A stretch of 64,000 nt of DNA from Microcoleus sp. FACHB-1515 (GTDB lineage Bacteria > Cyanobacteriota > Cyanobacteriia > Elainellales > Elainellaceae). The notes below the pieces were generated by a model. It ran no database searches. It saw nothing but the letters and a program-made list of their open reading frames with translations, and was not told the DNA's origin. The position numbers and the translations under genes are program-made. The stretch covers positions 1 through 64,000 of the forward strand of contig NZ_JACJPO010000011.1 in NCBI RefSeq assembly GCF_014696105.1. Direction: 5' to 3'. Below, piece after piece: positions 1 through 64,000 of this stretch (position 1 is its first letter; each line of letters begins with the position of its first letter).

Positions 1-108
1 GATTGCCCGCTTCGTCTGAAGCCTTCATCTACATTGCGATGATTCGACTGATGTTACGCACACTGGCCTGAGTCTTTTGCAACCTTCTCCGTATTTCTAA
101 ACATCCTC
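1..108 (+). mobile_element. 3' end of an IS5-family insertion sequence
   Basis: The window opens inside an insertion sequence. Seen: the last codons of a transposase end at 71, and the element appears to stop at the terminal motif AAACATCCTC (99-108). A near-identical terminus, AAAACATCCTC, ends a small repeat element near 63760, which supports this as an inverted-repeat end. The sequence directly after it reads in frame as the C-terminal tail of TnsB, so the element is inferred to have inserted into tnsB. The left end lies outside the window. Family assignment is from the transposase tail only. Confidence 0.6.
3..71 (+). CDS. IS5-family transposase, C-terminal fragment (partial)
   Basis: Only the last 22 codons are in the window. 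They read SSEAFIYIAMIRLMLRTLA followed by TGA. The pattern AFIY-AMIRLMLR-LA is typical of the C-terminus of IS5-family DDE transposases; this is recognition from memory of the family. The gene is cut by the window edge, so whether it is intact cannot be judged. Too short to exclude other DDE families. Confidence 0.55.
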   Translation: MPASSEAFIYIAMIRLMLRTLA

Positions 109-109
109 T

Positions 110-214
110 GAAACAGTTGTTGTGCCGATGCCGGAGGTTGTCGCGAATAGTCATGTGCAATGTGAACCGATCGTTCTGATTCCGCTGCGAACCTCCTCCT
201 ACGATGATTGGTAA
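110..214 (+). pseudogene. tnsB: TnsB transposase C-terminal tail (interrupted)
   Basis: An open frame of 34 codons begins right after the IS5-type end and ends in Tyr-Asp-Asp-Trp-stop at 212-214, five bases before the tnsC start. It has no start codon. In Tn7-like and V-K CAST elements tnsB sits directly upstream of tnsC, and TnsB ends in a short acidic/aromatic tail that contacts TnsC. Position and tail composition fit this. Inference: this is what remains in the window of a tnsB gene interrupted by the IS5-family element. The catalytic DDE core, if present, would lie left of the window. Confidence 0.55.
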
Positions 215-219
215 CTGCT

Positions 220-1154
220 ATGGTACTTTCCAACGACATTTCGCACCCGTCCGTTGAAGTTCTGCCTCCCTGTCGCGATCTCTCGATCGGTGCTAAAGCC
301 GTTGTTGCGGAGATTGAGCAGTTGCTGCGATCACAGTTCATCCCCACTGAGTATGCCAAGCACTACTTTCAGGATCTAGATCGGTATCGAGCATTGTGCC
401 AGGGGGTGCGCGTTATTGGTCCGCCTTTGACTGGAAAAAGCGCAGCATCAAGTCATGATGCACAGATGGACGATAAGCAGACGGTGCTGGTGGATGCTCC
501 TTCCAACTGAAGTTCCAGAAGGCTGCACGCGAGAATTTTGACCGCAGTTGGGCATGGTTTACCGCGCGGTAAGCGGAAAGACCTTCGCCCCAGAGTTGCT
601 GGCTGCCTCCGCCCTTTTGGCTACGAAATGGTCATTGTTGATCACGCTGAGAATTTGCAGAAGGAAGCGTTCATTGACCTGAAAATTTGATGGCTCAGCA
701 GGGAATTGCCGTTGTGCTGTGCGGCATTTCTGAGCTTGACCAGCTTGTAGAGGACTATGGATTGCTGGATTGGTTTCCGCATCTGTATAGCTTTGGTAGC
801 TTGGAGGTGAAAGACTTTATTGCAACCCTCAACACGATCGAAGAGCAGTATTTGCGATTACCAGAAGCTTCCCGGCTCTCGGAGGGACAGAATTTACAGA
901 CGCTGGCTCTAAAAACTCACTCTTACATTGGCAAGCTGATTAAGATCATTCAAGTCGCAACGTTGCGATCGCTTGAGAAGGGGTTTCAAAAGATTGACGG
1001 GAAAGTTCTAGAAAAAGCGGCAGCTAAGTATGGTGTTCCATATAAGCCTCCAGCCCTTACCTACCTGCAAGCTTCATCCCCTAGTGGCTCCACTCAGTCT
1101 CCTCAACCGGCTCTACCGCCAACTAGTGAGCCAGAAGGTCAGCCATCCGAGTAA
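220..1154 (+). pseudogene. tnsC: TnsC AAA+ transposition regulator, inactivated
   Basis: TnsC is the ATPase that links target selection (TniQ with Cas12k) to TnsB. The reading frame from ATG 220 has Walker A GPPLTGKS and then stops at TGA 508-510. The same frame continues past this stop with TnsC-like sequence and Walker B-like VIVDHAE, until a one-base deletion near 684-688. After that the frame starting about 687 gives GIAVVLCGISELDQLV and the C-terminal helical region to 1154. So one nonsense change and one frameshift explain the break. The restored length, about 311 codons, is a little longer than V-K TnsC (about 276 aa), with a Ser/Pro-rich C-terminal extension. The ATG choice follows the tnsB stop by five bases. 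Confidence 0.75.
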
Positions 1155-1192
1155 CGATAAATTCATAAAACTTTTCGATCAAGGCGTCCACA

Positions 1193-1714
1193 ATGACGAG
1201 CCGTACCAAACTTGTCTATCTTGAACCCTATCCAGGGGAAAGCTTGCCGCACTATCTGGGCAGGCTGCGACGATTGATGGGCAACAACTTACCCTCTGCT
1301 ACGAGTTTAGGAGAAGTAATTGGTGTTGGTGCAGTTGTGGCGCAGTGGGAACAGGGATATTTAAACCCATTTCCCATAGAAGAACAACTTGCTGCTTTAG
1401 GGGCAGCTATTGGTCTAGAAGTGGACAGACTAGCCCAAATGCTACCCTCGGAAAAAGACAATCTTGATCCCAGACCGATTCGTTTGTGTGGCGCTTGTTA
1501 TGCCGAGTGCCCCTGTCATCAGATTAAGTGGCAGTTCAAATCTAGATCGAGTCCAAGATGCGATCGCCACAAACTTAAACTGCTGATGAAGTGCCCAGGC
1601 TGTGAGACTCCCTTTCCCATTCCTTCGCTTTGGGTCGAAGGACGATGCCCAAACGAAAAGTGTGGGATGCGCTATTCCAGGATGGCAAAGCATCAAAAAA
1701 CCGTTGCGTATTAA
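1193..1714 (+). CDS. tniQ: TniQ, short type V-K-like target-selection protein
   Basis: 173 aa, intact. TniQ bridges the Cas12k-guide complex and the TnsC filament in V-K CASTs. Seen: an N-terminal segment with PYPGESLPHYLGRLRR, an RLAQMLP segment, then RLCGACYAECPCH and further zinc-ligand pairs (CPGC, CPNEKC) toward the C-terminus. This layout and length match the short V-K TniQ of Scytonema-type CASTs, not the longer TnsD/TniQ of other Tn7-like elements. It starts 38 bases after the tnsC stop. It stays open although tnsC and tnsB are broken, which suggests recent decay or separate retention. Confidence 0.85.
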   Translation: MTSRTKLVYLEPYPGESLPHYLGRLRRLMGNNLPSATSLGEVIGVGAVVAQWEQGYLNPFPIEEQLAALGAAIGLEVDRLAQMLPSEKDNLDPRPIRLCGACYAECPCHQIKWQFKSRSSPRCDRHKLKLLMKCPGCETPFPIPSLWVEGRCPNEKCGMRYSRMAKHQKTVAY

Positions 1715-1842
1715 TGTCCTTTCCGGTGATGCTGACTTTACACCAATCCAGAATTCGGCATGGAGGGTTGAGTGCAAAAAATCCATAACAAGCTGGTGCG
1801 CGATACGCTTCGCTGCCTTCGGGCGCATTCCCGAAATCATTC

Positions 1843-2744
1843 GGTAGTGCGTCAATTTTTAGTGGGTCGAGTAAAGTGGAGAGACCTCTACTTCCAAACA
1901 TGATCTATGGAATGTCGGCTTTGTGGTCATCTGAGCACCCATAAACATGGCAAAGCCCCAAATGGTAGTCAGCGGTATTTCTGCCCCCAGTGCAAGCAGA
2001 CGTTCAACGAACGATTTGACACCCTGTACTATCATCGCTATGTGAGTGAAGAGCAGATCCGGCAAGTCTTACAGGCTCACAGCGAGGGCAGTAGTCTGCG
2101 AGGCATCAGCCGCACAAGTGGACTTGCCTACAACACCGTTGTGAGTATTGTTCGTGCAGCAAGCCAGCAAGCTCAATTAGTCCATGATGCTCAGGTTCAA
2201 GCGGTACAAACGGAGGAAGTGAGTGCGGATGAATTGTGGTCATTCGTTGCAAAAAACAAAAGCAATGTCTCGCCGGTGAATTAGAGGTAGGGGATTGCTC
2301 GATTGGTATGAGTCTAGCTGATTCAAGTGGACTGATTTTAGCCGCAAGAGTCGGAAAACACACCGATGACTTGATTGAAGAATTGATTGTCAGTAGTGAG
2401 GGAAAGACAGCGTGTAAACAATGGAACAGCGATGATTGGGGAGGTTATGAACGAGTATTGCCCCCGAAATCCTTCACCACATTGGCAAAGACAAGACGCA
2501 ACGGCTAGAGCGAACCAATGGCATTGTCAGGCAGCAAACGGGGCGTTGGCATCGCAAGCAGAACAAGTTTGGCAAAGTATGGGAACAAACGAAAGTAACG
2601 ACCCGGTTAGTGGTGAGTTACTTCAATTGGATTTGGCGGCATAGTCGCTTCAAGACAACAGCAGCCCAAAGAGCGGAACTGACACGGCAACCCTGGACTT
2701 GGCATGACCTGTTAACTTACCCCACCATTATCTGAAGCACAACC
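1843..2744 (+). mobile_element. IS1-family insertion sequence
   Basis: About 902 bp. Imperfect terminal inverted repeats: GGTAGTGCGTCA at 1843-1854 and the reverse complement of GGTTGTGCTTCA at 2733-2744; about 17 of the outer 24 positions match. IS1-family ends typically start with GG. It encodes one transposase with an IS1-type slippery site. Flanks (AAATCATTC on the left, AGAAATTTC on the right) do not form a clean target duplication, so the copy is old or one junction was rearranged. It sits where CAST cargo and cas12k would be expected. Confidence 0.8.
1907..2735 (+). pseudogene. IS1-family transposase (programmed frameshift plus a disabling one)
   Basis: The first frame (1907-2284) gives the zinc-finger/helix-turn-helix part: MECRLCGH, CPQCKQTF, and ELWSFVAK. 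At about 2253-2259 lies A-AAA-AAC, the same slippery heptamer that drives the -1 frameshift in IS1 of E. coli. A -1 shift there continues with GELEVGDCSIGMSL through HTDDLIEELI. A second frame change is needed at the C-run near 2461-2465, after which the C-terminus (IGKDKTQRLERTNG, then HDLLTYPTII) ends at TGA 2733. The first shift is probably programmed; the second is probably a mutation or a homopolymer sequencing error. Start chosen at the first ATG, 64 bp inside the left repeat. Confidence 0.8.
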
Positions 2745-2762
2745 AGAAATTTCATGCTTTAC

Positions 2763-2803
2763 AGGTGGGCAAAAGCTCGATTTGGGCTTTGTCCACCTTT
2801 TTT
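2763..2803 (+). terminator. Rho-independent-type terminator
   Basis: Stem AGGTGGGCAAAAGC (2763-2776) against GCTTTGTCCACCT (2786-2798), with one G-T pair and one bulge, followed directly by a run of T to 2803. It lies 19 bp outside the IS1 right end, inside the CAST remnant. It could have ended a cargo gene or the guide RNA region now lost. Immediately after it is a short open frame (2820-2975) without recognisable similarity. Confidence 0.55.
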
Positions 2804-2932
2804 GTGTGAGCGTATGGTTTTTCATACAAAGCAGGATGATTTTGAGGGCGATGACTTTGCCTTCTTTTTAGGTGTAGCTGGTGCTTCTTTTCTAGCACTC
2901 GATCGAGCCAAACGAGAAAACTGCCTCAACGA

Positions 2933-3204
2933 TTGCGCCAGTTATTTGCGAATTCAACTAATTTTGCGCCACTGATTTGCGAATCTTGAAATTTGCGCCA
3001 CTCATTCACGAGTGAAAAACTTGGAATAGGATCGTTGAATAAGCCGTTTCGCCTAGAGTCTAGCCCCTCAAGGCAAACTCTATTGATGTCGTTGAAAAAC
3101 TGCGCCACTCATTTGCGAATCAACCCAAATTTGCGCCACCGATTTGCAAGTTGCTAAACAGTCCTAAAAAAGCCGATTGCGCCACTGATTTGCGAATTGC
3201 GCCA
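2933..3204 (+). repeat. CAST right-end repeats (putative TnsB-binding sites)
   Basis: Six copies of a ~20-22 bp motif with consensus TTGCGCCACTGATTTGCGAA: 2933-2954, 2964-2985, 2993-3013 (diverged), 3101-3120, 3131-3150 and 3177-3198, plus a half copy TTGCGCCA at 3197-3204. All are in the same orientation. Known: Tn7-like ends carry several spaced, same-direction TnsB sites. The half-symmetric form (CGCCA, then TTTGCGA) parallels the CGACA-TTTGTCA pattern of right-end repeats I recall from Scytonema CAST, which fits a right end when the tns genes read rightward. Binding is inferred. Confidence 0.7.
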
Positions 3205-3251
3205 TATTTTTTGGCTATTCACAACTGCTGAATAATTCTTTAAAGGACAAA

Positions 3252-3324
3252 TGGAGAGTAGGGAACTCGAATCCCTGGCCTCTGCGGTGCGATCGCAGCG
3301 CTCTACCAACTGAGCTAACTCCCC
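3252..3324 (-). tRNA. tRNA-Ala (anticodon CGC)
   Basis: Read on the minus strand: acceptor GGGGAGT pairs with ACTCTCC (one G-T), D-arm GCTC...GAGC, anticodon stem CTGCG/CGCAG around loop ATCGCAC (anticodon CGC), five-base variable loop, and T-arm AGGGA-TTCGAGT-TCCCT. The discriminator is A and the 3' CCA is not encoded. Anticodon CGC reads codon GCG (Ala). Its 3' end faces the transposon end repeats, 48 bp away. tRNA genes are the usual attachment sites of V-K CASTs. Confidence 0.93.
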
Positions 3325-3364
3325 GAAAACTTCACTATTTTAGCATCAACTGCGCGATCGCAAC

Positions 3365-4078
3365 TTAGCTGACGGGTTGGCGCTCGCCTCCGGAGAAGAC
3401 GGCGCGGACGCGATCGAGTTCTAAATCAGACAGGTAATCGACTGCCCAGTTGGATAAGCGCTGCATCATGTGGAACGGGTAGGTGTTGGCGACGCCGACA
3501 ACAGGAATTTTGGCGGCTTTGGCGGCTTCAAGGCCAGCGAACGAATCTTCGATCGCCAGACACTCGCTCGGATGCAGATTGGGAACGATTTGACTCAGCC
3601 GATCGATCGCCAACTTGTAGCCTTCGGGGTCGGGCTTGCTGTGGGTGATGTCGTCGCCACAGACGGATAGGGTAAAGGCCGAGGACAGATTGGCGCGATC
3701 GAGGACGAGTTCGACTTCGGCACGGGTTGCACCGCTGACAAGGGCGATCGGAATTTGAGCGACTTTGAGCTGATAGATCAAATCGGCCAAACCGGGATAG
3801 ATCGGGAGTTTTTCGATCGATTCAAGCTGCTGCACATAGGCACGAGATTTGCGAGCAACGAGTTCGTCAAGGTATTTGTCGGTGACGGTGCGGCCTCGGC
3901 TTGATAGCAAATCGGCAAGGCAGGCGCGATCGCTGCGGCCAATGCAAAACTGCCAAAAATCTTGCGGGTTGGGGCGGAGATTTTCTTCGATCAGCAGTTG
4001 TTCAATCAGCTTTTGGTGCAGCGGTTCGTCATTAATGATTACTCCGTTGAAGTCGAAAAGAACGGCTTTTAGGGTCAT
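3365..4078 (-). CDS. HAD-superfamily hydrolase, beta-phosphoglucomutase/phosphatase-like
   Basis: 237 aa. Motif I is FDFNGVIINDE near the N-terminus, where the first Asp is the nucleophile and the usual second Asp is Asn (DFNG, not DxDG). Motif II ALVSGATRAEV and motif III/IV KPDPEGY with AIEDSFAG are present. This is subfamily IA, acting on small phosphorylated substrates; the substrate cannot be told. Asn in the +2 acid/base position also occurs in some family members, and may favour phosphatase over mutase chemistry or lower activity. The neighbouring methyltransferase is on the same strand with a 54-bp gap, so co-transcription is possible. Confidence 0.85.
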   Translation of the reverse strand: MTLKAVLFDFNGVIINDEPLHQKLIEQLLIEENLRPNPQDFWQFCIGRSDRACLADLLSSRGRTVTDKYLDELVARKSRAYVQQLESIEKLPIYPGLADLIYQLKVAQIPIALVSGATRAEVELVLDRANLSSAFTLSVCGDDITHSKPDPEGYKLAIDRLSQIVPNLHPSECLAIEDSFAGLEAAKAAKIPVVGVANTYPFHMMQRLSNWAVDYLSDLELDRVRAVFSGGERQPVS

Positions 4079-4132
4079 AGCAGCGGCACAGAGTGCAGAA
4101 TTAGCCTGGGTATCACTTGAGCTTTATTGGTA

Positions 4133-4984
4133 TTATCCCATTGCCCAGGCTTCGGCTGTGGGTTCGATCGCTTCAAACTGGACGCGCCCGACGATCGGTT
4201 TAACGCCGCGTGTGATTTGATGAACCAGCCAGATCGCTTCGGTTTCGACATTGTCAAAGCCGATCGCAGACAAGTCAGCATCAAGGCTGTTTTGGGCAAA
4301 CGCCTTGATGTGGGGTTCTTCAAACACTTCCATCAGCCAGGGAGTCGATCGCAAAATCGGCTGGTTGCCGTCGAGAATCAGCACTTCGCCGCCCGATCGC
4401 AGCAGCCGGAAGGATTCGCGTAGAACATCGCGGGCGATCGCAGGCGGAAGCTCGTGAAACAGCAGCGAAGCCGTGACCAGATCAAAGCTGTGAGCCGGAA
4501 ATCCGGTGGCTTCGGCCAAGCCGTGACAAAAGGAGATGTCGAGGTTGGCGGTTTGGGCTTTGTCTTGAGCTACGACGAGCATGTAGGGCGACAAATCGAG
4601 GCCAACCACTTCGGCTTGGGGAAAGGCTTGCTTGAGCTTGAGCGTGGTGGAGCCTGTGCCACAGCCGAGGTCAAGAATGCGGCGGGGCTGGCTGGTGATG
4701 CGATCGATCAGGGCAGATCGCACGATCGATTCACCGGGAGGCAAAACATATTGGACGATCGGATCGTAGGAAAAGGCGGCGCTGAGGTTGAGATAGCCGC
4801 CTTGGATGCCGTGAAAGTTTTGCTGATAGTAGTCGGGATAGTCAACTTGGGGGTTACAAAATTGCTGGCTGGCAGTTTCCCAATCGCGGCTGTGGTAGTA
4901 GGCGTCGATCGCGTCTCGATCGATGAGATTGCGAAAAATTGGGGCGAGGAAGCGATCGAATAAAGTTTCTTTGCCGACTGCCAT
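4133..4984 (-). CDS. Class I SAM-dependent methyltransferase
   Basis: 283 aa. SAM-binding motif I ILDLGCGTGSTT lies at about residues 100-111, followed by EVVGLDLSPYML, then DLVTASLLFHELP (motif IV region) and LRSGGEVLILDG. A Methyltransf_11/25-type fold preceded by an ~95-residue N-terminal region with many Tyr. Cytoplasmic, no signal peptide. It lies upstream of the HAD hydrolase gene on the minus strand. The substrate is unknown; proteins like this in cyanobacteria are usually annotated only as methyltransferase-domain proteins. Confidence 0.85.
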   Translation of the reverse strand: MAVGKETLFDRFLAPIFRNLIDRDAIDAYYHSRDWETASQQFCNPQVDYPDYYQQNFHGIQGGYLNLSAAFSYDPIVQYVLPPGESIVRSALIDRITSQPRRILDLGCGTGSTTLKLKQAFPQAEVVGLDLSPYMLVVAQDKAQTANLDISFCHGLAEATGFPAHSFDLVTASLLFHELPPAIARDVLRESFRLLRSGGEVLILDGNQPILRSTPWLMEVFEEPHIKAFAQNSLDADLSAIGFDNVETEAIWLVHQITRGVKPIVGRVQFEAIEPTAEAWAMG

Positions 4985-5178
4985 GACAAAATTTACTCAG
5001 ACTGTTTAACAAATTTTAATCAATATTTCTGGATCGAGCGATCGCAAGTTCAGCGTTAGGGTCTTTCAACGGATTTTGTGTTTCTCAAATATTCTGGAGA
5101 AGCAGATCTTGACTAAATGAATGACACACAAGATCTCGCCTCTCTAAACCCCCCTCTCCGCCGACCCCCGACCTCCCG

Positions 5179-6108
5179 ATGGACTGCCCGATCGTCTACC
5201 ATCCTGACTACGTTGCTCCGCTGCCGCCTGGACACCGCTTTCCGATGGGGAAGTTTCGGGCGCTGTATGAGCGGCTGATTGCGGAAGGGGTGGCGGTGCG
5301 ATCGCAATTTCATCAGCCGGAGTTGCCGCCTGTGGAATGGCTGGAACTGGTGCATACGCCCGCTTATGTGCAGGCATATTGTCAGGGGATGCTGGATGCG
5401 AAGGCGCAGCGGCGAATTGGATTGCCTTGGAGTCCGGCTTTGGTGCATCGGACTTGTATTGCGGTGGGCGGCACGATTTTGACGGCGAAGTTGGCGCTGG
5501 AACACGGCTTGGCCTGCAACACAGCGGGCGGAACGCATCATGCGTTTCCGGATTTTGGGTCGGGGTTTTGCATTTTTAATGATTTGGCGATCGCGGCGCG
5601 TGTCTTGCAAAGGCTCGGTTTGGTGCAGAAAGTTTTGATTGTCGATTTAGACGTGCATCAGGGGGATGGAACGGCAGTAATTTTTGCAGGTGATGACAGC
5701 GTTTTTACTTTTTCGATGCACTGCGAGGTGAATTTTCCGGGCACAAAGCAGCAAAGCGATCTCGATGTTCCGCTGCCGGAAGGGATGGAGGATGAAGCAT
5801 ATTTGCAAACGCTCGATCGCTACCTGCCTGATTTGCTCAGTCAGGTGCAGCCCGATCTGGTGCTGTATGACGCTGGGGTTGATCCGCATTTTGACGATCG
5901 CCTTGGCAAGCTGGCCTTGAGCGATCGCGGCTTGTTCTGTCGCGATATGCAGGTGTTGACGACCTGTGTGCAGCGGGGCTATCCGATCGCCTGTGTGATC
6001 GGCGGCGGCTATGCAGATGATTTTGAGGCTTTAGTTTATCGACACTCGCTGCTGCATCGAGCGGCTCGCGATGTGGCGGCTCAGCCGCAATTTTCGATCG
6101 GAGCGTGA
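5179..6108 (+). CDS. Histone deacetylase-family (AcuC/HdaH-like) zinc hydrolase
   Basis: 309 aa. Seen: an N-terminal YHPDY start, the GGTHHAFPDFGSGFCIFND active-site segment (tandem His and Asp), DLDVHQGDGTA (zinc ligands Asp and His), DAGVDPHFDDRLG (third ligand Asp), and VIGGGY with the catalytic Tyr. All catalytic residues expected in the arginase/deacetylase fold are present. Bacterial members remove acetyl or related acyl groups from polyamines, acetoin-pathway targets or other small amides; the substrate is not predictable. The gene stands alone, reading toward the origin region. Start chosen as the ATG giving the canonical N-terminus. Confidence 0.9.
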   Translation: MDCPIVYHPDYVAPLPPGHRFPMGKFRALYERLIAEGVAVRSQFHQPELPPVEWLELVHTPAYVQAYCQGMLDAKAQRRIGLPWSPALVHRTCIAVGGTILTAKLALEHGLACNTAGGTHHAFPDFGSGFCIFNDLAIAARVLQRLGLVQKVLIVDLDVHQGDGTAVIFAGDDSVFTFSMHCEVNFPGTKQQSDLDVPLPEGMEDEAYLQTLDRYLPDLLSQVQPDLVLYDAGVDPHFDDRLGKLALSDRGLFCRDMQVLTTCVQRGYPIACVIGGGYADDFEALVYRHSLLHRAARDVAAQPQFSIGA

Positions 6109-6119
6109 CTTCGATCGCC

Positions 6120-6480
6120 ACGATGTAGTACATTTGTATAAAATGAATTTGAAAAAGCTTTGTAAATAAACATTGCAAAATGGCGATCGAAATTCCAATT
6201 ATCTGTGGAAAAAGTCGGTTTTTCTGTGGAAAAGGTTGAGGAAAATCAATCGAAAACCTTAAAACTACGACAAAAAAATGAACCAACCGCAAACTAGCTC
6301 TGAACATGACCAAGGGTTTTCCACAGGTTTTCCACAAGTGCAAGCGATCGGCTGGCGGTGCGAATTCGACTCTTCACAGGTTTTCCACAATTTCCACAGG
6401 CAGCAATTTTCCGCAGACTGGCAGGGGCGATCGCCCTTCGGTTTAGGCGACAATTGCCTCAATTGAAGCTTTGCCTGTGC
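6120..6480. other. oriC: Probable chromosomal replication origin (oriC)
   Basis: Five perfect cyanobacterial DnaA boxes (TTTTCCACA or its complement) lie at 6204-6212, 6225-6233, 6317-6325, 6328-6336 and 6381-6389, with degenerate ones at 6390-6398 and 6407-6415. To their left is an AT-rich segment (6130-6180) that could be the unwinding element. dnaN follows at 6527. Known: several cyanobacterial origins lie next to dnaN rather than dnaA. The left boxes are inverted relative to the right ones. This also explains the 418-bp gap between 6108 and 6527. Confidence 0.8.
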
Positions 6481-6526
6481 AGTGCTACGATGTCGTTCCA
6501 AACCGCAGCTATCTCGACTCGACGCC

Positions 6527-7657
6527 ATGAAACTTACCTGCACCCAAGCCGAACTGAACGCGCATCTATCGCTGGTCAGCCGCGCCATTCCTTCGCGTCC
6601 GGCTCAGCCTGTGCTGGCAAACGTGCTGCTCAGTGCCGACCCGCAAACGCGCCAAATTCGCCTGACTGGATTTGATTTGAGTTTGGGAGTGCAAACGAGT
6701 TTTCCTGCCGAAATTGAGGCGGGTGGCACGCTCACTCTACCTGCTAAGCTGCTGTGCGACATTGTTTCGCGTCTGCCTGACGGTAACATCACGCTGGCGC
6801 ACGACAGTGACACGCTCGCCACGCTGACCTGCGCCGCCGGACGCTATCAGGTGCGCGGCATGGATGCCGAGTCGTTCCCCGACCTGCCTGCGATCGATTC
6901 GGGTCGCGAAGTTCACCTGTCTGCTGATGTGCTGCTCGAAGGGTTGCGCGGCTCGTTGTTCTCCGCGAGCAGCGATGAAACCAAGCAGGTGTTGACGGGT
7001 GTGCATCTCACTGGCGAATCAGATGGGCTGGAATTTGCGGCCACCGACGGCCACCGCCTTGCGGTCGTGCACACCGGGGACGAATCAGAAGCCGCAACTG
7101 AAACGAGCTTTCAGGTGACGGTTCCCAGCAAGGCGCTTCGCGAACTAGAGCGAATGCTGGCAATGCACGCCACAACAGAACCGATCGCCGTCCGCTTTGA
7201 TCCCGGTCAGCTTGTGTTTGAGTGGGCAAATCAGCGCCTCACCAGCCGCCTGTTGGAAGGTCAATATCCCAACTACCGTCAACTCATTCCCCGCCAGTTT
7301 TCACGGCAAATGACGATCGATCGCCGCCTGTTCATCGGCGCACTCGAACGCATCGCCGTGTTTGCCGACCAAAAAAGCAGCATTGTCAAGCTCAGCCTGA
7401 ATGGAGTCGAGCAAGAAGTGGTCGTCGCGGTGGATGCTGCCGATGTGGGCAGCGGCAGAGAAGCCGTCCCCGCCCAACTTTCCGGCGATGACTTTGATAT
7501 CGCCTTTAATGTCAAATATCTGCTTGAAGGACTCAAAGCGATCAACACGATAGAAGTGCAAATGCAGTTCAATACGGCTACTAGCCCTTCTGTCCTGACG
7601 CCTCTAGGCGGCCTCAAGATGACCTACCTCGTCATGCCTGTCCAAGTAAGATCCTGA
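6527..7657 (+). CDS. dnaN: DNA polymerase III subunit beta (sliding clamp)
   Basis: 376 aa. The beta clamp encircles DNA and tethers polymerase III. The start MKLTCTQAEL is canonical; an upstream in-frame ATG at 6482 would add 15 untypical residues, so 6527 is preferred. Seen: SRAIPSRPAQPVLANVLL, FDLSLGVQTSF, AATDGHRLAV and the C-terminal YLVMPVQVR tail (consensus clamp end MPMR-like). Three clamp domains of normal total length. It directly follows the DnaA-box cluster, and is separated from ddl by 250 bp with several hairpins. Confidence 0.96.
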   Translation: MKLTCTQAELNAHLSLVSRAIPSRPAQPVLANVLLSADPQTRQIRLTGFDLSLGVQTSFPAEIEAGGTLTLPAKLLCDIVSRLPDGNITLAHDSDTLATLTCAAGRYQVRGMDAESFPDLPAIDSGREVHLSADVLLEGLRGSLFSASSDETKQVLTGVHLTGESDGLEFAATDGHRLAVVHTGDESEAATETSFQVTVPSKALRELERMLAMHATTEPIAVRFDPGQLVFEWANQRLTSRLLEGQYPNYRQLIPRQFSRQMTIDRRLFIGALERIAVFADQKSSIVKLSLNGVEQEVVVAVDAADVGSGREAVPAQLSGDDFDIAFNVKYLLEGLKAINTIEVQMQFNTATSPSVLTPLGGLKMTYLVMPVQVRS

Positions 7658-7692
7658 CGGCTGTGTAATGAATCAAACTTAAGCCGACAGAT

Positions 7693-7799
7693 GAGAGCTA
7701 GCTTACACGAAAAAGCTCTCGTGGGTGTTGCAGATGGCAGTATACATCTGCAACGAATCGGTGGCAGTTGGTAGAACGTTAGCCCTTGGTCGCCAACTG
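7693..7799. other. Three consecutive inverted repeats between dnaN and ddl
   Basis: Seen: GAGAGCT (7693-7699) with AGCTCTC (7714-7720); TTGCAGATG (7728-7736) with CATCTGCAA (7745-7753), a 9-bp stem and 8-base loop; and CAGTTGG (7765-7771) with CCAACTG (7793-7799). None is followed by a T-run, so these are not simple terminators. They could be a structured transcript, a dnaN 3' processing signal or a decayed repeat element. No protein-coding frame is evident here. Confidence 0.45.
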
Positions 7800-7907
7800 A
7801 AACGTCATTCAGGCAACTGCTCAGCGTTGCTAAAACTAGAGTGATCGCTCCGCTTCCAGTTGAGTATGGTAGGCTACTGGCGACAGCACGTGAGGAGGCG
7901 CGATCGC

Positions 7908-9008
7908 ATGGCGATTCGAGTAGGCTTGTTGTTTGGCGGGTGTTCCGGTGAGCATGAAGTGTCGTTGCGATCGGCGCAGGCGATTTCCCGTGCCTTTGCA
8001 GAAAGCGGCAAATATGCGATCGCTCCGGTCTACATTCACAAAGATGGCCGCTGGGAAGCCGGAAACTTAGCGCAGCAGGTTTTGACGAGTGGAACGCCGC
8101 CTGCTGCCTTGCCAGAAGCGAGCGATCGCGCCGCCTTGACAACGCAACAGAGTCGGATCGCCGAAGGTCTGCGAAGCACTCGCTGGCAGTCTGCCGCGCA
8201 AGTTGCGGATGTGGACGTATGGTTTCCGATTTTGCACGGTCCCAACGGAGAAGACGGCACGGTGCAAGGCTTGCTGAAGCTGATGCAGGTTCCATTCGTC
8301 GGGTCGGGCGTCCTCGGTTCCGCTTTGGGAATGGACAAGATTGCGATGAAGATGGCCTTTGCTCAAGCTGGACTGCCACAGGTGAACTATGTCGCCGTCA
8401 ATCGCGCTCAGGTCTGGTCAAATCCTTGCGTCTTTCCGAAGCTGTGCGATCGCATCGAAGCCGAATTAGGCTACCCGTGCTTCGTCAAACCCGCAAACCT
8501 CGGCTCGTCCGTTGGCATTTCAAAAGTGAAAACTCGCGACCAGCTTGAAGCCGCGCTCGACAGTGCCGCCAGTTTCGATCGCCGCCTGATTGTCGAAGCC
8601 GCCGTGCCCAACGTCCGCGAGTTGGAATGTGCCGTCTTAGGCAATGACACTCCGCAAGCCTCCGTCGTGGGCGAAATTATCTACAGCAGCGACTTCTACG
8701 ACTACGAAACCAAATACACCGATGGCCTTTCCAGCCACAATATTCCCGCGCAAATACCGAGTACGATCGCCCAGCAAATCCAGGAAATGTCGCTGCAAGC
8801 CTTCCTCGCCGTCGATGCTGCCGGACTTGCCCGCGTCGATTTCTTCTACCAAGAATCCACAGGCGAAATCTTCATCAACGAAATCAACACGATGCCCGGA
8901 TTCACCAGCCAGAGCATGTACCCGATGCTGTGGGCAGCCAGCGGCATTTCGTTTCCCGAACTGGTCGATCGACTGGTGGAGTTGGCGATCGATCGGAGCG
9001 GCGGTTAG
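7908..9008 (+). CDS. ddl: D-alanine--D-alanine ligase
   Basis: 366 aa. Makes D-Ala-D-Ala for peptidoglycan in the cytoplasm. Seen: [19 protein letters not shown] at the start, [10 protein letters not shown], the ATP-grasp segment [16 protein letters not shown], and the C-terminal [18 protein letters not shown] with metal-binding Glu/Asn. ATG 7908 is chosen because TGAGGAGG lies about 10 bases upstream and the protein then begins right at the first strand; the longer frame from 7860 adds a basic, atypical leader. Full-length compared with the family (about 350-370 aa). Confidence 0.95.
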
Positions 9009-9421
9009 GGCGTGTTTTAACAGATCGAGCAGGAGTGGAGGGTGTGCGATCGCTACCGCTGGGGCGCTCAAGACCACGCCTTGCTGCTTGGCTACTGCTG
9101 ATGATTCCCTACAGCACCAGCAGCAGCACGAGCGACAATCGATCGCGCTTGTCAGTGGCCGTGCGACACTCTGCCAGTTGCTTGAGCCTGTCTATTCAAC
9201 TGACGCTGATCGCTAGTTGAGGTCAATCTCATCGTCAGTTTCATTTCTCTTCGACCACTTCTTCGACCACTATGAATTAGCCCTGCCTATGAAGGGGGAT
9301 CTCCGTTGGGCAATCTAACCACCAGAAGGTTTTCAAACACTCCTCAACCGTCTCAATTTTGCCGACTTAAGCTAGAAGAAGAAGTTATAAAAACTTCTCT
9401 AATAATGATTGAGGTATTGAT
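9009..9421. other. Intergenic region ddl-ald
   Basis: 413 bp with no gene I can support. The first 200 bp are GC-rich and open in one frame, without recognisable similarity. A direct repeat CTTCGACCACT occurs at 9249-9259 and 9261-9271. Just before ald is a palindrome AGAAGTT (9380-9386) with AACTTCT (9392-9398) that may be an operator. Confidence 0.5.
9380..9398. promoter_or_regulatory. Palindrome upstream of ald (candidate operator)
   Basis: AGAAGTT and AACTTCT separated by five A/T-rich bases, centred about 33 bp before the ald ATG. Alanine dehydrogenase genes are commonly controlled by nearby regulators, but no regulator gene is adjacent here, so the binding protein is unknown. It may instead overlap the promoter -10 region. 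Confidence 0.3.
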
Positions 9422-10510
9422 ATGCAAATTGGTGTCCCTAAAGAAACGAAAGATCAAGAGTTTCGCGTCGGCTTAAGCCCTGATAGCGTCCGGGGTTTGC
9501 GCGATGCAGGCCATCAGGTTTTTGTCGAAACTGAGGCGGGAATTGGCGCAGGCTTTCCCGATGCAGCGTATGAACAGGCGGGCGCAGAAATTGTCAGCCG
9601 AACAGCCGATGTTTGGAATCGCGAAATGGTTGTCAAGGTGAAAGAGCCACTTGCCGACGAGTATCAATATTTACAAAAAGGTCAACTGCTGTTTACTTAT
9701 TTGCACCTTGCCGCTAATCGCCGCCTCACCGAGCATCTAATCGACTGTGGCGTGACGGCGATCGCCTACGAAGCCGTTGAACTGCCAAATCGATCGCTGC
9801 CGCTGCTTACGCCGATGAGCATCATTGCGGGTCGATTGTCCGTCCAGTTTGGCGCTCGCTATCTGGAACGGCAGCAGGGCGGGCGCGGCGTTCTGCTCGG
9901 TGGCGTTCCCGGTGTGCGTCCGGGTCGCGTCGTCGTGCTGGGTGGCGGTGTGGTCGGCACGGAAGCGGCACGAATGGCGATCGGCATGGGCGCTCAGGTG
10001 CAAATTGTTGATGTGAACCTGGAACGCTTGGCCTATCTCGAAACGATCTTTGGATCGAGAGCAGAACTGCTGTTCAGCACGGCTCCACAGATCGAGGCGA
10101 TCGTCCCCGATGCCGATTTGCTGATTGGTGCGGTCTTGGTTCCCAACCGTCGTGCGCCGATTTTGGTGAAGCGATCGCTCGTCGAGCAGATGCGCCCCGG
10201 TTCGGTGATTGTGGATGTGGCAGTGGATCAAGGCGGCTGCATCGAAACCTTGCGTCCCACTTCGCACACGCATCCGACTTATGTGGAAGCGGGCGTGGTT
10301 CACTATGGCGTTCCGAATATGCCCGGAGCAACGCCTTGGACGGCAACGCAAGCGCTCAACAACAGCACCGCGCCGTATGTGATGAAACTGGCAAACGAAG
10401 GAATGAAAGCGCTGGACGGTGATGCGGCTTTGGCAAAAGGCTTGACGGTCGATCAGCACAAGCTGGTGCATCCGGCTGTGCGCGAGGTCTTTCCCGATCT
10501 GGCGAAATAG
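9422..10510 (+). CDS. ald: Alanine dehydrogenase
   Basis: 362 aa. Catalyses the NAD-dependent interconversion of L-alanine with pyruvate and ammonium; in cyanobacteria it serves alanine catabolism and nitrogen balance. Seen: MQIGVPKETKDQEFRVGLSP (substrate-side Lys/Arg), KVKEPL, YLHLAANRRLT, the dinucleotide-binding VLGGGVVGTEAARMAIGMGA, and VDVAVDQGGCIET near the active site with HTHPTY. Full length for the family. It is followed by a strong inverted repeat, so it is probably monocistronic. Confidence 0.95.
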   Translation: MQIGVPKETKDQEFRVGLSPDSVRGLRDAGHQVFVETEAGIGAGFPDAAYEQAGAEIVSRTADVWNREMVVKVKEPLADEYQYLQKGQLLFTYLHLAANRRLTEHLIDCGVTAIAYEAVELPNRSLPLLTPMSIIAGRLSVQFGARYLERQQGGRGVLLGGVPGVRPGRVVVLGGGVVGTEAARMAIGMGAQVQIVDVNLERLAYLETIFGSRAELLFSTAPQIEAIVPDADLLIGAVLVPNRRAPILVKRSLVEQMRPGSVIVDVAVDQGGCIETLRPTSHTHPTYVEAGVVHYGVPNMPGATPWTATQALNNSTAPYVMKLANEGMKALDGDAALAKGLTVDQHKLVHPAVREVFPDLAK

Positions 10511-10517
10511 CATCAAT

Positions 10518-10552
10518 CCTCCGATCGCTTTTTGCGCCACAGCGATCGGAGG
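10518..10552 (+). terminator. Inverted repeat downstream of ald
   Basis: CCTCCGATCGCT (10518-10529) and AGCGATCGGAGG (10541-10552) form a perfect 12-bp stem with an 11-base loop, 8 bp after the ald stop. There is no T-run on the 3' side, so it may act as a transcript-stabilising or weak termination structure. Confidence 0.5.
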
Positions 10553-10636
10553 TTCAATCGATACGATGGTTCCCCCAAAATCAACCCGCATCTCGATCGC
10601 GCTAGAGTAGCCATTGAGACGTTAGGAGCAGTGGAA

Positions 10637-11449
10637 ATGAGCGAATCGTTGACGGTTCCGGTGGCGCTGACGATCGCCGGATCAGACAGCGGCGGCGGAG
10701 CCGGAATTCAAGCAGATTTACGCACCTTTGCGTTTCATCTGGTGCATGGAACCAGTGCGCTCACCTGCGTCACCAGCCAAAATACGATCGGCGTGACGCG
10801 AGTGGATGCCCTGCCGCCGGAAGCCGTCGCCGCCCAAATCGATGCGGTCGTCGAAGATATTGGCGTACAGGCCGCAAAAACCGGAATGCTGCTGAATCAG
10901 GAAATCATCGCCACTGTTGCCGATCGCGCCGCTGCTCTCGCCCTACCAAATTTAGTCGTTGATCCCGTCATGGTGTCGCGGACGGGAGCGCAACTAATTG
11001 ACGATGCAGCGATCGCCACGCTGAAAAGCGAACTGCTGCCGCAAGCCGTCCTCGCTACGCCGAACCGCTACGAAGCCCAAATTCTCAGCGGCATGGAAAT
11101 CAACCATTTGGGCGACATGGAGCAAGCTGCTGAGCGCATTTTGCAACTGGGAATGAAAGCCGTTTTGGTGAAAGGCGGCGGCATGAGCGGTGAACTGCGC
11201 GGCGTGGACGTGTTTTTTAATGGCGATCGCCTCGAAGTTCTCCAAACTGAAACGATCGACACGACAGACACACACGGGACGGGCTGCACGATCGCCGCTG
11301 CAATTACCGCCAACCTCGCCTTTGGTCGTGACCTGCTCACCGCCGTACAAGCAGGTAAAGATTACGTCACCCAAGCCCTCCACTTCTCCTTGCGAATTGG
11401 CAAAGGACAAGGCCCCGTCGGACATTTCTTTCCGCTGCTGCTGGACTAG
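10637..11449 (+). CDS. thiD: Hydroxymethylpyrimidine/phosphomethylpyrimidine kinase
   Basis: 270 aa. Phosphorylates HMP and HMP-phosphate for thiamine synthesis. Seen: ALTIAGSDSGGGAGIQADLR (HMP-binding loop), DPVMVSRTGAQL, VLVKGGGM and TTDTHGTGCTIAAAI, the anion hole and catalytic Asp/Gly region of the ribokinase fold. ATG 10637 with TTAGGAG eight bases upstream is preferred over the longer frame from 10532. Only ThiD is present; no ThiE is fused, and no thiamine riboswitch was recognised upstream. Confidence 0.95.
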   Translation: MSESLTVPVALTIAGSDSGGGAGIQADLRTFAFHLVHGTSALTCVTSQNTIGVTRVDALPPEAVAAQIDAVVEDIGVQAAKTGMLLNQEIIATVADRAAALALPNLVVDPVMVSRTGAQLIDDAAIATLKSELLPQAVLATPNRYEAQILSGMEINHLGDMEQAAERILQLGMKAVLVKGGGMSGELRGVDVFFNGDRLEVLQTETIDTTDTHGTGCTIAAAITANLAFGRDLLTAVQAGKDYVTQALHFSLRIGKGQGPVGHFFPLLLD

Positions 11450-11457
11450 ATGCGTTG

Positions 11458-12660
11458 TCAAATGTTTAGATTCCAGCAGGCTTGCGCGATCGCCCAATCT
11501 TCCTGGGTGTGAATCACCAAAATTCGCACGGATGAATCGGCAGCGGCAATGTCGCGATCGTCCGCCGATTTCACTCGATTTTTCGCTGCATCGATCTTCC
11601 AGCCCAACCACTCGAAAGCGGCACAAGCTTCGGTTCTCACAGCAGCCGAGTTTTCGCCCACGCCCGCCGTAAACACGATCGCATCCAGCCCGCCCAAACT
11701 CGCCAGCATTGCGCCGATGTTCGATCGCAATCGATGCACGTATACCTCAAAGGCCAGCTTTGCGCGATCGTTGCCTTGCTCGATGGCCTGCGCGATCGAT
11801 CGCATATCGCCAGACACGCCAGACACGCCTTTGAGTCCCGATTCTTTGTTGAGCAGTCGATCGAGATCGTCTATGGTCAAGCCTTCTCGCAGCAGGTGAA
11901 TCAGAATCCCCGGATCGACGCTGCCCGATCGCGTTCCCATCATCAGCCCGTCGATCGGCGTGAAGCCCATTGTCGTATCGATGCTGTGTCCGTCTCGAAT
12001 CGCCGCCAGCGAGCAACCGTTTCCCAGATGACATGTGATCAGTTGCAGTTCAGACGATCGCCCCAGCAGTTGCGCCGCCCGTTCTGCACAATACTGATGG
12101 CTGATGCCGTGAAAGCCATAGCGCCGGATGCCGCGATCGATCCACTCCTGCGAGATCGGATAGGTCGCCGCAGATGCAGGCATTTGACTGTGAAATGCGG
12201 TGTCAAAAACGGCAATTTGCGGCACATCGCCCAAAAGCTGCTCGATCGCCTCGATTCCGTCCAGGTTCGCGGGATTGTGAGCCGGAGCAAGGGCGGCAAG
12301 ACGATCGATCGCTGCCTTGACTTCTGCTGTCACTCGCGTCGGCTGCTGATACTCCGCTCCGCCGTGAACAACCCGATGCCCGACTCGATCGATCGCGCTC
12401 GGATCGCTGATCACCTGCGTTTCGCCGCTCCAAATGGTTTTGAGTAGTTCTTCGGTGGCGACGGTGCGATCGATCGTTTCAATCTGGCGATCGATCGATT
12501 TGCCTTTTGCTTTCACTTTGAGTTCGGCTACACCTTGCTGATGCGTCCAATCGATCGAGCCTTCCCACAGCGGTTCAGGAGGCAAATCAGGCAGCGCGTC
12601 GATGTCATAAAGGCAGCTTTTCTGACTGCTCGATCCAGCGTTGAGGATGAGAATTTTCAT
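11458..12660 (-). CDS. ackA: Acetate kinase
   Basis: 400 aa. Transfers phosphate between ATP and acetate, giving acetyl-phosphate. Seen: MKILILNAGSSSQKSCLYD, RVVHGG, DTAFHSQMP, HGISHQYCAERAA, CHLGNGCSLAAIRDG, DTTMGFTPIDGLMMGTRSG and FTAGVGENS, all standard ASKHA-fold motifs with the catalytic Arg, Asp and His. Convergent with thiD with only an 8-bp gap. No phosphotransacetylase gene (pta) is next to it. Confidence 0.96.
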   Translation of the reverse strand: MKILILNAGSSSQKSCLYDIDALPDLPPEPLWEGSIDWTHQQGVAELKVKAKGKSIDRQIETIDRTVATEELLKTIWSGETQVISDPSAIDRVGHRVVHGGAEYQQPTRVTAEVKAAIDRLAALAPAHNPANLDGIEAIEQLLGDVPQIAVFDTAFHSQMPASAATYPISQEWIDRGIRRYGFHGISHQYCAERAAQLLGRSSELQLITCHLGNGCSLAAIRDGHSIDTTMGFTPIDGLMMGTRSGSVDPGILIHLLREGLTIDDLDRLLNKESGLKGVSGVSGDMRSIAQAIEQGNDRAKLAFEVYVHRLRSNIGAMLASLGGLDAIVFTAGVGENSAAVRTEACAAFEWLGWKIDAAKNRVKSADDRDIAAADSSVRILVIHTQEDWAIAQACWNLNI

Positions 12661-12735
12661 GGCTTAAGGGGGCGGAGGAGTCGATCGACAATCTATCGCT
12701 CCTCACTGCGTTCAGCATCTATTCAGCGTTTCAAC

Positions 12736-14046
12736 CTAACCGAAACTGAGGGCTTTGCCGCGAACGTCGGTGTGGAGTTTGCCGCGATCGAACACCACTT
12801 GCCCACCCACGATCGTCACCACAGGCCAGCCCGTCAAATTCCAGCCTTCAAACGGACTCCAACCGCATTTGGTTTGCAGTTCTTCGCGCAAAACGGGCTT
12901 GTAGGTGTCCAGATCGACGAGGACGAGATCGGCGTCATAGCCAGGGGCAATGATGCCTTTATTCGGAATTTTGTACGCCTTGGCGACAGCCGTAGACATC
13001 CAGTTTGCCACCTGCTCCACTGTGCATTTGCCTTGCTTGGCCTGCGTCAGCATGATTGGCAGCGAGGTTTCCACTCCGGGCATTCCCGATGGAGTGTTGG
13101 GATAGCCTTGGGCTTTTTCTTCGATCGTATGCGGCGCGTGGTCGGTGGCGATGAAGTCGATGACGCCATCGCGCAGGGCGTTCCAGAGGATTTCGTTGTC
13201 TTGGGGCGATCGCAAGGGCGGATTCATCTGCGCGAACGTGCCGATCGTTTCATATGCACTGGTGTTCAGCACAAGATGCTGCGGTGTCACTTCGGCTGTC
13301 ACCCAGACGGGCTTATCGTGGCGCAGCAGTTCGGCTTCTTCTCCAGTCGAGAGGTGGAGGATGTGCAGCCGACGCTGATATTTTTTTGACAGCTTCAGGG
13401 CGAGTTGCGTGGCGTTGAGCGCAGCCTGATTGTCTTGAATCTGGGAGTGAACGGCAGGATCGGTAATTCCGGCAAACTGTTCGCGGCGGGCGCGGATGCG
13501 GGCTTGGTCTTCGGCATGAACGGCGATCAGGCGGCGTCCGCTGGCGAAAATGCGCTCTAGGGCAGATTCTTGATCGACCAAAAGCGCTCCATGCATCGAT
13601 CCCATGAAGATTTTGATGCCGCAAGTGGGATTTGCGGTTTCCAGATCTGGCAGATTTTCCGCCGTTGCGCCAATGAAAAAGCCGTAGTTGACCAGACACT
13701 TTTGCGAAGCGCGATCGAGCTTGTCATTGAGCATTTCCTGCGTCGTCGTTAGCGGCTTCGTGTTGGGCATTTCCAAAAACGAAGTCACACCGCCCTTGGC
13801 GCAGGCACAACTAGCCGTAAACAAATCTTCTTTATATTCCAATCCGGGTTCGCGGAAGTGGACTTGTGGATCGATCACGCCGGGCAACAAAGTCAGTCCA
13901 GTTGCGTCGATGACTGGAGTATCGGAATCGATCGCAATTTCGGGGGCAACTTGGGCAATTTTGCCGTCCTGCACCAGCACATCGCTGACTTGGAAGGCGC
14001 GATCGATCAGAACAGTGGCTTGACGAATCAATAGGTGAGCAGACAT
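12736..14046 (-). CDS. pyrC: Dihydroorotase
   Basis: 436 aa. Third step of pyrimidine synthesis: carbamoyl-aspartate to dihydroorotate. Seen: PGVIDPQVHFREPG (metal His-x-His pair), GIKIFMGSMHG (carboxylated Lys), HILHLSTGEE, and FIATDHAPHT with the catalytic Asp. This is the type I amidohydrolase form. ATG 14046 (MSAHLLIRQATV) is chosen; a longer frame to 14115 adds an untypical N-terminus. It may be in one transcription unit with ackA (75 bp). pyrR lies elsewhere in the window, at 35485. Confidence 0.93.
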   Translation of the reverse strand: MSAHLLIRQATVLIDRAFQVSDVLVQDGKIAQVAPEIAIDSDTPVIDATGLTLLPGVIDPQVHFREPGLEYKEDLFTASCACAKGGVTSFLEMPNTKPLTTTQEMLNDKLDRASQKCLVNYGFFIGATAENLPDLETANPTCGIKIFMGSMHGALLVDQESALERIFASGRRLIAVHAEDQARIRARREQFAGITDPAVHSQIQDNQAALNATQLALKLSKKYQRRLHILHLSTGEEAELLRHDKPVWVTAEVTPQHLVLNTSAYETIGTFAQMNPPLRSPQDNEILWNALRDGVIDFIATDHAPHTIEEKAQGYPNTPSGMPGVETSLPIMLTQAKQGKCTVEQVANWMSTAVAKAYKIPNKGIIAPGYDADLVLVDLDTYKPVLREELQTKCGWSPFEGWNLTGWPVVTIVGGQVVFDRGKLHTDVRGKALSFG

Positions 14047-14227
14047 AGAAAGTTTTGCAAAGGTGGATTTACCGAGTAAGCTACACTCAAGCTTTAATAT
14101 TGATTCTCGATGCAAATGCGGAGTTTGGTGTTTTTCGCTTGAACTCGCTAGTATCTTTGGTTGATGGGCAGTTCTTCGTCAAGCTGCCGCCCGCTCATTT
14201 GGTTCCAACGGCTTATTTTCCTTATCC

Positions 14228-14893
14228 ATGCCGACTCCTCCCCGCTCAAACGCCCAGCCCAACGACGGTTCCCAATCGTCCGGTCAGCCCGTTCCGCCCA
14301 AGGTGCATCTTCAGCGCCGATCGAGCGATCGCCGTCGCAACGACAATCCCTGGCTCGAAGCGGTGCAAATCGTCGGTTCCGCTTTGGTGTTGGCGATCGG
14401 GATTCGCACGTTTGTGGCCGAAGCTCGCTACATTCCCTCGGAGTCGATGGTTCCAACCTTAGAAGTCAACGATCGCCTGATCGTCGAAAAAGTCGGCTAT
14501 CGCTTTGGCGACCCAGAGCGCGGCGATATCATCGTATTCAACCCGACCGATGAACTGCGCCGCCTGAATCCCAGCTTGCGCGATGCCTTTATTAAGCGCG
14601 TAATCGGACTTCCGGGCGAAAAAGTCGAGGTGCGCGACGGGAAAGTATTCATCAACGGCCAGCCGCTTGAAGAAAACTACCTCGCCGCTCCACCCAACTA
14701 TAATTGGGGTCCAGAAACCGTGCCGCCCGATTCCTACTTTGTGATGGGCGACAATCGCAACAACAGCTACGACAGCCACTTTTGGGGCTATGTGCCACGC
14801 GACAAAATTATCGGTCATGCAGTTTTTCGCTTTTGGCCGCCCGATCGCATCGGTGGCATTGGCCCAGAACCGCCCTACCGCGAAGGTGAATAG
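14228..14893 (+). CDS. lepB: Signal peptidase I
   Basis: 221 aa. Cleaves signal peptides at the membrane outer face. Seen: a Pro/Arg-rich cytoplasmic N-terminus (1-40), one membrane helix at about 42-60, SESMVPT with nucleophile Ser73, [20 protein letters not shown] with general-base Lys123, and [18 protein letters not shown] (box E). All five S26A boxes are present. Single-membrane-span form typical of cyanobacteria. Divergent from pyrC. Confidence 0.95.
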
Positions 14894-14962
14894 CGTCGTT
14901 GGAGTGAGTCGATCGCTGGTCAAATTCGTTAGGCTAAAGGCTCTTGTTTCGATCGAGCCATC

Positions 14963-15196
14963 ATGAGCGATCCTGCCCTGCGTCGCATTGTTCCGCTTCC
15001 GCCGATCGGAAGTGAAGTTTTTCAAACCTACGAAGTTGCTCACGAATTCTACGAAGAAGTTCGCCATCGTGAGCAGCTAGAGGACTATTGCCAGTGGTAT
15101 CGCGAGATCGCCGCTCAAAATCGCCGCGATCTGCAACAGATGCGCGGCGAAACCAATTTGTTTGGCTGGTTTTGTCGGGGACGCGGCACGAACTGA
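14963..15196 (+). CDS. Conserved small cyanobacterial protein of unknown function
   Basis: 77 aa. Start region MSDPALRRIVPLPPIGSE; a charged helical middle (YEVAHEFYEEVRHREQLEDY, then AAQNRRDLQQMR) and the end LFGWFCRGRG. No signal peptide or membrane segment. The sequence resembles a small family I associate with cyanobacteria, but I know no function. It follows lepB by 69 bp on the same strand and may be co-transcribed. A strong inverted repeat follows it. Confidence 0.75.
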   Translation: MSDPALRRIVPLPPIGSEVFQTYEVAHEFYEEVRHREQLEDYCQWYREIAAQNRRDLQQMRGETNLFGWFCRGRGTN

Positions 15197-15205
15197 TCAG
15201 GAGAA

Positions 15206-15243
15206 ACTGAGGACTGAGTGCCAAGAAACAGCGAGTCCTCAGT
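15206..15243. terminator. Bidirectional terminator-like inverted repeat
   Basis: ACTGAGGACT (15206-15215) and AGTCCTCAGT (15234-15243) form a perfect 10-bp stem with overlapping alternative pairings, between the convergent small gene (ends 15196) and the large surface-protein gene (ends 15259). The arms contain GAGGACTGAGT-type near-repeats. No long T-run. Confidence 0.5.
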
Positions 15244-15258
15244 CCTCGTTCAATTTCC

Positions 15259-17946
15259 CTAGGCGAAATAGTTGTTCGTGTTCAGCACTCCTGCGCTGGC
15301 ATCGCCGTTTCTCATGCGGATGCCCGTGACATCGGCCATCAAGTCGCGATCGACGCTGAAGCCCTTCGTGCCGTTGTTGACCGAAAGATACGTCTTGTTC
15401 TGCCAGGTGAAGAAGACGGCTTCGTTGGCGTTTAGCGCTTGACTGCCTTTGGCACGCTGATTTTTGTCGCGATAGGCAGAGCGAGCGGCAGCGGTCAGCG
15501 AACTGCCCTGCACTCGTCCGGCATTAAACAAACCACTGGGCTGCTCGCGAGTCGATCGATCGCCATCGTAGTCAAGCTGGAAGCGATCGCCCTGGGCAAA
15601 GCGGAAATCCGTGATGCGATCGAGGTTGGCAAGGCGCGATCCGGCCAAAGCGCTGCTCATTGACGCGCCGCTGTAGACAAACAAGTCAGCTCCCACACTA
15701 CCCGTCAGTCGATCGGCGTTGCCGTGCCCAATCAGCACATCGTCGCCGCCATTGCCAATCAGTCGATCGCGTCCGTCTGCGCCTTGCAGCACGTTATTGG
15801 CGTCTGTGCCCGTCAGCGTTTGATTGGTAGAACCACCCGGAGTTGAACCGCCGCCAGAACTGCCGCCAGAACCGCCGCCGGAACTGCCGCCGCCCGAAGT
15901 GCTGGTGCGAAATTCGACCGCACCGATGTCCGGTTTGGCGTCGCGAGTTTGGCCGAAAGCGTCAACGGTTGGTGCACCACTGACGCCCGCATCGATCGCC
16001 GGACTGCCCGCGAGCAGCGCATGAGTCAACAGGCCACTGCCGTTGTTTTGCAACGCGCCCAGTTTCGGATCGATGATGCGAATGTTGGCGGTTGCCGTGT
16101 TGTCGTTGAAGCGGTTGAACTGATTGCTGAGCAAACCGGGAAACTGAATGTTGCCGCCGCCGTTGGTTAATTCGCGGCTGGTTTGCTGGCGAATTTTCCA
16201 GTCGTTACCACCGTTGTCGGCGGTGTTGTTGGCAAAGATCGTGTTTTTGGCAGTAACGTTCGCGCCATCACTGGCCGACACGCCGCCGCCGACCCATCCG
16301 GCGCGGTTGTTGGCGATCGTCGTATTCAAAATCGTCGTTTGACCGTAGAGCGCCATGCCGCCGCCAACGCTGCTAAAATCCTGGCTCGTCGTGCGGTTGC
16401 CAGAAAAGGTGCTGTTGGTAATCGTCGTTGGTGCGTTCATCATCCACAAACCGCCGCCTTGCAGCGTCGCGGTGTTGTTTGCAAACGAGGAGCGATCGAT
16501 CGTCAAGCCGCGATTAACTTCGTTGCTCATCACAACCAAGCCGCCACCGTTGCCTTGATTAACGCCTTCGAGCGGCTGAACAGTGTTTTCAGTGAACTGG
16601 CTGCGCGAAATATCCACGCGATCTTGCCGACCTGTGAACAGATAGGCCGCACCGCCTTCGCGCTTGCCTTTGTTGCCCTGAAAGGTGCTTCCGGTAATCC
16701 GAATGCTGCCGGATGCTTCTTCGAGCGAACTGGCGCGATCGGCATAAACCGCGCCGCCATAGCCACGCAGAAAATCGTTCGGCTGACCGCTAGCAAAGCG
16801 AGCCGCCAAGGTGTTGTTGTTGATGAAGCGGGAATTTTCGATCGTCAGCTTGCCGTTCAGACTGTTGATCGCGCCGCCGTTGATGCCTTCGTTGTTGGTG
16901 AAGTCGCTGTTGCGGACGGTGAGACTGCGCGGCCCCCAAAAGGCGATCGCCCCCGCTCCGCGCTCATCGTTTCCGGCTGTCGCTTTGTTGGCGTTGAAGC
17001 GGCTGTTGGTGACGGTCACCGTGCCTTCAAAGGCGCTGAAAATCGCGCCACCGCCTTGATCGGCAACGTTGTTGTTGAACGTGACGTTCTCGATGTTGAG
17101 GACGCCCTGATGCGTGGTGCTGATTGCACCGCCGCGATCGCTCGTTTTGCCGTTCGCCAGCGTCAAATTGCGAACGTTGAGCGTTGTCGGCTGAACTGAT
17201 GTGGAGTTGAGCAGAAAAATTCGCGAACTATTGTTGCCGCTGATCGTCAGACCAGACGCGCCGCTGCCGTCGATCGTCAAATTCTTCCCGACTGGAATGC
17301 TAATTTCGCCGGACGTGAGCGTAATCGTTCGACCCTGCAAACTGCTGGCAAACCGAATCGTGTCGCCCGATCGCGCCTGAGCGATCGCGGCTCTGAGCGA
17401 TCCCGCCCCGCTGTCGTTGGTGTTGGTGACGGTGATATCTGCGAGGACACCTTGGAAACTGTCCGTCTGTAGTGCTTTTTGCGCCGTCACGGTTCCAATT
17501 TGCGCTTCCAGGTTCCAATCAGCACCGGGAGCGTTTCCGGTGAGGTTGGTGGAAGCAGCCACATCAGTTCCGGTTAACTGACTGAGGCGATCGATCAACT
17601 CGGTGCCATCGGCAGCCACATCGCAGCCAAACAGCAGCAGATCTCCGGTTTCGCTAAAGGCCGATCGCCACTGCTCAAGCTGACTGGCGTAGCTTTCCAG
17701 GCTTTCCGTATTCAGTTGCGCGGTTCCTAGCCGCAAACTTCCCGATGCGCCATGCGCGAAGATTTGCACGCTTTCGACGTTGCTGCGGCCTTGCAGGACT
17801 GACGTGATCTGAGCAATACCGTCTTGGGTAGAGTCGAGCAGGATCACTTCAACTCCGGGTGTGGCTCCCAGCATCAAGTGGCTGTCTGCAACGGCAGCAT
17901 CAACGAATGCGATCGAGTGGATCGCAGCAGCAGAAGTAGTTGTCAT
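15259..17946 (-). CDS. Large surface protein: DUF4347, beta-helix, RTX, bluetail-like C-terminus
   Basis: 895 aa. Domains in order: DUF4347-like about 10-165 (IAFVDAAVADSHLM, VQIFAHGASGSLRLG, LLLFGCDVAADGTE); a right-handed parallel beta-helix region about 170-690 with many Asn/Gly turns such as NSTFSGNRT and GGGLVVMS; a Gly/Ser linker about 690-715; RTX calcium-binding nonapeptides (GNGGDDVLIGHGNADRLTG); and a C-terminus with EAVFFTWQNKTYLSVN ending in NYFA, typical of bluetail-type putative surface proteins. No classical signal peptide, which suggests type I secretion via the C-terminus. Function is probably adhesion or cell-surface carbohydrate binding. No ABC/TolC exporter genes are adjacent. 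Confidence 0.85.
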   Translation of the reverse strand: MTTTSAAAIHSIAFVDAAVADSHLMLGATPGVEVILLDSTQDGIAQITSVLQGRSNVESVQIFAHGASGSLRLGTAQLNTESLESYASQLEQWRSAFSETGDLLLFGCDVAADGTELIDRLSQLTGTDVAASTNLTGNAPGADWNLEAQIGTVTAQKALQTDSFQGVLADITVTNTNDSGAGSLRAAIAQARSGDTIRFASSLQGRTITLTSGEISIPVGKNLTIDGSGASGLTISGNNSSRIFLLNSTSVQPTTLNVRNLTLANGKTSDRGGAISTTHQGVLNIENVTFNNNVADQGGGAIFSAFEGTVTVTNSRFNANKATAGNDERGAGAIAFWGPRSLTVRNSDFTNNEGINGGAINSLNGKLTIENSRFINNNTLAARFASGQPNDFLRGYGGAVYADRASSLEEASGSIRITGSTFQGNKGKREGGAAYLFTGRQDRVDISRSQFTENTVQPLEGVNQGNGGGLVVMSNEVNRGLTIDRSSFANNTATLQGGGLWMMNAPTTITNSTFSGNRTTSQDFSSVGGGMALYGQTTILNTTIANNRAGWVGGGVSASDGANVTAKNTIFANNTADNGGNDWKIRQQTSRELTNGGGNIQFPGLLSNQFNRFNDNTATANIRIIDPKLGALQNNGSGLLTHALLAGSPAIDAGVSGAPTVDAFGQTRDAKPDIGAVEFRTSTSGGGSSGGGSGGSSGGGSTPGGSTNQTLTGTDANNVLQGADGRDRLIGNGGDDVLIGHGNADRLTGSVGADLFVYSGASMSSALAGSRLANLDRITDFRFAQGDRFQLDYDGDRSTREQPSGLFNAGRVQGSSLTAAARSAYRDKNQRAKGSQALNANEAVFFTWQNKTYLSVNNGTKGFSVDRDLMADVTGIRMRNGDASAGVLNTNNYFA

Positions 17947-18589
17947 TCAAATTCCTCTAGGACTTTGTGCAGGTTCATGTCAGCAGCACAAAATTCAAGC
18001 GGCGATCGGCTGTGTTCACGTCTAGTCGATCGTTTGCCGTTGAGTTCTGCCTGATGACAGCGACTAGGGGCAAAAAGTCACGAAATGAACAAAAGAGTGA
18101 AACGAGCGAATGGTAGCGCGAGAACCCTGCTCAAAAGCGATACCCTTCGGGGGAAAGGAACGAAAAACTTGGTAGTGCAAACCTTTTGCAGCGCTGTGAT
18201 CTTCCTGGGAGGAGCGCAGAGGCACTTCATGAAACCTGCTTAGCCTTCAAGCTGCGCCAATCACAACGAATTTTTGACATAAGTGCCTAGTTTACGCAGA
18301 GCGACTGCCATTACAGCCGTCCGATTTAGGTCAGTCGTATCATGCCATGACCACCTGTCACAGGTAACGCAGGCTAGCCAGTTTAGAAATCGTCCATCCT
18401 TTCAAATGATTCCCAAAATCGATTGAGGAAACATAGCTGTGAACAGCTAAGCGTCACGGTCGAACCTTGTACGCTTTACCAGGTCGCAACAGAAAGTCAG
18501 GCAAAAACTTCTACTGATTAAATTTACTTTTAGTAATCTTGAAAATTGAGAACAAATATTAATCTAAGAATCAGAAGGAATAAGTATTG
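17947..18589. other. Long intergenic region, possible structured leader
   Basis: 643 bp without a gene. It is upstream of both the minus-strand surface-protein gene and the plus-strand 18590 gene, so it should carry divergent promoters. At 18143-18152 is a CCC-TTCG-GGG tetraloop hairpin embedded in a purine-rich stretch (18100-18230) that looks like structured RNA, but I could not match it to a known riboswitch. Confidence 0.4.
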
Positions 18590-18790
18590 ATGCTCAAGAA
18601 GTATTCCGTATTCATAGATACATTACAGGAATATAAGTTTTCACTCGAAAGTCAGATGAATTCAGCACCCGATCGCATTCCAGATAGCGTCAGCTACGAA
18701 ACGCTGTTCTACTACTGGCTCAACCGGACGTTTGCCGATTTTGAAGCTGAGCGTCAAAAAAAGCAAAACGATTCGCAGCAAAAAGACTAG
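18590..18790 (+). CDS. Small hypothetical protein
   Basis: 66 aa, charged and soluble: MLKKYSVFIDTLQEYKFSLE, then YETLFYYWLNRTFADFEAE and a Lys/Gln-rich tail. ATG 18590 has AGAAGGAA about 10 bases upstream, a good ribosome site; this supports it as a real gene despite its size. No domain recognised. It stands alone between a long upstream region and a convergent gene pair. Confidence 0.6.
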   Translation: MLKKYSVFIDTLQEYKFSLESQMNSAPDRIPDSVSYETLFYYWLNRTFADFEAERQKKQNDSQQKD

Positions 18791-18835
18791 ATTTTTTGGA
18801 CTGAAACAAAATAGTAGGTTCGTCGATCGAGCCTG

Positions 18836-19273
18836 CTATTTTGCCGTATTGGGATCGGTGAGCTTTTGAAACTGATTGGCTCCCGGCTGCGCCTGCGGTT
18901 CGCGCGTGTACCACCATGCCCACCCAATCAGAACAGCTTGAAAGGGCAGCCGTGCCCAGTACAGCGCGGGAATGTGTGGAACACCTTCGATCGCAATGGC
19001 ATTGACCGCCATGTTGATGTTGGCCGGAAAAACCGCGATAAACAGCGCAATCAATCCCCAAGCTGCCGCCTGACTCACCCAAGGAATCAGCAGGCCAAGT
19101 CCGCCTAAAATTTCAAAAAATCCGCTGAGATACACCAGCCCTAGCGGGTACGGCAGCATTCCGGGCACAATTCGCACATAGGGAATCGGCGTAAGGAAAT
19201 GCGTGGTTCCCACAATCACCAGCGCGATCGCCAGCGTGAAGCGTAGAATTTCTTTAATTCGAGATACGTTCAT
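18836..19273 (-). CDS. DoxX-like small membrane protein
   Basis: 145 aa with four hydrophobic segments (about 7-25, 45-65, 70-90 and 105-122). Seen: LRFTLAIALVIVGTTHFLTP, LVYLSGFFEILGGLGLLIP and FPANINMAVN, a pattern of the DoxX/DUF4267-type quinol-oxidase-related membrane family. The electron-transfer role is unproven for this subgroup. ATG 19273 is chosen; the open frame continues upstream through another gene and is not used. Four bases follow the upstream gene's stop, so they are translationally linked. Confidence 0.75.
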   Translation of the reverse strand: MNVSRIKEILRFTLAIALVIVGTTHFLTPIPYVRIVPGMLPYPLGLVYLSGFFEILGGLGLLIPWVSQAAAWGLIALFIAVFPANINMAVNAIAIEGVPHIPALYWARLPFQAVLIGWAWWYTREPQAQPGANQFQKLTDPNTAK

Positions 19274-19277
19274 AAAG

Positions 19278-19496
19278 CTACTGAACCGGGTAGGAAGCGT
19301 AGTAATCGGAATTGACAAACACTTTGAGGCGGCTAATTTCGGGCAGCAGGTGGTGCCGCAAGTTCCAGATGCGCGTGGCGTTGCGGTAGTCACGACAGAC
19401 AACGATAAGCTGTTTGGACTCATCAAATCGCACGGTTAGATTTTCCGGCTCCGGCAAGCGCGACAGCCACATAAAGGTGCGTTCTAGTCTGTCCAT
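19278..19496 (-). CDS. Small hypothetical protein upstream of DoxX-like gene
   Basis: 72 aa, no membrane segment: MDRLERTFMWLSRLPEPENL, then LIVVCRDYRNATRIWNLRHH and a VNSDYYASYPVQ end. The reading frame is compact and its stop is 4 bp before the DoxX-like start, arguing for a two-gene operon. The family is unknown to me. The overlapping extension of the DoxX frame in this region is rejected because it lacks DoxX-like sequence. Confidence 0.55.
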   Translation of the reverse strand: MDRLERTFMWLSRLPEPENLTVRFDESKQLIVVCRDYRNATRIWNLRHHLLPEISRLKVFVNSDYYASYPVQ

Positions 19497-19693
19497 AGGT
19501 TCATTAATCTTTGCTGGTTATGTTTCAATTTTGACCTGTGCGATCGATTGCCCTCACCATCCGCAGGTGAGAAACAAAACTGCAATTGGACAGAGATTTG
19601 GAGGCGCGATCGCAGCTTACCTACTTTTTTCCCAAACCCAACCTGGAAAACCGGAAGAACTGGGAACCGCAAGTCTAGCGAATTCTCCAGCCG

Positions 19694-22594
19694 CTACCTG
19701 TCAGATTCCACACTTTCTTCCAAAATTTCCACCGTTCCCGCTGCGCCGTCGATGCGGACGCGCTGCCCGTCTCGCAACCGCCGGGTTGCATCCTGAATAT
19801 CCATGACAGCAGGAATTTGATACTCACGAGCCACGATCGCCCCGTGCGACAGTCGCCCCCCGACTTCCGCAATCAAGCCAGCCGCCTGCGACAAAAGCGG
19901 CGACCAGCCTGCATCCGTGTAGGGCACAACCAGAATCGCGTTGGGCGGAACACTCGGCAGCATCTCGATCGAGCGCAACACGCAAACCCGCCCTTCCACC
20001 CAGCCCGGACTCGCCCCAATTCCTTTCAGTTGACCTTTGGCAGGTGCGATCGCGCCAGATAAGCGCATCGGCGGCTCGTTGCCGTAGACCAGAACAGGCA
20101 CTTCAAAAGTCCGATCGCGATCGAGTTGCGATCGCCGCTGGGCAATCAGGGCAGCAAAATTCTGTGGCGTTTTGACCAGTTGCCGCACTTCATCCAGCTT
20201 CAGGAAAAAGATATCACCGGATTCGAGCAATCCCTGGCGCTGAAACTGCTGCTCCAGCGCGACAAAGCTCCAGCGCAGTTCGGCCAGTAGGCGACTGTAA
20301 ACTCGGCTGACTTCGCCTTTCAGGTCAAGCCGCTGCTGAGGTTGACTGTTCGATCGAGAGATCTGAGATCGCGATGGCTGAGATCGCGATCGCGACGGCT
20401 GTTGCAACAATTGCACGAACAGATTCCAGACAATTTCCGGCTGTTCTTTCCAGGTCGGCACGGCGATGTCGGTCGCGACTTCACTGAGATAGCCGTACTC
20501 ATTCACGATCGCCTCAAATTCCTGCATCACCTGCGGCTGAGCCATCAACATCTCCTGCACCCGATCGATCGGCAGATTGGGCGGCAGCAGCAGGCGCGAT
20601 CGATCGGCCAGCGCTTCGAGCGATCGCAGCGAGGCGACTTCGGGCGTTTGGCTGTTGTCGAGATCAGCTTTCGATTTGCTGATTGCCTGCCGAAACGCGA
20701 GACTCAGCGGTGCAAGAATGCTGTAGTAGGTGGCGGGTCGCAGGTGTTCCAGGATGCGATCGATTCGCTCGATCAGTTGATTCGCCGTCAAGGTTTCCAG
20801 CGGTTCAGCGTCAAGATGGGCAAAGGCGGCATCGAACGAGGGGCGATCGCGCTGAAAGTCCTGAGGCAGTCGCCGTTCGCGTTGCCACAGCCTCAGCAGG
20901 CCGGGAATGTTTCGCAGCGTCGAGGCGATCGGCGGCTTGCTGAATTTTGCGCCACGTGTCAGGAATTCCAGACTTTCGGGCGGCAGACCCATCCGCAAAA
21001 AAATTTCGCCCAGCAGCGTGGCGTTGAAGTAGGCGGCGGAGTGGTGCAGCGTGGCGGTTTCCTCAAAGTCCAGGCCACGCGATCGCTTGCCCAGCACGAT
21101 CGAAAACACTTCGCCCCACACGCCGCAGGTGAGCGGACGATTGATCGACCAGGTGAGCGGCGGCAGGCGACCGGGGATCACTTCAGCGGCAATTTTGCGC
21201 GTCCAAATCGGAATCAGCGTTGTAATCGGGCGCGACTGCAACAGCCAAAGCTGCTGCCCGTCATAGCTCCACTCGATGTCCTGCGGAATGCCGTGAAAAC
21301 GGGCTTCCAGATGCCGAGCGAGATAGGCTACCTGACGAATAATCTGCGGCGGCACATCGCCTGCTCCCTCGATCGTCAACTCCATGCCGTCCGGCAAAAT
21401 CCAATCTGCATCGGGTTCGATCGCCTCGTCAATTTCAACCCGATACTGCTCCGGCGTCACCTGGCCGGACACAATTTGCTGAGGCGTTCCAGGCAAGGCT
21501 TCGATCGCGACTGCCGCCCCTTCACGGGCGGTTCCTACGGAGCGCTGCGCGAACGGATCGCGGCTAAAGGCCACACCCGAAAAAACGCCTTGAATCTGCT
21601 GCTGCACTAAAACCGCCATGCCGCCAGATTTGCTTGCTCGATCCTGCCGATACTGCACGGCGTTGGGCTGGCTGTAGGACGCTTGAACGCGCAAAATCGC
21701 CTGCTCCAGTGCCGCAGAACTCGTAATGTTGAGAATCGATTCGTACTGTCCGGCGGCTGACGCACCGATCGCATCTTCTCCGATCGCACTCGATCGAACG
21801 ACGACCGGAGCCGTTATCGTCGGCTGGACGCGATCGATCAAGGGAGCCGGATCGTCTCCGGACGGCAGCACCCATCCGGGCGGCACGGGATAGCCCCAAC
21901 TCCGCAACCGAGCCAAGGTTGCCGCTTTGGAGCCGACTTTTTCCGGTGGCAGCAATCGATCGAGGGAGAGCGATCGATCTCCGCGAAAGAAGCGAAACAT
22001 CCGCTGCGAACTCGCCTGCGAAGAAGAAGTAGAAAGATCAAGGTCGTCCGGCATATTTCGATAAATCCAGGCAAGCAGCAAACTTAAAATCACCGTTGCC
22101 GCAATTCTATCGCCCTCTGTTGGATGCCGTAGCGCAGTAATTAGCGGGATCAAAATCAAAACTGCATATTTTCCCTGCTGGCGATCGCGCCAAATTGTAA
22201 AGCTGACAAAGCTGATCAAAAAAATCAGCAGTGCGCCCGTCCAATCGTGCGTAATGTAGCCCCAAGTCACGTTTGTCGTGCCTGCTCCGCGTCCGATCGC
22301 ATAGCGGCCAATCACCAAAGCAATTAGCGCAATGATTTCCCAAACGGGAGCTTGAGGAAATAGCGATCGCGCCAGCAAAACGGCCACAATTCCCTTTAGC
22401 GCTTCCGACAGAATTGCCAGAATTCCTGCTAGCCGTCCGCCATGATAAAACGCTGCCGAAACGCTGATATTTCCGGTTCCAAGCTGAGCTAAATTGCGTT
22501 TGCTGAGCGCGATTATTAGCCAGCGAATCAGAGGCAAACCGCCCAAGAGCGGACAAATTAGAAGAATTAGCAGTGCGCCCAAAATTTGATTCAT
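19694..22594 (-). CDS. PlsY-like acyltransferase fused to a PEP-synthase-like region
   Basis: 966 aa. Residues about 1-185 are a multi-span membrane domain like glycerol-3-phosphate acyltransferase PlsY (LLICPLLGGLPLIRW, LGTGNISVSAAFYHGG, LSEALKGIVAVLLA). From about 220 follows a PPDK/PEP-synthase-type ATP-binding domain (KVGSKAATLARLRSWGYPVP, VVVRSSAIGEDAIGASAAGQ, DIEWSYDGQQLWLLQSRP). The C-terminus is a PEP-utiliser swivelling domain with GGRLSHGAIVAREYQIPAV, where the His would carry phosphate. ATG 22594 is chosen over an in-frame TTG at 22606. A Ser/Arg/Gln-rich low-complexity patch near 750-765 is encoded by iterated GATCGCGA. Role inferred: membrane lipid acylation tied to a phosphotransfer module; unproven. 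Confidence 0.8.
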   Translation of the reverse strand: MNQILGALLILLICPLLGGLPLIRWLIIALSKRNLAQLGTGNISVSAAFYHGGRLAGILAILSEALKGIVAVLLARSLFPQAPVWEIIALIALVIGRYAIGRGAGTTNVTWGYITHDWTGALLIFLISFVSFTIWRDRQQGKYAVLILIPLITALRHPTEGDRIAATVILSLLLAWIYRNMPDDLDLSTSSSQASSQRMFRFFRGDRSLSLDRLLPPEKVGSKAATLARLRSWGYPVPPGWVLPSGDDPAPLIDRVQPTITAPVVVRSSAIGEDAIGASAAGQYESILNITSSAALEQAILRVQASYSQPNAVQYRQDRASKSGGMAVLVQQQIQGVFSGVAFSRDPFAQRSVGTAREGAAVAIEALPGTPQQIVSGQVTPEQYRVEIDEAIEPDADWILPDGMELTIEGAGDVPPQIIRQVAYLARHLEARFHGIPQDIEWSYDGQQLWLLQSRPITTLIPIWTRKIAAEVIPGRLPPLTWSINRPLTCGVWGEVFSIVLGKRSRGLDFEETATLHHSAAYFNATLLGEIFLRMGLPPESLEFLTRGAKFSKPPIASTLRNIPGLLRLWQRERRLPQDFQRDRPSFDAAFAHLDAEPLETLTANQLIERIDRILEHLRPATYYSILAPLSLAFRQAISKSKADLDNSQTPEVASLRSLEALADRSRLLLPPNLPIDRVQEMLMAQPQVMQEFEAIVNEYGYLSEVATDIAVPTWKEQPEIVWNLFVQLLQQPSRSRSQPSRSQISRSNSQPQQRLDLKGEVSRVYSRLLAELRWSFVALEQQFQRQGLLESGDIFFLKLDEVRQLVKTPQNFAALIAQRRSQLDRDRTFEVPVLVYGNEPPMRLSGAIAPAKGQLKGIGASPGWVEGRVCVLRSIEMLPSVPPNAILVVPYTDAGWSPLLSQAAGLIAEVGGRLSHGAIVAREYQIPAVMDIQDATRRLRDGQRVRIDGAAGTVEILEESVESDR

Positions 22595-22688
22595 TTGGTA
22601 TGGCAATCAAGCGTGGCGATCGAACCGTTAGCAGTATTTTACGAAACAGCCGATATTCTACAAAAACTAGTGGCGATCGTGCTGAGGT

Positions 22689-23546
22689 TCAAGCAACTGA
22701 CGATTTTTGAAACATCCGCACCAGTAAGCCATGCTTGGGCGCAAAAATCATTGTGGCAACAAACAGCAGCGTTTGCAGGACGACAATACAGCCGCCCGTT
22801 GAGGCATCCAGATGAAAACTAATGTAGGTTCCTAAAATGCTGGAAACTACTCCAAAAAACATCGCAATCAGCATCATTCGATCGAATCGATCGCTCAGTA
22901 GATAGGCGATCGCACCGGGAGTAATCAGCATTGCAACAACCAAAATGACGCCCACTGCTTGCAGCGCTACGACGATCGTTAAAGACAGCAAAGTCAGCAG
23001 AATGTAGTAGAGTGCGGTGATGTTCAGACCGATCGATCGAGCATGGGTTGGGTCAAAGCAAAACAGCAGCAGATCTTTTCGCAAAATCAAAACGGTAATC
23101 AGTGTGAATGAGCCAATCACAAAGGTTTGAATCAGATCAGAAGTGGGAATTCCTAACACATTGCCGAACAAAATGTGCATTAGATCAACATTGGTGGGAT
23201 TTTTTGAAATCAGAACTAAACCAAGCGCAAAAAATCCGGTGAAGACTAAGCCGATTACTGTGTCTTCTTTGATGCGGGTTTTGGATTTGATAAAACCGAT
23301 CGCCAGAACAGAACCTACACCAAACACAAATGCACCTAGCGCAAACGGCAAATTCAAAATATAGGCCAGCACCACTCCAGGCGTAACAGAATGAGCAACC
23401 GCATCGCCCATCAATGCCCAACCTTTCAGCGTCATGTAGCAAGACAAAACCGCGCAAACTAAGCCGACAAACGCGCTCATCAGTACAGCTTTGATCATGA
23501 ATTCATATTGAAGCGGTGCAACGAGCCATTCTGCGATCGCGTTCAT
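22689..23546 (-). CDS. mntB: Manganese/zinc ABC transporter permease
   Basis: 285 aa, about eight membrane helices. ABC-3 family permease. Seen: FVGLVCAVLSCYMTLKGWAL, MGDAVAHSVTPGVVLAYIL and AVGVILVVAMLITPGAIAYL. ATG 23546 is chosen by domain start (MNAIAEWLVAPLQYEFM), 7 bp after the mntA stop. Last gene of mntC-mntA-mntB. The strict C-A-B order matches the manganese transporter of Synechocystis. Confidence 0.9.
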   Translation of the reverse strand: MNAIAEWLVAPLQYEFMIKAVLMSAFVGLVCAVLSCYMTLKGWALMGDAVAHSVTPGVVLAYILNLPFALGAFVFGVGSVLAIGFIKSKTRIKEDTVIGLVFTGFFALGLVLISKNPTNVDLMHILFGNVLGIPTSDLIQTFVIGSFTLITVLILRKDLLLFCFDPTHARSIGLNITALYYILLTLLSLTIVVALQAVGVILVVAMLITPGAIAYLLSDRFDRMMLIAMFFGVVSSILGTYISFHLDASTGGCIVVLQTLLFVATMIFAPKHGLLVRMFQKSSVA

Positions 23547-23553
23547 ACTGCTC

Positions 23554-24306
23554 CTACGGATTGGGATTCGACTGAATTTTTGGTATTGCGCCACCAAAGG
23601 TACGATTCAAATTTTCCTGGGTAAATACTTCGTTTGTCGCACCATAAGCTAAAACGGTTTGGTTGATGAAGACAACCTGATCGCAAAAGGTTGAAACCGA
23701 ACTGAGATCGTGCGTCGAAATTAAAATCGTGTGGCCTCGATCGCGCAGTTCCATCAACAGTTGAATAATCGCTTTTTCAGTCTTGACATCAACGCCCGTA
23801 AATGGTTCATCTAACAGCATCACGGTTCCCTGCTGTGCCAGGGCGCGAGCTAGAAATGCCCGCTTTTTTTGTCCGCCTGAGAGTTCTCCAATTTGACGAT
23901 CGCGAAACTGCGTCATCTGCACACGATCGAGGCTTTCAGCGACAACGCGGCGATCGATCGATCGGGGAATTCTCAACAAATTCATGTGTCCATAGCGTCC
24001 CATCATGACGACATCCGAGACACTAACCGGAAAATTCCAGTCCACTTCTTCTGCTTGCGGCACGTAGGCAACCAGTCCCCGTTTTTGCGCCGATCGAATT
24101 GGCAGACCATTGATTAAAACTCGTCCAGTTGAGGGCGTGATGAAGCCCATGATTGCTTTGAATAAAGTTGATTTGCCGCTGCCGTTCATGCCGACTAAAC
24201 TGGCGATCGTGCCTTCGCTGAGCGATAGCGTTGCACCGTGCAAAGCGATTTTGCCGTTATAGTCAACCGTGACGTTTTCAACTTCAATGCTGGCTTGACG
24301 ATCCAC
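23554..24306 (-). CDS. mntA: Manganese ABC transporter ATP-binding protein
   Basis: 250 aa. Walker [11 protein letters not shown]-loop region [13 protein letters not shown] (typical of Mn/Zn/Fe ABC-3 ATPases), signature [15 protein letters not shown], Walker B VMLLDEPF and H-loop STHDL. It starts with GTG two bases after the mntC TAA, indicating translational coupling. The DWNFPV segment and gene order favour manganese over zinc. Confidence 0.93.
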
Positions 24307-24308
24307 AA

Positions 24309-25289
24309 TTAGCTCCCTTGCAGTCCTTGAATTAAAGTGCTGACGTTGTATTCCAAAAGCTTGAGATAGGTTGGTGCGTTGCCGCTTGCATCAGTCAAAG
24401 AATCGACATAAAATACGCCACCAAATTTGGCTCCGCCTTCCTGGGCGACTTGCTTTTGAGCTTCTGGATTGACGGTACTTTCACAAAAGACGACTGGAAC
24501 CTGATTCGATTTCACTTGATCGATCGCACGTCGAATTTGCTGGGGTGTTCCTTCATGTTCAGAATTCACTGCCCATAGATAAATTTCTTTCAGGTTGTAG
24601 TCTCGAATCAGGTAGGTAAATGCTCCCTCACAGGTTGCCATGTATCGCTGATCTTCGGGCAGTTGAGCTAGTTCCGTTCGCAATTTTTGATCGATCGCTT
24701 CAATTTGCTGACTGTAAGCTTTCGCATTCGCGCTGTAGGTTGCTGCATTTGCCGGATCGATTTCGCTCAGCGCTTTGCGAATGTTTTCCACATAAATCAA
24801 AGCATTTTGTGGCGACATCCAGGCATGGGGATTTGGACGATTCTGATAGTTTCCTTCGGCAATGGCGATCGCTTCAATTCCCTCACTAATTGTCACGTTG
24901 GGCACATCATTTAAGCTGCCGTAAAATCGTTCTGCCCAGCGCTCCAAACCCAATCCATTATCCAAGATTAAATCGGCTTGTTGCGCTCTGATTAAATCGC
25001 TCGGCGTCGGTTCGTAGTCGTGAATTTCTGCTCCCGGTTTTGTTAGAGACTCGACGATCGCTCGATCGCCCGCGACGTTTCGCGCCATGTCTGCAATCAC
25101 GGTAAACGTGGTGAGAATTACTTTTTTCTCTTGCGTCTGCGGACTTTGAGCGGCGTTCGTTGCGTTGGTCGTAGCAGGCTCTGCTGTAGGATTGCTTTGA
25201 GTGCAGCTTGTCAAACAGAAAGTGGCTAGAAGTGCAGCGATCGCCCACCGACAAGTCGTTCGCTGCAAAACAGCTTTCGATCGAGTCAT
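24309..25289 (-). CDS. mntC: Manganese-binding lipoprotein of ABC transporter
   Basis: 326 aa. Signal peptide with lipobox LTSC at about 25-28, then a Thr/Ala/Gln linker. Cluster A-I solute-binding fold with metal ligands in DYEPTPSD (His before it), [16 protein letters not shown] and an Asp near VDSL. First gene of the operon. In cyanobacteria MntC supplies Mn for photosystem II. Its upstream 156 bp carry two TTTTCAT direct repeats one helical turn apart. Confidence 0.93.
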
Positions 25290-25351
25290 GACTCTTCTTC
25301 CATTATCAAAAGTTGAATTTCTTTTTAGAATACATCAGTTCGATTCAAAAA

Positions 25352-25369
25352 ATGAAAAAATTATGAAAA
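25352..25369 (-). promoter_or_regulatory. Direct repeats upstream of mntC (candidate ManR site)
   Basis: On the minus strand TTTTCAT occurs twice, at 25363-25369 and 25352-25358, spaced 11 bp start to start, about 65-80 bp before the mntC ATG. Known: in Synechocystis the OmpR-type regulator ManR represses mntCAB when Mn is plentiful, and regulators of this class bind direct repeats about one turn apart. Binding here is inferred; the region is generally A/T-rich. Confidence 0.4.
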
Positions 25370-25445
25370 GCAACAAAAATCAATCACTGGCGATCGCAAG
25401 ACTGATTTGAATTCATCCTACGAATCGCCAGCAATCTTTTCGCTT

Positions 25446-26468
25446 TTAATGGCGACGCGATCGACCGCGCCGACTGGAAGAAGACCGCTGCGATCGAGAC
25501 ATGCGGCGATCGCTCCGTCGATCCATTTGTTCAGCGGTCTCCTCTAGATCTTCTTGTCGAGGCAGTCCTTGCTGCGCCCGTCCTTCTTCGGTTACAGGCA
25601 CAGCATGTTCGCTGGGCACAATCCGCGAGCCGTAGCGACGGGCATAAACTTGAGTGAATTCTGCACCGAAAAAGAGAATTTGTGCTGAATAAAATACCCA
25701 GGCCAGAATGACTACGAGCGATCCGGCTGCACCATAAGTCGAGCTAAAGCTGCTGTTGCCGAGATAGATGCCGATGAGTGTTTTGCCGATCGAAAACAAA
25801 ATAGCCGTAATGAAGGCACCGATCGCCACATCTCTCCAGGTAATTTCGACATCAGGTAGAAATTTGAAGATTAAGGCAAACAAAAAGGTAATAACGCCCA
25901 AAGAAATTACCCAGTTCAACACAATCCACAGGAAATCAACACCCGGAAGCAAACTGCTCATGTAGCTATTCAAAGCTGCGAGAACAGCACTGATCACCAG
26001 TGAAATTAACAGCAGAAAGGCAATGACTAAAATCATGCCAAACGATAAAAATCGCTGCTGCAAAAAGCCTTTCACCTGCCGTCCGGGTTTAGGAGCAACT
26101 TCCCAAATCGTGTTCAGCGATTCTTGAAGCTGCACAAAAACTCCGGTTGCACCAAACAGCAAAATTGCAATGCTAACCAGCGAAGGAAACAAACCAGAAC
26201 TTTCACCGGGACGATTTGCACCACGAATTGCAGTCGAAATTAATTCAGCAGCATCTTGGCCTACAAGTCCACGAATTTGACCAACAAGCTGACCTTCTGC
26301 CGCTTGTTCTCCCAAGATGGCTCCGGCGATCGCAATCACCAAAATCAGCAGCGGCGCAAGTGAAAAAACCGTGTAGTAGGCTAGCGCTGCCGCCAATCGC
26401 GAGGCTTTATCCTCGTTCCATTCCTTCACCGTTTCTTTCAACAAACTAATGAGTCTTTTGAGTTTCAT
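25446..26468 (-). CDS. YihY/BrkB-family membrane protein
   Basis: 340 aa, six hydrophobic segments. Seen: DKASRLAAALAYYTVFSLAP (signature start), FGATGVFVQLQESLNTIWEV, and YGAAGSLVVILAWVFYSAQI. The C-terminal about 60 residues are hydrophilic and very basic (RMSRSQRSSSSRRGRSRRH). Not a ribonuclease despite the historical name; the function is unknown, possibly transport or envelope integrity. It lies upstream of mntC on the same strand with a 156-bp gap. Confidence 0.88.
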   Translation of the reverse strand: MKLKRLISLLKETVKEWNEDKASRLAAALAYYTVFSLAPLLILVIAIAGAILGEQAAEGQLVGQIRGLVGQDAAELISTAIRGANRPGESSGLFPSLVSIAILLFGATGVFVQLQESLNTIWEVAPKPGRQVKGFLQQRFLSFGMILVIAFLLLISLVISAVLAALNSYMSSLLPGVDFLWIVLNWVISLGVITFLFALIFKFLPDVEITWRDVAIGAFITAILFSIGKTLIGIYLGNSSFSSTYGAAGSLVVILAWVFYSAQILFFGAEFTQVYARRYGSRIVPSEHAVPVTEEGRAQQGLPRQEDLEETAEQMDRRSDRRMSRSQRSSSSRRGRSRRH

Positions 26469-26855
26469 TGCTGGGGTTCCAAATAAAAGTGTGAATAAAA
26501 ATCGATGATGTAACCTTCACTACTGAGAGCGATCGAATCAAAAGATACAAGTCAGGTGTACTGCAATTGGGCGAACCACATCCTCTTTCATGCGGGCGAT
26601 TTTCGCTAAAACCGCTCAGCTACAAGGCAGAGTTGTGGAGTCGTAGAGAGGGCGATCGCAGTGTGAAGAAAAACGGTTGCAGGCGACACCGTTTCGAGCG
26701 GCAGAAGCCAAAATTTCCGTTAATACTACTTTGGAGTAATGGCAAGTCTTATCTAAATTTCTTAATGTTTATGCAGAGTTGCATTGGATCAGGCGGAAGT
26801 CGTTCTTATGCGGTGACGCTGCCAGTTGACGCGATCTCACTTCTCAATTCAGCCA
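26469..26855. other. Intergenic region, no gene seen
   Basis: 387 bp upstream of the YihY-type gene (minus) and the 26856 gene (plus). It contains HIP1 sites and A/T-rich patches. One 98-codon open frame on the plus strand has the Arg/Ser-rich composition of random sequence and no ribosome site, so it is not called. Confidence 0.5.
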
Positions 26856-27071
26856 ATGGTTAATTCCGCATCCTCCAAACTGCTTCCGCTCGTTGAACCG
26901 CTCCGGCAAGGTCTTTGGTTTATCGGCATGTCCGCTTGGATTTTCGGCATCACCGATCGCAGCATTGCCGCTTTTTCAGACGGACATTTGACCGCTAGCG
27001 AACTCGTGCAGTTGTCGATCGCTTCTTTGGTCGCACTGGGCTGGTATTTTCTAAAACCGAATCGGAAATAG
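26856..27071 (+). CDS. Small membrane protein of unknown function
   Basis: 71 aa with two hydrophobic stretches (about 20-36 and 50-64): LRQGLWFIGMSAWIFGITD and LVQLSIASLVALGWYFL. ATG 26856 fits the domain start. It precedes the two-span protein gene at 27114 by 42 bp on the same strand, so they may form an operon. I do not recognise the family. Confidence 0.6.
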   Translation: MVNSASSKLLPLVEPLRQGLWFIGMSAWIFGITDRSIAAFSDGHLTASELVQLSIASLVALGWYFLKPNRK

Positions 27072-27113
27072 TTTTTGCATCTCAATTTGATTTTGAAAAA
27101 GGATTTTGAAGCG

Positions 27114-27620
27114 ATGAGTAGTCAGCAACCCACCGAATCTTTGGCAAAAACTGGCGGAATTTTTCTCAATCGCGCTCAGGCCGAAGCCGCTCAGCAAGTG
27201 CTGATTGAAGCAGGCATTCCAGCCGAAGGATTGTCAATTCAAGAAAGCGCGATCGACCCCAATCCGCCTTTGTCAAAATCGAAGGGCGCAAAAAGTGCAA
27301 GAAGCGGCGCAATTACAGGTGGTTTGTTTGGCAGCATTGTCGCCATTTTATTGAGCTTTAGCGCTCAAAATTTCCCTGGTGACAGCCCGGTTTCGTTCGC
27401 AGGCTCGTCCCAAGCAGGCGTTGTGATCGGCGTCATTGGAGTCGCCGCAGGTGCGCTGGGTGGCGCTCTAATCGGCCTGCTGACCGGATCGAGTGCGCCC
27501 AGTGCTGACGCTGATCCTCGCCCAAATTCCAAATATTTGCTGCTGATTCAAGCGCAGGCCAAAGATTTGGGCAAAGTTCGCGATCTTGTGCGGCAGCAGG
27601 GCGGTGAAATTCAAATCTAA
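27114..27620 (+). CDS. Stress-type protein with glycine-rich membrane hairpin
   Basis: 168 aa. The N-terminus (GGIFLNRAQAEAAQQVLIEAGI) and C-terminus (YLLLIQAQAKDLGKVRDLVR) form the two halves of a ferredoxin-like domain, with a central glycine-rich double membrane segment (GAITGGLFGSIVAILL; GVIGVAAGALGGALIGLLTG) between them. This resembles general-stress 17M/YflT- or DUF1269-type cyanobacterial proteins. ATG 27114 has AAGGATTTTGAAG upstream. Function unknown. Confidence 0.65.
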   Translation: MSSQQPTESLAKTGGIFLNRAQAEAAQQVLIEAGIPAEGLSIQESAIDPNPPLSKSKGAKSARSGAITGGLFGSIVAILLSFSAQNFPGDSPVSFAGSSQAGVVIGVIGVAAGALGGALIGLLTGSSAPSADADPRPNSKYLLLIQAQAKDLGKVRDLVRQQGGEIQI

Positions 27621-28024
27621 GTTTTTTCTAAGTTCGGTTTGAGGAGCGATCGCCGCAAATTCCTCAAGTTGAAATCTACAGTCTCTCCTCTCTTTCGGGG
27701 AACGGTTCATCCGTCTCCCGAATTTTTTTGAGGGCGATCGCTCTCGTCTATTTAGGAAAAGTATTTCATCAGGTCAATCACCGTTTCGATCGATTCTTTG
27801 CCTGATGCTTTGATTACAATTCGCGATCGAAAGCTTGCTTTTTGCTGACAACAGGAGCGAGCACGTAAATAATATTGGGGGCGACTTGACCGCCTTCGAT
27901 CGGAAATCGAAAACAGGAAAAGTTTCGCTAGTCCCGACTGATAGTAGGATAGATCGACTGTTGGACAGGCTGCTCAACTTAATTTCGCGTTACGATCGAA
28001 GCGCACGATCGTAAATTATTCGCT
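27621..28024. other. Intergenic region with a possible minus-strand gene relic
   Basis: 404 bp. On the minus strand between about 27900 and 27750, two overlapping frames look weakly coding. One reads GGQVAPNIIYVLAPVVSKKQ and the next, in another frame, reads IVIKASGKESIETVIDLMK to a TAA at 27754. This could be a frameshifted gene fragment. No start or domain recognised. Confidence 0.3.
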
Positions 28025-28240
28025 ATGTTTCTTGACGAACTTGCACCGCTGTTTCGCGAACTCACCAACCAGCCAATTTCGTTTTTCGGCGGTTTTTTCT
28101 CTGGCGTGTTTCGCCTCAGCCTCGCAGATGACCCTGTGAAAAGCTGGCTGAATGAACAGGCAGGAACAACGGTTTACGTTGCGCCGACTTCCAGCACGTC
28201 TAACGGCAACGGTGGTCCGCAGTCAATCTCGATCGAATAG
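28025..28240 (+). CDS. Conserved small cyanobacterial protein
   Basis: 71 aa. MFLDELAPLFRELTNQPISF, then GGFFSGVFRLSLADDPVKSW and a Ser/Asn/Gly-rich tail. One weak amphipathic or hydrophobic segment (FFGGFFSGVF). The LADDPVKSWL block resembles short cyanobacterial proteins seen near tetratricopeptide or photosynthesis genes; no function is known to me. Convergent with the TPR gene, 27 bp apart. Confidence 0.65.
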   Translation: MFLDELAPLFRELTNQPISFFGGFFSGVFRLSLADDPVKSWLNEQAGTTVYVAPTSSTSNGNGGPQSISIE

Positions 28241-28267
28241 TCGCTTGTCCTTCCCCCGAACAGTCGC

Positions 28268-29041
28268 CTAAGCTTCCAGCGGGCTAATCAGTTCATCGAG
28301 CCAAACTTCGACCTGCAACCGCAGTCGCAGGGAGGGATCGTTGCCCAAGTCGCAAGGCAAAGGCAGATACTCGATCGCCCGCTGGTAGTCGGCCATTGCA
28401 AAGTTCCAGTCGCCCTGAAGCTGATAGGTGCGTCCACGTTCAGCGAAGATGTGTCCTTGGAGGCGATCGAGCGGCAAAGCCAGATCAAAGCATTCGATCG
28501 CCCGATCGTACATTTCTAGATCGCGAAAAGTGATTCCCTGATTGATCCAGGCACGGACATTGGCCGGATTCAAATCGATCGCCATGTTGTAGTCGAGAAT
28601 CGCTTCGAGCAGTTGACCTTTGGCCGCGTGATAGTTGGCGCGGTTGTTGTAAACGCCATCCAGATTGGGATTGAGCGCCAGTGCTTTGTTGTAGTCAGCA
28701 AAGGCTTCATCAAGCTGGCCGCTTTGGAAGTAAACCAGACCGCGATTGTTGTAGTACGAAGCGCTGTGCGGATTGCGATCGATCAAGCGGGTGAACAGTT
28801 CGATCGCTTCGTCATAGCGGCCTTGGCGCACTTCGGTCATTGCCTGCTGGCGCAGTTTGCCTTCCTCCCAAGCAATTGCGGGTTCTTGGTTGCGCTGCTT
28901 CTGGTTGAGTCGGGGGCGACGCGAAGTCCAGCGCTTTGACATGCGGTGAACCGAGCGCGATCCGGGAATGACCGAGCCAGTCAGCGAGCGGTTGAGGTTG
29001 CCTAAACGCGGTAAGCGATTGGTTGAAGAGCGCGTATTCAT
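28268..29041 (-). CDS. Tetratricopeptide-repeat protein
   Basis: 257 aa. A basic N-terminal 50 residues are followed by about four TPR units from about 85 to 230, e.g. ASYYNNRGLVYFQSGQLDEA, VYNNRANYHAAKGQLLEAIL and AWINQGITFRDLEMYDRAIE. No signal peptide evident. Probably a protein-protein interaction scaffold; the partner is unknown. The upstream region (29042-29505) contains a nested hairpin. Confidence 0.85.
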   Translation of the reverse strand: MNTRSSTNRLPRLGNLNRSLTGSVIPGSRSVHRMSKRWTSRRPRLNQKQRNQEPAIAWEEGKLRQQAMTEVRQGRYDEAIELFTRLIDRNPHSASYYNNRGLVYFQSGQLDEAFADYNKALALNPNLDGVYNNRANYHAAKGQLLEAILDYNMAIDLNPANVRAWINQGITFRDLEMYDRAIECFDLALPLDRLQGHIFAERGRTYQLQGDWNFAMADYQRAIEYLPLPCDLGNDPSLRLRLQVEVWLDELISPLEA

Positions 29042-29505
29042 CTCATCCTCACGGAGTTAGGGCGGGTGACATAGCCACCAAAGTTAGTTTCGAGGTTTTC
29101 AAGTTTCAGCACATCTATCTGTGTGTCACTTGATGATGTGTCTGCTGCCCTACCGAGCGGGAGAGTTAAATTACGGAAGTGTGATTTAACCGATACAGGG
29201 CAGCTTCACAAGCGCGATCGCAATCAAAGCCAGATTAGTCAAAGACTGCAAGCGCTTCCACCTTTCACCAACACCTACCGCGCTAATCCGTGCAATTTCG
29301 GATCGTGTGGCGAAAAATTCATAAGCGCGATCGCAAAAATCCCGTTTGGTTCACATTCTGTTAAAAAACTGTAATGGTGAAATCCCCAGGGTGGGCAGTC
29401 TGCGTGAATCGCGCTATTCGATCGACAAGGTAGAATGCAAACAGCTTGATCGGTCGCGCCCATCGATCGCCAAGCTGCCGCTACATGCCCTTTTGCCAAA
29501 CTTCG
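29042..29505. other. Intergenic region with nested hairpin
   Basis: 464 bp between divergent genes. Apart from the hairpin at 29144-29204 nothing coding is supported. The 29400-29505 part should contain the promoter of the 29506 gene. Confidence 0.45.
29144..29204. ncRNA. Candidate structured RNA element (nested stem-loop)
   Basis: Outer stem GCTGCCCT (29144-29151) with AGGGCAGC (29197-29204), and inner stem GTTAAAT (29165-29171) with ATTTAAC (29184-29190), a 12-base apical loop, and an asymmetric internal loop rich in GAGCGGGAGA on the 5' side. Both stems are perfect. The shape resembles a small regulatory RNA or riboswitch-type aptamer, but I do not recognise a known class. Strand unknown. 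Confidence 0.35.
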
Positions 29506-29958
29506 ATGACTTCTGTAAACGCTCCCGATCTCGCGACTGATGATTACGTTGTAATCGGCCTCGCCACCTGTTTTGTTAAAGACGAAGACGGCGTGCATCC
29601 GGTTCAGGTTGCCGAACCAATTCCGTCTGCTGCCCTAGAAGCGATCGTCAAAGGCATTCCCACTTCCTACGAATCCGCGTGCGCCACCACGATCGGTGCC
29701 GTGCTGCCCAATGACCAGCCGCAACTGCCTGCTGATTTTCCGCCACAGACGCAGTTTTGCGATGATTTTGCCTTTCGGACACTTGCTGCTGCCCGCACCT
29801 ACAAAAGCCGTCCGGATGCCCAAGTGCACATTCCCGCAGGCACAACGCGCCAAGACTGGAACTTTTCGCTCGATCGCAAGCGCGTCCTTAATTCAGAGCG
29901 CATTGTCAGAACCGAAGATAACGTGAAGCAGCACTCGCATACGCACAAGGTTCTCTAG
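29506..29958 (+). CDS. Conserved cyanobacterial protein of unknown function
   Basis: 150 aa, soluble. Seen: DDYVVIGLATCFVKDEDGVH, VAEPIPSAALEAIVKGIPTS, and KRVLNSERIVRTEDNVKQH at the C-terminus. The pattern matches a protein family I associate only with cyanobacteria; no enzymatic motif is visible. ATG 29506 is chosen by the start of similarity; the frame extends upstream to 29446. A 17-bp perfect inverted repeat follows it. Confidence 0.7.
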   Translation: MTSVNAPDLATDDYVVIGLATCFVKDEDGVHPVQVAEPIPSAALEAIVKGIPTSYESACATTIGAVLPNDQPQLPADFPPQTQFCDDFAFRTLAAARTYKSRPDAQVHIPAGTTRQDWNFSLDRKRVLNSERIVRTEDNVKQHSHTHKVL

Positions 29959-30047
29959 TGCGGCAACTTAATTGAGCGCAATCGGTCTTCACTTGAATCC
30001 TCAGCAAATGGCTGAAGTGGGTTGCAAAAAGACAAAAACGCGAGACA

Positions 30048-30082
30048 GCAAAAGAGCCGATCGATTCGATCGGCTCTTTTGC
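30048..30082. terminator. Strong bidirectional terminator
   Basis: Perfect 17-bp arms (30048-30064 and 30066-30082): GCAAAAGAGCCGATCGA and its complement around a single central base. The arms carry A-runs on the left and T-runs on the right, so it can end transcription both from the 29506 gene and from minus-strand psbK, which converge here. Confidence 0.8.
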
Positions 30083-30118
30083 AAATTTTGCTTGTGATTC
30101 AGTTTTCTTCAAATCCGC

Positions 30119-30256
30119 TTAGCGGAAGCCAACCGCAGCCTGCCACACAAAGGCAAGCAGAAAGAAAAAGACCGGAATAATCGGCAGCACGTCTACCAGG
30201 GGATCAAAAATCGAGTAGGCTTCGGGCAATTTCGCCAACAGCAACACCGCTTCCAT
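30119..30256 (-). CDS. psbK: Photosystem II reaction centre protein K
   Basis: 45 aa. Precursor MEAVLLLA followed by the mature chain [20 protein letters not shown], then [17 protein letters not shown]. The mature start KLPEAY, one membrane helix and the terminal FVWQA-GFR are diagnostic of PsbK, a small thylakoid subunit of photosystem II. A GAGGTAAG ribosome site lies just upstream of ATG 30256. The gene stands alone; psbI is not beside it. Confidence 0.95.
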
Positions 30257-30438
30257 GAACCGCTTACCTCTTGAACATGTTCATAATTGACAAGCATCTT
30301 AACATGGTTGCCGATCGCAAGGCTAGCGATCGAGCCAGAATTGTACTTGCTCAATTGGCGCTTGAGAAGCGATCGCGGCGAACATCAACCGAGCGCGGTA
30401 TGATCTGAAGTAAAGCAAGCTTAAGATTTGTAAATCCT

Positions 30439-31053
30439 TTGACTTCCCTAATTCAACCAAACTCTGTCCAGCGTCCCCACTCCACAGAAACCGATTGGCA
30501 TATGCTACAGACGATTTGGCGAGGCGACGAAGCAGACGTGCAGCGCGGCCTGCCCCACGATCAGCTTGCTCCCGCTTGGCAAATGATGCTGCTGGGTGAT
30601 GGTTCGCCAACGCGCTATTTGCAGCTTCTCACGGGCGAACCGACCGAGGTGGACGTGATCGACATGTCGCTGATTGGCGATGATCTCGATGGCGCACCCA
30701 CTTCGATCGAAGCGATTCCCGCTCCACGTCTGCGGCGGCAGGCGTGGTTGCGGACGGCTTCCGGACAGCGATTGGCCTACGCAACGTCCTGGTGGGAAGC
30801 GAGCCACGTGGACGAATATTTGCAGAATCGATCGCTTCCCATCTGGGCCAGCTTAGCGCGACTGCGAACCGAACTTTATCGCGATGTGCAGGGACTTTAC
30901 TACGGCCACAGTCCTGCGCTGGAAGCAGCTTTCGAGCAGAAGGGACCCTTTTGGGGCAGACACTATTTGTTCTGGCATCACGGCCAGCCATTGACCGTCA
31001 TTTATGAAGTATTTTCGCCGTACTTGCAGAAATATCTCGGCGCGATGCAGTAG
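30439..31053 (+). CDS. ycf21: Chorismate lyase (Ycf21 family), plastoquinone synthesis
   Basis: 204 aa. Converts chorismate to 4-hydroxybenzoate and pyruvate, the head-group precursor of plastoquinone in cyanobacteria. Seen: TDWHMLQTIWRGDE, DQLAPAWQMMLLGDGSPTRY, EPTEVDVIDMS, RQAWLRTASGQRLAYATSWW, LPIWASLARLRTELYRD and FWGRHYLFWHHGQPLTVIYE, the DUF98-type core. The start given is a TTG; the first ATG (30502) would cut into the conserved N-terminus, so the true start may be TTG 30439. Confidence 0.85.
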   Translation: MTSLIQPNSVQRPHSTETDWHMLQTIWRGDEADVQRGLPHDQLAPAWQMMLLGDGSPTRYLQLLTGEPTEVDVIDMSLIGDDLDGAPTSIEAIPAPRLRRQAWLRTASGQRLAYATSWWEASHVDEYLQNRSLPIWASLARLRTELYRDVQGLYYGHSPALEAAFEQKGPFWGRHYLFWHHGQPLTVIYEVFSPYLQKYLGAMQ

Positions 31054-31093
31054 GCGAGGCGCGATCGAACCTCAAGGCGATCGCGCCATTCCG

Positions 31094-32095
31094 CTAAAAC
31101 TGCTTCAAGAACCGCAAATCACTCGAATACAAGCGGCGGATATCGTCCATTTGGTGCAGCACCATTGCAAACCGCTCGACGCCAAAACCTGCCGCAAAGC
31201 CCGTATAGATTTCTGGGTCATAGCCAACGGCTTTAAGGACGTTGGGGTCAACCATGCCGCAGCCCAACACTTCCAGCCAGCGGCCTCGCCACTGCACATC
31301 CACTTCTGCCGAAGGTTCAGTGAACGGAAAGAAGCTGGGGCGAAAGCGAATCGGGAGATCGCCAAACATTTCTTGCAGGAAAACCTTGACTGTGCCCTTG
31401 AGGTCAGTAAAGGTCAAGCCTTCATCAACCGCTAGCAGTTCGATTTGATGGAAGACCGCCGCGTGCGTTGCATCAACGGTGTCACGACGATACACTCGTC
31501 CCGGCGCAACGACGCGAATTGGCGGTTCATTGTTTTCCATGTAGCGAATTTGCACAGAAGATGTATGCGTCCGCAGCAGATTTCCGTCCGGCAGATAAAA
31601 CGTATCTTGCATATCGCGAGCCGGATGGTCAGCAGGCGTATTGAGCGCCTCGAAATTGTAATAGTCCGTTTCCATTTCGGGGCCTTGGGCAACCGTGTAG
31701 CCCAAGCCCACAAAAATGTCTAACGCCCGATCGATCGTACTAGTCAACGGATGCGCGTGACCTTGCAATCGATAAACCGCAGGCTGCGTCACGTCTAGCG
31801 TTTCCGAGGCTAGCTGCGCTTCAATTTGTGCCGCTTGCAGCTTCGATCGCGCCTGATCAAGCGCCGTTTGCACCGCTTCCTTGACAACGTTGGCCTGTGC
31901 GCCAATGCGCGGACGATCGCTCGCGTCCAGTTTGCCCATGCCGCCCAAAATCTGAGACAGGCTACCTTTCTTTCCGAGATACTGGATTCGCAGTTGCTCA
32001 AGCTGGTCAAGCGTCGTCGTGGCGGCGATCGCGCCCTCAGCGTCTTGCTGCAAGGCGGTCAGTTGAGCTTCAAGCTCGCTCAGGGGCATGGTCAT
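31094..32095 (-). CDS. pheS: Phenylalanine--tRNA ligase alpha subunit
   Basis: 333 aa. Seen: the N-terminal coiled-coil ([16 protein letters not shown]), [39 protein letters not shown], motif 2 region [20 protein letters not shown], and motif 3 [20 protein letters not shown]. Normal length. Heterotetramer with PheT, whose gene is not adjacent, which is common in cyanobacteria. Convergent with ycf21. Confidence 0.96.
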
Positions 32096-32194
32096 GACAA
32101 ATCATTACGCGGTGTTTCTACTAGTGTACGAGGTCGATCGCGCAATTTAGGTAGAGATGATTGGCATTGCCTCAAGCCCTAAACGAAAGTTCAA

Positions 32195-32280
32195 GCTGAA
32201 AGCTAAAGTTCGTTCAAATGAAAATTGCCCCAACCCGTTTCAACGGGTTTTCGCTTTCAGCCTGAGGTTGATCTCAAGGC
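32195..32280. repeat. Multi-hairpin intergenic repeat
   Basis: Outer stem GCTGAAAGC (32195-32203) with GCTTTCAGC (32253-32261) encloses a hairpin AACCCGT (32232-32238)/ACGGGTT (32243-32249) with loop TTCA and a T-run after it. A third hairpin GCCTGAG/CTCAAGGC (32260-32280) overlaps the outer stem. This looks like a short mobile or terminator-like repeat of a kind common in cyanobacterial intergenic DNA. It lies in the pheS-surE divergent region. Confidence 0.5.
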
Positions 32281-32354
32281 TGTGGCTGGGCGCAATGAAG
32301 AAACTCGATCGGGGAATCTAAAGTAGAGTGGCGTCTTTACCTCACAGATTTCTG

Positions 32355-33194
32355 ATGAAGCTTTTGATTAGTAACGATGATGGAATTTTTTCGCTGGGCG
32401 TGCGGACGTTGGCAAATACGCTGGCGGAAGCGGGGCATCAGGTGATGGTGGTGTGTCCGGATCGAGAGCGATCGGCCACAGGACATGGTTTAACGCTGCA
32501 TGATCCGATTCGGGTCGATCGCGTCGAATCAATGTTCCACCCGGCGATCGCGGCTTGGGCTTGTTCAGGAACGCCCTCCGACTGCGTGAAGCTCGCGCTA
32601 GGCGGACTGCTCGACGGTTTGCCGGATGCCGTCTTTTCGGGAATTAATCACGGTGCAAATTTGGGAACCGATGTGCTGTATTCCGGCACAGTTTCGGCGG
32701 CAATGGAAGGCTTGCTCGAAAATATTCCCAGCGTTGCTATCAGCTTGACAAATCACAACGCAAAAGATTTTCAGCCTGCGGCGAACTTTGCGCGATCGCT
32801 GATCGATCAGATGAAGGACAATCCTTGGCCGCAGCCGATGCTGCTGAACGTGAATGTGCCGCCTGTGCCGGAAGAAGCGATCGCGGGAGTCGCACTTACT
32901 CGTCAAGGCGTGCGTCGCTATTTTGATCAGTTTGAAAAGCGTACTGATCCGCGTGGTAAAACTTATTACTGGCTGGCGGGCGAACTGCTTGAAGAAGTAG
33001 ACGATCCGACCGAGGAATTTACGGCTTGGCCGAATGCGAAGCTGGAACCTGTTGATCTTGCTTGGCTACAAAAGATGGCAACTGACGTACAGGCCATTCG
33101 CCACAACTACATCACGGTGACGCCGTTGCAGTACAACCAAACCTGCGGAACGGGATTACAGCAGTTGCGATCGTGGTGGCCGGATCTAAAATAG
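32355..33194 (+). CDS. surE: 5'/3'-nucleotidase SurE
   Basis: 279 aa. Metal-dependent nucleoside monophosphate phosphatase, stress-survival protein. Seen: [20 protein letters not shown] (metal-binding Asn-Asp-Asp), [52 protein letters not shown] and TVSAAMEG, all catalytic motifs. ATG 32355 is chosen; the frame from 32328 adds nine untypical residues. Confidence 0.95.
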
Positions 33195-33508
33195 AGTAGA
33201 GATTTTGAACACACCATCCTAGCTAAAATCACGGAGCGATCGCCTCGTTAGATTCGCCCGAATATTTTCAAAATTCTGTACCTTAAAATTCCCCCCCAAG
33301 GGGGTTTTGCAGTCTACACTGGATCTAAGAGTGCAATACCGCTTGAGTTTCACTTGTAAAATCTTGTAAAGATTTACTGCCAAATTTCGCAACAGCATTT
33401 TATTTAGGGAAATGCTGGTCAAACCTGGGTTTACTAAGATAGAGGTCGTGGGCACGAGTGAAGTGAAACTTTGTGCTTGAGTCGATGAGAATCCGGTAGG
33501 AACCACTC
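33195..33508. other. Intergenic region with a C5/G5 terminator-like hairpin
   Basis: 314 bp. At 33293-33308 CCCCC-AA-GGGGG is followed by TTTT, which may terminate surE, although the same CCCC/GGGG sequence also occurs in the intergenic repeat near 63660-63720. The rest is A/T-rich and probably holds the promoter of the 33509 gene. Nothing coding. Confidence 0.45.
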
Positions 33509-34438
33509 ATGTCTAATTTGCAGGATCAATTCCTAGTTCACTTCTGGGGAGTCCGAGGCAGCATCGCCTGTCCGGGAGCCGAAACCGTCCGCTATGGCGG
33601 CAATACTTCGTGTGTCGAGATGCGCGTTGGCGGCCATCGACTAATTTTTGATGGCGGCACAGGCTTACGGCTGCTGGGGCAAACCTTGCTGTCGCAAATG
33701 CCGCTCGAAGCCCATTTGTTCTTCACCCACTCGCACTGGGATCACATCCAGGGCTTTCCGTTCTTTGTGCCCGCCTTTGTCAAGGGCAATCGATTCAAAA
33801 TCTACGGAGCGATCGCGCCCAACGGCTCTACGATCGAGCAGCGGCTCAACGACCAAATGCTGCACCCGAACTTTCCCGTGCCGCTGCAAATTATGGGAGC
33901 CGATTTGAGCTTTACCGATTTGCAGATCGAAGAATCGGTTCGCATCGAAGACATTCTGGTTGAAAATCGCCTGCTCAATCATCCAGGTGAGGCGATCGGC
34001 TATCGCGTCACCTATCGCGACCATTCAGTTGCCTACGTCACGGACACCGAGCATTTCACCGACGGACTCGATGAAAACGTTGTTTGGCTCGCTCGCGATG
34101 CCGATTTGTTCATCTACGACGCGACCTACACCGACGAAGAATACTACTCGGAGCGATCGAGCAAAGTCGGCTGGGGACACTCCACCTGGCAAGAAGCCGT
34201 CAAAGCGGCCAAAGCTGCCAACGCCAAAAAGCTTGTGATCTTCCACCACGATCCGCTGCATGATGACGCTTTTATGGATCGCATCGGCGTTCAAACGGCT
34301 GAGCAGTTTCCCAACAGCGTTGTTGCCTATGAAGGTCTTGAAGTGGATATTCTTGCTGCGGATTTAGACATCACTGAGACCAATGGTCATGTCGCAACGA
34401 AATCAACTTCGATTTCCGGTGTGGCTTCCAGCAAATAA
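33509..34438 (+). CDS. Metallo-beta-lactamase-fold hydrolase
   Basis: 309 aa. Seen: VHFWGVRGSIACPGAETVRYGG, LIFDGGTGLRLLG, the metal site THSHWDHIQGFPFF, AYVTDTEHF, and KLVIFHHDPLHDDAFMD near the C-terminus. Similar to the lactonase/cyclic-phosphodiesterase-like MBL proteins (PhnP/ElaC side) common in cyanobacteria. Both metal sites appear intact (His-x-His-x-Asp-His). Substrate unknown. Cytoplasmic, single gene. Confidence 0.85.
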   Translation: MSNLQDQFLVHFWGVRGSIACPGAETVRYGGNTSCVEMRVGGHRLIFDGGTGLRLLGQTLLSQMPLEAHLFFTHSHWDHIQGFPFFVPAFVKGNRFKIYGAIAPNGSTIEQRLNDQMLHPNFPVPLQIMGADLSFTDLQIEESVRIEDILVENRLLNHPGEAIGYRVTYRDHSVAYVTDTEHFTDGLDENVVWLARDADLFIYDATYTDEEYYSERSSKVGWGHSTWQEAVKAAKAANAKKLVIFHHDPLHDDAFMDRIGVQTAEQFPNSVVAYEGLEVDILAADLDITETNGHVATKSTSISGVASSK

Positions 34439-34625
34439 AACAAAGTGAAGCGATCGCACCTGACTCCACTCGCGCTAGCGAGCACTTGTCTGCGTTAATT
34501 CCGACACAACACCAAAGAATGAGAAGTTCTGTAGTGATTTCTACCAAATGGTGAATTTCTGAACTAGTAGGCTCTATGTTTCATTAAGAAGTAGAAGCGA
34601 TACAGGTTTAGATAGGCAAAAATTT

Positions 34626-35432
34626 ATGGAAGGCAACGGTCAACGCGGACAGCTATTTATTATTGGCGGCGCAGAAGACAAAGAAGGCGACTGCAAAATT
34701 TTGAGAGAATTTGTGCGGCAGGCAGGCGGATTGCAAGCTCATCTCGTGATCATGACAGTTGCGACCGAACTGCCCAAAGAAGTCGGCGACAGCTATACCG
34801 AAATTTTTGAGCGACTGGGCGCAGAAGATGTGAAGGTACTTGACACGGGCAAGCGCGAAGATGCCGAAGATCCTGAAGCGATCGCCCTGATCGAACAAGC
34901 CACTGGAGTGTTCTTCACAGGCGGCAATCAAGCCCGCATTACCGAAATGCTTCGCGACACAAAGCTGCATCACGTCATGCTCGATCGCCTCAAGCAAGGC
35001 TTGGTCATTGGCGGAACGAGTGCCGGAGCCGCGATGATGCCCGACATGATGATCGTGAGCGGCGAAGCTGAAACGAACCCGCGTGTGGAAGTGGCGGAAA
35101 TGGAGCCGGGAATGGGCTTTCTACCGGGATTTGTGATTGACCAGCATTTTGCTCAGCGCGGTCGTTTGGGTCGCTTGCTGTCGGCTCTGATGCAGCAGCC
35201 CGCCGTCCTTGGCTTTGGCATTGATGAGAATACGGCGATCGTGGTGAATGGCAACACGCTGGAAGTTATCGGGGATGGCGCCGTCACGATCGTCGATGTC
35301 GCTAATGTCACGCACACAAATGCCGACAACCTGCTGAAGGACGAAGATATGGCAATCTGTGGCGCAAAACTACACATCTTGCCGCACGGCTATCGCTTTC
35401 ACATCGAAAATCGGACGCCGATCGCAAGTTAA
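34626..35432 (+). CDS. cphB: Cyanophycinase
   Basis: 268 aa. Serine peptidase that cuts cyanophycin (multi-L-arginyl-poly-L-aspartate) into beta-Asp-Arg dipeptides. Seen: LFIIGGAEDKEGDCKILREF, GVFFTGGNQARITEML, VIGGTSAGAAMMPDMMIVSG with nucleophile Ser132, GFLPGFVIDQHFAQRGRLGR and GFGIDENTAIVV. Length and residue numbering match Synechocystis CphB. No cphA (cyanophycin synthetase) follows, unlike the common cphB-cphA arrangement. Confidence 0.94.
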   Translation: MEGNGQRGQLFIIGGAEDKEGDCKILREFVRQAGGLQAHLVIMTVATELPKEVGDSYTEIFERLGAEDVKVLDTGKREDAEDPEAIALIEQATGVFFTGGNQARITEMLRDTKLHHVMLDRLKQGLVIGGTSAGAAMMPDMMIVSGEAETNPRVEVAEMEPGMGFLPGFVIDQHFAQRGRLGRLLSALMQQPAVLGFGIDENTAIVVNGNTLEVIGDGAVTIVDVANVTHTNADNLLKDEDMAICGAKLHILPHGYRFHIENRTPIAS

Positions 35433-35484
35433 AGCGGGAGGTAGAGGGCAGCAGGAAGAGAAAACAAAAACTCGACCTTCTGCC

Positions 35485-36024
35485 TCATTCGATCGATCGT
35501 CGCAACAATTCCACCCCATCGCGCCCGTCAATTTCCTGTAGGTAAACTTTGACGATTTCCTCTTTCGCGGTGGGAAGTTTTTTGCCTGTGAAATCTGGCT
35601 GAATTGGAACTTCGCGATGGCCGCGATCGACCAAAACTGCGAGACGAATGATTTCTGGTCTACCGTAATCATTCACCGCATTTAATGCAGCGCGAATGGT
35701 TCGACCTTTGAAGATGACATCATCCACCAGAACAACAATTTTGCCGCTTAGATCAAAAGGAATCTCGGTTTTTTCGGGTGTGCGTAAATCGATTCGATCG
35801 AGGTCGTCCCGATAAAAAGTAATGTCCAGCGAGCCGACTGGAATCTGCACCTGTTCCAATAATTCGATTTGTTTTGCCAGCGTTGCAGCCAGCGGCACGC
35901 CTCTGGTGTAGATGCCAATTAAGGTGAGTCGGGACAAGTCCGATCGCTCCACAATTTGCGAGGCAATGCGGTTGATGGTGCGGCGCATTTTGTCAGCGGA
36001 AAAGATTTCGACGGGTTCGGGCAT
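35485..36024 (-). CDS. pyrR: PyrR bifunctional regulator/uracil phosphoribosyltransferase
   Basis: 179 aa. Seen: [47 protein letters not shown] and the PRPP-binding [20 protein letters not shown]. In firmicutes PyrR attenuates pyr mRNA; in cyanobacteria the RNA-regulatory role is less established. It is on the opposite strand, with its end facing cphB. First gene after cobD in transcription order, 43 bp apart, so possibly co-transcribed. Confidence 0.92.
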
Positions 36025-36067
36025 GAGGAGTGTTGGGTATTGGGAATCAGGTGGCGACGTTTTTACC

Positions 36068-37027
36068 TCACGATCGAAGGTACAGGAACAGCAGGACGAT
36101 CGCTAGCCACAGCAGGAAGCAAATTCGCGTTAGGCGAGTGGCCTGGTGAATCGTTTGGGGCGTGATGGGTTCGATCGCATCGCCCAGCAGCGGCTTCAAT
36201 TTGAGGATGCCGCGATAAGTGTTTTTACCGCCAACCTGCACACCGAGCGCGGCGGCATAAGCGGCTTCGCTCCATCCAGCATTCGGACTGGGATCTTGAG
36301 GAGCGTCGCGCAGGCAGATTTGCCAAACGTGCAGCGGACGACGAGAGAGCAGCGCGATCGACAGCACCGCAAGTCGGCAGGGAATCCAGGTCAAACCGTC
36401 TTCGAGGCGAGCGCTAGCGCGTCCCAGGAATGTGTATGGCGGCTCGCGATAGCCAACCATCGAATCGAGCGTACTGGCAGCTTTGTAGGCGAGAGCCACA
36501 GGGACGCTGCCGATCGAAGTGAACGCGCCGACGATCGCCCAGAACAGCGGAGCCAAAACGCCATCGATCGCATTTTCCGTGACGGTTTCCAGCACGGCTC
36601 GAAGAATTTCTGCTTCCGATAGTTTTTCAGTGTCGCGTCCGACATATTGCGCCAGTCGAGTTCTTGCTGTTTCTAGATCGCCAGATTCGAGCGGTTCCAG
36701 CACATCGATCGCAGCATCCTTCAAGCTGCGTCCGGCAAAACAAGAGGCGAGCAGAACGGCGGCAACTGCAACTTCCACGATCGAATGCAGGCTCGACGCA
36801 AGCCAAACAATCTCCCAGCCTGCCAATCCGCTCAGACCGATCGCGCTAACGGTTAAGCCAACGCCTGCCCAAAATTGCGATCGCTCTGAGTCAAAATGCT
36901 TGAGCGCCCAGTGGGTGTATTGCGTGATTCCCCAGCCGATCGCCTGAACCGGATGAAACAAGCGGCGGGGATCGCCAATCAGGAAGTCGAGCAGGGCGGC
37001 GATCGTCAGAATGAGAGCCGGAGTCAT
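36068..37027 (-). CDS. cobD: Adenosylcobinamide-phosphate synthase
   Basis: 319 aa, membrane protein with several spans. Adds aminopropanol phosphate in cobalamin (or pseudocobalamin) synthesis. Seen: [59 protein letters not shown] and [18 protein letters not shown], diagnostic of CbiB/CobD. ATG overlaps the upstream acetyltransferase stop by four bases (ATGA), so the two are coupled. Confidence 0.94.
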
Positions 37028-37596
37028 GTGCGGCGGCGGGGGCGGCTGTTGCGCTGGCGATCGGCTTTGCTGCGCTCGTAAGCGATCAGTTTGCCGTAGT
37101 ATTCATGCTTGTTGAGGTTCATCGACAGAAAAATGTGCTTGCGGACGTTGCCGAAGCCTTTGCGGGTGAAAAACTTGACGGCGGGAATGTTGGCCGGATC
37201 GGTATCAACCATCATGAATCTTGCGCCTTCATCGATCATGCGCTCGACGATGCGATCGACAAGCTGATCGGCAATGCCCCGCCGCTGAAACTGCGGACTC
37301 ACTCCTAGCCACAAAATGTAGCCATAGACCCACGAAGCTTTGCTGATGATTGTGCCCAGCGTGAATCCGGCTAAATGATCGCCAACTGTAGCAACCAGGC
37401 AGTATTCCGGGTCGGTGTTGAACTGGCCGATGACTTCCCACTCGTCCCAAGTGCGGTAGATGTAGGGATAGAGGTCGCTGGTGAACAAGCTTTCGCCCAA
37501 GTGATAAACCGGGGCAAGATCGTCGATGCCCATGTCGCGGATTTCGACATCAAAATCCTCCAGGTTTGGGGCAGGTAAATCAGAGTCGGAAGTCAT
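37024..37596 (-). CDS. GNAT-family N-acetyltransferase
   Basis: 190 aa. Acetyl-CoA binding motif A WLGVSPQFQRRGIADQLVDR, preceded by GDHLAGFTLGTIISKASW, and FFTRKGFGNVRKHIFLSMNL at the end. The C-terminus is Arg-rich. Most similar in layout to RimI/Ard1-type N-terminal acetyltransferases; substrate unproven. Overlaps cobD by four bases; the operon reads acetyltransferase, cobD, then pyrR. Confidence 0.85.
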   Translation of the reverse strand: MTSDSDLPAPNLEDFDVEIRDMGIDDLAPVYHLGESLFTSDLYPYIYRTWDEWEVIGQFNTDPEYCLVATVGDHLAGFTLGTIISKASWVYGYILWLGVSPQFQRRGIADQLVDRIVERMIDEGARFMMVDTDPANIPAVKFFTRKGFGNVRKHIFLSMNLNKHEYYGKLIAYERSKADRQRNSRPRRRT

Positions 37597-38077
37597 GACG
37601 AAACGGTGGATTCACTCAAGTTTTGTGTTGCTAAGAATTGAGCCGAAGCGCAACAGAGTTGTGGTGGTGTACTACAAATAGCGAGCCTTCTGCGACAAGC
37701 GCTCAGGTGCGATCGCAGGCAATCGCGCTCCGACCTTCGTTAAAGCTATCGCGTTTATACTCGATCGCTGTTTTTTTCTTGCAAAAAAGGCTAGCCGCTG
37801 CCAACTCCGTCTGCATTGCCGCCTCCGAATGCCATCCGACCATTTAGCTTCTGCCCAGTTCGATCGCTGCCGCTTGGGGAAACAGCAGCAATGTTTGATC
37901 TCAGCAGAGATTATTAAGTTTTGTTAACACTGTTGCAATCCCCAAAAATAACCGCTATCTATAGGGGACAAGCAAAAACGCTTCTACCACATGTAGCGTT
38001 CAAGCCGAAAATCTTCCGATTTAATTTAGGTTTCGTTTGTCGTCAACTTCATTCACATCAACCTCACACCAAGTCCT
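37597..38077. other. Intergenic region upstream of 38078 gene
   Basis: 481 bp. The left half has no gene or obvious structure beyond HIP1 sites. The right half holds a well-formed promoter at 37933-37961 for the 38078 gene, giving a leader of about 110 bases. Confidence 0.5.
37933..37961 (+). promoter_or_regulatory. Sigma-70-type promoter of the 38078 gene
   Basis: -35 TTGCAA (37933-37938), 17-bp spacer, -10 TATCTA (37956-37961). A start about 37968 would leave a leader of about 110 bases before ATG 38078, long enough for a cis-regulatory element, but no clear structure was found in it. Confidence 0.55.
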
Positions 38078-38296
38078 ATGAACTACCAAGAACAGCTTAA
38101 TCCCTGGGTGATCCATCAACTGCTGCCCGACCTAAAGCGATCGCTCGTCATGCGGTTTCGTCGTCGTGTTGATGCTGAATCATACCTCAAAGTGATTCAA
38201 CAAATGCGCCCGAAAGCTCAATTTGCGATCGCGTTTGAAACCAATTCGATGGTGAAAGCGCAATCTGCAAAGGTCGAGGTGCCTGCTTCTTTGTAG
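38078..38296 (+). CDS. Small hypothetical protein
   Basis: 72 aa: MNYQEQLNPWVIHQLLPDLK, then VMRFRRRVDAESYLKVIQQM, and a short tail. Basic, soluble, no domain known to me. It has its own promoter (37933-37961) and a strong terminator (38342-38377), which supports it as a real, singly transcribed gene. Confidence 0.65.
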   Translation: MNYQEQLNPWVIHQLLPDLKRSLVMRFRRRVDAESYLKVIQQMRPKAQFAIAFETNSMVKAQSAKVEVPASL

Positions 38297-38341
38297 GGTT
38301 CTGGTTAAAACCTGGTTTGTCTCCGCTAAATCAATCACTCG

Positions 38342-38377
38342 AAGGCTGGGGTGGCGATCGATCGCCACCCCAGCCTT
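38342..38377 (+). terminator. Terminator after 38078 gene
   Basis: Perfect 17-bp arms, 38342-38358 and 38361-38377 (AAGGCTGGGGTGGCGAT and its complement), followed by GTTTT. It lies 46 bp after the gene stop and 61 bp before the end of the minus-strand kinase gene. Confidence 0.75.
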
Positions 38378-38437
38378 GTTTTAAGGTGATGGATGGTTTT
38401 AGGGTGAGGGATGTCGAGACATAGCAGCGCCGTGTCC

Positions 38438-40375
38438 CTAAAGGCTGTGGCGGATGGCAGGATGTTTTGTCGCAGATCGATCGATTTGCGCGTTCGGTGC
38501 GGAATCGATCGATTCGAGCGCAGAAGCGATCGGCAAGGCCACCTCGACCGTTGTACCCTGCCCGATTCCGGCACTGTGAAGCGAAATGCTGCCGCCCATC
38601 AGCTCGATTAGATTGCGCGAAATTGCCAAGCCCAAGCCTGTGCCTTCATACTTGCGCGTCGTGCTGCCATCCACCATCACAAACGGACGGAACAGCTTGT
38701 GCTGCTGAGCCGGATCGATGCCGATGCCTGTATCTCGCACCGCAATAATAATCCAGCCGTCAGGACTGGGCGCGTTGGGGGCAGGGTTGAGTGTGGCACG
38801 CTCGATGCGCGTGGCGATCGAGATGCCGCCTTGGTCAGTGAATTTGATGGCGTTGTAGATAATGTTGAGCAGCACCTGCTTGAGTCGCGCCGGATCAGCC
38901 CGCACCCAAATTGGGCTGGTCGTGTCGGGAGCGGTTAGCGTTAATCCTTTTTGCTGAATCTGCACACTTTCGAGATGAATGGCTTCGCGCAAAATTTCCT
39001 GAATGTCGATGAGTTCCAGCGACAGGGGAATTTCGCCGCCTTCAATTTTGGCAATATCGAGCAGATCGTTAATGATGTTGAGCAGGTGGATTGCAGCTTT
39101 GTCCGCCTGTTCCAAAAATTCAAGTTCTTCCTCGCGGCTGTCGCAGCAGTCATCATGCACCAGTCGGATGCAGCCGATAATTCCATTCAGCGGCGTCCGC
39201 AATTCGTGCGACGTGTTGGCGAGAAATTCACTTTTGAGCTTGTTGGCAGCTTCTGCTTCTTGCCAAGCGGCCTCTAGCTCTTGGGCGCGTTCTTCCAAGC
39301 GGCGCACCATGTTGTCAAGCACTTCGGCAAGCTGATTGATTTCTTTGACGCGAAAATTTTTGGGTGCACGCTCTAGCGGGTCGCGCTTGTGGATGCGGCT
39401 GGCATATTTGCCAAGCTGCTCAAGCGGACGGGCAAGATCGCGAGCAAGATACAGCATTGCCAGCAAATGCGTGATCAGCAAACCCGCCGTGAGAATAAAC
39501 AGAATTTGCGTAATTTCTTTGAGGCCTTCCAGCGCATGATCAAGCCGCGTCACGGCCAAAACCGTCCAGGTTTGCTGCTGGCTGGTGCGGGTGGCAATGT
39601 CGAGCGGGCTAAAGCCTGCTAGCCATTCCGTTCCATCGCCGCCAAATTCAAACAGATGGCGCACCGCACGATCGCCCCGCTGAGCATTTTCCAAAATATC
39701 TTCGTAGCGATCGACATCGCCCGCTACATTTGCAGGTTTGCCGACGCGATCGCCAAACGGATGCGCTAGCACTTGTCCGTTCTGGTCAAGAATCACCGTG
39801 TAGCCCAGCAGCGACCAGGGTTCGCCGCTTTCAAGCTGCGTAATCGTTGTTTGTGCGACCAGTTGATAGCGGCGATCGCCACTGGCATTTGCCACGATCG
39901 TCGTCAGCAGCAGCCGCAGTTGGCTCGATGCTTGCGCGGGCAGTGGCGTTGTAATGGGCGTCAGCGTAAACGGCGTTGCAGTGTCGGCCTGCGCGGGTGC
40001 GATCGCTTCGTTGCCGCAGGTGCTCGCGATCAAGCGCTGTGTTTGTAGATCGCGAAGCTGCAAGCAGCGCACGTCAGTTGGCAACTGCGGCAGCAGCTTT
40101 TGCAGATAAGACTGAGTGGCGGCAGGCGAACCGCTGGTCAGGCTGGGCGATTCTCCAGCGATCGCTAAGCTCGTTTGCAGTGCGGAAATTGAAGCGTGAA
40201 CGTAGTCCGCTTTGCGCGTGGCGCTTTCCATCAAATTTTGCCGCGCCGTGTAAAGCAGGCTGGTGCGGGCTTTGCGGAAGGTCACGGCCACTCCCAACAG
40301 CAAAATCGGAATGGTCAGCAGCAGAGCGCGTGAAAGCAGCACGCGGCGAAACGAAGATTGACCTAGCATAGCCAT
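38438..40375 (-). CDS. Sensor histidine kinase with Cache-type input
   Basis: 645 aa. One N-terminal membrane helix, a periplasmic Cache-like sensor region (about 40-290), a second helix (about 295-315, FILTAGLLITHLLAMLYLA), a HAMP-like linker (LARPLEQLGKYASRI), then HisKA with the phospho-His in SHELRTPLNG, and HATPase_c motifs NIIYNAIKFT, VRDTGIGID, YEGTGLGLAISRN. A full membrane sensor kinase; ligand unknown. An in-frame TTG at 40426 exists but ATG 40375 (MAMLGQSSFRR) fits the first helix. No response regulator is adjacent. Confidence 0.92.
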   Translation of the reverse strand: MAMLGQSSFRRVLLSRALLLTIPILLLGVAVTFRKARTSLLYTARQNLMESATRKADYVHASISALQTSLAIAGESPSLTSGSPAATQSYLQKLLPQLPTDVRCLQLRDLQTQRLIASTCGNEAIAPAQADTATPFTLTPITTPLPAQASSQLRLLLTTIVANASGDRRYQLVAQTTITQLESGEPWSLLGYTVILDQNGQVLAHPFGDRVGKPANVAGDVDRYEDILENAQRGDRAVRHLFEFGGDGTEWLAGFSPLDIATRTSQQQTWTVLAVTRLDHALEGLKEITQILFILTAGLLITHLLAMLYLARDLARPLEQLGKYASRIHKRDPLERAPKNFRVKEINQLAEVLDNMVRRLEERAQELEAAWQEAEAANKLKSEFLANTSHELRTPLNGIIGCIRLVHDDCCDSREEELEFLEQADKAAIHLLNIINDLLDIAKIEGGEIPLSLELIDIQEILREAIHLESVQIQQKGLTLTAPDTTSPIWVRADPARLKQVLLNIIYNAIKFTDQGGISIATRIERATLNPAPNAPSPDGWIIIAVRDTGIGIDPAQQHKLFRPFVMVDGSTTRKYEGTGLGLAISRNLIELMGGSISLHSAGIGQGTTVEVALPIASALESIDSAPNAQIDRSATKHPAIRHSL

Positions 40376-40574
40376 AAGCACTGACGATTGGAGGTGCAAA
40401 CCTGCCGACAGCAGTGAAGACGACAATACGATCGACCTTCACCAGCCGTTTTAGAAATTCTAGACGGGTGGCAACGCGATCGATCGGGAACGACACTGCA
40501 ATTGTAAAACTACTATTCCCTAGACTTCGTGCGATCGCCATCCGTACAGCCAAAGTTCATGAAAAAATTGTGAA

Positions 40575-41261
40575 ATGCAAAGGGTTTTCTCTATTTATAC
40601 CGTCGTTGTGCTGGCGATGAGCGCGGATGGTAAGATCGCGGATGCCAATCGATCGCCCGCTCGTTTCGGCTCGGTGACAGACAAAGCGCACCTCGAAGCG
40701 CAAGTCGCTCAAGCCGATGCGGTTCTCTTCGGTGCCGAAACGCTCAGAGCTTACGAAACCACGCTGCGCGTCACCCATCCCGATTTGCTCAAGCTGCGCC
40801 AGCAGAACCATCAGCCGCCCCAACCGATTCAGATTGTTGCCTCGCGATCGGCCAAGCTGAATTCCGACTGGCGATTTTTCTCTCAACCTGTTCCCCGCTG
40901 GCTGCTGACCACGCCCGCCGCTCAAGCTTGGGATGCGCCCCATTTCGATCGCGTCCTGACGATCGGCACACCCAGCGGCATCGACTGGCGAGCGGCCTGG
41001 AAGGAATTTGCACACAGCGGCATTCGACGGATCGCCGTTTTGGGCGGCGGTTCGATCGTCTGGAATTTACTGGAACTTGACCTAATTGACGAACTGCGGC
41101 TGACGATTTGCCCGCTGCTGCTTGGCGGCACGATCGCCCCCACTCCCGCTGCCGGAATTGGCTTTCCAGAAGCGATCGCCCCGCGCCTCCAGCTTCTATC
41201 GGCTGAAGCGATCGACCACGAAGTCTTTTTGCACTATCGCCTGCAACATCGTGAAGTTTGA
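40575..41261 (+). CDS. RibD C-terminal domain (pyrimidine reductase-like) protein
   Basis: 228 aa. A dihydrofolate-reductase-like fold without the N-terminal deaminase of full RibD. Seen: VVLAMSADGKIAD, DAVLFGAETLRAYETTLRV, RRIAVLGGGSIVWNLLELDL and LTICPLLLGG. Fits RibD_C (PF01872): a NADPH-dependent reductase possibly in riboflavin or pterin metabolism. It overlaps or abuts the next gene. The combination with a PF04339-like protein is not an obvious riboflavin operon. Confidence 0.85.
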   Translation: MQRVFSIYTVVVLAMSADGKIADANRSPARFGSVTDKAHLEAQVAQADAVLFGAETLRAYETTLRVTHPDLLKLRQQNHQPPQPIQIVASRSAKLNSDWRFFSQPVPRWLLTTPAAQAWDAPHFDRVLTIGTPSGIDWRAAWKEFAHSGIRRIAVLGGGSIVWNLLELDLIDELRLTICPLLLGGTIAPTPAAGIGFPEAIAPRLQLLSAEAIDHEVFLHYRLQHREV

Positions 41262-41305
41262 ACTACCTTGAAAAAGGCCACCTCGATCGCTCTATCCGTC
41301 CCAAA

Positions 41306-42505
41306 ATGGAACAGCTTAAACCCCGCTACACCGTCGCCTGGATCAACAGCATGACCGAAGTGCCGCGATCGGTTTGGGACGAAATGGCCGTGCCGCTGAA
41401 GACGCCGTTTTTTGAATGGTCGTGGCTGCACTGCATGGAAGCGTCAGGTAGTGCGACCGCCAAGGCCGGATGGCTGCCGAATCATCTGACAATCTGGCGC
41501 GATCGATCGCTGGTTGCCGCCGCACCGCTCTACCTGAAAGGCCACAGCTACGGCGAATTCGTCTTCGATCATCAGTGGGCAGATTTATCGCAGCGGTTGG
41601 GCGTGCAGTATTACCCGAAACTGCTGGGCATGTCGCCGTTTACGCCTGCCGAAGGCTATCGCTTTTTGATTGCGCCTGGCGAAGATGAAGACGAGCTAAC
41701 CGATCGCATGGTGGAAGCGATCGATTCGTTTTGCCAGCGCAATCGGATCTCAGGGTGCAACTTTCTCTATGTTGACCCGGACTGGCAAATCAAAATGGAG
41801 GAGCGCGGCTTCACGCCTTGGCTGCACCACAGCTACATCTGGCAAAATCACGACTACCAAACTTTTGATGATTATTTGAAGGCGTTCAACGCCAATCAAA
41901 GACGCAACATTAAGCGCGAACGCAAAGCCGTCGCCAGTGCGGGACTCACACTGAAAGTGTTTACAGGCGATCAAATCCCCAGCCAAATGTTTAGTCAGAT
42001 GTATCGCTTTTATTGCGACACCTGCGACAAGTTTGGCTGGTGGGGCAGCAAATATTTAACCCGCCGATTTTTTGAGCAGCTAGACGATTGCTATCGCGAT
42101 CGCGTCGTCTTTTTTGCTGCCTATAGCGAAGGTGATGAACGTCATCCAATGGCGATGTCTTTCTGTTTGACCAAAGGCGATCAGCTTTATGGCCGCTATT
42201 GGGGCTGTGCAACTGAGTTTGATAATTTGCACTTCGATACTTGCTACTACACGCCGATCGAATGGGCGATCGATCGCAACATTCAAACTTTTGATCCTGG
42301 AGCGGGCGGCAGACACAAAAAGCGGCGCGGTTTTCCGGCCACGCCCAACTACTCGCTCCACCGTTTTTACAATCCCAAACTGTCGCAAATTCTTACCTCC
42401 TACATGGCGGAAGTGAATCAAATGGAGCAGCGCGAAATTGATGCGATTAATGCAGATTTGCCGTTTGCTCAAGCCACTGATAATCCCAATCGATCGAACA
42501 TTTAG
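41306..42505 (+). CDS. PF04339-type (peptidogalycan/GNAT-like) protein
   Basis: 399 aa. Seen: VWDEMAVPLKTPFFEWSWLH, WADLSQRLGVQYYPKLLGMSPFTP, AFNANQRRNIKRERKAVASAG, YGRYWGCATEFDNLHFDTCY and DPGAGGRHKKRRGFPATPNYS. These match the DUF482/PF04339 family, which is related to the BioF2/FemAB acyl-CoA N-acyltransferase fold. The real substrate is unknown despite the family's 'peptidogalycan' label. A TTG at 41258 overlapping the upstream stop is an alternative start; ATG 41306 is chosen. Confidence 0.85.
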   Translation: MEQLKPRYTVAWINSMTEVPRSVWDEMAVPLKTPFFEWSWLHCMEASGSATAKAGWLPNHLTIWRDRSLVAAAPLYLKGHSYGEFVFDHQWADLSQRLGVQYYPKLLGMSPFTPAEGYRFLIAPGEDEDELTDRMVEAIDSFCQRNRISGCNFLYVDPDWQIKMEERGFTPWLHHSYIWQNHDYQTFDDYLKAFNANQRRNIKRERKAVASAGLTLKVFTGDQIPSQMFSQMYRFYCDTCDKFGWWGSKYLTRRFFEQLDDCYRDRVVFFAAYSEGDERHPMAMSFCLTKGDQLYGRYWGCATEFDNLHFDTCYYTPIEWAIDRNIQTFDPGAGGRHKKRRGFPATPNYSLHRFYNPKLSQILTSYMAEVNQMEQREIDAINADLPFAQATDNPNRSNI

Positions 42506-42543
42506 AGTAAATTGGATGTATCGATAAAACTGCAATCAACGGT

Positions 42544-42936
42544 ATGACTCAAACGGCATTACTGGCGGCAGAATTGGCTGCACTCGACGACAAACTTTCC
42601 AAGCGCTACATCGAGCTTGATCCAGATGGATATTTTTTGATCTATCTCGATCGCGCTGCCAATTTGATTTGCGCCAAACATTTTTCAAACTTCATCAATG
42701 ACAAAGGTTTAGCTTGCGATCCTGAAACAGGAAAGCCGTTGCCCACACGCGGCAAAGTTGAACGCACACCAACGGCAACTTTTACGGGAAGAACCGCAAA
42801 AGAACTCTGCATCAAAATCTTTGAAGAAACCAAACCCTGCCCAATTCGCTATCTCGACCATGCCGCTTATTTAGGTCGTGAATTTGTGCGAGCTGAGCAA
42901 GCGCTAATTAGCGGTCAAGATTACGTGCAAGATTAA
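42544..42936 (+). CDS. DUF4346-type conserved cyanobacterial protein
   Basis: 130 aa. Seen: ALDDKLSKRYIELDPDGYFL, LICAKHFSNFINDKGLACDP, GRTAKELCIKIFEETKPCPI and AAYLGREFVRAEQALISGQD. I recognise this as the DUF4346 domain, which also occurs fused to dihydropteroate-synthase-like proteins in cyanobacteria; this link to pterin chemistry may tie it to the nearby reductase. 38 bp after the previous gene, same strand: likely an operon of three. Confidence 0.7.
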   Translation: MTQTALLAAELAALDDKLSKRYIELDPDGYFLIYLDRAANLICAKHFSNFINDKGLACDPETGKPLPTRGKVERTPTATFTGRTAKELCIKIFEETKPCPIRYLDHAAYLGREFVRAEQALISGQDYVQD

Positions 42937-42937
42937 T

Positions 42938-45900
42938 TCATTTCGGCGCGATCGGAATTCCGATCGCAAACTTGGTTCCTTCCCCGATCGTCGATCGACA
43001 CTCGATCGAGCCGCCGTGTCTTTCGGTGATGATTTGGTAGCTGATCGACAAGCCCATTCCCGTTCCTTTGCCGATCGGTTTCGTGGTGAAAAACGGATCA
43101 AACAGGCGCGGCAAAATTTCGGGCGGAATGCCCATGCCATTGTCGGCAATTAGAATTTGCACTTCTGTTGCAGTCATCGTGGTTGAAATGGCAATGCGCG
43201 GGGCAGGCTCAGAAGCGTGCAACAGCCGTTCTTCGATCGCGTCGATCGCGTTGCTAATCAAATTCATAAACACCTGATTGAGTTGACTGGCATAGCACTC
43301 AATTTTTGGCAGCGAACCGTACTGCTTGACGACTTCAATCTCGACGCGATTGGGCAGCGCCTTGAGGCGATTTTGCAAAATTACCAGGGTGCTGTCGATG
43401 CCATCGTGCAGATCGACCGCTTTCTTTTCGGCTTCGTCCATGCGCGAGAAATTGCGTAGCGATCGCACAATTGTCTGAATGCGATCGACACCGACATGCA
43501 TCGAACTGAGCAGCTTGGGCAAATCGGCCATCAGAAAATCGAGATCGATCGCGTCGGCTTCTGCCTGCACAGCGGCGATCGGATTGGGGTAGTGCTGCTG
43601 ATAGACTTGCAGCAAGCCAATCAAGCCTTGCATGTAGCTGTTGGCGTGCGTCAAGTTGCCCGCGATGAAGTTGACCGGATTGTTAATTTCATGCGCCACG
43701 CCAGCAACCAACTGACCTAAGCTCGACATTTTTTCGCTTTGAATCAGTTGTGCCTGTGTCTGCTGAAGTTCTTGCAGCGCAAACTCTAGCTGCTCGGCTC
43801 GCTGGCGCAACTGCATTTCCGACTGGCGAATTGCAGTTTCAGCCAGCTTGCGATCGGTAATATCCTGCACCACGCACACCAAACCACCATCTGCGATCGC
43901 CGCCAGCGAAGTTTCTTCAAGAAACGTGCTACCATCGCGCCGCCGACCAATGCTTTCGCCAAGCCAGCGACCTGTCCGCGCAAATACCAGCATAATTTCT
44001 TGCTCAAGGCGCTGCTGCTCTAGTGGGTCATACAAAATGCTCCAGTGCTGCCCAATCAGTTCTTGCGGATGGTCATAGCCGTAGATTTCAGCGTGCGCTT
44101 GATTCATATAGGTGAATCGACCTTCCGCATCACAAAGCGCAATGCCGTTAAGCGATGCTTCGATCGCCGTAAGCTGCCGCTTCAAAATTTCCTCGGTGCG
44201 TTTGCGCTCGGTGATATCTTGGGCAAGCGACGCAAAGCCGAGCAGTTCGCCCTCAGCGGTAATCAGTGGATAGTCGTGCCATTCGCAGATGATTTGCTGG
44301 CCGAATTTGGTTTGATTTTCTCCGACGCTGCGGCGGGACGATCGCTGGTTCAAGACCACTTGCGCGATCGCTTCGTTAACCGCTTCTTGCTGTGAATCAA
44401 TCAGAAAGCCGAGCGATTTGCCGATCGCTTCTTCACGTCGATAGCCGAAAATCTGCTCGGCTGCCGAATTCCACTCGGTCACTTCAAGCTGCGGACTCCA
44501 TTCGATCACGGCCAGCGGCGTTTGCTCAATCAGCAAGGCCAAGCGCTGCTGCGACTCGCGTAAATCCGTTTCGGTTCGCTGATGCTCCTGAATTTCCTGT
44601 TCAAGCTGAATGGTGCGATCGAGAATATGTTCTTCGAGTTCCTCGTTTAACTGATGTAGCGCAGCTTCGGCCTGCTTGCGATCGCTAATGTCCATGATCG
44701 CGCCATCGAGAAACAGCAAGTTGCCCGATTCGTCAAACGTGCCTTGGCCTTTTTCATAGACCCAGCGGATGCTGCCGTCGCGATGCACAATCCGAAATTC
44801 GAGAATGTAGGGTTGTTGAATCGCCAGCGCTTGATAAACGGCTAGCTCGACGACTGGGCGATCGTCCGGATGAATCACACTCTCCCAAGAGCGGACGGAA
44901 TTGCCAATAAATTCCGCAGCCGGATAGCCCGTCAGTTCTTCACAGAAATCGCTGACAAAAATTTGCGTCCAGTCCTGATCGCACAGGCAGCGGTAGATTG
45001 TGGCAGGCAAGTTGCTCGTCAAGCTGCGAAACTGTGCTTCGCTGTGCTGCAAAGCGGCTTCTGCGCGTTTGCGATCGCTAATATCCAGCATTGCGCCCGT
45101 CAAATACAGCAGATCGCCAGACGGGTCAAACTTTCCTTGACCTTTTTCATAGATCCAGCGGATGCTGCCGTCGCGGTGCAGAATGCGATATTCGATCTCA
45201 AACGGCTGGTGGAGGGCGATCGCTGCCTCAACGGTGTGCCGTACTCTATCTCGATCGTCAAGATGGGTGATGCTCTCCCACGTCCTGACCCGATGCGCCA
45301 TGAAGTCTAAAGTGGGATAGCCTGTGAGTACCTCACAGAAATCGCTGATGTACTCCATCGTCCAGTCTGCATCATTCAAGCTGCGGTAGATGGCGATCGG
45401 CACATTCATCGTCAGCGTGCGAAAGCGCTCTTCGCTGTGCTGCAAAGCGGCTTCGATGCGTTTGTGCTCAGTGATGTCTTCGATCGTCACCAAAATGCCT
45501 CGCACTTCGCCCGCCGCATTGCAGAGCGGAATTTTGTTCGCATCCAGCCAAACTTGGCGTCCGTCGGCCTGCTGCTGCCGATCGATCCGGTGCAGTTGCG
45601 GTTGCCTAGTGCAGATTACGTCGCGATCGCCACTGCGATAAAAGTCGGCCTGCTCTGCTGTCCAGGGCAGGTCATCATCTGTTCTTCCGACAATTTCAGA
45701 CGGAGATACCAAGCCTGCTACTGTTGCCGCTGCTCGATTGCAGCCTTGATAAACGCCGTTGTGGTCTTTCCACCAAATCGTTTGTGGAATATTGTCGATC
45801 ACCAGTTGAAAGCGCTGCTGAGCGGCCTGCAAATCTTGCTCCATCTGCTTTGAGGTCGTCACATCGCGCAGGACGGCCACCAAAAACGCATTGCCCGCTT

Positions 45901-46276
45901 CATCGTGGAGCAGCGATTTTTGCGTGGCGATGCACCGCTGTTCGCCCGTCGCGCTGGTCATCCAAGCTTCAGTTTCGCAAGCCAGCCCCGTTTGAAAGAT
46001 TTGATCGTCTTTTTCCCGCAGGATTTGCGCTTGAGCAGGCGGCCAAAAATCCGCGTCCGTTTTGCGAATCAGGTGCGATCGATCGTGCCCCAGCAGTTGA
46101 CACAGCGCGTCGTTCACAAAGAGCCAGCGATGCTGACGGTCTTGAATCAACACCGGATCGCGAAAGCTGTTGATGATTTGCAGGAGAAACCGAGCAGAGC
46201 GCGTTGGCAGTTCACCATCGTCCAAATCAATCGACTCCGTTGCAGGCGCTGTCTGATTCGTCTGCCTCGATTTCAT
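42938..46276 (-). CDS. Sensor histidine kinase with six PAS domains
   Basis: 1112 aa, no membrane segments, so cytoplasmic. Six PAS/PAC units lie at about 28-145, 155-270, 280-405, 410-545, 575-690 and 700-815; units 3 and 4 (RTLTMNVPIAIYRSL; RSLTSNLPATIYRCL) are clearly a tandem duplication. Then a coiled coil, HisKA with phospho-His in VAHEINNPVNFIAGN (HWE-independent class), and HATPase_c motifs NLISNAIDAI, IADNGMGIPPEILPRLFDPFF and GKGTGMGLSISY. ATG 46276 is used; TTG 46285 would add three residues. Ligands and partner regulator unknown. Confidence 0.92.
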   Translation of the reverse strand: MKSRQTNQTAPATESIDLDDGELPTRSARFLLQIINSFRDPVLIQDRQHRWLFVNDALCQLLGHDRSHLIRKTDADFWPPAQAQILREKDDQIFQTGLACETEAWMTSATGEQRCIATQKSLLHDEAGNAFLVAVLRDVTTSKQMEQDLQAAQQRFQLVIDNIPQTIWWKDHNGVYQGCNRAAATVAGLVSPSEIVGRTDDDLPWTAEQADFYRSGDRDVICTRQPQLHRIDRQQQADGRQVWLDANKIPLCNAAGEVRGILVTIEDITEHKRIEAALQHSEERFRTLTMNVPIAIYRSLNDADWTMEYISDFCEVLTGYPTLDFMAHRVRTWESITHLDDRDRVRHTVEAAIALHQPFEIEYRILHRDGSIRWIYEKGQGKFDPSGDLLYLTGAMLDISDRKRAEAALQHSEAQFRSLTSNLPATIYRCLCDQDWTQIFVSDFCEELTGYPAAEFIGNSVRSWESVIHPDDRPVVELAVYQALAIQQPYILEFRIVHRDGSIRWVYEKGQGTFDESGNLLFLDGAIMDISDRKQAEAALHQLNEELEEHILDRTIQLEQEIQEHQRTETDLRESQQRLALLIEQTPLAVIEWSPQLEVTEWNSAAEQIFGYRREEAIGKSLGFLIDSQQEAVNEAIAQVVLNQRSSRRSVGENQTKFGQQIICEWHDYPLITAEGELLGFASLAQDITERKRTEEILKRQLTAIEASLNGIALCDAEGRFTYMNQAHAEIYGYDHPQELIGQHWSILYDPLEQQRLEQEIMLVFARTGRWLGESIGRRRDGSTFLEETSLAAIADGGLVCVVQDITDRKLAETAIRQSEMQLRQRAEQLEFALQELQQTQAQLIQSEKMSSLGQLVAGVAHEINNPVNFIAGNLTHANSYMQGLIGLLQVYQQHYPNPIAAVQAEADAIDLDFLMADLPKLLSSMHVGVDRIQTIVRSLRNFSRMDEAEKKAVDLHDGIDSTLVILQNRLKALPNRVEIEVVKQYGSLPKIECYASQLNQVFMNLISNAIDAIEERLLHASEPAPRIAISTTMTATEVQILIADNGMGIPPEILPRLFDPFFTTKPIGKGTGMGLSISYQIITERHGGSIECRSTIGEGTKFAIGIPIAPK

Positions 46277-46344
46277 AGGGGCCAAGAGTAACGAAATGTT
46301 TCTTCTAGTTTGCCCACAGATGAAGGATTGAGCAACGATCGCGC

Positions 46345-47148
46345 TTACTGCCCGAGTCGTCGCTGCTCACTGCGATAGCGAATATATTCCGACGCAAACG
46401 CCAATGCGCCCGACGCCAAAATCAGCACAACGCTGAGCGCATTCATGTCTGGCTTGACTCCGGTGCGAACGCGGCTAAAGATTTCCATCGGCAAAGTCGT
46501 CGCGCCGCCGCCCGCCGTAAAGCTGGAAATCAAAAAGTCATCCATGCTCAACACAAAGGCCAGCAGGCAACCAGAGACGATCGCAGGGGCAATTTCCGGC
46601 AGCAGCACTTTGATGAACGCCTGAAACGGATTTGCGCCCAAGTCGAGCGCGGCTTCTTCCAAATGCGGATTCAGGCCGGATAAGCGAGTGGAAACGACGA
46701 TCGCAATGTACGCCAAACAAAACACAATATGCGCTGCAATAATTGTCCAGATGCTCAAGGCAAGACCGACCGAGGCGAGAAACACCAGCGTCGCAACGGC
46801 GATCGCAATGTCGGGAATAATCAGCGGCAAATACGACACGCCGCGATACAAACTTTTGCCCGGAAACCGAAATTTCGCCAGCCCAACCGCCATCATTGTG
46901 CCCAGCACCGCCGACACCACCACAGCCGTAAACGCCACCGTCAAGCTGTCTTTCAAGGCCGACAAAATCCGCTGGTCTTGAATCATGCTGGCATACCAGC
47001 GCAAACTGAAGCCTTCCCATCCGGCACTGTAGCGCGAGGCATTGAAGCTATAGAACGCCAGCACCAAGATCGGCAGGTACATGAAGCCGAACATGAGCCA
47101 GGTGAACAGGGTTTGCCAAGAAGGAAGCGATCGCGTCGATTGAGTCAT
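46345..47148 (-). CDS. potC: Polyamine-type ABC transporter permease
   Basis: 267 aa, six membrane helices. Spermidine/putrescine-type (PotC) permease. Seen: FTWLMFGFMYLPILVLAFYSFN and the EAA loop EEAALDLGANPFQAFIKVLLPEIAP. Last gene of potD-potB-potC with an 18-bp gap after potB. The ATPase (PotA) is not encoded here. Spermidine and putrescine are the usual substrates; other cations are possible. Confidence 0.88.
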   Translation of the reverse strand: MTQSTRSLPSWQTLFTWLMFGFMYLPILVLAFYSFNASRYSAGWEGFSLRWYASMIQDQRILSALKDSLTVAFTAVVVSAVLGTMMAVGLAKFRFPGKSLYRGVSYLPLIIPDIAIAVATLVFLASVGLALSIWTIIAAHIVFCLAYIAIVVSTRLSGLNPHLEEAALDLGANPFQAFIKVLLPEIAPAIVSGCLLAFVLSMDDFLISSFTAGGGATTLPMEIFSRVRTGVKPDMNALSVVLILASGALAFASEYIRYRSEQRRLGQ

Positions 47149-47166
47149 CAGTTCAAACTCGTTTAA

Positions 47167-48078
47167 CTAGTAGCTTTCGATGTCGCGATCGCCATAGCGC
47201 AACAGCAGCGCGATCGCCAAACTCACAGCGAGAATCAAAATCATGCTCAGCGCGGAGCCAAAGCCCCAGTTGCGCGTAGCTCCGAGGAACTGGTTGTAGA
47301 TTAAGCGGGCGATCGTCATGCTGGATGCGCCGCCCAGCAGTTCTGGCGCGACAAAATCACCCAGGCTGATGATGAAGACCAACAGGCTGCCTGCGGCGAT
47401 TCCCGGTAAGGTTTGCGGGACGGTGACTTTCAGGAAAGCTTGACGGGCATTTGCGCCCAAATCCGCAGCGGCTTCGAGCAGGCGGCGATCGAGTTTTTCC
47501 AGCGAGGCATACAAAATCAGCACCATGTAGGGCAAAAAGCTGTAGCTCAAGCCGATGATTACGGCTGTGCCCGTGTTGAGCAGTGATTGTGGCGGCAGAC
47601 CGATCGCGCCGAGGAACGAATTCAATACGCCTGTCGGTCGCAAAATCGTAATCCAGGCGTAGTCGCGCAGCAGCGAGGATGTCCACAGCGGCAGCACAAA
47701 CGCAACCAGCAGCAGATTTCGCCAGCGCGGAGGCGAAAGCAAAGCGATCCAGTAGGCAACGGGAAAGCCCAGCAGCAGACAAATAATCGTCGTGCCGATC
47801 GCGAAGTAGAGCGATCGCCCCATGACGCGCAAATTAATCGGGTCGAAAATTCTCAGGAAGTTTCCCAAGCCGTATGCACCGGGAATTTCACCGGGACGCA
47901 AACCGGGGATCAAGCTGATGTTGAGGATCATCAGCGTGGGGATCACCAGCAGCAGAAAAAGCCAAACCCCAGCCGGAGCCAGCAGCAACAGCGGCTGAAC
48001 CAGGCGCGAAAGGCGATTGGCGATCGACGGTGAACTCGTTTGAACCGGAGTCGAAGCGGAAGGAGAAGAAGCGGCCAT
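47167..48078 (-). CDS. potB: Polyamine-type ABC transporter permease
   Basis: 303 aa, six helices. PotB-type. Seen: LLLLAPAGVWLFLLLVIPTLM, PGAYGLGNFLRIFDPINLRV, EAAADLGANARQAFLKVTVPQ (EAA motif) and SMTIARLIYNQFLGATRNWG. An 18-bp gap before potC and an 18-bp gap after potD. Confidence 0.9.
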   Translation of the reverse strand: MAASSPSASTPVQTSSPSIANRLSRLVQPLLLLAPAGVWLFLLLVIPTLMILNISLIPGLRPGEIPGAYGLGNFLRIFDPINLRVMGRSLYFAIGTTIICLLLGFPVAYWIALLSPPRWRNLLLVAFVLPLWTSSLLRDYAWITILRPTGVLNSFLGAIGLPPQSLLNTGTAVIIGLSYSFLPYMVLILYASLEKLDRRLLEAAADLGANARQAFLKVTVPQTLPGIAAGSLLVFIISLGDFVAPELLGGASSMTIARLIYNQFLGATRNWGFGSALSMILILAVSLAIALLLRYGDRDIESY

Positions 48079-48096
48079 AGCTGATACGCGATGAGA

Positions 48097-49209
48097 TTAT
48101 GCGCTGGTGATCTGTGTCCAATAGCGATCGTACAGTTCGGTCGCCGCTCCCACCGGGGCGATTCCTTCACATTTTGCCAAAACTTCAGCAGGCGGAAACA
48201 GATTTTCGTTGTTTCTCAATTCAGGACTGAGCAGATCGATCGCCGCTCGATTTGGCGTGGCAAACTTGAGGCGATCGACCGCACGAGCCGCATTTTCCGG
48301 CTTCAGCAGAAAATTCATCCAGGCATAAGCGCCTTCGGGATTCGGCGCGGTTTTGGGGATCACCATCGTATCCGTCCACAGCGAAGAACCGCTGGCCGGA
48401 ATCACATATTCGATGTCGGGCGCTTCGCTTTGTAGATCGATCGCATCGCTGGAATAGCCCATTGCGATCAGCAAATCTCCGGTCACAAGCTGGTCGCGCC
48501 AGCCGTCTGTCGTAAACGAGGCGATCGCAGGCTTGAGTTCGCGCAAACGGTTGTAGGCGGCTTCAATTTCAGTGGGATCGGTCGAGTTGTACGAAAAGCC
48601 GAGCGACTTGAGAACCGCGCCCATCACTTCGCGCACGTCGTTGAACAGCGTCATCCGCCCGTTTAGCCGACTTTGGTTTTCCCACAGAAAATCCCAGTCG
48701 GCAGGAGCAGGGTTGAGGCGCGATCGACTGAACACTAAGCCCGTTGTGCCCCAAGTGGTCGGAACGCTGTGGGCGTTGTTCGGGTCATAAACCGGATTTC
48801 GCCATTGCTCCAGCAGGTTATCAAGTCCTTCTAGCTTGGATTTGTCCAGTTCGGTGAGCAGATCGAGTTCGATCATCTGCTGCACCATGTAGTCAGACGG
48901 GTAGATGATGCTGTAGGCCGCGCCGCCTCCGGCCTGCACACGGGCAAGCATCGTTTCGTTTGAGTCGAAGACATCTGCCACGACGCGAATTCCAGTTTCC
49001 TCCGTAAAGCTGCTCAGCAGTTCATCGTCAAAATAGTTTGACCACGAGTAGATGCTCAGCGAATTTTGGCCGGAACTGCCGCCGCCAGAGTTGTCGGAGC
49101 CAGTATCGGCAATTTGAGGCCGACAGGCCAGCGCCACGCCGGACAAAGCCGCTGCCGAAAATTGCAGAAAACGGCGTCGGGTCGAAGGCGATCGAGAAAG
49201 TGCGTTCAT
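48097..49209 (-). CDS. potD: Polyamine-type substrate-binding protein (Tat/lipoprotein)
   Basis: 370 aa. Signal STRRRFLQFSAAALSGVALAC has both a twin-arginine motif and a lipobox ALAC, so a Tat-exported lipoprotein is inferred. The mature part has SIYSWSNYFDDELLSSFTEE and VPTTWGTTGLVFSRSRLNP, the PotD/PotF fold. Starts the operon potD-potB-potC. No substrate-specific residues can be judged with certainty. Confidence 0.88.
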   Translation of the reverse strand: MNALSRSPSTRRRFLQFSAAALSGVALACRPQIADTGSDNSGGGSSGQNSLSIYSWSNYFDDELLSSFTEETGIRVVADVFDSNETMLARVQAGGGAAYSIIYPSDYMVQQMIELDLLTELDKSKLEGLDNLLEQWRNPVYDPNNAHSVPTTWGTTGLVFSRSRLNPAPADWDFLWENQSRLNGRMTLFNDVREVMGAVLKSLGFSYNSTDPTEIEAAYNRLRELKPAIASFTTDGWRDQLVTGDLLIAMGYSSDAIDLQSEAPDIEYVIPASGSSLWTDTMVIPKTAPNPEGAYAWMNFLLKPENAARAVDRLKFATPNRAAIDLLSPELRNNENLFPPAEVLAKCEGIAPVGAATELYDRYWTQITSA

Positions 49210-49375
49210 TAGACCATGAAATTTTCTGGACAGACAAATCGAAAGACAAGCGATCGCGCTAGAAATTTCCCAGAAATTCTAGATGCCCCTACACTATCAC
49301 CTCTGCTCTGGCACAAATCGCGAAAGCCGATCGAAACAGCAGTTGCTCAATTCTAAAAATGCTTAATTCTAAAAA

Positions 49376-50173
49376 TTAAGAGCGCTGAAAGCGGAAGGCT
49401 TCGATCGCTTGTGCAGTCAGAAACAAGCCCAACACGACATAGCTGCCAAACAGAATCAGGCTACTGCTGGAAAAAATCCCTTGTATGAAATTGGTGTAGT
49501 GCTTTACGAGCGTTAAATGACCGATCGCCGCGCCGAAATTGCCGCCGATACTGTTTGCAGTTTGGTCAATGACCCAAAGCAAAAGGACGATCGCAAAGGT
49601 CATCACCGCAGCCAAAATTGTGCTATCCGTCAACGACGAAACAAACATGCCCAGCGACAAAATCGCCGCCGCCAGCAAAATTAATCCCAAGTGCCCCAAC
49701 CAAAAAACAGTCGGTTGAATCGGCGGACTCGAAGCAGAGAGTGCAAACGCTTCAAACGCCATGAATGGCAGCAGCATTGTGATGAAAAATGTCAGAACGG
49801 CGAGCAATTTGCCCAGCGCAACTGCCCAGTTTGTGACGGGAGAAGTTGCTAATAATTCCAGTGTGCCGCGCTTGCGTTCTTCGGTATAAAGTCCCATCGA
49901 CAGCATCGGCAACAGGAACAGGGCGATCGATCCCAATACGCTCAAAAATATACTCAAAAACTGATAGGGCACATCGATCGGTGGGCCACCGCCCTGCTGA
50001 TCTTGCGCGGCAGCTCCGACAATTAAACCTTCTGGCCCCAGCAAAATTAACGTAAAGAAAAAGCCACTCAAAACCCAAAAAATTCCGGCAATCACATAGG
50101 CAAACGGTGAGGCAAAATAGCCCTGTAGCTCTTTGCGATAGATGGCGATAATGTTGGCAAAAATAATTCCCAT
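49376..50173 (-). CDS. ABC-2 type transporter permease
   Basis: 265 aa, six membrane helices. Seen: IYRKELQGYFASPFAYVIAGIF, GLYTEERKRGTLELLATSPV (the conserved EERKRGTLE motif of GldF-like permeases) and LGMFVSSLTDSTILAAVMTF. Pairs with the ATPase gene directly upstream (one base apart). Type resembles GldF/NosY-like exporters; substrate unknown. Confidence 0.88.
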   Translation of the reverse strand: MGIIFANIIAIYRKELQGYFASPFAYVIAGIFWVLSGFFFTLILLGPEGLIVGAAAQDQQGGGPPIDVPYQFLSIFLSVLGSIALFLLPMLSMGLYTEERKRGTLELLATSPVTNWAVALGKLLAVLTFFITMLLPFMAFEAFALSASSPPIQPTVFWLGHLGLILLAAAILSLGMFVSSLTDSTILAAVMTFAIVLLLWVIDQTANSIGGNFGAAIGHLTLVKHYTNFIQGIFSSSSLILFGSYVVLGLFLTAQAIEAFRFQRS

Positions 50174-50174
50174 C

Positions 50175-51176
50175 TTAAGCGGCTCCTTCACGCGGTTCGT
50201 CTGATTCGTTCACATCGGCATCAGCAGGATCGATCGCTTCCTCGGTCGTTAGCTGCAAGAACACATCTTCCAGGCTGACCTGCGATCGCCGCATTTCATA
50301 CAGTCCCAAACCCGACTGAACGATCGCCGTTGAGATCGATCGCCCTGCATCAACGGGAGACTGCGACTCGACGCGAATCCGATAGCGTCCTTCTGGCGCA
50401 TCGGTAAGCCGTAGGGATTCGACCGACTGGACACCTTCGATCGCGCCCAGTCGATTCCGCACGGCCTCAAATTCGCCTTCCACTTCGAGTTCATAGCGCG
50501 TTTTGCCACCCAACTGCGTCACAAGCTGATCGGGCGTATTCGTCGCCACGATCCGCCCTTTGTTGATGATCGCCACGCGGCTACAGGTCATGCTGACTTC
50601 TGGCAGAATATGCGTCGAAAGAATAATCGTGTGATCGCCCGCCAAACTTTTGATCAAGTTCCGTACATCGATAATTTGACGCGGATCAAGCCCGACCGTC
50701 GGTTCATCCAGAATGATCGCGGGCGGGTCATGCACGATCGCCTGAGCGATTCCGACCCGCTGCCGAAAGCCTTTTGAGAGTTTGCGAATCAAGACGCGCC
50801 GTTTTTCTTCCAGGTTGCAGCGCTTGAGAGCAGAGGTGACGCGAGTGGCGCGATCGCCCGCTGAAACGCCTTTGATTCGCGCCACGAAATACAAAAAGCT
50901 TTCGACGCTCATATCGGTATACAGCGGCGGCGTTTCGGGCAGGTAGCCGATCCGCTTCCGCACCGCCATCGAGTCGGTATGCACGTCGTGTCCGGCAATT
51001 CGCGCTGTGCCGCTGTTGGCGGGCAAATACCCGGTCAAAATCCGCATCGTCGTGGTTTTTCCGGCTCCGTTTGGTCCCAGAAATCCCAGAATTTCCCCTG
51101 GTTCAACGGCAAAAGAAACGTCTGCGATCGCCGGAGTGGAAGCGTAAACCTTGGTTAAATTTTCGACTTCGATCAT
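50175..51176 (-). CDS. ABC transporter ATP-binding protein (GldA/Nod-like)
   Basis: 333 aa. Walker A GPNGAGKTTTM, signature region KLSKGFRQRVGIAQAIVHDP, Walker B AIILDEPTVGLDPRQI and H-loop STHILPEV. The LSKGFRQRV variant of the signature is normal for the Nod/GldA subfamily. A C-terminal ~100 residues includes RYELEVEGEF. ATG 51176 (MIEVENLTKVYAS) is chosen over the longer frame. Confidence 0.92.
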   Translation of the reverse strand: MIEVENLTKVYASTPAIADVSFAVEPGEILGFLGPNGAGKTTTMRILTGYLPANSGTARIAGHDVHTDSMAVRKRIGYLPETPPLYTDMSVESFLYFVARIKGVSAGDRATRVTSALKRCNLEEKRRVLIRKLSKGFRQRVGIAQAIVHDPPAIILDEPTVGLDPRQIIDVRNLIKSLAGDHTIILSTHILPEVSMTCSRVAIINKGRIVATNTPDQLVTQLGGKTRYELEVEGEFEAVRNRLGAIEGVQSVESLRLTDAPEGRYRIRVESQSPVDAGRSISTAIVQSGLGLYEMRRSQVSLEDVFLQLTTEEAIDPADADVNESDEPREGAA

Positions 51177-51324
51177 ATTTCTCACTTCCGAAGAACGTTT
51201 CCAGGCCAAACTAGCCTACTCAATCGACGACCTTCTGTGTAGCCGCGCTGCCTATTGTAGGCGATCGCGATGGGGCAGGGTTGCCTGAGATAAAATGTTG
51301 GGTAAATTGCGCGATCGCCACGCC

Positions 51325-51903
51325 ATGACAGCCTATACCATCAATTTCAATTCTGTTTTTGAAATGACGGATGAACAGTTCTATCAGCTTTGTAGGGCAA
51401 ATCCTGAAGTCAAATTCGAGCGCAACACTAAAGGAGAGTTGATTATTATGCCTCCAACAGGTGGCGAGACTGGAAAACGCAACGCGAGTTTAACGGCTCG
51501 GTTTGTAATTTGGAATGAACAAAGTAAACTTGGTGTCGTGTTTGATTCTTCCACCTGTTTCAAGCTGCCAACTGGGACAGAGCGATCGCCCGATGTCGCC
51601 TGGATTCGACAAGACCGCTGGGACGCTTTGACGCCCGAACAGAAAGAAAAATTTCCACCGATCGCCCCGGATTTTGTCCTCGAATTACTGTCACCTAGCG
51701 ATCGCTTAAACGACGTTCAAGCCAAACTTAAAGAATACATTGATAGCGGTGTCAAGCTCGGTTGGCTGATCGATCCGCAGACGCAACGAGTAGAAATTCA
51801 TCGCCCGAATGGTGCGACCGAAATATTAGAAAAACCTGCGACACTTTCAGATGAAATTGTTCTTCCGGGATTTGTTCTCAACCTGGAATTTCTGTGGGAT
51901 TAG
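51325..51903 (+). CDS. Uma2-family (DUF820) putative nuclease-fold protein
   Basis: 192 aa. Seen: FEMTDEQFYQLCRANPEVKFE, GELIIMPPTGGETGKRN, SPDVAWIRQDRWDALTPEQK, PDFVLELLSPSDRLNDVQAK and YIDSGVKLGWLIDPQTQRVE. This PD-(D/E)XK-type family is strongly expanded in cyanobacteria; nuclease activity is unproven. ATG 51325 chosen by family start. Confidence 0.88.
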   Translation: MTAYTINFNSVFEMTDEQFYQLCRANPEVKFERNTKGELIIMPPTGGETGKRNASLTARFVIWNEQSKLGVVFDSSTCFKLPTGTERSPDVAWIRQDRWDALTPEQKEKFPPIAPDFVLELLSPSDRLNDVQAKLKEYIDSGVKLGWLIDPQTQRVEIHRPNGATEILEKPATLSDEIVLPGFVLNLEFLWD

Positions 51904-51981
51904 TTTTGTGGAGATAGCAACTTTCGATCGAGATTGGGCAAGATCGCGATTAGCTCGATCGAACCATCAGCATTACAAACC

Positions 51982-52503
51982 ATGAACGGATTGCACTGGC
52001 AGCAACATTGGCGACAGACGAGTTGGCGCGAACCTGCCGAACAGATGACTTCTCGATTGACGCATTCGATCGAGGCGGTTCGCCTGCCCGTGCAAACTTC
52101 GATCGGCAACTGGAGTAGCGGCGTTCAAGGGGCACTGACGCAGCCGATCGCGGATTGGCTTCAGGCGCATCCGCTGTTTGGCTGGGGCGTGGATCATCCG
52201 CTGCTGACGTTGGGACTGCTGTTCGTTGTGCTGCTGCTGCTGAGCGGATTGCTTCAGGCGATCGCTCGGCTCACCGAGCAAATTTGGCTGGGAATTCTGC
52301 GATCGCCCCTGTTGCTGATTCAATGGCTATTTGCGATCGGGCTGCGTGGGCTGAGGCGCAAACCGCCCGCTCAACCGATGCTCACGTCCAAACAGCAACG
52401 CTTGACCGTGATGCTGCAAAAACTAGAAACCATGCAGCAAGCCCAGGAAGAACTGCTCAAAGAAGTCCGCGCCCTGCTCGCTGAGGATTCTCCACACTCA
52501 TGA
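51982..52503 (+). CDS. Hypothetical membrane protein
   Basis: 173 aa. One or two hydrophobic segments at about 68-90 and 104-125 (LLTLGLLFVVLLLLSGLLQA; SPLLLIQWLFAIGL), a polar N-terminus, and a C-terminal coiled coil (LTVMLQKLETMQQAQEELLK). ATG overlaps by four bases with the downstream acetyltransferase, and it starts 78 bp after the Uma2 gene. No family known to me. Short upstream in-frame starts exist. Confidence 0.65.
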   Translation: MNGLHWQQHWRQTSWREPAEQMTSRLTHSIEAVRLPVQTSIGNWSSGVQGALTQPIADWLQAHPLFGWGVDHPLLTLGLLFVVLLLLSGLLQAIARLTEQIWLGILRSPLLLIQWLFAIGLRGLRRKPPAQPMLTSKQQRLTVMLQKLETMQQAQEELLKEVRALLAEDSPHS

Positions 52504-53060
52504 CTGAAAAAACCGAACGCGAAAAAATGCTGGCTGGCGAACTTTATCGCGCTGTCGATCCAGAACTAGCCGCAATGCACGATCGCGCCTTCGACCTGCT
52601 GCGGGAATTCAACAGCGCCACGCTAGCCGATCGCCGTGAGGAACTGTTGCGATCGCTGTTCGGCCAAGTCGGAGTAAGCCCCTCGATTACGCCGACGTTC
52701 TACTGCGACTATGGCAGCAACATCTACGCTGGAGACAACCTGTACATGAATTTCGGCTGTGTCATTCTCGACTGCAACGAAGTTCACATCGGGGACAATC
52801 TTCAGTGCGGCCCTTATGTTCAGATCTACACGGCCACGCATCCACTCGATCCGATCGTGCGATCGAGCGGTCTAGAATTTGCCCTGCCAATTCGCATCGG
52901 CCACAACGTCTGGATCGGCGGCGGTGCAATTGTTCTTCCCGGTGTTTCGATCGGCGACAACACGACGATCGGTGCAGGCAGCGTTGTCACCCAAGATATT
53001 CCGGCTAACGTGGTTGCAGTGGGCAATCCTTGTCGGGTGGTGCGATCGATCGATTCGTAA
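52500..53060 (+). CDS. Sugar O-acetyltransferase (Maa/NodL type)
   Basis: 186 aa. Left-handed beta-helix hexapeptide acyltransferase. Seen: TEREKMLAGELYRAVDPELA (the maltose acetyltransferase N-terminus), GSNIYAGDNLYMNFGCVILD, IGDNLQCGPYVQIYTATHPL and IGHNVWIGGGAIVLPGVSIG with the active-site His in TATHPL. Acetylates sugars with acetyl-CoA. Overlaps the previous gene by 4 bp. Confidence 0.92.
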   Translation: MTEKTEREKMLAGELYRAVDPELAAMHDRAFDLLREFNSATLADRREELLRSLFGQVGVSPSITPTFYCDYGSNIYAGDNLYMNFGCVILDCNEVHIGDNLQCGPYVQIYTATHPLDPIVRSSGLEFALPIRIGHNVWIGGGAIVLPGVSIGDNTTIGAGSVVTQDIPANVVAVGNPCRVVRSIDS

Positions 53061-53373
53061 AGCAATTGTGCTGCTGGCGAGGTCAGGCGTGAATTTACGG
53101 ATTTGCAGGGGCGATCGAGCACGCATCGCTTGGAAAATTCGGTAGTTGTCTCGACGTAGCTCAATTGTCTGTCACTGCACAATGGATTCAACTCTGGAGA
53201 GCGCTTTTGGAAGCATCCGGCGGCTAGGGGGCAATTTGAGCCGCTTGACCCACTTCCACCAAGGAGCGTCCTTACAGGTAGATTGTCCGGCTCTGGGGGC
53301 TTATGGAGCCGGACAATTTCTTATTTAGGATCGGGTGTCGGGTGCGCCAAGCGAGGGAAACACCTGACACCCC
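53061..53373. other. Intergenic region with two inverted repeats
   Basis: 313 bp between convergent genes. ATTGTCCGGCTC (53282-53293) pairs with GAGCCGGACAAT (53306-53317) as a 12-bp perfect stem, probable terminator for the plus-strand genes. GGGTGTCGGGTG (53333-53344) pairs with CACCTGACACCC (53361-53372, one mismatch), immediately after dapB's stop. The remainder has no coding potential I trust. Confidence 0.55.
53282..53317 (+). terminator. Terminator-like hairpin after acetyltransferase gene
   Basis: Perfect 12-bp arms with a 12-base loop, followed by TTTCTTATTT on the plus strand. Placed between convergent transcription units, so it could stop transcripts from the left-hand operon. Confidence 0.55.
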
Positions 53374-54204
53374 TCACAGCAGCTTTTCCAGGCCATAAAC
53401 CAGCGACTGAAGCTGAAGCACTTTGCGAATCGAGAGCAGCACACCGGGCATGTAGCTGGCGCGATCGCTCGTATCGTGGCGCAGCGTGTAAATCTGTCCG
53501 GCGGCTCCAAAAATCACTTCCTGGTGGGCGATTAGTCCGGGTAGGCGAACGCTGTGGATGCGAATATTTTCATCTGCAACTGCACCTCGTGCGCCCGCAA
53601 TTTTCTCGGTTTCTTCGACCTGCGGCGGATTAAACGGTTTGCCAAATTCGCCTAAAAGCTGAGCGGTTTGAATCGCTGTACCGCTGGGCGCGTCGGCTTT
53701 TTGGTTGTGGTGCAGTTCGATGATTTCCACATAGTCGAAATACTGCGAAGCTTGAATTGCCGCTTGCTGCAACAGCACAATCCCGATCGAAAAATTCGGC
53801 GCGATCACACAGCCCGTGCTGGCTTTGTCGGCAAAATCTGCCAGATCCGCAAGCTGGTCTTCACTCAGGCCCGTTGTGCCCACAACCGGACGCACCCCAT
53901 ACGCAATCGCGGCTCGCACACTGTCATAGACGCGATCGGGATGCGTGAAATCCACCATCACAGCGGGCTGGCGTTCCTGAGCAGCCTGCACTAATGTCGG
54001 CTCAAGCTGCTCCAGAACGGGAACTTCTAGCGCTCCGCAGCCAGCAATTTCACCGATGTCCTGTCCAATCAAAGCAGGATTGCGAGCGATCGCGCCCACA
54101 AGAGTCATGTCGCTGGCCTGCGCGATCGCCTTGACGGTTTCGCGACCCATTTTGCCAGTTGCACCGTTGACCACTACGGGAATGGGAGAAGCAGATGAAA
54201 CCAT
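53374..54204 (-). CDS. dapB: 4-hydroxy-tetrahydrodipicolinate reductase
   Basis: 276 aa. Lysine/diaminopimelate pathway. Seen: [20 protein letters not shown] (NAD(P) site), [36 protein letters not shown] with the catalytic His and Lys, and the C-terminal [21 protein letters not shown] 54210 precedes ATG 54204, which is chosen. Followed by an imperfect hairpin on its strand. Confidence 0.94.
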
Positions 54205-54408
54205 TGTCAAGCCTTGCGATCGCCAAAGGCATTTTAGATCACAGCAGGGCAGATCAAGCGAGTTGCTGCGGGTGAAATTTCTTGGTTCGATCGCGCTTGA
54301 GCCGCCAGAAATTCAAGGGGATGACGTAGCCGGAAGTCGCAAAGCTGCGATCGCAACACGGGTTGCACGTTAAACTCAGATGTTGGCACGAGTTCGGCTG
54401 GAGACGAA

Positions 54409-55047
54409 GTGGGAACAGAATTACGCAGCTACGTTTACTTGGATAACGTCCAGCCTCAGCACGCTGCTTATCTTGGCACAGTTTCAACCGGATTTTTGCC
54501 GCTGCCCGGAGATGCCTCATTGTGGATTGAAATTTCTCCCGGCATCGAGATTAATCGCCTGATGGATGTCGCGCTCAAGTCGGCAGTGGTGCGTCCGGGC
54601 GTATTGTTCATCGAGCGGCTGTATGGCTTGCTGGAAGTGCATTCGAGCAATCAGGGCGAAACCAAAGCAGCAGGGCAAGCGATTCTTGAGGCGATGGGGG
54701 CAAGTCGGCGCGACTGCCTGAAGCCGCGCATCGTGTCGAGCCAGATTATTCGCAACATGGACGCCTATCATGTGCAGTTGATTAATCGATCGCGCCGAGG
54801 CAACATGATCTTGGCTGGACAAACGCTGTATGTGTTTGAAGTGGAACCTGCCGCTTATGCCGCCCTTGCCGCCAACGAAGCCGAAAAAGCCGCGCTGATC
54901 AACATCCTGCAAGTGTCGGCAGTCGGCAGCTTTGGCCGCTTGTTTTTGGGCGGAGCGGAGCGCGACATTTTGGCCGCCTCGCGAGCCGTGCTGGGCGCAA
55001 TGGAAAATGTCGCCGGACGCGAAGTCGCTTCCACCCGCAAGGAATAG
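54409..55047 (+). CDS. ccmP: Carboxysome shell protein CcmP (tandem BMC domain)
   Basis: 212 aa. Two BMC folds in tandem (about 1-110 and 110-205), forming pseudohexameric trimers that stack. Seen: [75 protein letters not shown] and [20 protein letters not shown]. Strongly CcmP-like. It begins with GTG, with GGAGACGAA before it. Known: ccmP is usually separate from ccmKLMN. A pentapeptide protein gene follows 6 bp later. Confidence 0.93.
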
Positions 55048-55053
55048 CGATCG

Positions 55054-55788
55054 ATGGCGAATCTTGAACATCTGCGGCGGCTCACCAGCGGTTGGAACGA
55101 GTGGCGATCGCACTATCCGCACGTCACGCCGGATTTGGCAGGCGCGAATTTGAGCAACGTCAATTTGCAGGCGGCGGATTTACGCGATGCGAATTTGACG
55201 CAAGCGGATTTGGCGATTGCCACCTTGCAAGGCGCAAACCTCAGCGGCGCAAATTTGCAAGGCGCAAACTTGATCGGCGCAGATTTGCGGCAGGCCATTT
55301 TGCGCGGTGCGGATCTGAGCGGGGTAAATTTGATTGGCGCAAACTTGTGGGACGCGGATTTACGCGATGCTAACTTGAGCGGGGCAAATTTGAGTCGATC
55401 GAACCTCAGCTTGTCGCGGCTCGATCGCGCCAGTCTCGATTTTGCCGATCTGACGCAGGCCAATCTGCACGCAGTGGCGATCGTCAATGCTCATTTAGCG
55501 GGAGCAAATTGCACGCAGGCGAATCTCTCTGCGATTCATGCGATCGGTGCGTATCTGGCAAGTGCAAATTTGAGCGGAGCCGATTTATCCGAAGCCGATT
55601 TGCGCTGGGCAAACTTGAGTAAGGCCGATTTGACCGAAGCGCGGCTGGATCGATCGCTGCTGCGCGGCACGAACTTGACGCGATCGAATTTGCAAAACGT
55701 CGATTTGCGATCGAGTTTTCTCCTCGGTGCAGATTTGCATCACGCTCAGCTAGAAGGTGCAGCACTTCCACCCCAGATAGACGGTTAA
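55054..55788 (+). CDS. Pentapeptide-repeat protein
   Basis: 244 aa. Nearly the whole protein from about residue 25 is A(D/N)LXX repeats: about 40 pentapeptides forming a right-handed quadrilateral beta-helix. Examples: ANLSGANLQGANLIGADLRQ and ADLRWANLSKADLTEARLDR. The N-terminal 25 residues are unlike the repeat. No signal peptide. Function unknown; it shares the CcmP transcript, so a shell- or carboxysome-related role is only a guess. Confidence 0.9.
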   Translation: MANLEHLRRLTSGWNEWRSHYPHVTPDLAGANLSNVNLQAADLRDANLTQADLAIATLQGANLSGANLQGANLIGADLRQAILRGADLSGVNLIGANLWDADLRDANLSGANLSRSNLSLSRLDRASLDFADLTQANLHAVAIVNAHLAGANCTQANLSAIHAIGAYLASANLSGADLSEADLRWANLSKADLTEARLDRSLLRGTNLTRSNLQNVDLRSSFLLGADLHHAQLEGAALPPQIDG

Positions 55789-55855
55789 AGTGATTCTCAC
55801 TCGCACCAATCCGGTTGCACCTCTTAAGATGTGAAGGTTGCCGCATCCTTTCGCT

Positions 55856-56431
55856 ATGACTGACTCGAATCCCTCGATCGCTGCTGAACCGATCGATCGC
55901 ACCTTCCGCCTCTCTCCGCTGATTCGCCTGACGCTGCTGTTGCTGTATTTCGCCTTGATGCTGCCGCTGCCGTTTCTGGCAACAGCCACGCAAGCACCAA
56001 TTCCACCGAACCTGCTGGCGATCGGCATTGCATTGGGGGCGATCGCCCTCTACGCCGCGCTCACCGAGCGCGTGATCGTGGATGAACACCAAATTCAGGT
56101 GACTTATCCCGCTTGGGTTCCCAAAATTTTTCGCAAAGGCTGGTCGCTGCCTTGGGCAGAGGTGCAGGCGCTCAAACCGCGATCGACCGGACAGGGCGGA
56201 CTGGTTTACTATTTGCTGAGTCGATCGGGTGAAGGCTATTTGCTGCCGATGCGCGTGGCCGGATTTGCTCAGCTTGTGCGGATTGTGCAGGCGCGGACGG
56301 GAATCGACACGCAAGACGTGATGATGCTGGCGCAACCCTGGATGTACTTGATTTTGCTGACTTTTTCGCTGTTTCTGCTGGCGATCGACGGATGGACAAT
56401 TTGGACAGCCCTACACGGAATTCCCGCTTGA
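55856..56431 (+). CDS. Membrane protein with PH-like middle domain, unknown function
   Basis: 191 aa. Hydrophobic segments at about 24-44 and 50-66 near the N-terminus and 165-187 near the C-terminus, with a soluble section between them (IVDEHQIQVTYPAWVPKI; LVYYLLSRSGEGYLLPMRV), possibly a bacterial PH-like fold. ATG 55856 is used; a TTG at 55838 is an alternative. The end overlaps the ATPase gene start by 40 bp, so they may be co-expressed. Confidence 0.6.
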   Translation: MTDSNPSIAAEPIDRTFRLSPLIRLTLLLLYFALMLPLPFLATATQAPIPPNLLAIGIALGAIALYAALTERVIVDEHQIQVTYPAWVPKIFRKGWSLPWAEVQALKPRSTGQGGLVYYLLSRSGEGYLLPMRVAGFAQLVRIVQARTGIDTQDVMMLAQPWMYLILLTFSLFLLAIDGWTIWTALHGIPA

Positions 56432-57180
56432 ATCATGCCGCTGTCAATCAGTGGCAGCTTGAGCAAGTCAGCCTCCGCCCGCCGCTCGGTTCGCATCTGC
56501 TGCTGCAAAGCATTTCCTGCGAATTGATGGCGGGCGATCGCTGCGCCCTGATCGGAGCAACCGGAGCCGGAAAAACGCTGCTTCTGCGCCTGCTCAATCG
56601 CCTGATCGATCCCAGTCAAGGCAGCATTTTGTTTCAAGGACGCGACCTGCGGCAAATTCCGATCGCCCAACTGCGTCAAACCGTCACGCTCGTTCTGCCG
56701 GAACCGCGACTCTTGGGCATGACCGTCCGCGACGCGATCGCCTACCCGCTCGCCTTCCGCAATCTGAGTTCAACCGTCATTCAGCAGCGGGTGACAGATT
56801 GGATCGATCGCCTGCAAATTCCGTCTGACTGGCTCAACAAAACCGAAGTGCAGCTCACGCTCAATCAGCGTCAGTGGATTGCGATCGCCCGCGCCTGCGT
56901 TTGTGAACCTGCTGTTTTGCTGCTCGATGAACCGTTTGGGGCGCTGGATGGCGATCGCCGTCAGCAGTTGCTCAATATTCTGCAAGATTCCGCTTTGCGG
57001 CAAACAACGATCGTCATCGGCACGCATCACGTTGAACTGGTGCGATTGTGGGCGCAGCGTGTTTGGTGTCTGCATCAGGGCAAGCTGCTGTGGCAGGAGT
57101 CGAGCGATCGACTGGACTGGGAAAGCGTTGAAGATTCGATCGCGCAGGCGGAAGCGGACGTAGCGACCGAGTGGGATTAA
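56392..57180 (+). CDS. ABC-type ATPase with degenerate signature and Q-loop
   Basis: 262 aa. Walker A GATGAGKT (55-62), Walker B LLLDE (176-180), D-loop GALD and H-loop THH are good. But the signature that is normally LSGGQ reads LTLNQ (155-159), and the Q-loop Gln position reads Pro (VLPEP, about 101-105). The rest looks like a solute-import or lipid-type ATPase. No permease gene is beside it. It may be a structural or regulatory ATPase, or its motif changes may be lineage-specific. It overlaps the previous gene by 40 bp. Confidence 0.85.
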   Translation: MDNLDSPTRNSRLNHAAVNQWQLEQVSLRPPLGSHLLLQSISCELMAGDRCALIGATGAGKTLLLRLLNRLIDPSQGSILFQGRDLRQIPIAQLRQTVTLVLPEPRLLGMTVRDAIAYPLAFRNLSSTVIQQRVTDWIDRLQIPSDWLNKTEVQLTLNQRQWIAIARACVCEPAVLLLDEPFGALDGDRRQQLLNILQDSALRQTTIVIGTHHVELVRLWAQRVWCLHQGKLLWQESSDRLDWESVEDSIAQAEADVATEWD

Positions 57181-57962
57181 TGGCCTTCGGCAAAGCGCGA
57201 GAAGGAATGCGGTTGCGATCGAGCCGGACGGGACGATGGCTTCGCCTCTGGGCGCTTCATCACAGGTTCGTCGGGCTTGGCAAGTTCGGCATTGAGCCGA
57301 TAGCCAACGTTTCGCACCGTTTGAATTAGATTTGGCTGACGCGGATCGACTTCCAGCTTTTTTCGCAGCGAAAGGACGTGCGTATCGACCGTGCGGTGAT
57401 TGTCGATCGCATCCGGCCAAGCGCGTTGCAGCAGTTCCGATCGACTCAAGGGCAATCCGCCCGCCTGCGCCAGCACATACAGCAAACTAAATTCCTGCGG
57501 CGTCAGTTCGATCACATCATCTTTGTAGCGCACCCGTCGCTGAACCAGGTCAATTTTGAGGTCGCCAAAGTCGAGTGCGGCAGGAGCAACGGGCGATCGA
57601 CTGCGGCGCGTCAAAGCTTCCACCCGTGCCAGAAATTCCTGCATTCCAAACGGCTTGGTGAGGTAGTCGTCTGCACCCGCCCGCAAGCCCATGACAATAT
57701 CGGCCTCGCTGCTGCGGGCAGAGAGCATCAAAACCATTGCCTGCTGCTGCTGCTGAATCCAGCGACAAAACTCGATGCCGTCACCATCGGGCAGTTCCGA
57801 ATCGAGAATCACCAAGTTTGGTTGCCGCGATTGAAACAGTTCTCTGGCATGGTGCAAATCAGGCGACTGAACGACGTTAAAGCCGCTCTGCTGCAAGTGC
57901 CAGCCGAGCAGCGATCGCAAATGCGGATTGCCTTCAACAATTTGGATACAGACAGAACCCAC
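57177..57962 (-). CDS. OmpR/PhoB-family response regulator
   Basis: 261 aa. Receiver domain 1-120: the acidic pair reads Glu-Gly (IVEGNPH) instead of two acids, phospho-acceptor Asp54 in LDSELPDGDG is present, Ser81 is in place of Thr, and Lys103 (LTKPFG) is present. A winged-helix C-terminus (LTPQEFSLLYVLAQAGGLPL; HVLSLRKKLEVDPRQPNLIQ; TVRNVGYRL) follows, then an ~35-residue polar tail. Starts with GTG. The missing acid may reduce Mg binding and phosphorylation. No kinase is adjacent; the target is unknown. Confidence 0.9.
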   Translation of the reverse strand: MGSVCIQIVEGNPHLRSLLGWHLQQSGFNVVQSPDLHHARELFQSRQPNLVILDSELPDGDGIEFCRWIQQQQQAMVLMLSARSSEADIVMGLRAGADDYLTKPFGMQEFLARVEALTRRSRSPVAPAALDFGDLKIDLVQRRVRYKDDVIELTPQEFSLLYVLAQAGGLPLSRSELLQRAWPDAIDNHRTVDTHVLSLRKKLEVDPRQPNLIQTVRNVGYRLNAELAKPDEPVMKRPEAKPSSRPARSQPHSFSRFAEGH

Positions 57963-58303
57963 TGATGTTCAGCCGATGAAGAGTGGCTTCAGCCTAACAA
58001 ACTCAAATCTGCCAGTTTGTAATGCCTGCTACTGCTGGAGTTCACAGAGGCTGGATTTGCGATCGATCCTCATTTTGACTCGATTTTGTAGGACACAATA
58101 CTTCAGCCGACAGAAGAACTAGGAAATCATACGGTTAAAATGAAGATTATCCAGTTTCACCTTGCCAGGAGGAACCCGCACTGACTGAGACGCCCTAACC
58201 TCTACATCTCGTGTAATTGTCTCCCAGACAAGCTTCTAGACGCGATTTATTTCATTCGCTCGCGACGAACTGTAGTTCTTTCCATTCTCATTCAGTCACC
58301 GCT
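57963..58303. other. Intergenic region, divergent
   Basis: 341 bp between divergent genes. A 14-codon frame starting at 58140 and a few short A/T-rich patches are all I see; no known motif or hairpin beyond short repeats. Confidence 0.4.
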
Positions 58304-58546
58304 ATGCTTCAGGACACTCAAACGATTCGCTACTACCAGTGGCTTTCCGACGCCCTCGTGGAACAGTGGAATCGTGGCTATCGCTTCGACGAACTTCGCC
58401 TGTATCTTGACGGCTATCTGGCCGCCCTGCGACACAGCAACGCGATCGAACCCTACCTGATTCATCGCCTCGAAGAAGAAGCCCTCCGCTATCTTCACGA
58501 CCCGTCAAACTTTGAACTGCCACAGTCTGAACCCGACTACTACTAA
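58304..58546 (+). CDS. Conserved small cyanobacterial protein
   Basis: 80 aa, soluble and helical: MLQDTQTIRYYQWLSDALVE, then GYRFDELRLYLDGYLAALRH and LIHRLEEEALRYLHDPSNFE. This looks like an 80-residue family restricted to cyanobacteria (possibly DUF6761); I know no function. ATG 58304 is chosen; a TTG upstream at 58217 would add 29 untypical residues. Convergent with the glycosidase fusion. Confidence 0.7.
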   Translation: MLQDTQTIRYYQWLSDALVEQWNRGYRFDELRLYLDGYLAALRHSNAIEPYLIHRLEEEALRYLHDPSNFELPQSEPDYY

Positions 58547-58584
58547 GCGCGATCGCGAAACCTCAACCCGCTATCAAGAACGCT

Positions 58585-60864
58585 TTAGTGGATCATCCTG
58601 CGATCGTGTAGGTAGCGGTCGATCGCTACATCCAAAGTGGGTAGCAAGATGCCGCGTTCACTGCCCAACACGCTGTAGCTCGGACGCGCTGCGGCTAGAC
58701 CGAGTGCTTTTGTTGGACGCGCCTCAACGTTTGCTTGAGTCAAACCTGCTTGCTTTGCCACCTGACGAGCCAAGTCTGCCCAGGCGATCGCGCCCTGATT
58801 GGCTAAATGCCAAATGCCGCTTTCACCATCTATCAGAAGGTCGAGCGTGGCATGAACCAGATCAGGAACATAAGTAGGAGAAACAACGGTATCATCGGCG
58901 GCAACAAAATGATTGTGATCCATGAGCGATCGCAAGGCAACTGTGAGGAAATTATAGTTGTCCCAAGGGCTAAAGAAAGCGCTGGTGCGAATTACTAAAG
59001 CGCCAGGGTGATGCTGCAAAACCCAGCGTTCTGCCTGCGCTTTACTGTGTCCATAAACGTTGAGTGGCGCAACCCGATCGCGCTCTAGATACGGCTGATT
59101 GCGATCGCCATCAAACACCAGATCAGAAGAAAAATTAACCAGTTGGATATCGCGTTGAGCACAGATTTCCGCCAAAATTGCTGCTCCATCGGCATTGATG
59201 CAGCGACACAACTGCGGTTCCCGTTCGGCATCATCAACGCGCACATAGCCCGCCGTATTAACGACTGCCCAAGGCTGCAATTCATCCAGCACCTGCTGCA
59301 CCATTTCGGGCTGGGTGATGTCCATTTCCTGCCGCGACAGCAAGTAGTAAGGAATGCCGCGCAGTTCGCACAGTCGAGCAAAAGCCTGACCCAACGTGCC
59401 CGTCGCGCCCGTAATTAGAAGTGGCGGCACAGCGATCGCCTTTTGAGCTTGCCGCATCAGAGGCGAGTGAGCGATCGTTGGCGCATCGATGCAGCCGTTC
59501 AGGTCAGAGCAGATTACAGGCGGATAGCGTAGTCGCTGCGATCGCTGCCACCAGCCCGCCCCCAACAATAGCGGATGGTTGTAGGGTTGTCCCGCTGCGA
59601 AATCAGTCATCATCTGAGCGATCGCCGTCGGTCGCGGAGCGGGCGATCGCAGATCAAACACGCCTGGTTCATAGAAATCATCGGCGCGAGTCACCAGACT
59701 ATTCCAGCTATAGCTTCCCAGCAGCGACCAAACCGTGACGGCTCGAAAGTCAATGCCCTGATCGCGTAAGCGTTGTGCAACCTGCCAAATTTCATTGAGC
59801 CAGCGCAACTGTTCTTCCCTTGTGCAGCCCAAATGTGCTTCCGTGATGGCGATCGGCTGCTGGTAACGTTCCCAGACTTCTTTGAGCAGCGCGACATGAT
59901 CGTAGAGTCCTTCGGCACGAACGCCGATCGCTTCCACATCTGCGTACTGATGCCGACCGTTGCCGCCGTGCGTGTGCGACGGATAGCGATCGAGCCGTTC
60001 ATCCAAAAAGCGATCGCTACAGACATAGCGGTTGATGCCGATGATGTCCGGCGGACAAGGATTGTCTTGAAACCAGTGCAGTTCCGCTGGAGCAATGCCA
60101 GCATTCAGCAGGTAACTCCACAGCGGATGATCGCGGTTGACCCGACCGCAGAGCAAATCGAATGACAGCCAGCGGCGATCGTTCTCAAACTCAGCTTGAT
60201 AGCTCAGCAGTGGCGTACTGAAGATCTTGCCTAAATCTTCGGTTTGCAGCAGTTGCGCCTGCGAATTCACCTGCCGGATCGATCGCATCGCCAGCACCGT
60301 TCCCCGACACTGATTGAGCAGAGCGCGAAGAAACGTATTCTCGTTGCGCCCGTGCGGATACCAGTGACCGTACAGGCCGCTAAACCGAGCGGTCGTGAGC
60401 GGTTCGTTAATGGGCGTGTAGCAGTCGAGCCAGGGATAGCGATCGGCCACTGCCCGCGCAAAGTTGGCCAGCTTTTCGGGAAAGGCCGAATCGATCAAGC
60501 TGGTGTGGCGGGGGCCGCTGCCGTGATGCACCAGTCCAGCGATCGGGCGAATCCCAAGCTGTTGCAGTCGGATCAGCCGTTCGTCTGTCCATTGCCAGTC
60601 GAGTACACCGTCTGGGGCGATGCGTTCCCACAAAACGGGATATCGCATCGCCCGAATTCCCAGTGCGGCAAATCGATCGAGGTCGTCAAGCCGCTCGGCA
60701 TGACCGTTGCGCTCTAGCTGGTCGAAATAGCGATCGCCCACACGATTGACGGTACATTCAACGCCTGCCCAAATTTCGAGCGGTGGCAGGTTGGTTGGTT
60801 GGCAATGCATTTGTGGATGAGTTAAGAAGAGTGGAAATTGAAAGGAACGATCGCGACTAATCAT
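58585..60864 (-). CDS. Glycoside hydrolase family 1-like/RmlD fusion
   Basis: 759 aa. N-terminal about 20-410 is like GH1 glycosidases: GIRAMRYPVLWERIAPDG, YTPINEPLTTARFSGLYGH (acid/base Glu in NEP) and PIAITEAHLG (nucleophile-type Glu, in ITEAH rather than ITENG). From about 470 follows dTDP-4-dehydrorhamnose reductase-like RmlD: ITGATGTLGQAFARL, VVNTAGYVRVDDAE, FSSDLVFDG, and the YGHSKAQAE catalytic Tyr-Lys. The gene directly downstream of the GT-Glf fusion in transcription order, 42 bp away. Likely cell-surface or capsular polysaccharide metabolism; order of action unclear. Confidence 0.88.
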   Translation of the reverse strand: MISRDRSFQFPLFLTHPQMHCQPTNLPPLEIWAGVECTVNRVGDRYFDQLERNGHAERLDDLDRFAALGIRAMRYPVLWERIAPDGVLDWQWTDERLIRLQQLGIRPIAGLVHHGSGPRHTSLIDSAFPEKLANFARAVADRYPWLDCYTPINEPLTTARFSGLYGHWYPHGRNENTFLRALLNQCRGTVLAMRSIRQVNSQAQLLQTEDLGKIFSTPLLSYQAEFENDRRWLSFDLLCGRVNRDHPLWSYLLNAGIAPAELHWFQDNPCPPDIIGINRYVCSDRFLDERLDRYPSHTHGGNGRHQYADVEAIGVRAEGLYDHVALLKEVWERYQQPIAITEAHLGCTREEQLRWLNEIWQVAQRLRDQGIDFRAVTVWSLLGSYSWNSLVTRADDFYEPGVFDLRSPAPRPTAIAQMMTDFAAGQPYNHPLLLGAGWWQRSQRLRYPPVICSDLNGCIDAPTIAHSPLMRQAQKAIAVPPLLITGATGTLGQAFARLCELRGIPYYLLSRQEMDITQPEMVQQVLDELQPWAVVNTAGYVRVDDAEREPQLCRCINADGAAILAEICAQRDIQLVNFSSDLVFDGDRNQPYLERDRVAPLNVYGHSKAQAERWVLQHHPGALVIRTSAFFSPWDNYNFLTVALRSLMDHNHFVAADDTVVSPTYVPDLVHATLDLLIDGESGIWHLANQGAIAWADLARQVAKQAGLTQANVEARPTKALGLAAARPSYSVLGSERGILLPTLDVAIDRYLHDRRMIH

Positions 60865-60906
60865 TGATTTCTAATTGCGATCGTTCCAGTGAATGCGTCA
60901 CGCAGC

Positions 60907-63324
60907 TCAAATTTTTTCAAGCGAGTTGTTCACAATTTGCTTGTAAACTGTGAGGGCTTGAGCAACACACTGATCCATGTTGTAGTATTTGTAGGTTGCT
61001 AATCGACCAACGAAATGCACGTTTGGTGTCGCATCCGCAAGCGCTTTATATTGCTTATAGATTTCGGCATTTTCAGGACGCGGAACCGGATAGTAAGGAT
61101 CGCCTTCTGCCTGCGGAAATTCATAGACAACACTGGTTTTGGAATGTTCTTGCCCAGTGAGATATTTGAACTCGGTAATGCGCGTGTAGAGGTGTTCGTT
61201 GGGATAGTTGACGACAGGCGCAGGCTGAAAAATCGGCTTGTCGTGCGTTTCATGTTTGAAGCTGAGCGATCGATAGGGCAGCTTGCCAAACCGATAGTTG
61301 AAAAACTCATCCACAGGACCGCTGTACACCATTTCGCGACAGGGAATCGTTTTCTCAATTTCGCGATAGTCGGTGTTGAGCATCACTTTAATGTTCGGAT
61401 GATTGAGCATGTTTTCAAACATCTTGGTGAAGCCATGTAGCGGCATCGCCTGATAGCTATCGGTGAAATAGCGATCGTCGCGATTAGTTCGCATTGGGAT
61501 ACGAGCGATTACGGATCGATCGAGTTCCGACGGATCAAGTTCCCACTGTTTGCGCGTGTAGTTGCGGAAAAACTTTTCATAAAGCTGCCGTCCGATCTTG
61601 CTCACTACAACGTCTTCAGAAGTGTAGATATGATCTTTCGGTTCTGCCAGCGATGCAAGAAATTCTTCTACCTGGAAGGAATTCAAATTCAATCCATAGA
61701 ACTTGTTAATTGTGTCGAGATTGATCGGAATCGGCAGCAGTTGACCATCGACGCTCGCAAGAACGCGATGTTCATAGGAGCGCCATTCGGTGAATTGAGA
61801 TAGATATTCAAATACCTCACGCGAATTGGTGTGGAAGATGTGTGGACCGTATTTGTGAACCAGAATGCCAGCGCGATCGTAGTGATCATAAGCGTTTCCG
61901 CCGATGTGGTTGCGGCGATCGACCACTAGCACTTTCTTCCCCGATGTCGCTAATTGCTGTGCAATCACGCTGCCAGAAAATCCGGCTCCAACAATCAAGT
62001 AATCGAACGCAAATTCTCTTGATTCGGCTGAAATTCGGGGAATTCCTGTTAATGAAGATTGTTTGGCAGCGATCGCTTCTTCAATGAGTTTAAGCATCGA
62101 TGCCTGTGTGCGATCCCAGGAAATTTGCTCCAGGAACGCATCAACTCGACTCATCCAGTTCGATTGCGGCGTATCTTCGCGCATTGCTGCTTCGGCTGCG
62201 GCAACAAACTCGATCGCGCTATCTGCAATTCGCACCATTTTTTGCTGACCATAAGGCCGCACCACATCGCGAATTGAAGTGGAAACAACAGGCTTTCCGG
62301 CTGCCAAATATTCCGGTGTTTTAGTGGGGCTGATAAACTGCGTCGATTCATTGCGGGCAAACGGCAGCATCGCCACATCCCATCCGGCTAGATAGTTCGG
62401 TAAGTCCTGATAGGTTTTACCGCCGAGATAGTGGATATTTTCATGCTGCGGCAGCGTCGCCGGATCGATTTTGACAACGGGGCCAATCATCACGAACTGC
62501 CAGTCGGGACGAGTATTCGCAATATCAGCTAATAGCTGAATATCCATTCGTTCATCAATCACGCCAAAGAAACCCAGTCGCGGATGCGGAATGTTGGCTT
62601 GGTCGGCAGGTTCTTCCGTTATCAATCGCGCCTGAGCAAAATGCGCGACCTCCACACTGCTAGGAAAAGCGTAGATATTTTCATGCTGCTTGCGCTTGGC
62701 TTCGTAAAGGCTTTGTCCGCCCGTAAATACCACATCTGCACGACGAAAAATCTCGGCTTCCCTGGCTTTCAGCGTTGGGGAAGCCCCCTTAAAGGCTGAT
62801 AGTTCATCCATGCAGTCGTAGACGATCGCCAGCGGTTCCAAATGATAGGAAAAAGCCAGCGCCATCGGCGTGTAATACCAGCAAATGTAGCGATCGATGC
62901 TGTATTCTTTGAGCAATTGCTCAAGCAGTCGTTGCTGGGCAAAGGTTGAGTCAATTTCCCCTAGTTCTGTGGGCAGGTGAGGAATCACAATCCAAACGTT
63001 GTCAGTCGGATTACAAATTTCCAGATGTTCTTCAATGCCTGCCTGGGCGATCGGTTCTTCGATGAAAAAGACACGCTGCTGTTGAGCAAAACGGCTCAGG
63101 AGATGCTGAGGTCTTTGATACACAAAATTCCAGCGCAAGTGCGAAAAGCAAATCAAATCAGCGGTTGCGGCGATCGTCGTTTTTGGTTCATCTAGATCAT
63201 CTACAAATTTCGATGAGGACAGATATAAGCTAGAGGACAACACCTCACTAGACAGCAATGTTTGCTGATTTTGCGAACCGTTTTTGTAATGATTATCTTG
63301 CGATCGAGTGGGCTGGTACGACAT
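60907..63324 (-). CDS. glf: Glycosyltransferase-UDP-galactopyranose mutase fusion
   Basis: 805 aa. Residues about 50-425 form a GT-B glycosyltransferase (FSHLRWNFVYQRPQHLLSRF, LAIVYDCMDELSAFKGA, FFGVIDERMDIQLLADIA, SPTKTPEYLAAGKPVVST). From about 440 to 805 is Glf: FDYLIVGAGFSGSVIAQQLA (FAD site), GGNAYDHYD, KYGPHIFHTNSREVFEYLSQ, NYTRKQWELDPSELDRSVIA and NVHFVGRLATYKYYNMDQCV. Glf makes UDP-galactofuranose from UDP-galactopyranose. The fusion suggests a direct Galf-transfer or coordinated step. Upstream palindrome at 63350-63366. Confidence 0.88.
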   Translation of the reverse strand: MSYQPTRSQDNHYKNGSQNQQTLLSSEVLSSSLYLSSSKFVDDLDEPKTTIAATADLICFSHLRWNFVYQRPQHLLSRFAQQQRVFFIEEPIAQAGIEEHLEICNPTDNVWIVIPHLPTELGEIDSTFAQQRLLEQLLKEYSIDRYICWYYTPMALAFSYHLEPLAIVYDCMDELSAFKGASPTLKAREAEIFRRADVVFTGGQSLYEAKRKQHENIYAFPSSVEVAHFAQARLITEEPADQANIPHPRLGFFGVIDERMDIQLLADIANTRPDWQFVMIGPVVKIDPATLPQHENIHYLGGKTYQDLPNYLAGWDVAMLPFARNESTQFISPTKTPEYLAAGKPVVSTSIRDVVRPYGQQKMVRIADSAIEFVAAAEAAMREDTPQSNWMSRVDAFLEQISWDRTQASMLKLIEEAIAAKQSSLTGIPRISAESREFAFDYLIVGAGFSGSVIAQQLATSGKKVLVVDRRNHIGGNAYDHYDRAGILVHKYGPHIFHTNSREVFEYLSQFTEWRSYEHRVLASVDGQLLPIPINLDTINKFYGLNLNSFQVEEFLASLAEPKDHIYTSEDVVVSKIGRQLYEKFFRNYTRKQWELDPSELDRSVIARIPMRTNRDDRYFTDSYQAMPLHGFTKMFENMLNHPNIKVMLNTDYREIEKTIPCREMVYSGPVDEFFNYRFGKLPYRSLSFKHETHDKPIFQPAPVVNYPNEHLYTRITEFKYLTGQEHSKTSVVYEFPQAEGDPYYPVPRPENAEIYKQYKALADATPNVHFVGRLATYKYYNMDQCVAQALTVYKQIVNNSLEKI

Positions 63325-63349
63325 ATTGATGTTAAAAAATTTTTGACAA

Positions 63350-63366
63350 TGATTCTCGTAGAATCA
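63350..63366. promoter_or_regulatory. Palindrome upstream of GT-Glf gene
   Basis: TGATTCT (63350-63356), three bases, AGAATCA (63360-63366). It lies 26-42 bases before the ATG on the minus strand, in the 5' leader or promoter. Candidate repressor or RNA hairpin site; no regulator gene is adjacent. Confidence 0.3.
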
Positions 63367-63581
63367 CTTTTTGAAGTGACCCCTCAATAATTGCCTTACA
63401 ACCCGTTCTAATTACCTCTATCTACAGAAATAAGCGAATTCCAAATTAAAGACTATTGCATGTTAAGTAAACTAGTAGTTTTCAATACAGTTAGCTCGAT
63501 TATTCTTAACATCTCGAAGATAAACAATCGTAGCGATTAATTCAATTCAATAGCCTCCCTTGATTCAAAACCAGCTCCAAA

Positions 63582-63780
63582 ACCCAGTAGCGCTTTTAGC
63601 GGGTGTTTGAAAAGTGGTTTGCTGTGAGTTTAGTCATCTGCTGCTCCCCTGCTAGCCCTCCTTAACAAGGAGGGAGCAGCCTCAAAGTCCCCCTTGTTAA
63701 GGGGGATTTAGGGGGATCTGAAATTGTTGCTACCGACAGTAGAGCCTCTAAAACATCCTCTTAGCGGGTGTTACTGGGTC
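63582..63780. repeat. MITE-like interspersed repeat
   Basis: TTAGCGGGTGTT is present twice as a direct repeat (63596-63607 and 63761-63772), with outer ACCCAGTA (63582-63589) and TACTGGGT (63772-63779) inverted. The interior (about 150 bp) has imperfect ends like GGATGTTT, and a CCCCCTTGTTAAGGGGG hairpin core (63689-63705). The right end AAAACATCCTC matches the IS5-type end at 108. Known: similar core repeats are scattered in cyanobacterial genomes. A non-autonomous derivative of an IS5-type element is inferred. Confidence 0.5.
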
Positions 63781-63853
63781 TATGGGTTTTATGTTTAATT
63801 ATGTGTACCTCTGAGAACCTACTGAAATAGAATTTGAAATTGACGCGATCGCA

Positions 63854-64000
63854 ATGCAGCCCGATTTTTCCTCAAACATCGTCTCTGGAAACGCGCTTGC
63901 AGATGGTGCTAGTCGGCGCGGCTGGTTCGTGGGGCACTTCATCGATGCTCATCCTGCCCGCCAAACTGCGGATGTTGAAGTGAAGTGGGCAGCTCATGCA
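63854..64000 (+). CDS. Partial gene, cupin-like hypothetical protein N-terminus
   Basis: The first 49 codons are in the window, with the 3' end cut. MQPDFSSNIVSGNALADGAS, then RRGWFVGHFIDAHPARQTAD and VEVKWAAHA. The GWFVGHFI...VEVKW pattern resembles small cupin-like proteins of cyanobacteria (sometimes mis-annotated as signal peptidase). Low certainty because no barrel motif is within the visible part. Confidence 0.45.
   Translation, partial: MQPDFSSNIVSGNALADGASRRGWFVGHFIDAHPARQTADVEVKWAAHA

Follow-up and report, generated by a model that had tools for sequence, protein, structure and literature searches.

A conserved pair of fusion genes as a possible core for galactofuranose metabolism in cyanobacteria and other bacteria

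Two adjacent fusion genes, one joining a glycosyltransferase to a UDP-galactopyranose mutase (GT-Glf) and the other joining a family 1 glycosidase-like domain to an RmlD-like domain (GH1-RmlD), occur together in a cyanobacterial genome and, in recurring arrangements, in bacteria of other phyla. We put the odds at about even that these two proteins constitute the core of a module for the synthesis and turnover of galactofuranose (Galf). Here, we describe the gene pair, its distribution, the residues conserved in its predicted active sites, and its neighbors, and we weigh the competing explanations.

Architecture of the gene pair

The stretch of DNA analyzed here, called the window, comprises the first 64000 bases of a contig in a 5.8 Mb genome, the near relatives of which, in our scans, are cyanobacteria. 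The original prediction placed two bifunctional fusion genes side by side, and both open reading frames are there, on the minus strand, with all four of their parts recognized by Pfam or NCBIfam. GT-Glf lies upstream and GH1-RmlD follows it. The features are as follows.

60907-63324, minus strand: GT-Glf fusion gene, 805 aa (ORF, Pfam, and NCBIfam)
62050-63177, minus strand: glycosyltransferase domain, predicted GT-B fold, residues ~50-425 (Pfam Glyco_trans_1_4, AF2 model, and Foldseek)
60925-62013, minus strand: UDP-galactopyranose mutase domain by sequence, residues ~438-800 (3hdq match; TIGR00031 above cut-off)
60865-60906, minus strand: intergenic gap of 42 bp (coordinates and sequence)
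58585-60864, minus strand: GH1-RmlD fusion gene, 759 aa (ORF and Pfam)
59575-60789, minus strand: GH1 domain, residues 26-430 (VIA-align Z 36.2 to 2j78)
60403-60405, minus strand: codon of Glu154, predicted acid/base, in TPxNEP (51/51; aligned to NEP of solved GH1 enzymes)
59839-59841, minus strand: codon of Glu342, predicted nucleophile, in TE(A/V)H (51/51; aligned to TEN of solved GH1 enzymes)
58594-59430, minus strand: RmlD-like SDR domain, residues 479-757 (VIA-align Z 38.1 to 1vl0)
63854-64000, plus strand: beginning of a divergently oriented gene block running past the window edge (L070:6855-12898)

In GT-Glf, Pfam detects Glyco_trans_1_4 at residues 249-379, NAD_binding_8 at 444-511, and GLF at 584-780 (263 bits). 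In GH1-RmlD, it detects Glyco_hydro_1 at residues 60-388 (35.9 bits; cut-off 22.6) and RmlD_sub_bind at residues 482-736 (224.8 bits). Gene starts are approximate because ORF calling took the longest open frame. The conserved part of GH1-RmlD begins near residue 25 and relatives start later in the alignment; the true start may be an internal ATG at about residue 19. Identical architecture recurs in loci of many species, which rules out an assembly artefact for either fusion.

A linkage kept in two phyla

Scanning for the GH1 domain, at one genome per species, revealed at least 571 relatives. We read the best 80 of these, which lie in 79 loci, and the following counts concern these best 79 loci among at least 571 relatives. 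The GH1-RmlD fusion is complete in 78, and the 79th ends at a contig end. Glf is encoded upstream, on the same strand and within 800 bp of GH1-RmlD, in 63 of the 79; this Glf is fused to the GT in 40 cases and preceded immediately by a separate GT gene in 17, with no GT seen in the remaining six. The other 16 loci comprise one with divergent Glf, two with Glf downstream, two with Glf upstream but far away, nine with no Glf, and two more that lack Glf but sit near a contig edge. None of the nine Glf-less loci has a contig edge within 1.5 kb upstream; they come from eight genomes, six of which carry Glf elsewhere (74-80% identity) and two of which carry the GT only. Two further genomes, from loci near contig edges, have neither Glf nor GT.

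Record titles of the best 79 loci name cyanobacteria, Acidobacteria, Chloroflexi/Thermomicrobiales, Abditibacteria, and Gemmatimonadales. Plasmid records, 63 in total, add Deinococcus, Microvirga, Rhizobium, Caballeronia, Sphingobium, Runella, and others; among the 40 plasmid matches listed of the 63, those ranked 26-40, at 28-32% identity, form a more distant group. Seven annotated plasmid loci were read. In these, glf is adjacent in Gloeothece, Caballeronia, Sphingomonas, and Mesorhizobium, there is no glf near GH1-RmlD in the two Deinococcus loci, and the Runella locus has the GT only. An eighth plasmid locus, from Microvirga, carries no annotation.

Genome-wide counts were made in two classes, each a set of related, non-independent genomes. 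Among 291 genomes of the window's class, GH1 is present in 35, Glf in 50, and both in 34; only G386 has GH1 without Glf, and its GH1 is located close to where a contig starts. In 34 of those 35 genomes, no more than 5.5 kb separates Glf from a GH1 copy, and 33 of the 42 GH1 copies are directly downstream of Glf. Among 118 genomes of the acidobacterial class, GH1 is present in nine and Glf in 27, and all nine GH1 genomes have both. The link between GH1-RmlD and Glf holds in two phyla. Linkage in 63/79 loci, together with co-occurrence in 34/35 and 9/9 genomes, rejects chance juxtaposition. The original prediction treated the two fusions as one unit and named rare co-occurrence as an outcome that would count against it; the survey instead found GH1-RmlD with this Glf as a conserved, co-inherited pair in 34/35 and 9/9 genomes.

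Additional copies exist. Five cyanobacteria (G343, G375, G380, G398, and G301) carry GH1-RmlD in two or three copies, some of which lie far from Glf. The window's genome has a second GH1-RmlD (L069:10503-12746; G000:C40:34515-36734) that is 76% identical and far from any Glf. Beside it are a 227-aa ORF whose match to the GT (36%) is confined to the N-terminal half, an ATP-grasp gene, and a beta-aspartyl-peptidase-like gene, with GH43 and PhyH genes ~5-6 kb off.

A mutase joined to a glycosyltransferase

By sequence, the Glf part is clearly recognizable as a UDP-galactopyranose mutase. Specifically, it passes the NCBIfam equivalog UDP-GALP_mutase, TIGR00031 (402.9 bits; cut-off 303.75), and matches the solved UDP-galactopyranose mutase 3hdq at 627 bits across residues 432-797 (366 residues). 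The curated model thereby upholds the expectation that GT-Glf contains a UDP-galactofuranose-forming part. What sets this Glf apart from bacterial mutases such as 3hdq is its company: it often bears a fused N-terminal GT-B glycosyltransferase, and it resides in a GH1-like/Leloir neighborhood.

The GT domain matched nothing by sequence among solved structures, after which its fold was predicted with AF2 (39 sequences; pLDDT 91.7). Foldseek assigns the model to GT-B, with MshA, sucrose-phosphate synthase, BshA, WaaG, and PimA as nearest structures and one row titled family GT4. Thus, as modeled, the domain has a GT-B fold close to GT4 enzymes. Several enzymes of these types use small molecules or lipids as acceptors, and we take this feature to favor a small Galf product. 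Proximity of the modeled fold to retaining MshA-like enzymes suggests retention and, with it, an alpha-Galf product.

Predicted active sites of GH1-RmlD

GH1-RmlD was modeled with AlphaFold2 from 51 sequences (mean pLDDT 88.4; residues 1-21 below pLDDT 50). The GH1 domain of the model (residues 26-430) aligns with Thermotoga maritima beta-glucosidase 2j78 with a VIA-align Z of 36.2 and an rmsd of 2.9 over 378 residues. This alignment, together with a Pfam PF00232 score above cut-off, assigns the modeled domain the (beta/alpha)8 GH1 fold.

Conservation was assessed in an alignment, A4, of the proteins of 51 of the 79 loci, window included. Glu154, Glu342, His114, and Trp387 are invariant (51/51). 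Glu154 aligns with the NEP acid/base of solved GH1 enzymes, and Glu342, in the sequence ITEAH, aligns with the TEN nucleophile. The nucleophile motif reads TE(A/V)H in 50/51 and has Tyr for His, with the Glu kept, in the remaining copy; the TENG form that is usual, although not required, in GH1 is absent from the 51 aligned sequences. ITEAH had been flagged beforehand as a non-standard nucleophile motif. The motif is present and is not TENG, but it is no oddity of one protein: TE(A/V)H is family-wide and its Glu is intact. The idea that ITEAH renders GH1 inactive is dismissed because the nucleophile Glu is kept in 51/51. At position 386, A4 has Asp in 49/51 and Glu in one; the window copy is the only one with Ser (codon at 59707-59709). 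In sum, GH1-RmlD resembles GH1 beta-glycosidases such as 2j78 in fold and in both catalytic Glu residues. It differs in its identity to the listed structures (14-20%), in TE(A/V)H for TENG, in its C-terminal SDR domain, and in the residue that aligns with the Glu of LEW/FEW in solved enzymes, which is Asp or, in the window copy, Ser.

The C-terminal domain (residues 479-757) is modeled with an RmlD fold, aligning with RmlD 1vl0 with a VIA-align Z of 38.1 and an rmsd of 1.7 over 276 residues. In A4, Ser580 is invariant, Tyr604 is present in 49/51, and Lys608 in 48/51; the window copy has both Tyr and Lys. Each of three glycines examined in the nucleotide-binding turn is kept in at least 49/51. 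The losses fall in L150, which lacks the Lys, and in L156 and L160, which lack both Tyr and Lys; all three retain both GH1 Glu residues. Given an invariant Glu pair next to SDR Tyr and Lys residues at 49 and 48 of 51, the reductase site is under weaker constraint than the glycosidase site.

The fused domain shares its fold, YxxxK, and Ser with the dTDP-4-dehydrorhamnose reductases 1vl0 and 3sc6. It departs from them in several respects. It scores 217.5 bits against the curated RmlD equivalog TIGR01214, a near miss of the 224.05 cut-off. The Trp of the RTSW motif in the two solved RmlD sequences, at a position that we take to be in the substrate pocket, is Ala (RTSA) in 47/51 fused copies. Finally, it is fused to GH1 and lies apart from a separate RmlC-RmlD pair encoded elsewhere in the window's genome. 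The original prediction envisaged a glycan containing both rhamnose and galactofuranose. These three departures (the missed model, the differing pocket residue, and the separate RmlC-RmlD pair) speak against rhamnose, and we reject a rhamnose glycan as the leading view; the galactofuranose component is supported by Glf and by the Leloir and furanosidase-like neighbors.

The same findings bear on a fuller version of the rhamnose view, namely, that the genes belong to an exopolysaccharide or O-antigen module that exports a rhamnose/Galf repeat polymer, with the RmlD part forming dTDP-rhamnose. Glf and RmlD families are generally common in exopolysaccharide and O-antigen clusters. Nonetheless, a Pfam scan of ten window ORFs (38-58.5 kb) identified kinases, ABC transporters, a maltose-acetyltransferase-like protein, and others, with no polymerase or polysaccharide flippase among them, the genome's RmlC-RmlD pair lies elsewhere, and the fused RmlD falls under the curated cut-off and carries Ala for the Trp of solved RmlD. 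We regard an exported polymer of this kind as improbable. An ABC-2 pair at 49379-51209 is the sole candidate exporter among the scanned window neighbors.

Galactose-related neighbors

In the stretches read around the 79 loci, galK occurs in 21, galT in 19, GH2 in 26, GH43 in 18, and PhyH in 26. Among the loci flanked on each side by at least 8.3 kb (51 in number), galK or galT is present in 24, GH2 or GH43 in 30, and at least one of the four in 34. In 22/79 loci, GH1-RmlD is followed on the same strand, at a distance of no more than 600 bp, by a GalE-type epimerase gene, and one is present in 6/12 acidobacterial loci read; both GalE copies examined pass the galE equivalog cut-off. The recurrence of GalE, GalK, GalT, furanosidase-like GH2, and GH43 nearby supports a Galf pathway.

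In the window's genome, the divergent block (L070:6855-12898) encodes a 132-aa orphan, GH2, galT, an M24-like gene, and galK, with only its first bases inside the window. The galK call derives only from translation similarity (a GHMP-type start) and from the annotated galK of a like-ordered Gloeothece locus. The structure nearest to this GH2 is 7XYR (351 bits; PDB label beta-glucuronidase), and a beta-D-galactofuranosidase structure also matches (257 bits). PMC12243196 describes 7XYR as an uncharacterized GH2_19 protein in a group with furanosidase activities and describes 7XYR itself as having lost the NE motif. In our GH2 alignment of 31 rows, 28 span the site and, unlike 7XYR, all 28 possess the NE motif and the second Glu. 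The neighboring GH2 has group III furanosidases (GH2_18/GH2_19; 9j6m, 7XYR) among its nearest structures; it differs from the domains discussed above in being a neighbor gene outside both fusions, and its putative subfamily follows the nearest structure rather than CAZy's own models.

Other genes recur as well. The M24 (Xaa-Pro peptidase-like) gene is found in 18/79 loci and in many cases sits between galT and galK, e.g., L070:10736-11833. The 132-aa protein (window 63854-64000; L070:6855-7253) has no Pfam or NCBIfam match and recurs in 14/79 loci. An ATP-grasp gene, weakly like the Asp-Met ligase LdmS, accompanies a beta-aspartyl-peptidase-like gene near the module in L098, L102, L110, L119, and L125, and the same pair appears in L130, L138, L146, L148, and L069. 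In Deinococcus ficus (L161), cyanophycin genes lie ~3 kb from the module.

Three glycosidase families together with galK and galT in one neighborhood could also signify a catabolic module, in which GH1, GH2, and GH43 would release galactose from galactosides or galactofuranosides for GalK and GalT, and Glf would run from UDP-Galf to UDP-Galp. The genes that point to synthesis argue otherwise: a GT is fused to, or encoded just before, the upstream Glf in 57/79 loci, and GalE is present in 22/79. We judge a catabolic role for the whole to be rather unlikely.

Exchangeable partners

The components of the module vary. The GT-Glf fusion is optional, in that its two parts are often encoded separately, and GH1-RmlD is absent or replaced in some loci. 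Eighteen acidobacterial genomes have Glf without GH1, and we read 12. All 12 of these loci have the GT, and 10/12 have alongside it a GH1-like protein of ~370-430 aa, without an RmlD part, that we label "ECSTHR." ECSTHR is a remote homolog of the GH1 domain (hhalign probability 99.8%), and both Glu residues are kept in 14/14 sequences. Near acidobacterial GT, Glf, and ECSTHR genes, L191, L195, L196, L198, and L199 encode another stand-alone GH1-like protein, which shows 28-30% identity to the GH1 domain.

On the cyanobacterial side, 16 of the 50 Glf genomes have no GH1-RmlD, including the genome of L209, whose fused GT-Glf is close to that of the window. Nine of the 16 have an adjacent GT, six have Glf without this GT, and one has Glf with GH2, galT, and galK and no ORF matched as GT. 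ECSTHR is present in four of the 16. GT plus Glf is therefore the most stable core, accompanied by a GH1-like partner that has at least two forms and is sometimes missing. The notion that both fusions make one compact unit needs qualification: the pair is conserved, but the two fusions are not equally essential, given how often GT and Glf are encoded apart and given the GT-Glf loci devoid of GH1-RmlD.

The existence of ECSTHR without RmlD, together with fused copies that have a dead SDR site, indicates that, of the two halves of GH1-RmlD, the glycosidase is probably the more essential one. An alternative explanation would make GH1 a transglycosidase that uses a simple glycoside donor, with an RmlD part that is structural or regulatory, as in MAT2B, an RmlD relative with a non-reductase role. 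Such a scheme would accommodate the RmlD-less ECSTHR partner, the loss of the SDR Lys in 3/51 (and of Tyr in two of these) next to an invariant GH1 Glu pair, and the appearance of MAT2B among the structural neighbors of the GH1-RmlD model. It leaves unexplained why Ser, Tyr, and Lys persist in 48/51 and the nucleotide-turn glycines in at least 49/51, features that a purely structural domain does not need. We consider this scheme unlikely, if worth keeping in mind.

A proposed galactofuranose module

We return to the reading that GT-Glf and GH1-RmlD are the core of a Galf synthesis-and-turnover module. UDP-galactopyranose would be supplied by GalE or by GalK/GalT salvage, and the Glf part would convert it to UDP-Galf. 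A GT4-like domain, either fused to Glf or adjacent, would consume this UDP-Galf at once, pulling an unfavorable equilibrium; the acceptor of the Galf would probably be a small molecule or lipid, not an exported polymer. The GH1 site of GH1-RmlD would then trim or transglycosylate the Galf product, and its NAD(P)-binding domain would reduce a keto-sugar or a product-linked carbonyl. Finally, the neighboring GH2 and GH43 furanosidase-like enzymes, together with GalK/GalT, could return galactose to the pool. The overall route would run from UDP-Glc to UDP-Gal, UDP-Galf, and the Galf product, with turnover.

The weakest step of this model concerns GH1-RmlD, our best reading of which, from sequence features, is a putative glycosidase or transglycosidase coupled to a sugar reductase. 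The turnover part also fits imperfectly because a retaining GT would give alpha-Galf, and the GH2 group is described for beta-D-Galf and alpha-L-Araf; the beta-glucuronidase label of the best PDB match likewise counts against a furanosidase reading of GH2. Counting against the module as a whole are the Glf-less loci (9/79), the Glf-distant second GH1-RmlD of the window's genome, the 16/50 cyanobacterial Glf genomes without GH1-RmlD, and the two Deinococcus plasmid loci without nearby Glf.

With these points in view, we tentatively suggest, as a possibility that falls short of even odds, an undescribed Galf-glycoside pathway that many terrestrial and stress-tolerant bacteria of several phyla share and that has moved between them as a unit. 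The mutase-transferase fusion would make a small Galf glycoside or glycolipid, the glycosidase-reductase fusion, or a related stand-alone GH1-like enzyme, would finish it, and dedicated furanosidases and Leloir enzymes would turn it over. The link to terrestrial and stressful habitats is an impression from organism names.

Perspective

What is known of Galf metabolism comes chiefly from mycobacterial, fungal, and O-antigen glycans. Each domain discussed here is already known. In the open literature that we searched, we found no description or characterization of the conserved GT-Glf/GH1-RmlD combination or of the exchange of GH1-RmlD for another GH1-like partner; searches that combined the fused families brought up nothing beyond one unrelated plant paper. 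The original prediction's remark that a compact unit for such a glycan had not been described agrees with this search, in which open papers yielded no published function. Generic gene labels ("family 1 glycosylhydrolase," "glf") make the pathway invisible in annotation.

If our model is correct, it would add a further branch of Galf metabolism in cyanobacteria, acidobacteria, chloroflexi, deinococci, and proteobacteria, and it would provide the first activity for the GH1 group with a C-terminal reductase. The module lends itself to experiment through its two enzymes, its candidate precursor route, and the two partner proteins that can take each other's place.
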